From positions 1-33,977 of the forward strand of contig JASGLT010000020.1 in the NCBI GenBank assembly GCA_030156945.1: a DNA stretch of 33,977 bases, in the 5' to 3' direction. This document shows, piece after piece, positions 1-33,977 of this stretch (its first letter is position 1; the number at the start of each line of letters is the position of its first letter). The notes under the pieces were generated by a model. The model saw only the letters and a program-made list of their open reading frames with translations. It did no database searches and was not told the origin of the DNA. Source of the stretch: Thermococcaceae archaeon (GTDB taxonomy: Archaea; Methanobacteriota_B; Thermococci; Thermococcales; Thermococcaceae). The position numbers were made by a program, and so were the translations under genes.

Positions 1-131
1 TTTTATGATCAGGATTTTCCTTTGAAAGCTCAATACAACCACCAATCAATCAAAAGACTTAAGTGCTTATAACTCTAACGATCTAATGGGAACTAGGGTT
101 TTAACTTTTCTTTAACAAAAATGTTGGGAGG

Positions 132-1580
132 TCAGTAGGTCCTCGCAAACCTCGCGATGAACCTGGCTTCTCTGCCGCAGACCGGGCACTTCTTGCCCTC
201 TGGAGCCTTCGCATCCTCCTCGGGATACGGGATTCCAAGCATCTTGGCGTCGAGCTCTTCCTCCATCTTAAGGCCGCATTCCTCCTCCCCGCACCAGGGA
301 ATCTCGACTATCCCGCGCCTGTCCTCGAAGACAGCCTTGGCCTCCTCTATTGTGTCAACGCGCTTGATGTGGCCCTCAAGGAACTCCTTAGCCCTCTGGT
401 AGAGGTTCTCGTGGATTGCATCGAGGGTCTTCCTGACTTCCCCGACGATGTTATCCCTCTCCACGGTTATCTTCTCTAAGGTGTCCCTCCTCGCGAGGAC
501 GGCCTTCTTTCCTTCCACGTCCCTCGGGCCGACCTCTATCCTGAGCGGCACGCCTTTAAGCTCCCAGTCGTAGTACTTCCTTCCCGGTCTTATGTCGCGC
601 TCATCGACGTGAACCCGTATTCCGGCCGTTCTGAGCTCTTCAGCTAATTCGCGCGCGTAGGCGAAGACATCTGCCTCGCTGTCCTTCTTGGGTATCGGGA
701 CTATGACGACCTGTATAGGCGCTATGGTAGGCGGGAGAACCATTCCCCTGTCATCGCCATGAACCGCAATAACAGCTGCAAGAAGCCTTTCGCTCATTCC
801 GAAGGTCGTCTGGTGGACGTACTCGTGGTCACCCGTTTCCGTCTCGTACTGGATGTTGTAGGCCTTGGCGAAGTTCTGCCTGTAGTTGTGCATCGTGCCT
901 ATCTGAAGGGTTCTCCCGTCTGGCATCATAACCTCAGCGCCAACGGAGTAGTACGCTCCCGGGAACTTGTCCCACTCAGGTCTCTTTGATACTATGTATG
1001 GGAGAGCAAGGAACTTGGCAAGCCTGTCAAATATCTCAAGATCCTCCTTTATCTGCCTTTCAGCGTCCTCGTAGCTGTCGTGGGCCGTGTGGGCCTCAAA
1101 GAACCTGCTTATCTCCCTGACCCTGATAAGCGGCCTCGTGTGCTTCGTCTCGTAGCGGTAGACGTTGACTATCTGATAGACCTTGAAGGGCAGGTCTGCA
1201 TGAGAGCGAATCCAGAGGGAGAACATCGAATACATTGCCGTCTCACTAGTGGGGCGAAGGATGAGCCTCACATCAAGCGGATCGAGGCCTGCGTGAGTAA
1301 TCCAGTAAACCTCCCCCTCAAACCCCTTTATGTGCTCCGCCTCCTTCTGGAACTCAGTCTCGGGAATTAACGCGGGGAAGAGAACTTCCTCATGCCCTGT
1401 ACGCTCCATCTCGGCATGAATAAACTTCTCAATATTCCGCATTATTTTGAGGCCGTAAGGGAGCCATATGTTCATGCCCTTTACGGGGTATCTTTTATCC
1501 TGGATTCCTGCAACTTCAATCAGCTCGTTGTACCACTCACTAAAATCCTCACTCCATCTCTTCCTCTCGGCTTTACCCAT
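132..1580 (-). CDS. proS: Prolyl-tRNA synthetase, archaeal/eukaryotic type
   Basis: Charges tRNA-Pro with proline in the cytoplasm. The 482-residue product has the class II core of the archaeal/eukaryotic ProRS type: a substrate-binding stretch RPTSETAMY, a motif 2 region [15 protein letters not shown] and a motif 3 region around [10 protein letters not shown]. An anticodon-binding domain follows (from PIQVVIVPI). The C-terminal extension carries a zinc-type cysteine set (CGEEEC, then CPVC) and ends in Tyr, as is usual for this family. The ATG at 1580 is preferred over two in-frame GTG codons just upstream, because those lie inside the GGTGGT ribosome binding site. The gene is divergent from the hydroxyacid dehydrogenase at 1711. 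Its TATA-like CTTAAAAA lies at 1612-1619 on the minus strand. Identification is secure. Confidence 0.96.
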
Positions 1581-1601
1581 CAGCACCACCTAACGGGAGA
1601 A

Positions 1602-1707
1602 ACCGGAAAAGTTTTTAAGTTTTCTCAATGCGGTCGCAGAGCTTTGTCCCGGTGGCCAATTCAGGAAAACCTTATTAGGCCGTTTCGACATATGTTTTAA
1701 CGGTGAT
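1602..1707. promoter_or_regulatory. Divergent promoter region of proS and the 2-hydroxyacid dehydrogenase
   Basis: Minus strand: CTTAAAAA at 1612-1619, 32-39 nt upstream of the proS ATG, fits an archaeal TATA box with a short leader. Plus strand: ACCTTATTAGG near 1668-1678 and the GGTGAT ribosome binding site at 1702-1707 precede the ATG at 1711. Assignment is by spacing and base composition only. Confidence 0.5.
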
Positions 1708-1710
1708 AAC

Positions 1711-2712
1711 ATGCGACCAAAAGTTTTGGTACTCTTCAAGATGAAGAGCAAGCCAGTTGAGGAACTAAAAAATTACGCCGACGTCGATTTTCTTCTCTAT
1801 CCGAGCGTTGAGGAGCTGGCCGAGAAGATTAAGGACTACGATGGACTTATAGTCTCGCCAATAAACAGGGTTCCGAGAGAAGTAATCGAGAGGGCCGAGA
1901 GACTCAAGGTCATAAGCTGTCATTCTGCCGGGTACGACCACGTTGATGTGGAGGCAGCGACCGAGAGGGGGATTTACGTCACCAAAGTTTCAGGGGTTCT
2001 GAGCGAGGCTGTTGCTGAATTCGCCGTTGGATTGACCATAGCCCTTCTCAGGAAGATTGCCTACACCGACAGGCTCATACGCTCCGGAAAGTGGGAGAGC
2101 CACGCGATGATATGGAGCACCTTCAAAGACCTCGAGACGGTCTACGGCAAGAGGGTCGGAATCCTCGGCATGGGCGCTATAGGAAAGGCCATAGCAAGGA
2201 GAATGAAGGCCATGGGGACCGAGATACTCTACTGGTCGCGCTCGAGAAAGGAGGAGGTAGAGAAGGAAGTTGGCGCGGTTTACAGGCCGCTTGAGTATGT
2301 CCTTAAGGAGAGCGACATCGTCATCTTGGCCCTTCCTGCAACTCCAGAAACCTACCACATCATCAACGAGGAAAGAATTAAGCTCCTTGAGGGCAAGTAT
2401 CTGGTCAACATAGGCAGGGGGACCCTCGTGGACGAGAGTGCAGTTGTTAAGGCCATTGAAGAAGGCAAACTAAAGGGCTACGCAACGGACGTCTTTGAGA
2501 ATGAGCCCGTAACCGAACACCCGCTCTTCAGGTACGAGTGGGAGACGGTCTTAACCCCACACCACGCGGGCCTTTCGAAGGAAGCCATGGAAGACATGGG
2601 CTTTCAGGCAGTGGAGAACCTCCTCGCCGTTCTAAGGGGGGAGATACCGAAGGACCTCGTGAACCGCGATGTTGTAAAGATCCGACCGCCGGAGAAGATT
2701 AAAATGCTGTGA
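1711..2712 (+). CDS. NAD(P)-dependent D-2-hydroxyacid dehydrogenase family protein
   Basis: Probable cytoplasmic oxidoreductase interconverting a 2-keto acid and a D-2-hydroxy acid; the substrate cannot be read from sequence. The 333 residues have the family layout: a split N-terminal catalytic domain, a Rossmann domain with the dinucleotide motif GILGMGAIG (about residues 150-158), and the catalytic triad in context: Arg in NIGRGTLVD, Glu in DVFENEPV, His in TPHHAGLS. Start ATG 1711 has GGTGAT at 1702-1707. The M42 peptidase follows with a 10-nt gap between the stop and the preferred ATG, so the two are probably cotranscribed. It is a paralogue of the glyoxylate reductase at 11843 but clearly divergent from it. 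A phosphoglycerate- or phosphite-dehydrogenase-like role is possible but unproven. Confidence 0.88.
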   Translation: MRPKVLVLFKMKSKPVEELKNYADVDFLLYPSVEELAEKIKDYDGLIVSPINRVPREVIERAERLKVISCHSAGYDHVDVEAATERGIYVTKVSGVLSEAVAEFAVGLTIALLRKIAYTDRLIRSGKWESHAMIWSTFKDLETVYGKRVGILGMGAIGKAIARRMKAMGTEILYWSRSRKEEVEKEVGAVYRPLEYVLKESDIVILALPATPETYHIINEERIKLLEGKYLVNIGRGTLVDESAVVKAIEEGKLKGYATDVFENEPVTEHPLFRYEWETVLTPHHAGLSKEAMEDMGFQAVENLLAVLRGEIPKDLVNRDVVKIRPPEKIKML

Positions 2713-2722
2713 GGTGATCGCG

Positions 2723-3718
2723 ATGCTTGTTGAGGAGCTTAGGGAGATAACCCGGATTCCCGGAATTTCCGGCTACGAGGAGAAGGTCAGGGAGAAGATA
2801 GCGGAGTGGATAAAGCCCTACGCCGACTACACCGTGGACACTATTGGAAACCTCATCGTCGAGCTCGGTGAGGGCGAGACGAAGGCAGTGTTCATGGCCC
2901 ACATGGACGAGATAGGGTTCCTCATCACGGGCATAAGGCCCGACGGGAAGCTCACCTTCAGGAAGGTAGGGGGAATTGACGACAGGCTCCTCTACGGGCG
3001 GCACCTGGACGTGATAACCGAGAACGGGAAGCTCGACGGCGTTATTGGGGTTTTGCCGGTTCACCTAAACCTTGAGCGGAAGTTCGAGACGGTTCCCTGG
3101 CACAGTCTGGTCATAGACATCGGGGCCGAGGGCAGGGAAGAGGCAGAGGCGCTCGGCGTCAAAGTGCTTGATTATGCGGTCTTTAAGAAGCACTTCGCCA
3201 TCCTGAACGACCGCTACGTCTCAACGCGCTCGCTTGACGACCGCTTTGGCGTCGTTGCCCTCGTCGAGGCTATAAAGGACCTGGTTGACCACGACCTCGA
3301 CGGTAAGTACGTCTTCGCCTTCACAGTTCAGGAGGAGATAGGGCTTAAGGGGGCGAAGTTCCTGGCCCAGAAGTACTCTCCAAAGTACGCATTCGCCGTT
3401 GACTCCTTTGGATGCTGTGCCGACTTAACGGGTGACGTTAGGCTTGGCGGCGGAGCGGTGATAAGGGCCGTTGACAACTCGGCCATCTACACGAGAAGGC
3501 TCGCGAGAAGGGTCGCGGAGATAGCCTCGAAGAACAAAATCCCGCTCCAGATAGGGGTCACCGGCGGAGGAACCGACGCTTCAGTATTCCAGGACAAAAG
3601 CGAGGTCTTGGCTTTGAGCGTCCCCATAAAGTACCTCCACAGTGAGGTCGAGACGCTCCACCTCGGAGACCTTGAGGCACTGATAAAGCTTATAGAGGCG
3701 ATAGCCTTCGAGCTTTGA
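2723..3718 (+). CDS. M42 family metallo-aminopeptidase (TET/endoglucanase-like family)
   Basis: Cytoplasmic aminopeptidase predicted to trim peptides, probably as a large self-compartmentalising TET-type oligomer, as known for archaeal M42 enzymes. The dinuclear metal site is readable in order: His and Asp in AHMDEIGF, Asp in SLDDRFG, the catalytic Glu pair in VQEEIGLKG, Asp in AVDSFG and His in YLHSEVE. The GGGTDAS segment is also typical. ATG 2723 (331 residues) is preferred to the in-frame GTG at 2714, because that GTG is part of the ribosome binding site GAGGTGAT (2711-2718), 4 nt before the ATG. It lies directly after the hydroxyacid dehydrogenase in an apparent operon that continues into the permease at 3739. 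Substrate preference cannot be read from the sequence. Confidence 0.92.
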   Translation: MLVEELREITRIPGISGYEEKVREKIAEWIKPYADYTVDTIGNLIVELGEGETKAVFMAHMDEIGFLITGIRPDGKLTFRKVGGIDDRLLYGRHLDVITENGKLDGVIGVLPVHLNLERKFETVPWHSLVIDIGAEGREEAEALGVKVLDYAVFKKHFAILNDRYVSTRSLDDRFGVVALVEAIKDLVDHDLDGKYVFAFTVQEEIGLKGAKFLAQKYSPKYAFAVDSFGCCADLTGDVRLGGGAVIRAVDNSAIYTRRLARRVAEIASKNKIPLQIGVTGGGTDASVFQDKSEVLALSVPIKYLHSEVETLHLGDLEALIKLIEAIAFEL

Positions 3719-3738
3719 GCTAAAACGGGGGTGATCGG

Positions 3739-4503
3739 GTGCTTAAATACATCGCTTACTTTGGAGTCGGCGTCTTCATTGGAATCCTCGCGGCCATGTT
3801 TGGCCTCGGCGGCGGCTTCCTGATAGTTCCGACGCTCAACTTCCTCGGCGTTGAGATACACCACGCGGTAGGTACCTCCAGCGCGGCGGTTGTCTTCACT
3901 TCCCTGAGCGCAGCTATAGCATACCACAGGCAGAGAAGGATACACTACAAGGCGGGCCTCCTTCTGGCTTCAACGGCCGTCATCGGCGCTTACATCGGAG
4001 CCTGGGCGACAAGCTACATAAGCTCCTCTCAGCTCAAGGTGATCTTCGGTGTTGTCCTATTCCTCGTGGCCATAAGGCTCTACAGGAAGAAGAGCAGGGA
4101 GCCTCACGAAGTTGACCTTAGCCAGGTTAAGCTCGACTACAAAATTGTTCCACTCGGCGGCTTCATCGCTGGAATAGCCAGCGGACTCCTCGGAATCGGC
4201 GGCGGGGCCATAAACGTGCCCTTCCTTACCTACATGGGGCTCCCGATTCACTATGCCGTTGCCACTTCGAGCTTCGCCATAGTCTTCACGGCAACCTCTG
4301 GAGCGATAAAGCACTACACCCTGGGCAACGTTGAGGTCGAGTGGCTCGTCCTTCTCGTCCCGGGCCTGATAATCGGTGCCCAGCTCGGCGCGAAGATTGC
4401 CAAAAGGACTAAGGCCTCCCAGCTCACGAAGGCCTTCGCCGTAGTGATGGCCTTTCTGGCGATAAGGATGATCCTCAAGGGGCTGGGCTATCCGGTCCCG
4501 TGA
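3739..4503 (+). CDS. TauE/SafE family membrane permease (copy 1)
   Basis: Integral membrane transporter of the TauE/SafE (DUF81) family, a group linked to export or uptake of sulfur-containing or organic anions. The 254 residues show the two-fold internal repeat of the family: glycine-rich FGLGGGFLIVPTL near residue 23 and LGIGGGAINVPFL near residue 152, each followed by an A-V-x-T-S-S segment. About eight hydrophobic segments are visible. The start is GTG 3739 with GGTGAT just upstream. It follows the M42 gene by 20 nt. A close relative lies at 5096. The 3' end overlaps the convergent membrane protein by 29 bp, and a T6 run at about 4511-4516 could end the transcript. The substrate is unknown. 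Confidence 0.88.
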   Translation: MLKYIAYFGVGVFIGILAAMFGLGGGFLIVPTLNFLGVEIHHAVGTSSAAVVFTSLSAAIAYHRQRRIHYKAGLLLASTAVIGAYIGAWATSYISSSQLKVIFGVVLFLVAIRLYRKKSREPHEVDLSQVKLDYKIVPLGGFIAGIASGLLGIGGGAINVPFLTYMGLPIHYAVATSSFAIVFTATSGAIKHYTLGNVEVEWLVLLVPGLIIGAQLGAKIAKRTKASQLTKAFAVVMAFLAIRMILKGLGYPVP

Positions 4504-4999
4504 GCCTTTCCTCTTTTTTCAGGCGATAGAGAATCACCGAGAGAATGATCGCTACTGCGAGGAGAAGGTACCAGGCTATGACAAGGGGTCTGTCGTAGGA
4601 GTACGGCCCTCCCGCCAGGATTTCGGGAAGGGCAAAGGGCAATAGCATCAAACTGATAAGGAGGCCAGGGAAGCCAGCCGCTATGAACGTTAAAAGCCCA
4701 CAATGATAGCCCATCTGGCCGCAAATCTCTTTCTCGGCGTTGAGCCCTACAAAAACCGCAATAAACCAAGCGAGAATCACTGGGACGAGAATCCCAAACG
4801 ATAAACGTCCATTTTTCCACTCGTAAGCACCGTAGATTAGAACGAGGAGTAGGGCTGCGCTTGCACAGCTCATCCAGGTGGCCAGATCTTTGTGGAAACC
4901 GTAAGGCGCGTCCCAGTTGGCGAAGGCCACCGCTCCGGGCATGGTGAGGACAAAGGAGAGTAGAGTCAGGAGCCAGAACTCAAGGGTTTTGTATCTCAC
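4475..4999 (-). CDS. Small polytopic membrane protein, unknown function
   Basis: I do not recognise the family. The product (about 174 residues) has roughly five hydrophobic helices: an N-terminal one ending in LTMPGAVAFANW, then helices around LLLVLIYGAY, VPVILAWFIAVFVGL, FPGLLISLMLLPFAL and WYLLLAVAIILSVILY. It ends in a short charged tail. Two cysteines (EICGQMGYHCG) lie in the loop before the fourth helix and could form a disulfide if exposed. GTG 4999 fits the GGTGGT ribosome binding site; GTG 5008 or 5005 in the same frame is the alternative. The gene sits between two TauE/SafE permeases on the opposite strand and overlaps the first by 29 bp, which hints at but does not prove a shared role. 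Confidence 0.65.
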   Translation of the reverse strand: MRYKTLEFWLLTLLSFVLTMPGAVAFANWDAPYGFHKDLATWMSCASAALLLVLIYGAYEWKNGRLSFGILVPVILAWFIAVFVGLNAEKEICGQMGYHCGLLTFIAAGFPGLLISLMLLPFALPEILAGGPYSYDRPLVIAWYLLLAVAIILSVILYRLKKEERLTGPDSPAP

Positions 5000-5095
5000 C
5001 TTCACCACCCTAAAAATTCACGATTTTCAAGTTAAAAAGTTTTCTGCTTGCAGTAGTCAAAAAACGTTTTTGACCGGCTTTGAATATTACCCTCC

Positions 5096-5830
5096 ATGGA
5101 ACCATACATCATCGATTTCACGGTTGGATTCCTCATCGGGATGCTCGCGGGCCTTTTCGGTGTTGGCGGTGGCTTCCTGATAGTCCCCACCCTCGTCCTT
5201 ATGGGCCTTCCCATTCATACTGCCGTTGGAACAAGTCTTGCATGCATTTCAATAAGCTCCCTGGGCTCTGCATCCATGCACATGAAAGAGGGCAGGGTTC
5301 TATACAGAGTTGTCGTTCTGAAAGAGCTGTTCTCAGTTCCCTCGGCAGTTGCAGGAGCTTACCTCTCGGGAGTTCTGAGCGAGAGGGTTTTGAGAACTGC
5401 CTTCGCCGGAGTGCTGCTCTATGTGGCCTACAAATTCTTAAAACACCGCAACGGGGAAGATGCAGAAGATTCGAAGAGGATAAAACTCCACAATGTGCCC
5501 ATCGTAGGGGTGGTCGCTGGACTTAGCTCCGGCCTCCTGGGAATCAGCGGAGGTATTCTGAACGTTCCCCTGTTCCACTCATTGGCCGGAGTTCCCATTG
5601 AATACGCAGTGGGGACTTCGAGCATGGCCATCTTTTTCACGGCCCTGGCTGGAACATGGGAACACTACCGTCTTGGCCAAGTTGACCTCTCAACTGCCCT
5701 TCTGCTCGCCCCCGGGATGATAGTAGGGGCCATAATCGGGGCGAGGCTTGTAACGAGAATCCATCCAAAAAAGTTTAAGCTGGCGTTTTCAGCCATCCTC
5801 ATGATCCTCGCCCTCAAACTGCTGCTGTGA
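5096..5830 (+). CDS. TauE/SafE family membrane permease (copy 2)
   Basis: Second permease of the same family, 244 residues. The paired glycine-rich repeats are FGVGGGFLIVPTL (about residue 21) and LGISGGILNVPLF (about residue 144), each leading into A-V-G-T-S. It clearly resembles the copy at 3739 along its whole length, but the loops differ (KHRNGEDAEDSKR between the halves), so this is a diverged duplication and not a recent one. The second repeat has Ser where copy 1 has Gly (GISGG against GIGGG). ATG 5096 has no clear ribosome binding site. The gene is divergent from the small membrane protein. Transported substrate unknown; the pair may serve different organic or sulfur anions. Confidence 0.88.
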   Translation: MEPYIIDFTVGFLIGMLAGLFGVGGGFLIVPTLVLMGLPIHTAVGTSLACISISSLGSASMHMKEGRVLYRVVVLKELFSVPSAVAGAYLSGVLSERVLRTAFAGVLLYVAYKFLKHRNGEDAEDSKRIKLHNVPIVGVVAGLSSGLLGISGGILNVPLFHSLAGVPIEYAVGTSSMAIFFTALAGTWEHYRLGQVDLSTALLLAPGMIVGAIIGARLVTRIHPKKFKLAFSAILMILALKLLL

Positions 5831-5871
5831 ATAGCGAAGGTTTTATTAGCTGGCCCATCTAAAGGTCAACT

Positions 5872-5943
5872 ATGATGGGGGACATTGTGGGCGCTCTCAA
5901 ATTAGCTTATTACGTCGCTTCAAGTTTGGGCAATCATCTCTGA
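5872..5943 (+). CDS. Possible leaderless micro-ORF (23 residues)
   Basis: A short frame beginning with tandem ATG codons (5872, 5875) and ending in TGA at 5941-5943. Its only support is position: a TATA-like GGTTTTATTAG at about 5839-5849 lies 23-33 nt upstream, the distance expected for a leaderless archaeal transcript. The peptide (MMGDIVGALKLAYYVASSLG plus NHL) is mildly amphipathic and resembles nothing I can name. It could equally be a chance frame in the 227-base spacer between the permease and the coiled-coil gene. Confidence 0.2.
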   Translation: MMGDIVGALKLAYYVASSLGNHL

Positions 5944-6066
5944 TTTGAGGTAGATGGGGCAATTAGCTCCGCTTGATGGTGCTTAAGAAAAAAGAAACGC
6001 TTTGAAACGTTCGTTCCGCCGGAGCCCTCAAATACTTGTAAAGCGTATCTTCCTCCGGTGATGCCC

Positions 6067-7266
6067 ATGAGGGGACTCAAACTGGGGGCTATGGCCCTCG
6101 CAATATTGCTGGTGGTGAGCGTGATACCCTTCGGCATTGCCGAGGCCAGCGATTCAAAGACCTCCCAAACTTTTGACAACAGCACCCGAGAAGAGGAAAT
6201 AGCCAGAGGACTCATAGAACAGCTCCAGAGGCTCAGCGAATTTGCGGAGAGAGCAATAGAACCCCTGAAGGACAAGCTACCGGCCAACTCAACCATAATC
6301 CAGAACTACAATCTTGCAGAAGAATTCAAAGAGAAGGCATTGAGCGAGTACGAGGAGGGTGACTACTACAACGCAATACTGGACAGTCTCACAGCTATGC
6401 ACCACTACAAGCTCGCCCTAAAAGGATTAAAGGAAGGAAAGGAAAGGATGGAGGAAGTTCGGAGCAGAATAAAGGCTGAAGTTGAGAGACTCCAGAGATA
6501 CTTTGGGCTTGTTGAAAAGACCATTAAAGCAGCCGAAAACCAGGGCATAGACGTCAGCACCCTCCAGGCGCTGTATGAAGAGACCAAGACCGCCTATGAG
6601 AAAGTCCTTGAAGACCTTAAAGAGGGGGATGTTGAAAAGGCACGGGAGGACCTTGAGATAGCCAAGGAGAAAAAAACAGTTCTCGATGAAGAGCTGAAAA
6701 GAATCCGCGAGCAGTTAGCCCATGCAAACGCAGACAAGATAGTGAGCCAGTTTCTCGAAAAGGGAGGCAGGGCAATAGAAATCGTCCAAAACCTCACTCA
6801 AATGGGAGAAGAAAGGGGCTACAACGTCACAGAACTCCAGGAGAGACTTGACGCGTTCGTAGCACTCTACACTCAGGTTGAGGAGCTCGCCAGTGAGGAA
6901 AAATGGGACGAGGCCCTCGACCTGATTGAAGAAAACAGGGAGGTCATAGAGGAATTTTATCAGGCAATTAAATTCATACAAAGAAAGGCCATGGAGAAGA
7001 AACTCGAGGAAGAGCTTCAGAACTTCAGGGAATTCGTCAAGAATTTCACCGAAAGAATGAAGGAAGACTCTAGAAAGCTTAGGGAGCTCAAGCTTCAGGG
7101 CGTTGACACCAGGGCCCCAGAACTCCAGCTTAGAGTGGCATCCCAGGAATTCAAGCTCGGCATAAACCTAATGAAGGCAAAGAAGCCAGCGGAAGCCAAG
7201 GCACACTTTGCAATAGCCCTTGAAGCCCTCCAGAAGGTGGAAGAGTTCATACAGGAGCACACTTAG
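6067..7266 (+). CDS. Secreted or lipid-proximal alpha-helical (coiled-coil) protein
   Basis: About 399 residues with an N-terminal signal-like segment (hydrophobic LGAMALAILLVVSVIPFGIAEA, likely cleaved after A-E-A) and an almost wholly helical, highly charged remainder. Glu/Lys/Leu-rich repeats of roughly 80 residues recur (for example GDYYNAILDSL, GDVEKAREDL, EKWDEALDLIEEN, KKPAEAKAHFAIALEAL), which looks like a helical-hairpin or TPR-like array. No C-terminal anchor is visible, so the product is probably exported and soluble or tethered by its N-terminus. ATG 6067 is preferred because GGTGAT (6057-6062) sits 4 nt upstream; a GTG at 6058 and an ATG at 6061 fall inside that site. The membrane-bound winged-helix gene follows 33 nt later, so the two may form a sensing pair. 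Confidence 0.7.
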   Translation: MRGLKLGAMALAILLVVSVIPFGIAEASDSKTSQTFDNSTREEEIARGLIEQLQRLSEFAERAIEPLKDKLPANSTIIQNYNLAEEFKEKALSEYEEGDYYNAILDSLTAMHHYKLALKGLKEGKERMEEVRSRIKAEVERLQRYFGLVEKTIKAAENQGIDVSTLQALYEETKTAYEKVLEDLKEGDVEKAREDLEIAKEKKTVLDEELKRIREQLAHANADKIVSQFLEKGGRAIEIVQNLTQMGEERGYNVTELQERLDAFVALYTQVEELASEEKWDEALDLIEENREVIEEFYQAIKFIQRKAMEKKLEEELQNFREFVKNFTERMKEDSRKLRELKLQGVDTRAPELQLRVASQEFKLGINLMKAKKPAEAKAHFAIALEALQKVEEFIQEHT

Positions 7267-7270
7267 CTTA

Positions 7271-7287
7271 GCCTTTTTTCTTATTTT
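7271..7287 (+). terminator. Oligo-T stretch after the coiled-coil gene
   Basis: GCC-T6-C-TTATTTT directly follows the stop codon. Oligo-T tracts on the coding strand end transcription in Thermococcales. Only 33 bases separate the two genes, so the tract may attenuate and not fully stop transcription into the winged-helix gene. Confidence 0.4.
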
Positions 7288-7299
7288 GGAGGTGAAGAC

Positions 7300-8163
7300 G
7301 TGGGGAAGAAAATCTCCTCCCTCTTCCTTTTCATCGTCCTTCTGACGTCCTTTCCCGCATCAGCCGAGTATTATTCATCTATCACTCTAACCGTTTACAC
7401 TGACGGCTACGTTGAAGTTCAAATTGATGTCGTCCCCGACACCTATTCTCCTCAGTTATCAATCCAGCTTATTGGAGAGCACATAGAGGACCTTTCAGTC
7501 GAAGATGAAAACGGAGACCCCCTCAACTTCAGGGTTGAGGGGAATTACCTCGTCCTCTACCCCGGAGATGCCACTTTGGTCAAAATCTCATACGTTACCC
7601 CCGACCTAACTTCAAAAGAGGGACCCCTGTGGACACTGAACGTCTCCACGAACCAACCCGTTACCATAGTCCTGCCAGAAAACTCAATTGTAGTCGATCT
7701 GAGCGACATACCACTCGAAATAACACAGAACTCAATAACTATACCTCCAGGCAATCAGAGCATCTCGTACATCATCGAGTACTCCGGATCAAGCGACTAC
7801 AGTGATCTGGAGGGCAGCGAAGAAAAAAGCTCCAACCAACTACCCATGATGCTTTTTGGACTTTCAGCTCTCATCCCAATTACCATCTATGGGATTTTAA
7901 GAAGGAAAAGGGCGAAAAAAGAAGAAAACCCCACCAGGGAGGAGCTCATGTTAAGACTTGAGCGTCTCGGTCTAAGCGATGAAGAGAAGAAAGCCATCCT
8001 CTACATATTTGACCGGGGAGGGAGGGTGAGTCAGGCTGAAGTTAGAGAAGCCCTTGGACTTCCAAAAACAACAGCATGGCGAATTTTCAAGCGCCTCGAA
8101 GAAAAAGGGGTTGTAAAAATCTTGAAAGGAAAGAAAGAGCACTGGGTGGAGCTCAACTTTTGA
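7300..8163 (+). CDS. Membrane-anchored winged helix-turn-helix protein with extracellular beta domain
   Basis: Putative one-component membrane transcription factor of 287 residues. Order: signal or anchor helix (about 3-20, SSLFLFIVLLTSFPASA); a beta-rich, acidic domain outside the membrane (about 22-175, many Val/Thr/Ile strands); a transmembrane helix near residues 181-202 (LPMMLFGLSALIPITIYGIL); a basic stop-transfer RRKRAKK; then a cytoplasmic winged HTH from about 228 to the end (SQAEVREALGLPKTTAWRIF as the recognition part, then the wing ILKGKKEHWVEL). The start is GTG 7300 after GGAGGTGAA. Archaea have several such extracellular-sensor/HTH proteins; the ligand and targets are unknown. 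The exported helical protein just upstream is a plausible partner. The 3' end stops 3 bases short of convergent metG. Confidence 0.72.
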   Translation: MGKKISSLFLFIVLLTSFPASAEYYSSITLTVYTDGYVEVQIDVVPDTYSPQLSIQLIGEHIEDLSVEDENGDPLNFRVEGNYLVLYPGDATLVKISYVTPDLTSKEGPLWTLNVSTNQPVTIVLPENSIVVDLSDIPLEITQNSITIPPGNQSISYIIEYSGSSDYSDLEGSEEKSSNQLPMMLFGLSALIPITIYGILRRKRAKKEENPTREELMLRLERLGLSDEEKKAILYIFDRGGRVSQAEVREALGLPKTTAWRIFKRLEEKGVVKILKGKKEHWVELNF

Positions 8164-8166
8164 ATT

Positions 8167-10392
8167 TCACCTTACCCTCGCTCCCAGCTTTACCTCTTTG
8201 TCTGGCATGAGCAGGGCGACGTTCTTGCCGTCGTCGGCCGCTAAAAGCATTCCCTGGCTCTCAACACCGCGGAGCTTCTTGGGCTCAAGGTTGGCTATGA
8301 TGACGACGTAGTGGTTGAGGAGCTCTTCGGGTTTGTAGTACTTTTTCAGGCCAGCGACGAGCTGCCTGACCTCATCGCCAAGGTCGACCTTGACTACGTA
8401 GAGCTTGTCAGCGTTGGGGTGGTCCTTGACCTCGATTATTTTCCCAACCCTCAGATCCAGCTTCGCGAACTCGTCAAAGCTAACGTACTCCATCTTTTTA
8501 CCCTCCTTGGCTTTTTCCTTCCTCTCCGCCTTATCCCCTTTTTCGGCCTTTTCTCCCCTCACATAATCACCGTAGATGGCCTTTAGGAGGGCGAGAGCTT
8601 CATCCTTCCTCCTCTCCCCAAAGCGCTCAAGCGTTACCTTAACGACGTCTTCCCGCTTGTAGTACTTGTTGAGGAGAATCTTTGCGCTGTCCGGGTTGCC
8701 CCTGCCGATGTAGTTCACGATGAAGTAGATTATCTCCTCGTCGGTGACCTTCTTGAACATCGGGAAGGCCTTTCTCACGCGGTGTCCCGCCGGAAGCTCG
8801 CTGAATTCCCACCTCTTGACCTCCTCAATGTTGAGGAGATGCCATATCTTCTCGCTTGCGTCAGGCAGGAACGGCTCAAGCAGGATTCCAAGGGCCTTAG
8901 CGATCTGGAGCGAGACGTTGACTGTCGTTGCCGTTCTCTCACGGTTTTCCTTGGCGGTTTTCCACGGCTTCTGGTAGTCGAAGTAGCGGTTTCCGAATAT
9001 TGCCAGCTCCATGACGCGCTTTAGCGCATCCTTGAAGCGGTAGTGGGCTATAAGTTCGCCGGTCTCCGCAAAGGCTTTCTCTATCTCCTCGAAGGCCTGC
9101 TTATCCAGCTCGTCCAGCTCTCCCCCCTCCGGAACTACGCCGTCAAAGTACCTGTTGACGAAGGTGAGAGCGCGGTGCACGAAGTTCCCGAGGTTGTTCA
9201 CCAGCTCCTCGTTGATTTTCTTCTTGAAGTCCTCGAAGGAGAAGTCGCTGTCCCTCGTTTCCGGCATTATGGCCGTGAGGTAGTACCTGAGGTAGTCAGC
9301 GGGCCAGACGTCAAGAAACTCGTGAACCCATATCGCCCAGTTCCTGCTCGTTGAGAACTTCTTGCCCTCTAGGTTGAGGTACTCGTTCGCGGGGATGTCG
9401 TAGGGCAAATTCCACTCGGCCTCGACTTCCTCATCCTTGTACCTGCCGTAGGCCATCAGGAAGGCAGGCCAGAATATCGCGTGAAAGGGAACGTTGTCCT
9501 TTCCGATGAAGTGGATGACCCTCGTTTGACCATCGAGGTTGAGCCAGAACTTCTTCCAGTCGTTCTCCCTTCCTTCCCTCTTCAGGTGCTCGATTGTGAT
9601 GCTGATGTAGCCGATGGGAGCCTCGAACCAGACGTAGAGAACCTTTCCCTTAACGTCCTCGTCGTCAAGGGGGACCGGGATACCCCAGTCGAGGTCGCGC
9701 GTTATAGCTCTCTCCTCAAGCCCCTCGTTTATCCAGCCGAGGACGGTGTTCCTGACGTTCGGCTTCCAGTGCTCCTGGCTTTCCACCCACTTCTTGAGCT
9801 TATCCTGGAAATTCTGCATGCGGATGTAGTAGTGTGCCGAGTTCTTGAAGGTTATTGGGTTACCGCAGATGTTACAGCGCGGGTTGATGAGGATTTCAGG
9901 CGTCAGCGGGTGCCCGCAGACCTCACACTGGTCTCCCCTCTGGTTTTCGGCGCCGCAGTAGGGGCAGGTTCCGATAACGTACCTGTCCGGGAGGAACATT
10001 TTGTCGTGCTCGCAGTAGGCCTGCTTGGTGACCTTCTTAACGAGGTGTCCGTTCTCAAGGGCCTTGAGGAAGAACTCCTGGCTTAGCCTGTAGTGGACGG
10101 GAAGCTCGGTCCTGCCAAAGTAGTCGAAGCTTATCTTTGCCCTCTCAAATGTCGTCTTTATGTGCTCATGAAACTCGTCAACTATCTCCCTTGGGCTTCT
10201 GCCCTCTTTGAGAGCGCGGAAGGTTATTGGGGTCCCGTGTTCGTCCGTTCCACAGATGTAGAGGACTTCCTCGCCCTTCAGGCGGAGGTAGCGCACGAAA
10301 ATGTCCGCCGGCAGATAAGCCCCCGCCAGATGACCGGCATGAATCGGCCCGTTAGCGTAAGGCAACGCAGAGGTGACCATGTACCTTACCAT
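8167..10392 (-). CDS. metG: Methionyl-tRNA synthetase with C-terminal tRNA-binding domain
   Basis: Charges initiator and elongator tRNA-Met. Features in order over 741 residues: HIGH-type motif HAGH in PIHAGHLAGAY (near residue 16); two CxxC-type zinc knuckles in the connective-peptide region (CEHDKMF...CPYC, CEVC...CNIC); KMSKS-type motif as KKFSTSRNW; a helical anticodon-binding domain; a lysine/glutamate-rich linker; then an EMAP-II/Trbp111-like OB fold (LDLRVGKIIEVKDHPNADKL) fused at the C-terminus. In some archaea that domain is a separate protein. ATG 10392 is chosen because AGGTGATT (10396-10403) is the ribosome binding site; the GTG at 10401 lies within it. TATA TTATAAGG is at 10424-10431 on the minus strand. 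Confidence 0.96.
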   Translation of the reverse strand: MVRYMVTSALPYANGPIHAGHLAGAYLPADIFVRYLRLKGEEVLYICGTDEHGTPITFRALKEGRSPREIVDEFHEHIKTTFERAKISFDYFGRTELPVHYRLSQEFFLKALENGHLVKKVTKQAYCEHDKMFLPDRYVIGTCPYCGAENQRGDQCEVCGHPLTPEILINPRCNICGNPITFKNSAHYYIRMQNFQDKLKKWVESQEHWKPNVRNTVLGWINEGLEERAITRDLDWGIPVPLDDEDVKGKVLYVWFEAPIGYISITIEHLKREGRENDWKKFWLNLDGQTRVIHFIGKDNVPFHAIFWPAFLMAYGRYKDEEVEAEWNLPYDIPANEYLNLEGKKFSTSRNWAIWVHEFLDVWPADYLRYYLTAIMPETRDSDFSFEDFKKKINEELVNNLGNFVHRALTFVNRYFDGVVPEGGELDELDKQAFEEIEKAFAETGELIAHYRFKDALKRVMELAIFGNRYFDYQKPWKTAKENRERTATTVNVSLQIAKALGILLEPFLPDASEKIWHLLNIEEVKRWEFSELPAGHRVRKAFPMFKKVTDEEIIYFIVNYIGRGNPDSAKILLNKYYKREDVVKVTLERFGERRKDEALALLKAIYGDYVRGEKAEKGDKAERKEKAKEGKKMEYVSFDEFAKLDLRVGKIIEVKDHPNADKLYVVKVDLGDEVRQLVAGLKKYYKPEELLNHYVVIIANLEPKKLRGVESQGMLLAADDGKNVALLMPDKEVKLGARVR

Positions 10393-10556
10393 TTTAATCA
10401 CCTTTCCGCGGTTGATTCCGCACCTTATAAGAACTTCGCGTTAAAAGAATTACGGTGGGTTATTAAGTGGGTCCAGAAATATGCATTTTTTGGCATATCC
10501 TATGGAGGGCTATCCTATTTAAATTGGCAGAAAGCGAAAAAGAGGAACAAAAAACT
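10393..10556 (-). promoter_or_regulatory. metG promoter and upstream spacer with small repeats
   Basis: TATA TTATAAGG (10424-10431, minus strand) lies 32-39 nt from the metG ATG. Further upstream are a hairpin-capable ATATGC/GCATAT pair around a T-rich loop (about 10480-10499), two direct copies of TATCCTAT (10496-10503 and 10511-10518, period 15), and a second TATA-like TTTAAATAGG on the minus strand (about 10513-10522). T-runs near 10530-10556 on the minus strand probably end the upstream aminotransferase transcript. Confidence 0.45.
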
Positions 10557-11771
10557 TCAGAACTTCTCTCGGTAGAGCTCTGCAAGCCTCTTTATTCCTT
10601 CCCTTATCTCCTCTTTGCTCGGCCGTGAGAAGTTGAGCCTTATGGCGTTCCTTCCGCTTTCATCAGTGTAGAATGGCTTACCCGGAACGACAACGACACC
10701 CTTCTTCTCCATGAGCTCCTCCGCGAAGGCCATTCCGTCCGCTCCCTCGGGCAGGAACAGCATCACGAACATTCCCGCGATTGGTTTTGTGAACTCCGCC
10801 TCCGGAAGGTTCTCCTCAAGGGCCTTGAGCATCGCATCCCTTTTCTCCCTGTATCCCGGAAGACCCTGCCTGAGGTGGTATTCCTCGAAGTAGCCCCTTC
10901 TCAGGTATTCCAGGGCGATGTACTGGGAGATCGTGGGCGCGCAGAAGTCTATTGGAGACTTCTCCATCAGGACTTTCTGCCTGATTTCCCCTTGGGCTAT
11001 TATCCATCCGACGCGGAAGCCCGTGCCGAGGACTTTGCTGAGGGTTCCAGCTACAACCACCCTGCCCTCCTTGTCCATGGCCTTGAGCGGAGTTGCTTCA
11101 CCCTCGTAGCGCATGAAGTTGTAGGCTGAATCCTCAACTATAAGAAGGTCGTACTCGCTCGCGAGCTCGAGGAGGCGCTTTCTTCTCTCTTCACTCATCG
11201 TAACGCCTATGGGGTTCTGACCGGTGGGGATGGTGTATATGAACTTTACCTTGACGCCCTTCGCCCTCAGTTCCCTGAGCTTCTCCTCAAGAATGTCTGT
11301 CCTCATCCCCTCACCGTCAACCGGAACTCCGTAGACCTTCGCCCCAAGCTGCTCGAAGGCCAAAAGGGTGTTTATGTAGCTCGGGTTCTCGGTTATCACG
11401 GCATCTCCAGGGTCTATAAGTACTCTTCCGAGAAGGTCGAGGGCGCCTGTTCCTCCGACGGTGATGATTACGTCGTCTGGGGAAACCCTGTAGCCCTCGT
11501 ATTTTTCAAGGAACTTCGAGATTTCTTCCCTCAGCTCGGGGATTCCGCTGGCTGGGGTGTACATAACGGAAGCTGGAACCTCCGCAAGTATCTCCTTCGC
11601 GAGCTCCCCAAGAACTTCCCTCGGAATGAGGTTCGGGTCGGGGTCGCCGGCGGAAAGGGATATTAGTTCTCTCCCCTGAGCTTTGAGCTCAGCGGCCTTC
11701 TTCATGACGTCCGCGAGGGCCGAGCCTTTAATCCAGTTGGCCCGCCCTGCGAGAAACTTATCGTATCTCAT
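10557..11771 (-). CDS. PLP-dependent class I/II aminotransferase, possibly alanine:glyoxylate or broad-specificity
   Basis: Cytoplasmic PLP aminotransferase of 404 residues in the 2-aminoadipate/kynurenine/aromatic aminotransferase subgroup. Visible: N-terminal substrate-gate region, GGTGALDLLGRVL (cofactor phosphate pocket), IPTGQNPIGVTMS with the family's Asn, EDSAYNFMRYEG, and the PLP lysine in AGTLSKVLGTGFRVGW; the C-terminal Arg in NAIRLNFSRPS binds the substrate carboxylate. ATG 11771 is preferred to GTG 11780, which is inside the GGTGGT ribosome binding site. It is divergent from glyoxylate reductase with a shared promoter. An alanine:glyoxylate aminotransferase has been described from T. 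litoralis, and the pairing makes glyoxylate/glycine metabolism an attractive guess, but aromatic or 2-aminoadipate specificity fits the sequence equally well. Confidence 0.88.
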   Translation of the reverse strand: MRYDKFLAGRANWIKGSALADVMKKAAELKAQGRELISLSAGDPDPNLIPREVLGELAKEILAEVPASVMYTPASGIPELREEISKFLEKYEGYRVSPDDVIITVGGTGALDLLGRVLIDPGDAVITENPSYINTLLAFEQLGAKVYGVPVDGEGMRTDILEEKLRELRAKGVKVKFIYTIPTGQNPIGVTMSEERRKRLLELASEYDLLIVEDSAYNFMRYEGEATPLKAMDKEGRVVVAGTLSKVLGTGFRVGWIIAQGEIRQKVLMEKSPIDFCAPTISQYIALEYLRRGYFEEYHLRQGLPGYREKRDAMLKALEENLPEAEFTKPIAGMFVMLFLPEGADGMAFAEELMEKKGVVVVPGKPFYTDESGRNAIRLNFSRPSKEEIREGIKRLAELYREKF

Positions 11772-11798
11772 GAAAACCACCGGTTAAAAATCTCTCCA

Positions 11799-11814
11799 AA
11801 ACTATTAATAGTTT
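11799..11814. promoter_or_regulatory. Perfect 16-bp palindromic TATA element between divergent genes
   Basis: AAACTATTAATAGTTT reads identically on both strands. Its core CTATTAATAG lies 31-40 nt from the aminotransferase ATG (11771) and 32-41 nt from the gyaR ATG (11843), so one palindrome is at TATA-box distance for both genes. It could be a bidirectional TATA box, an operator, or both. Confidence 0.6.
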
Positions 11815-11842
11815 ACCCTCATCAGAACGTTATGGTGAGAAT

Positions 11843-12856
11843 ATGAAGCCGAAAGTATTCATCACGCGCAGGATTCCCGAGAACGGAATCGAGATGCTGA
11901 AGGAGCACTTCGAGGTTGAGGTCTGGAAGTACGAGCACGAGATACCGAGGGAAGTCCTGCTTGAGAAAGTTAGAGACGTGGATGCGGTCGTAACAATGGT
12001 AAGCGAGAAAGTTGACAGGGAACTTTTTGATAACGCTCCCAGGCTCAGGATAGTGGCCAACTACGCCGTCGGCTACGACAACATCGACGTCGAAGAGGCC
12101 ACGAGGAGGGGAATCTACGTTACAAACACCCCCGACGTCCTCACAAACGCGACAGCGGATTTTGCCTGGACACTCCTTTTAGCCACAGCGAGAAGGCTCG
12201 TTGAGGCCGATAACTTCGTCCGCTCCGGCGAGTGGAAGAGAAAAGGAATTGCATGGCACCCGCTGATGTTCCTCGGTCAGGATGTCTACGGCAAGACGAT
12301 TGGGATAGTCGGCTTCGGCAGGATAGGGCAGGCCGTGGCGAGAAGGGCGAAGGGATTTGGCATGAGAATCATCTACAACGCGAGGAGCAGAAAGCCAGAC
12401 GTGGAAAGTGAGCTCGGGGCGGAGTTCAAACCCCTTGAGGAGCTCCTCAGGGAGAGCGACTTCGTTGTACTGGCAGTTCCGCTCACGAGGGAAACTCACC
12501 ATATGATAAACGAGGAGAGGCTTAAACTGATGAAGTCAACTGCAATACTGGTGAACATAGCGAGGGGGAAAGTTGTTGATACTCGGGCACTTATCAAGGC
12601 CCTCAAAGAGGGCTGGATCGCCGGTGCCGGCCTAGACGTCTTTGAGGAAGAGCCCTACTACAACGAGGAGCTCTTCAGCCTGAAGAACGTCGTTCTGGCC
12701 CCTCACTTAGGAAGCGCCACCCATGGTGCGAGAGAGGGGATGGCAGAGCTGGTAGCGAAAAACCTCATAGCATTCAAGAAAGGGGAAGTCCCACCAACCC
12801 TCGTGAACAGAGACGTCTTGAAGGTAAGGAGGCCGGGGTTTAATGACATCCAGTGA
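11843..12856 (+). CDS. gyaR: Glyoxylate reductase (D-2-hydroxyacid dehydrogenase family)
   Basis: NAD(P)H-dependent reduction of glyoxylate to glycolate (and probably hydroxypyruvate). The 337-residue sequence is very close to my recollection of the characterised T. litoralis enzyme, including the opening MKPKVFITR and [20 protein letters not shown]. The dinucleotide motif is [15 protein letters not shown]; the triad is Arg in [10 protein letters not shown], Glu in [10 protein letters not shown] and His in APHLGSATH. One local difference is [10 protein letters not shown], where related enzymes read more like ADHAFALL; this sits near the interdomain hinge. ATG 11843 follows GGTGAGA at 11834-11840. 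Its divergence from the aminotransferase suggests joint control of a glyoxylate branch. Confidence 0.93.
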
Positions 12857-12871
12857 GCTATCTCCTTGCAT

Positions 12872-12910
12872 TTATTCTCTGATGAACACGTTGGCATCCA
12901 GGTAAATCAA
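12872..12910 (-). pseudogene. N-terminal scrap of a VapC-type PIN-domain toxin
   Basis: Starting at TTG 12908-12910 and overlapping the antitoxin stop as TTGA, the frame encodes 12 residues (LIYLDANVFIRE) and then TAA. The beginning is the classic first strand of a PIN nuclease, with the first metal-binding Asp in YLDANVF. The other acidic residues and the remaining roughly 120 residues are absent: 16 bases after the stop the sequence is already gyaR coding sequence. This is a truncated, non-functional toxin, presumably lost by deletion next to gyaR. The identification rests on a short but characteristic motif in the right operon position. Confidence 0.6.
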
Positions 12911-13091
12911 CGCCCGACCTCCTCAGCGTATTCCTCAAGCTCTTCTACGGTGGCCCTACCGAGCATTCCGGGTTTCACTTTTTTCTCATGGCTCTGAGGA
13001 GCACTTCGGCATCCCTTTCAAGGAACTTTTTGAAGAGTGATTCATTGACTCCCGGTGGAACCTTAATTGTTATCTCGCCTATATCTCCCAC
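12907..13091 (-). pseudogene. Frameshifted VapB-type antitoxin remnant
   Basis: From GTG 13089-13091 the frame reads MGDIGEITIKVPPGVNES and on to RAMRKK, then stops at 12975-12977 after 38 residues. Adding one A in the six-A run (T6 on the plus strand, 12979-12984) joins it to a second frame, VKPGMLGRATVEELEEYAEE, which stops at 12907-12909 in a TTGA overlap with the toxin start. The restored product (about 61 residues) has the beta strand, helix and acidic tail of small archaeal antitoxins paired with PIN toxins. It lies 24 nt after the DUF72 stop, in the same direction. A homopolymer sequencing error could explain the frameshift but not the toxin truncation. Confidence 0.58.
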
Positions 13092-13115
13092 CGTTTGGAT
13101 TTTCGATCTTGAGAG

Positions 13116-13853
13116 TTACAAATCCTTTCTAACTTTCCCCTCAATCATTCCTTTGAACCTCTTCGCATCGCTGCACATGTTTGAGTTGTTGAAAAAGACG
13201 AAGCTCTCCTCCCGGTTCCAGCCAAGAACCCTTTCCCTGAGTTTTTCAAGCTCTTCGTCGCTGTAGGCGTGACTGTATATTATCCTCCCGTTTTCGTATC
13301 TCCCATGAAGCCTGTAATAGTTGGTTCTCCCTTCATGGAGAGGGATTCTCACGAGAGGATCAGTGACGTCTATGACGTCGAACTCCCGCACGAACTCTTT
13401 TATGCCCTTCTCGCTCCAGCCCCTCAGCTCGACGGCTATCTCAAACTCTCCCCTGTCTATCATCTCGAAAAACTTCTCCGCGTTGGCAAAGCTCTCCTCG
13501 CTCTCTTTGAAGCTCTTCGGTAGCTGTATGAGGATGAACCTCGCACCGAGAATCTCCGCTTCCTTAAGGGTTACCCTCCAGAAATGCAGTACCTCGCTCG
13601 TTGGCTTTAGCAAGCCGACGTCCTTTCCCGGTTTTACATTGCTCCTCCGCCAGGTCGGGCTGTTAGCTGGATGGGTTACTCCCTGAAAGGCCTTTATCGA
13701 GAAGGTGAAGTCCTCGGGAGCTTCTTTCTTCCAGCGCTCCAGCGTCTTCTCCTGGAGAATCCGGTAGAAAGTCTGCTGCACTTCGACCGCATCAAAGTCC
13801 CTGAAGTATCTACTCCGCGCCTCGCAGAAGCCACAGGTTCCAACCTTTATCAT
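13116..13853 (-). CDS. DUF72 (YecE-like) family protein
   Basis: A 245-residue cytoplasmic protein with the DUF72 TIM-barrel pattern: the opening IKVGTCGFCEAR, the VEVQQTFYRI segment, FTFSIKAFQGVTHP, FILIQLPKSF, the EFEIAVELRGW strand, YYRLHGRYENG, and the final FVFFNNSNMCSDA with its Asn-rich turn. The biochemical role of DUF72 is not established; the barrel suggests an enzyme. ATG 13853 follows GGTGGTGGT. A TATA-like AGTATTTTAGG lies at about 13885-13895 on the minus strand, at a suitable distance. Downstream in the same direction are the decayed antitoxin and toxin scraps. The length agrees with the family (about 240-260 residues), so the gene is intact. Confidence 0.88.
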   Translation of the reverse strand: MIKVGTCGFCEARSRYFRDFDAVEVQQTFYRILQEKTLERWKKEAPEDFTFSIKAFQGVTHPANSPTWRRSNVKPGKDVGLLKPTSEVLHFWRVTLKEAEILGARFILIQLPKSFKESEESFANAEKFFEMIDRGEFEIAVELRGWSEKGIKEFVREFDVIDVTDPLVRIPLHEGRTNYYRLHGRYENGRIIYSHAYSDEELEKLRERVLGWNREESFVFFNNSNMCSDAKRFKGMIEGKVRKDL

Positions 13854-13900
13854 ACCACCACCAAAAGGCCTTTAGCGAAAGGTCCTAAAATACTATCGGG

Positions 13901-14010
13901 CCGATGAGGATGGTGGGCACTCCCCGACCGGTGAGGCCTGGGGAATTTGAAGCCCCAAGGAGGTACTACCCCCGTCCAAGGAGTGATAACCTCCCCATCA
14001 GGTAAGAGAA
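13901..14010 (+). other. GC-rich, stem-rich intergenic stretch; candidate structured RNA or IS200/IS605 end relic
   Basis: This part of the 303-base gap between the DUF72 gene and the radical SAM gene has several pairable arms: CACTCC (13918-13923) with GGAGTG (13980-13985), GGGG with CCCC around AATTTGAAG (about 13940-13956), and GGAGGT with ACCTCC around a 24-base interval (about 13959-13994). A T7 run at about 14061-14067 could terminate a transcript. The GGTGAGG...GAAGCCCC layout resembles the structured tails of IS605-type tnpB loci, but no transposase is present. It has no C/D boxes, tRNA shape, SRP RNA or RNase P RNA signature that I recognise. Strand and extent are guesses. Confidence 0.3.
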
Positions 14011-14095
14011 TTGTACCCTGCTCGAAGTTGTTCCTCCTTAAAATAGGGGATTTTCAGTAGTTTTTTTGCCCAGTCCTTGGAGAATGACTAAGCAA

Positions 14096-14115
14096 AAAGT
14101 TTTAAAACTTTAAAC
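14096..14115 (+). promoter_or_regulatory. Promoter of the radical SAM/peptide operon with 16-bp palindrome
   Basis: AAAGTTTTAAAACTTT at 14096-14111 is a perfect palindrome that runs into CTTTAAACG, a TATA-like element ending about 42 nt before the GTG start. The MFS gene has a similar element (16167-16186). Palindrome plus TATA suggests repressor control, but AT-rich TATA regions of this shape also occur elsewhere in the window (for example in front of proS). Confidence 0.5.
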
Positions 14116-14156
14116 GTTACAGTGTAATCGTAGGTAACCAATAGAAGGGGGTTCTG

Positions 14157-15641
14157 GTGGGGGTAATACTATTAAAGGACATAACAGCAATAAAATCCGA
14201 AATTGCCTGCAGTCCAAAGTTCTTTGTCATCCATGAAGACTCGGGATACATTGTAGAAGTTGAACCAGAAACCTACTCAGGGATTCAAAAGATAGCTGAG
14301 GGGAAAAAGACAGAACTTACCCCAGAGGAGAGGGTTAAGCTCAAAGAACTCCAAGACTACCTAAATCAGCTCCCCCCACTCCAGCTCGGATATAATGAGG
14401 ACTACGGCTTCCTCCTTGGAGGGAGTATCAACGTCTCTCAGGCGTGTAACTTCTCCTGCGTTTACTGTTACGCCAACAAAGGCACTTACACCCTTGAAAA
14501 GCCAAAACTCATGGATAAAGAGAGCATGAAGAAAGCCATTGACTTCCTCTTCGATAAGGCCCCATTCGGTGTTAGCATTGTCTTCTTTGGTGGAGAACCG
14601 CTCCTAAACTTCCCAGCAATCCAAGAGGGAGTCTTATACGCCGAAGAGAAGGCTAAAGAGACCAAAAAGCCCGTATTTTTCAGCGTTACAACCAACGGCT
14701 ACCTCCTCACTCCAAAAGTCGTGGACTTCCTTCTAAGCCACCCGTTTAACGTTATCGTGAGCATTGACGGGCCTAAGGAAATACACGACCATAACAGGCC
14801 CTTTGTGGACGGTTCACCCACTTATGATGTCGTAGCAAAGAACCTCAAATACTTCGTTGAAGAGGCCAGAAAGAGGGGGAAGCTGGGGAAGATTTCCGTT
14901 AGGGCTACACTCCTCCCAGAACAGCTTAACAGGGTTTACGACGTTTACCACCACTTAAAAACCGAGTTTGGAGTCCTGAACGTCGGCATTGAAATGGCCA
15001 CCCTCTCAAACAACGTGGTTACTAAAGAGCACATTGATACTTACCTCGACCAACTCAGAAAAATCGCCATAGAGGAGATAGAGACGTTCGGAGAGCTAAA
15101 AACCGTTGTTTACGTGAAATTCAAACAGATAATCCAAGACGTTTACAGGGGAAGGGTCAGTAGCTTCCATTGTGGTGCTGGGAAGGGTAGCGTGACCATT
15201 GACGTGAACGGGAACATTTACCCGTGTCATAGGTTCGTTAGCATGAAGGACTTTAAGCTTAGCCACATTGACAATTTTGAATGGGAGCACCTGAAACGCT
15301 TTGAGCTCCAAAAATACAACTTCTTGAACCACCCGCCCTGTAAGGACTGCTGGCTAAGATTCTACTGCCACGACTTCTGTTTCTACGAAAACATAACCTA
15401 CACAGGCAAAGGCTTTATCCCACCAGCCCTAAAGTGCTATTACGCTAAAGAGAGCTTCAAAATCGGCCTTTGGCTATACTCTCGCCTATGGGACGAATAC
15501 GGGGAAGAGTTCGAGAAAGCCTTAGAAAAGGCCGTCCCCATCCCCAGTTCAGACCCAGAACGCAACACAGCCCCCAATATGGAAAGGGAAGTTGGAGAGC
15601 CTGAAGAGGTTAAATCAGAGACTATTACGGCCACAAATTAA
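14157..15641 (+). CDS. Radical SAM/SPASM peptide-modifying maturase
   Basis: Predicted RiPP maturase of 494 residues that installs a radical-generated crosslink or other change on the peptides encoded just downstream. Residues 1-80 form a small N-terminal region that could bind leader peptides. The radical SAM cluster motif is C97-x3-C101-x2-C104 (CNFSCVYC), followed by FFGGEPLL and TTNGYLL. The C-terminal SPASM domain is complete: C339...G-x4-C357, C395-x2-C398-x5-C404-x3-C408 and C427, enough ligands for two auxiliary 4Fe-4S clusters. An acidic, Pro/Glu-rich tail follows. The start is GTG 14157, with AGAAGGGGG a few bases upstream. The first precursor begins 16 nt after the stop. Anaerobic sulfatase-maturating or sactisynthase-type chemistry are both possible; the peptide genes favour RiPP maturation. 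Confidence 0.88.
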   Translation: MGVILLKDITAIKSEIACSPKFFVIHEDSGYIVEVEPETYSGIQKIAEGKKTELTPEERVKLKELQDYLNQLPPLQLGYNEDYGFLLGGSINVSQACNFSCVYCYANKGTYTLEKPKLMDKESMKKAIDFLFDKAPFGVSIVFFGGEPLLNFPAIQEGVLYAEEKAKETKKPVFFSVTTNGYLLTPKVVDFLLSHPFNVIVSIDGPKEIHDHNRPFVDGSPTYDVVAKNLKYFVEEARKRGKLGKISVRATLLPEQLNRVYDVYHHLKTEFGVLNVGIEMATLSNNVVTKEHIDTYLDQLRKIAIEEIETFGELKTVVYVKFKQIIQDVYRGRVSSFHCGAGKGSVTIDVNGNIYPCHRFVSMKDFKLSHIDNFEWEHLKRFELQKYNFLNHPPCKDCWLRFYCHDFCFYENITYTGKGFIPPALKCYYAKESFKIGLWLYSRLWDEYGEEFEKALEKAVPIPSSDPERNTAPNMEREVGEPEEVKSETITATN

Positions 15642-15657
15642 AGGAGGGATGAACCCA

Positions 15658-15753
15658 ATGAGGGTGTTGGTTAGAAAGACTCCCAAACCAACGACCCTGA
15701 TGGCCTGCCCAAGGCCATCGGACGTTTGCTCCACCGTAGATGAGATAGCCTGA
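15658..15753 (+). CDS. RiPP precursor peptide, copy 1 (two-cysteine)
   Basis: A 31-residue frame 16 nt after the maturase, with GGAGGG at 15643-15648 and ATG 15658 (an in-frame ATG at 15649 abuts the ribosome binding site). It begins MRVLVRKTPKPTTLMAC and has the second cysteine after six residues (C17-x6-C24); the other copies have x7. It shares R2, L4, V5, the basic residue 6, P9, K10, L14 and M15 with the other copies. It is the most divergent copy, lacking the aromatic residue before the second Cys, and ends with a short acidic tail. Homology to three neighbours, the ribosome binding site and operon position together make it a real gene. Confidence 0.75.
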   Translation: MRVLVRKTPKPTTLMACPRPSDVCSTVDEIA

Positions 15754-15767
15754 AGGAGGGAGGCAAA

Positions 15768-15866
15768 ATGAGGGCCTTGGTTAGGATACAGCCGAAGCAT
15801 GCCGAACTCTTGGCATGCCTTGCCATAGCGGACTTTTGGTGTGAAGTAACCGTTGAATGGAGGTGA
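15768..15866 (+). CDS. RiPP precursor peptide, copy 2 (two-cysteine)
   Basis: A 32-residue peptide from ATG 15768, 14 nt after copy 1, with an extended purine-rich ribosome binding site GGAGGGAGG (15755-15763). It reads MRALVRIQPKHAELLAC, then the second cysteine after seven residues, preceded by DFW (C17-x7-C25), and a tail EVTVEWR. The N-terminal half (R-A-L-V-R-I-x-P-K) is nearly invariant among copies 2-4 and is the likely maturase recognition part; the Cys-containing half varies more, as expected of a core peptide. No signal peptide or membrane segment is visible. Confidence 0.8.
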   Translation: MRALVRIQPKHAELLACLAIADFWCEVTVEWR

Positions 15867-15969
15867 TAAGATAAGGGCGTTGGTTAAGGTAAGGCCCCAG
15901 CAGACCACCCTTATGGTCTGCAAGAGCATGGGAGATATATGGTGTGAATACGTCGTTGAGATACTTTGA
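15853..15969 (+). CDS. RiPP precursor peptide, copy 3 (no ATG at the expected start)
   Basis: The conserved body (RALVKVRPQQTTLMVC, then IWC after K-S-M-G-D) aligns with copy 2, with C-x7-C and tail EYVVEIL. A perfect GGAGGTGAT lies at 15859-15867, but the codon where copies 1-2 have ATG is ATA (15871-15873). Legal alternatives are TTG 15853, which overlaps the end of copy 2 and would read the ribosome binding site as Gly-Gly-Asp (38 residues, used here), or TTG 15880, which gives a version shortened by three residues. The conserved body shows selection for the protein sequence, so the gene is probably still translated. Confidence 0.65.
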   Translation: MNGGDKIRALVKVRPQQTTLMVCKSMGDIWCEYVVEIL

Positions 15970-16091
15970 ACAACCAAAAAGGAGGTGATACAAGGAGGGC
16001 ACTCGTTAGGATAAGACCTAAGACCGCCTACCTGATGGGATGCAAGAGAATGGCCGACTACTACTGTGAGACCGTCGTCGAGCTTATCTGA
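15966..16091 (+). CDS. RiPP precursor peptide, copy 4 (AGG at the expected start)
   Basis: The body RALVRIRPKTAYLMGC, then DYYC and tail ETVVELI matches copies 2-3 (C-x7-C). GGAGGTGAT is perfect at 15981-15989, yet the codon aligned with ATG is AGG (15993-15995), which cannot start translation. TTG 15966 in the same frame overlaps the stop of copy 3 as TTGA, a usual translational-coupling arrangement, and gives 41 residues that include a Gly-Gly-Asp encoded by the apparent ribosome binding site; that start is used here. ATG 16035 would start inside the body and lose the recognition part. The last copy before the operon ends. Confidence 0.62.
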   Translation: MNNQKGGDTRRALVRIRPKTAYLMGCKRMADYYCETVVELI

Positions 16092-16129
16092 AGACAGAAA
16101 CCCACCAGAACACCCCAAAGGCCTCCAAA

Positions 16130-16150
16130 CCTTTCCTTTTTCTGTTTCTT
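16130..16150 (+). terminator. T-rich tract after the precursor peptides
   Basis: The plus strand has several T-runs (CCTTTCCTTTTTCTGTTTCTT) about 40 nt after the last precursor stop and before the MFS promoter. This is a likely oligo-T terminator separating the peptide operon from the transporter transcript. Confidence 0.45.
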
Positions 16151-16166
16151 CCAGATGTAAAAAACG

Positions 16167-16186
16167 AAAAGTTTTTTACTTTAAAA
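16167..16186 (+). promoter_or_regulatory. Promoter of the MFS gene, similar to the maturase promoter
   Basis: AAAAGTTTTTTACTTTAAAA resembles AAAAGTTTTAAAACTTTAAA at 14095-14114 ahead of the maturase, differing mainly at the centre. It lies 41-60 nt before the ATG. The match supports common regulation of maturase and transporter, although AT-rich TATA regions limit its weight. Confidence 0.5.
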
Positions 16187-16226
16187 CCCCACAAAAACCG
16201 TCTAAAACCACAAAGGAGGGCCTAAA

Positions 16227-17441
16227 ATGGACTTGATAAAAAAATACAAGTTGTTCTTTGCCCTGATGAACACGGGCTTTGTTGGGAACCTCCTTGTTAT
16301 TTATTACCTCTCCAAAGGCCTCACATACGCCCAAATAGGCACGGCAATGGCAATAGCAACAATAGGAAACTTCCTCTTTGAAGTCCCCACCGGAGTCGTT
16401 GGCGACAAAATAAGCCGGAAAACCAGCGTCCTGATCGGAATAACCCTTCACGCCCTCGGAACCCTCGTCCTAATCTTCCTAAAGAACTTCCCCATGCTAA
16501 TCCTGTACTCCATAATAACACCCCTCGGAGTCGCATTCATCAGCGGAAGCCTCCAGGCATGGTTGTTTGACAATTTGAAGCACCTGAGAAGGGAAAAAGA
16601 ATACAGGGGACTGATGAAAAGCATAAAAACCATAACAATCCCTCTCACAGCCCTAACCGTGGCAATCGGCGGAATCCTCACTCAGCTCTACGGATTCACC
16701 CTCCCCCTGGCCCTAACACTCCTCCTCGAAGTGGGGACACTCATAGTGGGCTACAAAATCCCGGAGTATGAGTTCAAGAAGCCGGAACGCTCCTACATAA
16801 GCCACACCCTCCAGAGCTTCAAGGAGATAAAGAGGCCCGAACTCCTCTGGCTGATAATCCTCTCAATAACCGTTGTCATGGCCACAAACCAGTTTAGGCA
16901 GTTCTTTGAGCCTTATCTGGGTGATATACTCGCTGAGAGCCTTAAAACAACCCTCATGGGCACCCTCGGCCTCCTCGGAATAATAGAGGCCCTCGTCAAG
17001 ATAACTCCAAGGCTCATCGGAATCCATCTCAGGGACTCATGGAGCGTTAAGGCCTACCCCCTCGCCCCCCTCATCGTTCCAGTCCTAACGGCACTCTCAG
17101 TCCTCTACCAGAACCCGATTTGGATTATCGCCCTCGGAATCGTGGTTACGGTGATCCACACGGCCTTTGGATTTAACCTCGGAATTGAACTCCAGCACAG
17201 GATACCAACGGAGAAGAGGGCGACAATATTGTCAATTTACTCAATGGTGTCGGCGTTGGCCATGAGTGTCTTCTACTTCATCTACGGTTTCGTCGTGGAC
17301 TGGGTGGGTTTGGCCGAAGCGAGGCTTATCTTCGCCGTAATACTCCTCGGTGCTGGAGTGCTCTTGAAGGCTGGAGAGGCCTTAGGGCCCCTCAAGGAAG
17401 TCTTGAAGCTCAAGCACATGGAGACAGAACCTTTGAAATGA
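16227..17441 (+). CDS. MFS transporter linked to the RiPP locus
   Basis: A 404-residue membrane protein with about 12 hydrophobic helices and the MFS motif A between helices 2 and 3 (GVVGDKISRKTSVLIG). The helix-rich halves are joined by a charged central loop (YEFKKPERSYISHTLQSFKEIKRPE). It begins MDLIKKYKLFF with GGAGGG 10 nt upstream of ATG 16227. It follows the last precursor by 135 nt on the same strand and has a promoter like the maturase's, so it probably exports the modified peptide or gives self-protection. MFS exporters of drugs or sugars look the same by eye, so the substrate is inferred from context only. Confidence 0.82.
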   Translation: MDLIKKYKLFFALMNTGFVGNLLVIYYLSKGLTYAQIGTAMAIATIGNFLFEVPTGVVGDKISRKTSVLIGITLHALGTLVLIFLKNFPMLILYSIITPLGVAFISGSLQAWLFDNLKHLRREKEYRGLMKSIKTITIPLTALTVAIGGILTQLYGFTLPLALTLLLEVGTLIVGYKIPEYEFKKPERSYISHTLQSFKEIKRPELLWLIILSITVVMATNQFRQFFEPYLGDILAESLKTTLMGTLGLLGIIEALVKITPRLIGIHLRDSWSVKAYPLAPLIVPVLTALSVLYQNPIWIIALGIVVTVIHTAFGFNLGIELQHRIPTEKRATILSIYSMVSALAMSVFYFIYGFVVDWVGLAEARLIFAVILLGAGVLLKAGEALGPLKEVLKLKHMETEPLK

Positions 17442-17453
17442 TTTCCAACCCCA

Positions 17454-17465
17454 TTTTTGATTTTT
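17454..17465 (+). terminator. Oligo-T tract after the MFS gene
   Basis: Two T5 runs in ATTTTTGATTTTTAG begin about 13 nt after the MFS stop codon, consistent with archaeal oligo-T termination. Confidence 0.45.
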
Positions 17466-17577
17466 AGTAGTTTAATTTCCCCGGTTTATCTTCATGCTTC
17501 GGGTGATTTTAGAAATGTTTTGCTGCATTTCAACCGATTATAACCCTTCAACCCAAGACCCGCTGGGGATGGAGGTA

Positions 17578-17590
17578 GGCTTTTAACCAC
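17578..17590 (+). promoter_or_regulatory. TATA box of a leaderless gene (DHPS-like)
   Basis: GGCTTTTAACCAC lies with its core CTTTTAAC (17580-17587) 21-28 nt before ATG 17608. There is no ribosome binding site next to the ATG, so transcription probably begins at or near the start codon. Confidence 0.5.
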
Positions 17591-17607
17591 AGCCTCCAAC
17601 TTTCTCC

Positions 17608-19146
17608 ATGCCCAAGAGAATTCTCCTCGTAACCGGCAAGCTGGCAGAGCCGCTCGTTCGGAAGTACAGGAAGGGGTGTGATGTTTTCGTAGCCCCTGTG
17701 AGCGTCGCCGCCTTTCTAACTCCCGAGCTGATTGTAAGATACCTGAAAAAAGCCGGGATAAAAAGCGAAGACTACGACCTTATCCTCATTCCAGGCCTCG
17801 TTAGGGGCTCTGCCCAGCCCATCGAAGACGAGCTTGGGATTCCAGCTTACAAAGGGCCGAGGAACGCTATGGATCTTCCGCAGGTTATAAAGGCCCTTGA
17901 GGAGGGCTTCAGGCTCAGCAAGGAAGTTCCTGCAGATGACCTCTTTTCCTTCGATGCGCTTAAGAGAGTTGAGGACATCAGAAACAGGACGAAGAACAAG
18001 AACTATATTGAAGAGGCCCTGAAAAAGCCCTGGAACGTCCTCATCGGCAACCTTCCAGCGGGAAGGGACTTCCCTGCGAGGATTCTCGCTGAGGTGGTCG
18101 ATGCTCCCAAGCTCGGCGTTGAGAAAACCGTCGAAAAGGCCCTCTATTACCTCCGCGAAGGTGCCGACATAATTGACATCGGCATGGTTGCAGGGGAGAG
18201 GAACCTTGAGTTTGTAGACGCGATACCCGAAATCCGAGAAAAGCTAAAAGAGGCTGGTTTTGAAGCTCCCATCAGCTTTGACTCTCTAAACACTCCAGAA
18301 ATCGAGAGGGCGCTTGACTACGCCGACCTCTTTTTGAGCGTCGATGAGAGCAACCTTGATGACCTTGTGGCCGAAAAGCCCGTAGTTTTAATCCCTACTA
18401 ACCAGAAGAGCGGTTACTTCCCCACTAAGCCGACTGAAAGGGTCGAGTTTCTTGAAAAACTCAAGGAGAAAGCCCTAGACCTTGGCTACAAAACTATCAT
18501 TCCCGATCTTATTCTCGAACACGTTCCCCACCTAGCGCGCTCGGTTACAGCCTTCCAGCTCTACTGCGAGAGGAACCCGGATGACGTCCTCCTGGCTGGC
18601 GTTGGAAACGTGGTCGAGCTCTACGACGCCGACAGCGTTGGAATGAACGCCCTTCTTGCAGGTATTGCAAAGGAGCTTTCGATAAACCTCCTGCTGACGA
18701 CCGAAGTAAGCGCAAAGGCGAAGGGCTCGGTTAGGGAGCTGAAACGTGCGGTAGATATAAACCTCTTCGATCTGCCAAAAGACCTCGGCTTCGGCCTGCT
18801 AATCCTTAAAGAAAAGACGGAATCGGAATGGCGCTTCGAACCGGCCAATGAGGTAATTGAGGCCAGAGAAAAGACCGTTGAGCTTGAGCCGGTTTACTTC
18901 CGCATCTGGCTGGAAGGCGGGAGGATATGGGTGAACGCTCACAGGGGCACTGAAGCGGTTCTCACGATAGTCGGCGATGAGCCGAACGCGATAATCGACA
19001 CGGTTCTTGAGCATTTTGAGATAAGCCCCAGGCACGCCTTCTACATCGGCAGGGAGCTTGAGAGGGCCTATACCGCGCTAAAGCTGAGGAGAAGCTACGT
19101 CCAGGAGGTTGAGCTCTTTGGGGAGTTCTACCGGGGCGGGGAATAG
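17608..19146 (+). CDS. Archaeal dihydropteroate synthase-like protein
   Basis: A 512-residue protein of the archaeal DHPS-related family (the MJ0107 type), thought to act in the pterin cofactor pathway of archaea, joining a pterin to an aminobenzoate-type acceptor. Residues 1-140 are the family's extra N-terminal domain (KRILLVTGKLAEPLVRKY; LILIPGLVRGSAQPIEDELG). The TIM-barrel pterin-binding part follows: IGNLPAGRDFPARILAEV, ADIIDIGMVAGE (where bacterial DHPS has the D-I-G-G-E type loop), ISFDSLNTPEI, PVVLIPTNQKSGYFPT, and VGMNALLAGIAKEL. A C-terminal domain from about 400 is specific to the archaeal form. Leaderless start at ATG 17608. It converges on and overlaps the ATPase gene by 19 bp. 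The reaction is inferred from family. Confidence 0.85.
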   Translation: MPKRILLVTGKLAEPLVRKYRKGCDVFVAPVSVAAFLTPELIVRYLKKAGIKSEDYDLILIPGLVRGSAQPIEDELGIPAYKGPRNAMDLPQVIKALEEGFRLSKEVPADDLFSFDALKRVEDIRNRTKNKNYIEEALKKPWNVLIGNLPAGRDFPARILAEVVDAPKLGVEKTVEKALYYLREGADIIDIGMVAGERNLEFVDAIPEIREKLKEAGFEAPISFDSLNTPEIERALDYADLFLSVDESNLDDLVAEKPVVLIPTNQKSGYFPTKPTERVEFLEKLKEKALDLGYKTIIPDLILEHVPHLARSVTAFQLYCERNPDDVLLAGVGNVVELYDADSVGMNALLAGIAKELSINLLLTTEVSAKAKGSVRELKRAVDINLFDLPKDLGFGLLILKEKTESEWRFEPANEVIEAREKTVELEPVYFRIWLEGGRIWVNAHRGTEAVLTIVGDEPNAIIDTVLEHFEISPRHAFYIGRELERAYTALKLRRSYVQEVELFGEFYRGGE

Positions 19147-20510
19147 GTTTTTACCTCCTCGAAGTCTCTCAAATCCCAGGCCAAAAAGCCTTCTTGTCTT
19201 AGGTTTTCTTTCCCTTCAAGCCTTTTGGCAATCAACCCGTATCCTTTACTCCATTTCTCAAGTCCGACCAGCTCTGCCTTCCTCTCAAGGTCTCTCAGAA
19301 TTCCCCGCGCCTCCCTCTCTCCCAATTCCTTCCACTTGACCTCGACGAACATCGCCTTCTTCTCGCGCTCATTCAGGGCAACGAGGTCGATCTCCTCGCC
19401 CTTACGCCACCACCTTCCAATCTTGGTGAACTTAAACGGAAGCTCTCCAGTCATGTTTAGCCTCAGAAAGAACTCCCTGGCAACCCCTTCGAAAACCTTC
19501 CCGAGGTAGCGGTTGTACTCCTCCCTAAACTCCTCCCAGAAGTCGAGGCTTTCAAGTTCAATCTCTTCCCTGTGCCTCTCAACAAAGCGGAAGTAGAAGG
19601 CCATGTAGTTGTCCGCTATAGCGTAGCGCGTGTTCTTGGTCTTTGGGGGAGCAGTGACGGGAACTTCCCGCCTGAGGAAGCCGAGCCTCTCGAGCACTTC
19701 AACGTACTTGAAGAGGTTGGAGCGCGGGATTCCTGTGAAGTTGCTTATCTCATTGAAACGCCTCCTCCCCTCGGCAACTGCTTTCAGAATCAGCTTGTAA
19801 ACTTTTGGCTCCCTCAGCTCGCTCGAGAGGAGGAAGTCCCCCTCCGCGTAGAGGAAGCCCTGCTTGGTGAAGGCGACCTCCTTGACATCCTCAAAGCTAT
19901 TGAAGAGGATGAGATAGGCGGGAATTCCACCCGTTACCCCGTATATCCTTATCGCCTCCTCTACGTCAACACCCAATAACCTCCACGAGCTGAAGAAGTC
20001 CAGCGGCTGAAGTCTTATTTGACCATCCCTTCTTCCGTAGAGGGGGCTCTTCTGGCTCAAAACGTGCTCCTCCATCATGCCGACGCTAGAACCTACGAGG
20101 ATGAGGTGTATTTTTGAGCCCCTAACGATTTCGTCCACTATGTACTGGAACTCGCTCAGAACCTTTTTGTCGGACTGGATGAGGTAGGGGAACTCGTCAA
20201 TGACCACGATGAGCTTCCCCTTCTCGCTTAAGTACCTGAAAACATCGGTGAAGCTTGAGAATGAAGAGGGTGTAAGGTAGGGACTCGGATAGGCCTCAAG
20301 AGCCACCCTTGAGAACTCGAGCAGGTTGTCGCGGTAGGTGCTGTTCCTGGCGAGGTAGTAGATGGAGGGCTTCTCTCTGATGAACTCCTTAACTAAGCGG
20401 GTCTTTCCTACCCTCCTCCTGCCGTAGATTGGAAGGAAGGAGTTCTCCTTTTGCCAGAGGGACTCCATGAAGATGAGCTCTTTCTCTCTGCCAATGAAAG
20501 TTATTGCCAT
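19128..20510 (-). CDS. Archaeal ATPase with C-terminal DUF234 (nuclease-like) domain
   Basis: A 460-residue member of the archaeal AAA/STAND-like ATPases with DUF234. Walker A is GRRRVGKT (about residues 30-37), Walker B LIVVIDEFPYL, and a sensor-like ILVGSSVGMMEE follows. A winged helix (RRFNEISNFTGIPRSNLFKYVEVLERLGFLRRE) lies in the middle. The C-terminal DUF234 part has a PD-(D/E)xK-like pattern: E373-I-D375, then F-V-E390-V-K392. These genes are numerous in Thermococcales and their role is unclear; DNA binding plus nuclease-like residues hint at mobile-element or defence ancestry. ATG 20510 lacks a ribosome binding site and has a TATA-like AGGCTTAAATAG upstream, so it is probably leaderless. 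Confidence 0.8.
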   Translation of the reverse strand: MAITFIGREKELIFMESLWQKENSFLPIYGRRRVGKTRLVKEFIREKPSIYYLARNSTYRDNLLEFSRVALEAYPSPYLTPSSFSSFTDVFRYLSEKGKLIVVIDEFPYLIQSDKKVLSEFQYIVDEIVRGSKIHLILVGSSVGMMEEHVLSQKSPLYGRRDGQIRLQPLDFFSSWRLLGVDVEEAIRIYGVTGGIPAYLILFNSFEDVKEVAFTKQGFLYAEGDFLLSSELREPKVYKLILKAVAEGRRRFNEISNFTGIPRSNLFKYVEVLERLGFLRREVPVTAPPKTKNTRYAIADNYMAFYFRFVERHREEIELESLDFWEEFREEYNRYLGKVFEGVAREFFLRLNMTGELPFKFTKIGRWWRKGEEIDLVALNEREKKAMFVEVKWKELGEREARGILRDLERKAELVGLEKWSKGYGLIAKRLEGKENLRQEGFLAWDLRDFEEVKTYSPPR

Positions 20511-20586
20511 GGTATTATACTTGCCCTATAACTATTTAAGCCTTTCCCCGCGAAAGGCGTTTAACCTCCTACCACTACTCAATCCG
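20511..20586. promoter_or_regulatory. Compact divergent promoter for two leaderless genes
   Basis: A 76-bp spacer. Plus strand: GCGTTTAA at 20557-20564, 23-30 nt before ATG 20587. Minus strand: CTTAAATAG at about 20532-20540, 22-30 nt before ATG 20510. Neither start has a ribosome binding site, which fits leaderless transcription in both directions. Confidence 0.5.
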
Positions 20587-21474
20587 ATGCCTATGCTGGA
20601 AGGAGTGTTCGTCCCACACATAACGTCCTTTGACGAGGATGAAAACATCAATGAGTCTGTTCTTAGGGAGCTCGTCCACCACTTCATCAACGCCGGACTA
20701 AACGGCCTCGTCTCCCTCGGGAGCAACGGAGAGTTTCCTTATCTGAGCTTCGAGGAAAAGCTGAGGGTCGTTGAGATAGTCCTCGATGAGGCCCCATCGA
20801 AAGTTCCTGTAATCGCTGGAGCGACCGAGAACTCGACGAGAGAAACTTTGAAGCTCGGAAAGGCACTCCTCGACCTCGACGCCGACGCCCTTCTCATAGG
20901 CCCGCCCTACTACTTTAAGCCTTCTCCAGAGGAGCTTTTCGCCCACTACTCAACGCTCGCTGAGAAACTCGACGGAAAAATTCTCATCTACAACGTTCCC
21001 AAGTTCACGGACCTGAACATCCCTATAGATATCATCGAGCGCCTTGCGGAGGAGCACTCAAATATCGTCGGCATAAAGGACTCCGGCGCGAACATGGGGA
21101 GAATAGGCGAGCTGGCAAGGAGGCTCGGCGACAGGTTCATCATTCTGGCTGGGACTGCCGACATCATGTATCCCTCCTGGGTTCTCGGTGCCCACGGAGC
21201 GGTTGTAGCCGTTGCAAACGTCGCACCGGAGCTCTGCGCCGAACTCTGGAAGGCTTTCAAAGAAGGAGACCACCGGAAGGCGAGGGAACTCCAGCTGAAA
21301 GTGAACCTCCTGAACGAGGTCGTGGTTAAGAAATACAACCAGATAAGCGCTATAAAGGCCGCGATGGAGATGAGAGGGCTGGAAGTTGGAAGGCCGAGAC
21401 GTCCATCGCTCCCGCTCGATGAAAAAGCGCTGGAAGACATAGAGAGCACATTGAAAGAGGTTGGCCTTCTCTAA
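20587..21474 (+). CDS. DHDPS/N-acetylneuraminate lyase family aldolase
   Basis: A 295-residue TIM-barrel class I aldolase of the DapA family. Visible: the pyruvate-binding loop SLGSNGEFPYLS (family GTTGE-type), the catalytic Tyr in ILIYNVPKF, and the Schiff-base Lys in NIVGIKDSGANMG. The C-terminal helix bundle carries AAMEMRGLEVGRPRRPSLPL. ATG 20587 is chosen over the longer open frame upstream because TATA spacing fits a leaderless transcript and family N-termini begin at LEGVFVPHITSFD; ATG 20593 is also possible. Thermococcales are thought to make lysine by the alpha-aminoadipate/LysW route, so classical DHDPS activity is doubtful. A 2-keto-3-deoxy acid or hydroxy-acid aldolase role is more likely, with the substrate undetermined. 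Confidence 0.86.
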   Translation: MPMLEGVFVPHITSFDEDENINESVLRELVHHFINAGLNGLVSLGSNGEFPYLSFEEKLRVVEIVLDEAPSKVPVIAGATENSTRETLKLGKALLDLDADALLIGPPYYFKPSPEELFAHYSTLAEKLDGKILIYNVPKFTDLNIPIDIIERLAEEHSNIVGIKDSGANMGRIGELARRLGDRFIILAGTADIMYPSWVLGAHGAVVAVANVAPELCAELWKAFKEGDHRKARELQLKVNLLNEVVVKKYNQISAIKAAMEMRGLEVGRPRRPSLPLDEKALEDIESTLKEVGLL

Positions 21475-21483
21475 GATTTCCTT

Positions 21484-21786
21484 TTACTCTTCTTCCTCGA
21501 GGTAGGGTATCCTTGGCTTCCTGAACTGCTCGTCCAGCTCGGCCCTCTTCGCCTTTATCCTCTCGTAGAGCTCCTTCACCCTCGGTTCGTCGTACTTCTC
21601 TTTCAAAACAGTAAGGAGGCCCTCGGCAAAGCCCAGGATGGATACCTTGATAAAGTCCTCACCGCGCTTGCTCTCCAGCCCCTCGTTCATCCTCACGAAG
21701 GAGTCAAGCCTTTTCAGGAGTCCCTCCTCACCGAGTTCCTTCAAAAGCGCCTTAAGCTCCTCAACCTCTGGAATCTCAACGCTCAT
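21484..21786 (-). CDS. Small conserved helical protein (DUF3216-like), unknown function
   Basis: A 100-residue acidic, wholly helical protein without cysteines or a signal peptide. It begins MSVEIPEVEELKALLKELG and ends with an acidic PRIPYLEEEE. The pattern resembles, from memory, the Thermococcaceae-restricted DUF3216 family; no function is known. ATG 21786 lies 12 nt after the TatD stop, with only a weak purine-rich stretch (AAGGGGGAA) as ribosome binding site, so the two genes are almost certainly cotranscribed. It ends 9 nt from the convergent DapA-like gene. Confidence 0.75.
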   Translation of the reverse strand: MSVEIPEVEELKALLKELGEEGLLKRLDSFVRMNEGLESKRGEDFIKVSILGFAEGLLTVLKEKYDEPRVKELYERIKAKRAELDEQFRKPRIPYLEEEE

Positions 21787-21798
21787 GGCGATTCCCCC

Positions 21799-22563
21799 TT
21801 ACTCATCTAACTTCAGCCCAAAGAACTCAACAGTGTTCTTCTCCGTTGTTTTCTCGACCTCTTCAAACTCCACTCCTTTTATCTCCGCTATTCTTCTCAC
21901 CGCGTACTCCACGTTCCACGGGTAGTTCTTCTCGCCCCTGTATGGGCTCATGTAGGGCGCGTCCGTCTCAACGACGATGCTCTCAAGGGGCACTACTTCA
22001 GCGGCCCTCTTCACTTCGGGAATGAAGTCTATCCCTGTATTTATCCCGATTATGTGACCGTTCTTGGCTATCTCCAGGGCAAGGTCCGCCGAACCGCTGT
22101 AGGAGTGGAAGTAGGCCTTAACTCCAGCCCTCTGAATCGCCTCAAAAACCTCCCTCTCAGCATTCCTCGCGTGCAGGACGATGGGTTTGTCGAGCTCGAC
22201 GGCAAGATTTAGGAAGTGATGGAATATCTCCCGCTGGTTCTTTCGCTCCTCATTGGTTTTGGCATAGTAGAAATCGAGGCCTATTTCACCAACGGCCACT
22301 ATCTCATCGGCGTGCTCACGTATGAACTCCTCGACCCTTTTAACTTTCTCCCAGTTGCCTCTCCTGGCTTCGTTGGGTGCGTAGCCGAGTGTTGAAAAGA
22401 CGAAGCCGAAGTGAGGTTTAAGTATTTCCCAGCTCTTCCAGACGTGAAACTTCCTGTATTCTGTTATTGAATCCACGACCGCCTTGAGGTGCTTTTTGCT
22501 CTCCTCAACTACCTCGCTTACCCTTCCCTTGAACATCTCGATGTGGCAGTGTGCGTCTATCAT
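21799..22563 (-). CDS. TatD family metal-dependent hydrolase
   Basis: A 254-residue TIM-barrel amidohydrolase-superfamily protein; bacterial TatD enzymes act as 3'-5' exonucleases or DNases in repair. Metal-site features in order: HCH in MIDAHCHIEMF, Glu in AVGEIGLDFYY, His in PIVLHARNAE, His in AYFHSYSG, and Asp in VVETDAPYMSPY. The ATG at 22563 has GGGGAAAGAA immediately upstream. Length agrees with the family. It is divergent from the rubrerythrin-like gene and heads a two-gene operon with the small helical protein. The true substrate (DNA, RNA or another phosphodiester) is not readable. Confidence 0.9.
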   Translation of the reverse strand: MIDAHCHIEMFKGRVSEVVEESKKHLKAVVDSITEYRKFHVWKSWEILKPHFGFVFSTLGYAPNEARRGNWEKVKRVEEFIREHADEIVAVGEIGLDFYYAKTNEERKNQREIFHHFLNLAVELDKPIVLHARNAEREVFEAIQRAGVKAYFHSYSGSADLALEIAKNGHIIGINTGIDFIPEVKRAAEVVPLESIVVETDAPYMSPYRGEKNYPWNVEYAVRRIAEIKGVEFEEVEKTTEKNTVEFFGLKLDE

Positions 22564-22644
22564 TTCTTTCCCCGTTCTGAGAATCGCCCCCCACAGAAAA
22601 GCTTTTCTATTGTTCAGAACATAAAAGTTCGATGGTGGACCAAA

Positions 22645-23616
22645 ATGACATCACAACCCGCTCCTGAAGAGATTATGAACGAGATCCTCGAAAAACTCAA
22701 AAATCTCGGTCCTAAGGAGCTTCTGAGCTATGCAATATTCGACGAGGAAGATGAAGCCAAATTCTATGCTGAACTCGCAGAAAAAGTTGAAAGACCCAGT
22801 GTTAAAGCCCTGTTCAAGAAAATGAGCGAGGAGAGCAAGGTTCACGAAATGCTTCTCCGGAGAGAGTTTGAGAAACTTTTCCCAGGAGAAGAGCCCGTAA
22901 AGGTGGAGGCACCCCCCGTGGAGGTCTACCCATTTCTCCCCAAGTTCGAAAGCGCCCAGGACTATCTAACCGCCCTCAGATATTGCATGGAGAGCGAACT
23001 CTTTGCAAAGAGGACTTACGAACAGCTGGCTCTCATATCGGAAAACGATGAAGTCCAGAAGCTGGCCATGGAGCTCGCTGAAATTGAAATGGGACATTAT
23101 GAGGAAATAAAAACCGTGTACGAGCTGATTGAAGAGTTTGAAAGGAGAAATCTAACCCCCGAGGGGCTAAGCCCCGGGGCCTACCTTCTCACAGACGAGA
23201 AAAAGGGCAAATACTTCCTACTGGACTTTATCGACGAGTCCAAGAAACTCAAACTTTTTGTCAGAGAAAACCCGCTAAAATTCAGGAGATTCCTGGGAGA
23301 CAACGTCGACATCGTGTGGATAACGAAAGTTAGAGGGCCCAATACCGTAACTCCGGAGGAGCTACCGACAATGAGGGTTGACATCGAAGACTTCTTTGTG
23401 AGTGCAAGGAGTGAAGGCAAAAGAGGAGCCCTGTTCATCCAGAACCTCGGCTACCTGTTAACCCAGATGGGATTTCAAAAACTCATGGACCTGGTTCTCT
23501 ACATAAAAGACGTAGCAGTGCTCAACGAAGGATATTTAATAGCAACGGCCCTTCCCGACGTATTCGAGAAGAGAGAATGGGCTATTGTGGAGTCCGAATT
23601 CGATGTCATATCATAG
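22645..23616 (+). CDS. Rubrerythrin-like ferritin domain fused to DUF835
   Basis: A 323-residue fusion. Residues ~20-165 are a ferritin-like four-helix bundle of the rubrerythrin type, with the paired Glu/His patterns expected of a di-iron site: EEDEAKFYAEL, EESKVHEMLL, MESELFAKRTYEQL and EIEMGHYEEIKTVYEL. There is no C-terminal rubredoxin, so it is an erythrin-like form. Residues ~175-323 match DUF835 (GAYLLTDEKKG, LKLFVRENPLK, VDIVWITKVRGPNTVTPEEL, ALFIQNLGYLLTQMGFQKLMDL, and ending EREF-type FEKREWAIVESEFDVIS), a domain of archaeal signalling proteins. ATG 22645 is chosen by domain start and a GGTGG upstream. Likely role: oxidative or metal stress sensing; this is inference. Confidence 0.78.
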   Translation: MTSQPAPEEIMNEILEKLKNLGPKELLSYAIFDEEDEAKFYAELAEKVERPSVKALFKKMSEESKVHEMLLRREFEKLFPGEEPVKVEAPPVEVYPFLPKFESAQDYLTALRYCMESELFAKRTYEQLALISENDEVQKLAMELAEIEMGHYEEIKTVYELIEEFERRNLTPEGLSPGAYLLTDEKKGKYFLLDFIDESKKLKLFVRENPLKFRRFLGDNVDIVWITKVRGPNTVTPEELPTMRVDIEDFFVSARSEGKRGALFIQNLGYLLTQMGFQKLMDLVLYIKDVAVLNEGYLIATALPDVFEKREWAIVESEFDVIS

Positions 23617-23856
23617 CTTTCTCGTCTCCCATACAACCTTTCCATCTTTTCTAACGACGCTCAGAATGCGGTGATAGGGTATCTGAGCTTCTCCAACAAA
23701 GAAGTAGCCGTGTCCAAGCTCGATAAGCTCGACCGGTATTTTCTTTTCCCCGCCATAAGCCCCCCTGTGCTCGATGACAACGTAGTAGTCCTCCTCCTTC
23801 TCCCGCGGGTCGTACTTTATCTTCGCCAGTACTTCCTTTACAGAACCCTTCCTCAT
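23611..23856 (-). CDS. UPF0248/DUF504 family protein
   Basis: An 81-residue protein matching the UPF0248 (DUF504) pattern: KEVLAKIKYDPREKEEDYYVVIEHRG, a middle IPVELI segment, and IPYHRILSVVRKDGKVVWE. This domain also occurs fused to RNA-related enzymes and is suspected of an RNA function, unproven. ATG 23856 is preferred to the longer open frame because GAGGTGG is correctly spaced before it. The start overlaps the MBL gene's stop as ATGA, so it is translationally coupled to that hydrolase. Its last bases overlap the convergent DUF835 gene by 6 bp. Confidence 0.85.
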   Translation of the reverse strand: MRKGSVKEVLAKIKYDPREKEEDYYVVIEHRGAYGGEKKIPVELIELGHGYFFVGEAQIPYHRILSVVRKDGKVVWETRKL

Positions 23857-24575
23857 GCGAGCCACCTCAGAACTTCCTTCAGATTTCCCTCCCAATCGTC
23901 TATGTAGCCCCCATGCCCTGGGAAGCCGAAGTCAACGTCAAACCCAGCCAGCCTCTCCAGGCTCTCCCTGAGCGCCCAGCCATCTCCAGTCGGGAGATCC
24001 GTCCTGCCGACTGTCCCCTTGAAGACCGTGTCGCCCGTGAACATGACCCTGTGCTTTCCGTCGTCGAGGTAAAGGCAGGAGCTTCCAGCGGTGTGGCCGG
24101 GCGTGTGTATAACCAAAAGCTCAAGCGAGCCGACCCTCAGTTTGTCTCCATCTTCAAGCTTGAAGTCTACTTGATGTGGCTCAAACCGCCTGCCGTAGAA
24201 ATACGAGAGGATTACACCCTCGTCACCGCGTTCGATCACGTTTGCGGTTATCTTGTGTGCGGCGAAATAGACCTCAATCCCGTGCCTTTCAAGCCAGCGC
24301 TTCACGACATTATTTCCTCCGACGTGGTCGAAATGCTCGTGGGTGTTGAAGATGATAACCCTCCTAACGCCTTCAAGATATCCCCCACGCTCCCACATCC
24401 CCGCGTAAACGTGCCAGTTTATTCCAGTCCCGGTGTCAATTATAAGGGCTTCCTCTCCATCTCTGACAAGGTAGATGTTTGAGTCCCACCCTATCCCACG
24501 GAGCATAAGGACGTGGGGAGGGACTTCAATCGGGAGGAGGTTAGTTGGGGGATTCCCAAAGGGGTTCTCACCCAT
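23853..24575 (-). CDS. Metallo-beta-lactamase-fold hydrolase
   Basis: A 240-residue MBL-fold enzyme. The zinc motif is THEHFDHVGG (HxHxDH), followed by His in IHTPGHTAGSSC, Asp in MFTGDTVFKG and the final His in GFPGHGGYI. Overall it resembles glyoxalase II-like and persulfide dioxygenase-like proteins; the substrate could be a thioester such as S-D-lactoylglutathione-type compounds, or another. ATG 24575 follows GGAGGTGAAATA; the open frame extends 15 codons further without a ribosome binding site. It is the first gene of a coupled pair with the UPF0248 gene. Its upstream region holds the TTCATCGCC repeat cluster. Confidence 0.87.
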   Translation of the reverse strand: MGENPFGNPPTNLLPIEVPPHVLMLRGIGWDSNIYLVRDGEEALIIDTGTGINWHVYAGMWERGGYLEGVRRVIIFNTHEHFDHVGGNNVVKRWLERHGIEVYFAAHKITANVIERGDEGVILSYFYGRRFEPHQVDFKLEDGDKLRVGSLELLVIHTPGHTAGSSCLYLDDGKHRVMFTGDTVFKGTVGRTDLPTGDGWALRESLERLAGFDVDFGFPGHGGYIDDWEGNLKEVLRWLA

Positions 24576-24647
24576 TATTTCACCTCCAGAAAGGGGCTCG
24601 AGGGGGGACCGCGTCTTCATCTCGGGGGAGCAGTCCCGTCAGGAGGG

Positions 24648-24666
24648 ATGAATCTCTTCATCGCCC
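24648..24666. repeat. Left copy of 19-bp direct repeat bounding the helicase island
   Basis: ATGAATCTCTTCATCGCCC, identical to 29054-29072. Here the preceding G extends an inner dyad GATGAA-TCTC-TTCATC to 6-bp arms. The base composition drops some 200 bases later. Confidence 0.75.
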
Positions 24667-24842
24667 CACACTCCAAAACACGGCGGAAATCGCCGCATTC
24701 GCCAAACAAAGCCATTAGAGAGGAGAGGGATTCATCGCCCCAACACCCTGATTCATCGCCTCACATCTCAACAACTCTCCCGAACCATCGCTTAAAAGGA
24801 TTTGCCCAGCAAATTTGAAGTATCCTCACCTATTCATCGCCC
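24648..24842. repeat. Cluster of four TTCATCGCC motifs
   Basis: TTCATCGCC begins at 24657, 24731, 24752 and 24833, each followed by C or T. Three are preceded by AT or GAT; the first is part of the 19-bp repeat. Spacing is irregular (74, 21, 81). On the minus strand the motif reads GGCGATGAA and faces the MBL gene. A fifth copy occurs only at the right island edge (29063). Confidence 0.6.
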
Positions 24843-24923
24843 AGCATGGTACGTTCTCGAATCTTGAGTTATTACTAGAAGTCAATTCAAAACACAGGAT
24901 ACCACATTTGGACTGTTCGATAT

Positions 24924-24990
24924 CTTTTTAAATTGATAATCCTAGGAAGTACTACACCTATTATTCATTAACCTCTACAACAGGAGGTTT
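24924..24990 (+). promoter_or_regulatory. Promoter and ribosome binding site of the helicase-nuclease gene
   Basis: TATA-like CTTTTTAAATTG at 24924-24935, about 60 nt before ATG 24995, and AGGAGGTTT at 24982-24990 as ribosome binding site 4 nt before the start. The gene thus carries its own archaeal signals. Confidence 0.6.
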
Positions 24991-24994
24991 TATC

Positions 24995-27900
24995 ATGCAT
25001 GTGACAGTTCGAGTTGCGTGGCATGATAACAAGTGGAATGGAAAAGTATGTAACAAACCTGAAGAAAACATCTATTGCATTGACAACTACTCTCTTCTGT
25101 CTTCTAGAATCCAAAGACGTAGGGATTTGAACCTAGAGCAAGATATTGCAGGAAAGGAAATTTGTGAAGTTTGGAAAAACACTGGCTACGTACCTCCATG
25201 TTACTGGTGCATAAATTTAAATGGGAATGCTAATTGTAGTGTTAAAGACCCCCATCCATTTTCGGACACAAACCCTAAATTCGGAGAAAAAGTTCCGCCG
25301 ATAGATGCGGTGCTACACCCTAATTCTGTCTACACTTGGAATTTTAAACTGTCATTCGACGTAAAAAAAGGCAACTACCGATACCCTCCAGATCTAGAAG
25401 AGAGAGTAAAGGAATACATAAATAAAATCAAACCTGGAAGTTCCATCGTATTTTTCTATGCTAACTACGGAAACCCCGTTAATGGTGACGAAAGAAAGTA
25501 CTTACTAGTAGGAGCAGCACTAGTAAAGAACATTGAATATCCATCGGAATACGAAATGCCCCCCGAGCTCATTGAAGAGAAAAACAAATATTGGAGAACT
25601 AGATACTTCCCAAAAATTGCCTGGCAGTTCAGGATTGATATTGACCCAGAAACAATAGTCTTATTGCCATATCATGAATACTTGGATCTCGAAATCCAGG
25701 AAGAAGAAAAAGAAAACCTCCTAAAAGAGATCACAGTGAGCATTAAAGATCCCACGTTAATTCCTCATTTTAAATATGTATCAATGCACGTTCCTTCGGA
25801 TAAGACCCTCTATCTACTTTACGAGATTAAACGTAAACTTGACATTGTGGAGCAGCATGGTATCATTGATTTTGAGAAAGTACAGGTATTAAAGAAAAGA
25901 TTAGTCCACCTTCTTAAAATAGCTTGGGACTCTCGTGGAAAGTATCCAGGTTTCCGGAACCTTATGGAAGTGCTCATCAGTGATGAATTAAAGAATGCCT
26001 CTGAAACAGTCGACGGGTTCTATTCTTTAATACTTCAGAAATTTGGTAGTGTTGAAGAGTTCCTAGCGAACCCTGATAACATAAAGGTGTTGGAGTCAGA
26101 AAATCTGAGCCCGGGCCTTAAGAAAATAATCCCGTATTTACGAGATGAATATTCGACTATCGAGTTTCTATCCAGATTTGACTTATCAAAACCCCAATTT
26201 CAGAAGATTCTAGGAAGAGTAAATCGGTATCGCGAGAATCCTTACACGATTCTTGAGGAGTATCTGTACGAACTTCAGGACAACAACTGGCGCATTGAAG
26301 ATAATGATTACGGAATTTCCCTTTACCAGATAGACATACCCATGTTCCCAGACCCGGAATTTGTCAACTGGGAACCACCTATGATAATTCGTGCTACCTC
26401 GATAGAGCGTGTTTCAGCATTAATAACGACAATACTAAAGGAAAGCGCTACGATCGAGGGCAATTCAGCTCTCCTAAGAGAGATGGTCATGGAAAGGATC
26501 AAGAGTTATCCCCTTTACTACATAGACAAGGAGTTGAACATAAATGAGAATCTACTTGATGAGTATGAGAACAGACCTGAATTTAGAAGCAAGTTCATAT
26601 TCTACACCATAAATGGCAAAAAGCTGTATCAATTAAAATCTTTAAGAAACATTGAGGCACACATTGAGAAATTCGTCAACACCTTGATCTCAAAGACGTA
26701 TTCAGTTCCCGATGCTATCGTAGAAGAGTTAGTCGAACGGGATATTCAAAAGTTTGACGATCGGCTAAATTATTATTCTCAAATTACATTCTCTAAGGAG
26801 AGACAGAAACTCTACAACTCAGTGCTTAAAAATGGATTTTCAGTAATTCTCGGTAGTGCTGGAAGCGGGAAAACTGCTGCTGTTGTTAACTTGGTAAAGT
26901 ATTTCAATGACGAGCGAAAACCAATACTGATAGTAACTCCTACCGGAAAAGCTAGCCTAGTAATCAGAGACCGGCTTAAAAAAGAGGGGATAAACCCTGA
27001 AAGTTCTCGCATTTTGGTTTCAACAATACACAGGTACCTCTATCAGTTTCCACATAATTTTTCAAGTTACATCCCCAAGATTCTTGATGGAAACTATCAT
27101 CTTTTCCAAGAGTTCATTAGAGGGATTCAAAATACGCACTTCAAGTCAATAACTCCTAAAGTCGTAATAATTGATGAAGCCTCAATGGTCGATGAGGTAC
27201 TTCTTGCATTATTGTTTGCAACCATAAACCCGCACGCAGTGGAACATGTTATTCTTGTGGGGGATGACAAACAATTGCCTCCAATTGGAGTTGGTAGACC
27301 CCTTGTGGATATCGTGAACTACTTAAAAGCAAAAAATTTGGAAGGAAATTATGTTGAACTTCAAACTAACTTGAGATTCTCAACTGCAAATCCTGGTGCC
27401 TCTAGAATTGAAAAGTTGGCTGCATTGTTCAGAGAAGACAAAATGATATCATTTGAGGATCTAGAAGATGTCTTCCAGACCGAGGATGAAACATTAGAAA
27501 TCGTCTACTTTGAGTCCTACGAGGACTTAATAAGAAAGCTAAAAGAAATATTATCAAAGTTAACATCTGTTGAATCTACAGCAGAAACAAGCATTAGTGA
27601 ATTGTTTGTTGAGCTATTCGAACCAGATGGAACTTTTGACTATTCCTACTTAGATCAACTTCAGATATTAGCTCCTCGTAGGGTGGGTAGATTTGGAACA
27701 TTAGGCATCAACTACCAGATTGCCGGAGATATCCTGAGTACTGGGGCATTTAAACCTGGAACAAAAATAATCTGTGAGGAAAACCAATATTGGAACATTG
27801 GTGATCTGAGGGTTCTAGCGTTAGCTAATGGATCAATCGGGTATCTCCCAAAAAAAGACCACAGCCAAATAAAAAATGGTTTGCCAAATCCCAAGTTTTA

Positions 27901-28711
27901 TGACATTGACGAGCTCTACAAGCTCGTCACGACCATTACAAACAAAATACAATCCCCTAAAAAGAGAAAATGGTACTGGGACAGTTACAAACAATATCTG
28001 ACGTCTCTTAAGAAAATGTTAGTAATTCCTGGTGCAGAGAAGAACGTAGAAGGATTCTCACCCGCGTACGCCATCACAGTTCACAAAGCCCAGGGAAGCG
28101 ATTTTGATAATGTGATCTTGGTACTCTCAGAACGTTCTAATTACATTACAAAGGAGCTTATCTACACAGGAATCACTAGAGCAAAGAAGAAGCTCTACCT
28201 ATTTATCCACGAGAGCCTCAAGGATAAGTTTTACGAGTTCTTAATCTCTGCTCACGAGAATTCTGCGATAGACAACATAACAACCCTCCTATTTGAGTAC
28301 AGGCCATCAGCTTCAAAGCCCTACAAGGTGACACTTAAAGATGGCAAAACTTTGTATGTCAGGTCAAAAATTGAAATGATAATAGCAAAAACGTTGGACA
28401 ACCTTGGCGTAGAATTTGAGTATGAACCTAAAGATTTTAGCAGACAGTATTTGCTGCCCGACTTTAAGATAATCTACAATGAACAGGAATATTACTGGGA
28501 GCACCTAGGAATGATAGATAACATGGAATATCGGAGTAGATGGTTTAGAAAATTCAAGAAATACAAGGAGATGGGAGTAGCAGATCACTTAATAACGACA
28601 GAGGAGTCTGAGCATGATATTGAAAACAACGTGAGAAAGATTATTGAGGACATAAAAGGAGGTAGACTCAAAGGGCGTCAAAGTTACTCATACCATCATT
28701 ACTTCCTTTGA
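24995..28711 (+). CDS. Large SF1 (RecD-like) helicase with novel N-terminal region and C-terminal PD-(D/E)xK-like nuclease
   Basis: A 1238-residue single-gene island product, probably a DNA helicase-nuclease. Residues 1-230 are an unassigned domain (opening HVTVRVAWHDNKWNGKVC) with C19, C28, C57, C69-x2-C72 and C81, a possible zinc or Fe-S site. A mostly helical region of unknown role follows (about 240-600). The SF1 motor has motif I GSAGSGKT (620-627), motif II IIDEAS (725-730), motif III GDDKQLPP (756-763), TNLRF as motif IV, ITVHKAQGSDF (1027-1037) as motif V, and YTGITRAKK (1057-1065) as motif VI. The C-terminal domain has E1127 (RSKIEM), D1156 (LLPDF) and E1169-H1170 (YYWEHLG), as in restriction-endonuclease-like folds. 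Base composition is much more AT-rich than neighbouring genes. A defence or plasmid/virus-derived role is inferred. Confidence 0.82.
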   Translation: MHVTVRVAWHDNKWNGKVCNKPEENIYCIDNYSLLSSRIQRRRDLNLEQDIAGKEICEVWKNTGYVPPCYWCINLNGNANCSVKDPHPFSDTNPKFGEKVPPIDAVLHPNSVYTWNFKLSFDVKKGNYRYPPDLEERVKEYINKIKPGSSIVFFYANYGNPVNGDERKYLLVGAALVKNIEYPSEYEMPPELIEEKNKYWRTRYFPKIAWQFRIDIDPETIVLLPYHEYLDLEIQEEEKENLLKEITVSIKDPTLIPHFKYVSMHVPSDKTLYLLYEIKRKLDIVEQHGIIDFEKVQVLKKRLVHLLKIAWDSRGKYPGFRNLMEVLISDELKNASETVDGFYSLILQKFGSVEEFLANPDNIKVLESENLSPGLKKIIPYLRDEYSTIEFLSRFDLSKPQFQKILGRVNRYRENPYTILEEYLYELQDNNWRIEDNDYGISLYQIDIPMFPDPEFVNWEPPMIIRATSIERVSALITTILKESATIEGNSALLREMVMERIKSYPLYYIDKELNINENLLDEYENRPEFRSKFIFYTINGKKLYQLKSLRNIEAHIEKFVNTLISKTYSVPDAIVEELVERDIQKFDDRLNYYSQITFSKERQKLYNSVLKNGFSVILGSAGSGKTAAVVNLVKYFNDERKPILIVTPTGKASLVIRDRLKKEGINPESSRILVSTIHRYLYQFPHNFSSYIPKILDGNYHLFQEFIRGIQNTHFKSITPKVVIIDEASMVDEVLLALLFATINPHAVEHVILVGDDKQLPPIGVGRPLVDIVNYLKAKNLEGNYVELQTNLRFSTANPGASRIEKLAALFREDKMISFEDLEDVFQTEDETLEIVYFESYEDLIRKLKEILSKLTSVESTAETSISELFVELFEPDGTFDYSYLDQLQILAPRRVGRFGTLGINYQIAGDILSTGAFKPGTKIICEENQYWNIGDLRVLALANGSIGYLPKKDHSQIKNGLPNPKFYDIDELYKLVTTITNKIQSPKKRKWYWDSYKQYLTSLKKMLVIPGAEKNVEGFSPAYAITVHKAQGSDFDNVILVLSERSNYITKELIYTGITRAKKKLYLFIHESLKDKFYEFLISAHENSAIDNITTLLFEYRPSASKPYKVTLKDGKTLYVRSKIEMIIAKTLDNLGVEFEYEPKDFSRQYLLPDFKIIYNEQEYYWEHLGMIDNMEYRSRWFRKFKKYKEMGVADHLITTEESEHDIENNVRKIIEDIKGGRLKGRQSYSYHHYFL

Positions 28712-29053
28712 AATTTTCAGATCCCTTTTGCCTCATTTTTCAAAGCCTATCCTAGAGACTGAAGGACTTCAAGGACGATTAATCTGACTTAATATACACT
28801 GATCTTGACTAGTTCTGACTTGTACTGATCAATGACCTCCAGAGAGATTCTAATTTCAGTTTGTGAGTGTTTAAGGCTTTGTTTTTTGTTTTTTGCAAAT
28901 GTTTTACGCACCATTTGAATACACCTGGCAGAAACTACAAACTTTATCTTGTCTGAATTAATGAAAGTGGGCGATGTATGGTACATGGAAGAATGGAAGG
29001 TGGATAATTTTGTGCCCAATGCTTGAATAGAAGTGGGTAAAAAATTGTCCCTA

Positions 29054-29072
29054 ATGAATCTCTTCATCGCCC
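29054..29072. repeat. Right copy of 19-bp direct repeat bounding the helicase island
   Basis: ATGAATCTCTTCATCGCCC, same orientation as 24648-24666 and 4406 bp away. It lies 20 bp upstream of the M20 TATA box. Just after it the sequence returns to the GC-rich style of the chromosome. Confidence 0.75.
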
Positions 29073-29092
29073 TAAGATGTTACAAAGAGACG

Positions 29093-29129
29093 TTTATAAA
29101 CTCAGCCCCCCCAATCTGATTAGGTGACC
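29093..29129 (+). promoter_or_regulatory. Promoter of the M20 peptidase
   Basis: TTTATAAA at 29093-29100 is a strong TATA box 33-40 nt before ATG 29133; AGGTGACC (29122-29129) is the ribosome binding site. Confidence 0.65.
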
Positions 29130-29132
29130 CAA

Positions 29133-30188
29133 ATGAAAACCGAGCGGGCGAAGGAGATCCTCTTTCAGCTTTTGAAGATACCCTCTCCCTCTGGGCAGGA
29201 AGACAGGATAATGCTCCACATCATGGAGTTTCTCCACAAACTGGACTACGACGTCCACATCGAGAGCGACGGTGAGATAATAGACCTTGTCGTGAACCCT
29301 GATGCCGAGCTTTTCTATGAGGTTCACGTTGATACAATCCCAATAAGGGCGGAGCCCTTCGTGAGGGGCAACATAATCTACGGAACCGGCGCGAGCGACA
29401 TCAAGGGAGGTGCTGCCGCGATACTCCTAATGATGGAGAGCCTGAAGAAAGAGGGCAAAGACCTGAACGTCGGCGTCGTCTTCGTCAGCGACGAGGAGCA
29501 CGGTGGACGCGGAAGTGCCCTCTTCATGGAACGCTATAGGCCGAAGATGGCGGTTGTCCTTGAGCCCACCGATCTGGAGGTCCACATAGCCCACGCCGGC
29601 AACATCGAGGCCTACTTTGAGGTAGATGGCAAGGAAGCCCACGGCGCCTGTCCCGAGAGCGGCGTCAACGCGATTGAAGAGACCTACAAGATGCTCAACG
29701 AGCTGAAGAACTTGGAGCCCTTCAAGCAGAAGGGCAAGTACTTCGACCCACACATAGGCATCCAGGAGCTTCTCTGCGAGAACCCAGTTTATCTCATCCC
29801 AGCCCTCTGCAAGGGGCGCCTTGAGGCGAGGCTTTTGCCGGATCAGGAAGTCGAGGACGTCCTCGACCTCATGGATCCAATCCTCGACGAGTACACGCTG
29901 AAGTATGAGTACACGGAGATATGGGACGGCTACGAGCTCGACGAAGACGAAGAAATAGTCCAGCTGGCGAAGAAGGCCATGGAAAAGACAGGCATAGATG
30001 AGTTCGGAGGCATGAGGAGCTGGACAGATGCGATAAACTTCATGTACAACGGGACAAAAACGATAGTTTTCGGGCCCGGAAACCTCGACATCTCCCACAC
30101 CAAGTACGAGAGAATAGACGTCAGGGATGTCGTTACTGCCAGTGAGTTCCTGAAAGTTTTCAACGAGATCTACGGGAAGATCGAGTGA
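29133..30188 (+). CDS. M20 family metallopeptidase/deacylase (ArgE/DapE/CPG2 type)
   Basis: Zinc amidohydrolase of 351 residues. Metal-site order: His in FYEVHVDTIP, Asp in GTGASDIKGG, the catalytic and ligand Glu in FVSDEEHGGRG, Glu in VVLEPTDLEVH, and His near the end in DISHTKYERID. The dimerisation lid begins around AHAGNIEAYFEVDGKEAHGACPE. ATG 29133 is preferred to GTG 29124, which lies in the ribosome binding site AGGTGACC. It could be an acyl-amino-acid deacylase, a carboxypeptidase or a LysK-like carrier-protein hydrolase; no lysine genes are nearby to support the last. It borders the right end of the helicase island and is followed by a mobile-looking ATPase gene. Confidence 0.88.
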   Translation: MKTERAKEILFQLLKIPSPSGQEDRIMLHIMEFLHKLDYDVHIESDGEIIDLVVNPDAELFYEVHVDTIPIRAEPFVRGNIIYGTGASDIKGGAAAILLMMESLKKEGKDLNVGVVFVSDEEHGGRGSALFMERYRPKMAVVLEPTDLEVHIAHAGNIEAYFEVDGKEAHGACPESGVNAIEETYKMLNELKNLEPFKQKGKYFDPHIGIQELLCENPVYLIPALCKGRLEARLLPDQEVEDVLDLMDPILDEYTLKYEYTEIWDGYELDEDEEIVQLAKKAMEKTGIDEFGGMRSWTDAINFMYNGTKTIVFGPGNLDISHTKYERIDVRDVVTASEFLKVFNEIYGKIE

Positions 30189-30195
30189 AGGTAAA

Positions 30196-30205
30196 CATTA
30201 TTAAG
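30196..30205 (+). promoter_or_regulatory. TATA-like element of the repeat-flanked ATPase
   Basis: CATTATTAAG is 33-42 nt upstream of ATG 30238. The left inverted repeat (30216-30233) lies between it and the start codon, around the expected transcription start, where a bound protein would block transcription. Confidence 0.45.
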
Positions 30206-30215
30206 ACTGACCCCT

Positions 30216-30233
30216 CACCAGTAACTGGTGGGG
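30216..30233. repeat. Left 18-bp inverted repeat flanking the ATPase gene
   Basis: CACCAGTAACTGGTGGGG. Its first 15 bases are themselves a palindrome (CACCAGT-A-ACTGGTG), and the whole is the exact reverse complement of 31305-31322 beyond the gene's 3' end. Confidence 0.75.
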
Positions 30234-30237
30234 AGTA

Positions 30238-31302
30238 ATGCTCTTCAATCCAAAACCCAAAACAAGGAGAAACGAACTCTACGACCGCGAGGAAGAGCTT
30301 TCAATTTTGGAAGGCTCTCTCAAAAAGGGCGTTCCTCTTATCGTCCTTCTCGGAATAAGGCGCCTCGGAAAAAGCTCTCTCCTGAACGTATCCCTCGGCG
30401 AGGTCCCAGTTAAAAGCGTCAAGATAGACGCCAGGAAGGTATATTCGGCCTTTGGAAGCGTCCCCGGAAGCGCGCTGGCAAAGCTCATCCTTGAAGGCTA
30501 CATCAAAACTTCGCCCCGTGAGAGGGTTAAGGACGCCTTGAAGGGCATCAAAGGTGTTCGCCTGGCTGGTGTAGGCCTTGAAATCCGTGTAGATAGAGGT
30601 GTAAATCTCTTCAAAATCCTTGAAAGGATCGATGCAATGGGAGAAAGGTTTTTCATTGCCATAGACGAAGCCCAGTACCTTCGCTTTTCCCGCTCTCGCT
30701 ATGCCGAGTTAATAGCGTGGGCAGTTGATGAGCTCCAGAACATCGGGTTTATCCTGACTGGCTCGGAAGTTGGTCTACTGGAGGACTTCCTACGCCTCCA
30801 CGATCCAGAATCGGCCCTTTTCGGCAGGGCCCACGTTGAGGTGAAGCTCAGAAGGTTTGAAAGACGTCAGAGCCTCGATTTCCTCAGGAGGGGCTTTGAG
30901 GAGATCGAAATCGATGTTTCGGAGCATGAAATCGAAGAGGCCGTGGATGAGCTCGACGGCATAGTAGGCTGGCTGACCCTCTACGGCTACAACCGCTACC
31001 TTGGCCTTTCCCACGGTGAAGCCCTCACAAAACTGAAGGACGATGCCAGAAGGTTAATCCTGAGCGAGTTCTCAAAGCTTAAGGAGCTCTCCCCTCGCTA
31101 CGAGCTCGCCATGAAAGCTGTTGCCAACGGCAGACACAGGTGGAAGGAGATAAAAGGGGCCGTAGAGCTCCTTGAAGGGAAAAGGCTGGACGACAAAAAC
31201 TTTTCCAACGTCCTCAACAACCTCGTCCGCTACGGCTACCTCGAAAAGACAATAGACGGATACTTCATACCCGACCCCCTTGTGGAGCTGACGTTTAGGT
31301 GA
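30238..31302 (+). CDS. Archaeal AAA-type ATPase (MNS/STAND-like), repeat-flanked
   Basis: A 354-residue ATPase of the archaeal family so abundant in Thermococcales. The usual opening NELYDREEEL precedes Walker A GIRRLGKSS (about residues 39-47); Walker B is FFIAIDEAQYLRF, followed by a sensor-like FILTGSEVGLLEDFL. A C-terminal winged helix (RHRWKEIKGAVELLEGKRLDDKNF and YGYLEKTIDGYFIPDP) probably binds DNA. There is no DUF234 domain, unlike the relative at 19128. ATG 30238 is 4 bases after the left inverted repeat and the stop (31302) only 2 bases before the right one, so gene plus repeats form a 1.1-kb unit. The role is unknown; DNA binding at the repeats is a natural guess. Confidence 0.82.
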   Translation: MLFNPKPKTRRNELYDREEELSILEGSLKKGVPLIVLLGIRRLGKSSLLNVSLGEVPVKSVKIDARKVYSAFGSVPGSALAKLILEGYIKTSPRERVKDALKGIKGVRLAGVGLEIRVDRGVNLFKILERIDAMGERFFIAIDEAQYLRFSRSRYAELIAWAVDELQNIGFILTGSEVGLLEDFLRLHDPESALFGRAHVEVKLRRFERRQSLDFLRRGFEEIEIDVSEHEIEEAVDELDGIVGWLTLYGYNRYLGLSHGEALTKLKDDARRLILSEFSKLKELSPRYELAMKAVANGRHRWKEIKGAVELLEGKRLDDKNFSNVLNNLVRYGYLEKTIDGYFIPDPLVELTFR

Positions 31303-31304
31303 CC

Positions 31305-31322
31305 CCCCACCAGTTACTGGTG
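31305..31322. repeat. Right 18-bp inverted repeat flanking the ATPase gene
   Basis: CCCCACCAGTTACTGGTG, exact reverse complement of 30216-30233. It begins 2 bases after the ATPase stop codon and ends 11 bases before the convergent Lhr gene's stop. Confidence 0.75.
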
Positions 31323-31333
31323 TCCCTTTGGAG

Positions 31334-33977
31334 CTAAGAGCCCTCCCCCTTTTCTTCGCCCTTTTCCTCATCCTTCTTATCTACCCAGAACCGCCTCGTT
31401 CTTATGAACTCCCTCTCGCGCTCCATCAGTGCAACCAGCAGGGCCTCCCCTTTGTACTGGCTCAGAATCCTTGCGGCGGTGTCCGGCCCGGTGCCGTAGC
31501 TGGCCAGGGCCAGAACTGCATCGAAGCCGTAGGAATCAACAAGGTCAGCGGCCTTAAGGAGCTTCCTGTAAACCCTCTCTTCTTTCCTCTCGAGCGGCCT
31601 TCCATGCCTGACCTTGTCGAGAACTGGGAAGAATTCTTCCGCGTCTATCGGGTGGGCAACGGCCAGCATCTTCGAGCTACAGCGCGGGCATTCCCTCTCT
31701 TTGATACTCCTCAAGCGGGCGACCTTCGTCTTTGAGTGCCAGCCACAGTTGGTGCAGACTAAAACTACTTCGTGCTCGAGGAGCCTCTTCTTAAACAGCT
31801 CAAGGACTTCGTCCCTCTCAAGGACTCCGCTCAGAAGGAACTCCCCACCAACGGTCATGTTCAGCCTCGCGAGTGTTGAGGGCTCTTTCCTGAGGGCGGT
31901 TTTGACCCTGAGGCTCCCGGCTTTAAGCATCTCCATGACAAACTCGGCCGTCTTCACGTCAACCTTATCGTGGTAGAGCTCGTTCAAAGTCTCCCTCTCT
32001 ATGACCGTTCCCTCAAAGAGCCTCTCCACCCTCCTTATCTTCGCGTCCCTCCTTAAGGCCCCGAAGCGCTTCGCGACATTTAACATTCTCCAGCGGTAAG
32101 CGTGAGAATCCCTCAGAGACCTCGCCACGATGAACTCAACGCTCTCCGGCTCCTGGTAGAGGTAGCGCTTGACCTCATCTGGGTTAAGCTGGAAGGGAGT
32201 CCTGAAGACTACCGCGTGTGCCTGCGCCCTGACCGAGAAGACTCTTCCATAGCGGAGAATCAGGAGTGAGTGGACTATCCTCCCTATCGCCTCGTTCGCC
32301 CTGTTGCCAAAATCGGCGTGGATTATTAGAGCTTTCGGCGTGCTCTCCACGAAGATGTCCCTATCTGTCGAGAACGGCTCATCCTTTATCTCCTCAAACG
32401 CCCTTCTCAGCTCCTCCTCGCTGAACTCAACACCCTCAAGGAGGGACAGCGCGTTCTTAAAGTCAAAGGCCAGCTCCCTCTTCAGCCTGCCGACGGCGAA
32501 AGCAACGCTGAAGGGAACGGGTATCATCTCTCCCTCCCAGCTCGGTATTGCGCTCTCGATGCTCGGGCTCTCGCGCGCCTTGATGATTTTAGCCTCATCG
32601 TCTATTTTGAGAACTACCCAGCTCTTTCCGCCCATCACGAACTCCATGCCCTCTTCGAGGTCCATTACGAAGCTCTCATCGAGTCTCCCGACGATGTGTC
32701 CGCTTTTGGCATCTATGACCCTCCACGAGACCTCGTCGGGAATCGTCGAGAGGTTCTCGTAGTAGTACTGGAAGGCTCCTCTCCTGAGGTAGAGCTGGTT
32801 GGTCTCCTCGTCGTAGCCTATTATCCGGGCGTCTTCGAGCACCTTGAGCGTGTCAAGGTAGTCCCCCCAGCTCAAGTCCCTGTAAACGTAGGCCCTCCTC
32901 GCTATCTCATAGGGCCTCTCCCTCGGAAGTCGCTTGTACTCGACGAGCAGGCCGACGACGAAGTGAGCCAGAACGTCCAGCCCGCCGATAGGCTCAACGG
33001 GCTCAAACCGGCCCTCAAGGGCGTGCTTCGCTATGACGAAGCTCTGAAGGTAGTCCTCAACGTTCGTCGTTATGATGTAGGCTTCGCTGACCTCACCTAT
33101 CCTGTGCTTCGCCCTTCCGGCTCTCTGGACGAGTCTGTTTACCTGCCTCGGGCTCATGTATTGAACCACGACGTCAACGTCGCCGATGTCTATGCCGAGC
33201 TCCATCGAAGATGTGCAAACAAGTGCCTTTATTTTCCCCTCTTTCAGGGCCCTCTCGGCGTTTATCCTTGCTTCCCTCGAAAGGGAACCATGATGGACTT
33301 CAACGGGCTTCCCCCAGGCTTTGAGCCTATGGGCGAGGATTTCAGCGAACTGGCGTGTGTTGGTGAATATCAGCGCCTTCCCGTGCCTTTCAACGATGTC
33401 CCACAGAACCCTGAGGCGTGCCGCGATGTCAGGGGAAACGCTGAGTTTTCTGGCGAGCTCTTCATCTTTTTCTTCGGGCTTTGGATAGAGCACGTGGAAG
33501 CGGTAGGCCTTCTTCCAGTTCGGCTTGACGATAACATCGGCTTTCAGCCACTCCCTTACCTCGTCCTCGTTACCTACTGTCGCCGTCATCCCGATTCTCC
33601 TGAAGTCGGCAATCTCGGCAAGCCTCTCAAGTCCGAGGAGGAGCTGGGCGCCGCGCTTGTTGTCGACTAGCTCTGCTATCTCGTCCACGATGACGAACTT
33701 CACGTTTTCGAGGTGTTTCCGGAGAGATTTAACAGTCAGAATCACGCCGAGCGTCTCTGGAGTTATGATGAGCATCTGAGGGGGGTTCTTCGTCTGTTTT
33801 GCCTTCCTGTGGGAAGAGGTGTCACCGTGGCGTACCTCAACGGTTACTCCGAGCTTCTTCCCCCACCATTCAAGCCTCTCAAGGAGATCCCTGTTGAGGG
33901 CCTTCAGCGGGGCTATGTAGAGAGCGGAAATCGGCTTCAACCCCTCCTCAAGGATTTCGTTAAAGACGGGCAAAACA
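31334..33977 (-). CDS. Lhr-family SF2 helicase, N-terminus beyond the window
   Basis: About 880 residues of an Lhr-type DExH helicase, acting on DNA or RNA in repair or RNA metabolism. The frame runs off the right edge (no start inside), so the Q region and Walker A are missing; the first visible residues VLPVFNEIL are those that follow GSGKTEAA in this family. Present: motif Ia APLKALNRDL, Ib TPETL, motif II VDEIAEL (family usually DEIH), motif III MTATVG, motif IV ALIFTNTR, motif V ELGIDIGDVD, motif VI QRAGRAKHR. Then come a winged helix and the Lhr C-terminal region with a zinc-type CTNC...CPRC pair and an acidic KEEK-rich tail. It converges on the repeat-flanked ATPase. Which archaeal Lhr subgroup it belongs to is uncertain. 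Confidence 0.9.
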   Translation of the reverse strand, partial: VLPVFNEILEEGLKPISALYIAPLKALNRDLLERLEWWGKKLGVTVEVRHGDTSSHRKAKQTKNPPQMLIITPETLGVILTVKSLRKHLENVKFVIVDEIAELVDNKRGAQLLLGLERLAEIADFRRIGMTATVGNEDEVREWLKADVIVKPNWKKAYRFHVLYPKPEEKDEELARKLSVSPDIAARLRVLWDIVERHGKALIFTNTRQFAEILAHRLKAWGKPVEVHHGSLSREARINAERALKEGKIKALVCTSSMELGIDIGDVDVVVQYMSPRQVNRLVQRAGRAKHRIGEVSEAYIITTNVEDYLQSFVIAKHALEGRFEPVEPIGGLDVLAHFVVGLLVEYKRLPRERPYEIARRAYVYRDLSWGDYLDTLKVLEDARIIGYDEETNQLYLRRGAFQYYYENLSTIPDEVSWRVIDAKSGHIVGRLDESFVMDLEEGMEFVMGGKSWVVLKIDDEAKIIKARESPSIESAIPSWEGEMIPVPFSVAFAVGRLKRELAFDFKNALSLLEGVEFSEEELRRAFEEIKDEPFSTDRDIFVESTPKALIIHADFGNRANEAIGRIVHSLLILRYGRVFSVRAQAHAVVFRTPFQLNPDEVKRYLYQEPESVEFIVARSLRDSHAYRWRMLNVAKRFGALRRDAKIRRVERLFEGTVIERETLNELYHDKVDVKTAEFVMEMLKAGSLRVKTALRKEPSTLARLNMTVGGEFLLSGVLERDEVLELFKKRLLEHEVVLVCTNCGWHSKTKVARLRSIKERECPRCSSKMLAVAHPIDAEEFFPVLDKVRHGRPLERKEERVYRKLLKAADLVDSYGFDAVLALASYGTGPDTAARILSQYKGEALLVALMEREREFIRTRRFWVDKKDEEKGEEKGEGS

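Follow-up and report, generated by a model that had tools for sequence, protein, structure and literature searches.

Peptides matured by PapB are ranthipeptides, clusters for which have been predicted in archaea, and CteB is a thioether-forming maturase. The sulfur-to-acidic-residue chemistry considered below is known from a bacterial peptide family. PapB links Cys to Asp or Glu in CX3D/E units and tolerates spacings of n = 0–6 (PMC9413430). QhpD likewise forms Cys-to-Asp/Glu thioethers (PMC7876137). According to a 2025 survey, lanthipeptides were the only class among the earlier validated archaeal products (PMC12144867).

The window analysed here is a stretch of 33,977 nucleotides from a heat-loving Thermococcaceae archaeon (contig JASGLT010000020.1). 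On its plus strand, a radical SAM/SPASM maturase gene (14157–15641) is followed by four peptide frames (15658–16091) and an MFS gene (16227–17441). This Thermococcaceae cassette is a small mobile gene set that, judged from its sequence, probably makes, cross-links and exports tiny peptides of 31–32 residues by sulfur-to-acidic-residue chemistry. The initial annotation had read the locus as a RiPP system, and this reading is supported: a short precursor gene adjoins its modifying enzyme, and maturase, peptides and MFS gene are conserved together in six cassettes from six genomes, the peptides being found nowhere else. A literature search turned up no account of systems of this kind from Thermococcales. 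No protease gene was seen in the cassette, the window as a whole showed neither a tRNA nor an Rfam family, and the viral contigs searched gave no match.

The maturase has 494 residues and a GTG start. The CNFSCVYC motif and complete SPASM cysteine set noted from the sequence are indeed present, the latter as C339, C357, C395, C398, C404, C408, and C427, all seven of which are invariant across 11 homologues. The N-terminus of the structural model consists of strands at 9–16, 19–26, and 32–35, then helixes at 37–47 and 56–70. This is an RRE-like fold (residues ~9–70) as modelled, the call being made from the order of strands and helixes and the alignment to CteB rather than from an RRE profile. 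With its CxxxCxxC motif, seven-Cys SPASM domain, and RRE-like domain, the protein has the features of a radical SAM/SPASM peptide maturase. Its pN of 0.09–0.13 against a pS of 0.65–0.80 indicates purifying selection. When the contig collection was scanned with the single maturase sequence, no match was obtained, and a five-row maturase alignment recovered only distant bacterial SPASM proteins with 20–27% identity.

Upstream of the gene, in the BRE/TATA-like region presumed to be its promoter, lies a perfect 16-nt palindrome, AAAGTTTTAAAACTTT (14096–14111). The genome holds no second exact copy and one other site with 1 mismatch. The identical 16 nt precede the maturase of locus L033, and the L034 version is one base longer. 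As a candidate common operator, the palindrome is found intact or almost so in three loci and is not evident in L031, L032, and L035; that it acts as an operator is a guess.

The maturase stays below every curated family cut-off. The top curated match is PapB (NF047865), with 246.3 bits against a cut-off of 340; two sister enzymes score 280 and 239 bits on the same profile. The Nif11 maturase profile follows with 238 bits, and QhpD is third with 227 bits (cut-off 453). The SCIFF maturase profile TIGR03974 gives 203 of the 425 bits of its cut-off, and the cores here have two Cys as against the six-Cys SCIFF precursor, so that this is not a SCIFF system. Among solved structures the best match is CteB (5wgg, 5why; profile E 1.2e-75, TM 0.82–0.85 on the target, 24% identity). 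The fold also matches a sulfatase maturase structure, 4k36, and the maturase shares a superfamily with the anaerobic sulfatase maturases. It is nevertheless very improbable that its target is a sulfatase or another protein, with the short frames unrelated to it. The score of 104 bits against TIGR03942 is far below the cut-off of 349, whereas the profiles of the PapB, QhpD, SCIFF, and Nif11 maturases give much higher scores; neither of the two weak sulfatase-family (PF00884) matches in the genome has C/S-x-P-x-R; and across 94 genomes the peptides occur solely beside the cassette maturase, tracking it exactly. With this score and no C/S-x-P-x-R partner, identity as a sulfatase maturase is largely refuted.

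The four tandem, mutually similar short frames are confirmed, as is the 16-nt gap between the maturase stop and the first of them. P1, MRVLVRKTPKPTTLMACPRPSDVCSTVDEIA (15658–15753; 31 residues, E 3.7e-14), has the ribosome-binding site GGAGGG at 15643–15648 and an alternative in-frame ATG at 15649. P2, MRALVRIQPKHAELLACLAIADFWCEVTVEWR (15768–15866; 32 residues, E 4.4e-17), follows the site GGAGGGAGG at 15755–15763. P3, (ATA)RALVKVRPQQTTLMVCKSMGDIWCEYVVEIL (15871–15969; 32 residues, E 7.7e-18), is preceded by GGAGGTGAT at 15859–15867, overlapping the P2 stop codon, and P4, (AGG)RALVRIRPKTAYLMGCKRMADYYCETVVELI (15993–16091; 32 residues, E 1.4e-15), by GGAGGTGAT at 15981–15989. None of 20,000 shuffles reached the pairwise similarity that P2, P3, P4, and the L031 peptide show, and a scan of the window in all six frames finds the joint motif R[AV]LV[RK]-x10-12-C-x4-D-x1-2-C four times and no more. 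NCBIfam gives no match to the peptides, and Pfam a single one at chance level (E 0.066). A minus-strand frame of 167 codons (15615–16118) spans all four and is open across the whole peptide region of the window, which raises the possibility that the plus-strand frames are accidental. We give this next to no credence, and the homologues contradict it: in L033, L034, and L035 all three minus frames are interrupted by stops across the peptide region, while the peptides of the plus frame are found again in six genomes. Moreover, each plus frame has its preceding ribosome site, and where the copies differ, it is most often in the third codon position of the plus frame.

An ATG start is present in P1 and P2 alone. 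The homologous place in P3 holds ATA, not ATG, GTG, or TTG, and in P4 it holds AGG, which is not a start codon. Since relatives have ATG or TTG there, translation of P3 and P4 is uncertain; in-frame TTG codons lie upstream at 15853 for P3 and at 15966, overlapping the P3 stop, for P4.

The initial annotation had suggested aligning the peptides and looking for short frames beside maturase homologues, and these are conserved: besides the window, five other Thermococcaceae genomes carry the cassette with one or two peptides each (six of 94 genomes in total). Three of seven loci have a broken maturase gene: L031 through a nonsense codon, L033 through a one-base frame change close to the gene start, and L036 through deletion of the 3′ half together with the peptide. 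The MFS gene is intact in all three. Loss of the maturase with retention of the transporter fits a dispensable, competition-type trait. These lesions and the ATA and AGG codons suggest that the window cassette, too, may be partly or largely decayed, with P3, P4, or all peptides being silent remnants of a system on its way out, as in its relatives. We regard this as rather unlikely, since the maturase in the window is undamaged and its pN low, ATG and a ribosome site are present for both P1 and P2, neither P3 nor P4 has lost a core residue or its GGAGGTGAT site, and the alternative TTG starts are available. No tested gene flanking the window cassette was found at the other cassette loci, which gives no sign of a shared integration site; the downstream flank of the G055 cassette is common to the lone MFS genes of G043 and G022 and, more patchily, of G063.

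The window MFS gene encodes 404 residues (Pfam MFS_1, 1.5e-25) and has its own promoter-like stretch upstream, as first noted. It adjoins the peptides in all six cassettes. Because most genomes with MFS relatives have them without a maturase, the tie between transporter and peptides is one of conserved adjacency. The protein is presumed to be an exporter and/or a self-protection pump.

The N-terminal half of the peptides is conserved as M-R-A/V-L-x-K/R-x-x-P, and the C-terminal core reads Cys-x4-Asp-x(1-2)-Cys-Glu, another acid lying close to its end. Across the ten aligned peptides, no columns but Cys17, Asp22, and the second Cys are invariant. All ten peptides carry Cys-x4-Asp with a second Cys after it, and the Cys-x7-Cys core put forward in the initial annotation does not hold, since the two Cys of P1 are spaced x6 and those of P2–P4 x7. 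An acid stands at Cys+5 in 16 of 21 cases (4.7 expected; none of 5000 shuffles was as high). After the second Cys the partner position is not fixed, acids lying at +1 in 9/10 and at +5 in 6/10, otherwise at +4, +6, or +7. Sister Thermococcaceae maturases form two groups, ~40% (L037–L045) and ~33% (L046–L049) identical to ours (range 32–41%), and their peptides have an acid at Cys+4 in 34/68 (16.5 expected) and 7/8 (2.0 expected) cases. Three maturase clades with unrelated peptides have in common that an acid follows Cys at a fixed distance. The first Cys is spaced x4 in all ten cassette peptides, so these are not the CX3D/E units of PapA. Still, the peptides do resemble the PapB/QhpD type of Cys-to-Asp/Glu thioether class, because PapB is the top curated match and the sister maturases adjoin Cys-x3-Asp/Glu peptides; the earlier view that they match no named class can be dropped.

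The most likely reading, which we favour at rather better than even chances from sequence comparison, is that the maturase forms ranthipeptide-type Cys-to-Asp/Glu thioethers and that the MFS protein exports the product. The conserved N-terminal half of the precursor would probably bind the RRE-like domain. The maturase, with its SAM-cleaving and SPASM clusters, would then probably join the Cys sulfur to a side-chain methylene carbon of a later acid, as PapB and QhpD do, the predicted links running from Cys17 to Asp22 and from the second Cys to a Glu or Asp beyond it. The outcome would be one or two small thioether rings per peptide. The MFS protein would probably export the product, any leader being removed by a protease encoded elsewhere. 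A RiPP maturase with other chemistry, making alpha-carbon thioethers (sactipeptide), links from Cys to another residue, or some unknown crosslink, with Asp22 serving recognition or folding only, is unlikely, at perhaps a quarter of the weight. It draws on the missed family cut-offs and on the Nif11 and SCIFF maturases, which have other targets, scoring nearly as high as PapB (238 and 203 versus 246 bits), but the scores for sactipeptide families, RumMC for example, are far lower (115 of 720 bits, a weak similarity), and the fixed Cys–acid distance in three clades argues against it.

Returning to the thioether reading, our best guess at its role is competition or signalling between related strains. 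More tentatively, and at less than even chances, the cassette may belong to an undescribed hyperthermophile branch of radical SAM RiPPs, with minimal 32-residue precursors bearing two Cys-x4-Asp/Glu rings. It would be one of three or more related Thermococcaceae systems distinguished by ring size and export genes, and would serve inter-strain conflict and be lost again and again, leaving the transporter behind. A heat-stable maturase acting on a 32-residue substrate with two Cys would offer a simple pair with which to ask how SPASM enzymes set ring size (x3 versus x4), and the enzyme might serve as a heat-tolerant peptide cyclisation tool. The pattern of cassette loss would bear on competition among hyperthermophiles.

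Of the solved structures, CteB of the SCIFF system is closest by sequence and fold and shares the RRE-like N-terminal domain, but SCIFF peptides, with six Cys in ~45 residues, were not found here. QhpD/QhpC of quinohemoprotein amine dehydrogenase resembles the cassette in the proposed Cys-to-Asp/Glu joining, which in QhpD spans longer and varied spacings. It differs in that QhpC is an enzyme subunit rather than a tiny peptide, and no other qhp genes were seen at the cassette. The sister systems, from the same organism family, also have short Cys- and acid-rich peptides just downstream of the maturase. Their main spacing is x3 (also x2) instead of x4, with more Cys in each peptide, other leaders (FKKLN..., MEFEVVNPGDK...), and other genes downstream in place of an MFS gene. 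Like PapB/PapA, the freyrasin ranthipeptide system, the cassette sets a SPASM enzyme beside a short precursor in which Cys is followed by Asp or Glu at a fixed distance. It differs in being archaeal, in its x4 spacing, in having two Cys where PapA has six units, and in its 31–32-residue precursors with an RALV-type leader and an MFS partner.

The window, which is contig C16, complete, of a 2.08-Mb source genome in 53 contigs, carries a radical SAM maturase at 14157–15641. As the initial annotation stated, the enzyme has CNFSCVYC and a complete SPASM cysteine set, P1 starts 16 nt after it, and the four short frames, P1–P4, can be aligned with one another and are followed by an MFS gene. In a six-frame scan of the window, the joint peptide motif occurs at four sites only, those of P1–P4. 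Short frames were sought beside maturase homologues in 94 Thermococcaceae genomes, and their expected conservation was borne out at 6/6 full-length maturases. These six genomes (the source genome counted) all have the order maturase, one to four short peptides, MFS gene; a seventh has a truncated maturase. The other five full-length maturases are 53–83% identical to that of the window. A profile built from ten peptides gave 11 clear matches (E below 1e-11), confined to the six cassette genomes; a twelfth match (E = 0.04), within a long frame, appears fortuitous. The phylum-wide homologue search made a single distant addition from outside the family. The window's flanking genes that were tested were not found at the other cassette loci. 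Elsewhere in the window, the protein encoded at 24995–28711 (1238 residues) contains a UvrD/AAA-type helicase domain in the latter half, and no Pfam family matches residues 1–600 at 1e-8.

Purifying selection acts on the maturase (pN 0.09–0.13 versus pS 0.65–0.80), and the peptide comparisons (pN 0.24–0.39 versus pS 0.55–0.98) suggest selection in the same direction, more weakly. In the alignment of ten peptides, with Met1 entered for ATA, AGG and TTG codons, the only invariant columns are Cys17, Asp22 and the second Cys; each of Met1, Arg2 and the Glu right after the second Cys is present in at least nine. An acid lies at Cys+5 in 16/21 cases versus 4.7 expected from shuffles of the non-Cys core residues, and none of 5000 shuffles scored as high; at Cys+4, there are 3 versus 4.8 expected. 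Every peptide has an acid four to seven places beyond the second Cys.

The top curated families for the maturase are PapB (246 bits), the Nif11 maturase, QhpD, an orphan ScfB-like group and the SCIFF maturase; it reaches the cut-off of none of these five. Against PapB, two sister enzymes reach 280 and 239 bits. The closest solved structure, by sequence and by fold, is CteB (TM 0.82–0.85 on target). In an AlphaFold2 model (mean pLDDT 78.6, from an input alignment of 11 rows only), residues 9–70 form three strands and then helices, as expected for an RRE, and are taken as an RRE-like domain; the model is poor for the last 35 residues and in parts near the cluster-binding loops.

PapB joins Cys to the Asp beta carbon or Glu gamma carbon within CX3D/E, tolerates n = 0 to 6, and gives no product when Asp and Cys are transposed (PMC9413430); QhpD forms three Cys-to-Asp/Glu thioethers (PMC7876137). 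Since an acid is invariant at a fixed place after Cys17 and the enzyme has this kinship, the simplest reading is that the maturase would link Cys17 to Asp22. For the second Cys, the partner is less clear: the Glu at +1, or the acid at +4 to +7. The leader would be bound by the RRE-like domain and removed, and the product would be exported by the MFS protein.

The nearest sister maturases are ~40% identical and a third clade ~33%. Sister peptides were chosen by eye, as short frames with a ribosome site directly following each maturase, so their acid counts are descriptive. Those of the ~40% sisters are visibly unlike the cassette peptides, with abundant Cys-x3-Asp and Cys-x2-Asp and leaders such as VFKKLNAGGNPVEP; an acid stands at Cys+4 in 34/68 (16.5 expected), and the count for Cys+3 is 28 (17.4 expected). 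The third clade has MEFEVVNPGDKTKIWIGPCGVLDQGGCPFPEDWECWWPEDICYRPEPI, and seven of eight Cys in two peptides have an acid at Cys+4. The enzyme tree, which includes ten outgroup rows, gives full support to the x4 clade (acid at Cys+5) and places it as sister to both x3 clades (acid at Cys+4), with a join of 92/91 and a bootstrap not quite settled. Loci L037–L045 hold a second, commoner PapB-like system, with an FKKLN leader, peptides rich in Cys-x3-Asp/Cys-x2-Asp adjoining the maturase on its 3′ side (e.g., L037 oriented 8403–8567) and, in several, an ABC ATPase gene upstream. Loci L046–L049 hold a third, with a 48–50-residue peptide right after the maturase (e.g., L047 oriented 7463–7615) that has four Cys, Asp/Glu mostly at +4, and is nearly identical between genomes.

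The initial annotation missed the start codons: P1 and P2 begin with ATG, whereas P3 has ATA (15871) and P4 has AGG (15993), each one base from ATG and preceded by a GGAGGTGAT ribosome site. The homologous codon is TTG in L031 and L032, and ATG in L033 (second peptide), L034 and L035. Upstream in-frame TTG codons at 15853 and 15966, the latter overlapping the P3 stop, are possible alternative starts. Translation from AUA, translation from upstream UUG and silence are all possible for P3 and P4, and the two codons may be sequencing errors. Upstream of the maturase, a perfect 16-nt palindrome, AAAGTTTTAAAACTTT (14096–14111), is the genome's only exact copy; it recurs upstream of the L033 maturase, with a near-copy in L034, and may be an operator or a mere TATA-region feature.

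Three relatives have disrupted maturases. That of G040 has an in-frame TGA where its near-twin G039 has Gly; in G055, an upstream ATG is one base out of frame with the remainder; and in G026 (L036, oriented about 7159–8043), a natural deletion takes the 3′ half of the maturase and nearly the whole peptide gene, fusing mid-maturase to the final bases of the peptide frame. All three loci retain an intact MFS gene. Loss of production with retention of the pump would suit a self-protection role, and we tentatively entertain a role for the product in competition or signalling. Draft assemblies may contain errors, and the MFS protein belongs to a broad family that may serve other purposes. Relatives of the MFS gene occur in 48/94 genomes, mostly without a maturase; at one site, the downstream flank is shared by a cassette MFS gene and lone ones. 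A two-gene pair 3′ of the MFS gene is common to a cassette-bearing and a lone-MFS genome (L033 oriented 9838–11444; L071 oriented 9080–10686); from its antitoxin sequence, we take it to resemble an AbiE-type toxin–antitoxin system.

Although no description of Thermococcales systems of this kind was found in the literature searched, which covered few subscription papers, archaeal ranthipeptide clusters have already been predicted in a survey (PMC12144867), and the cassette is therefore not taken to be a new class.
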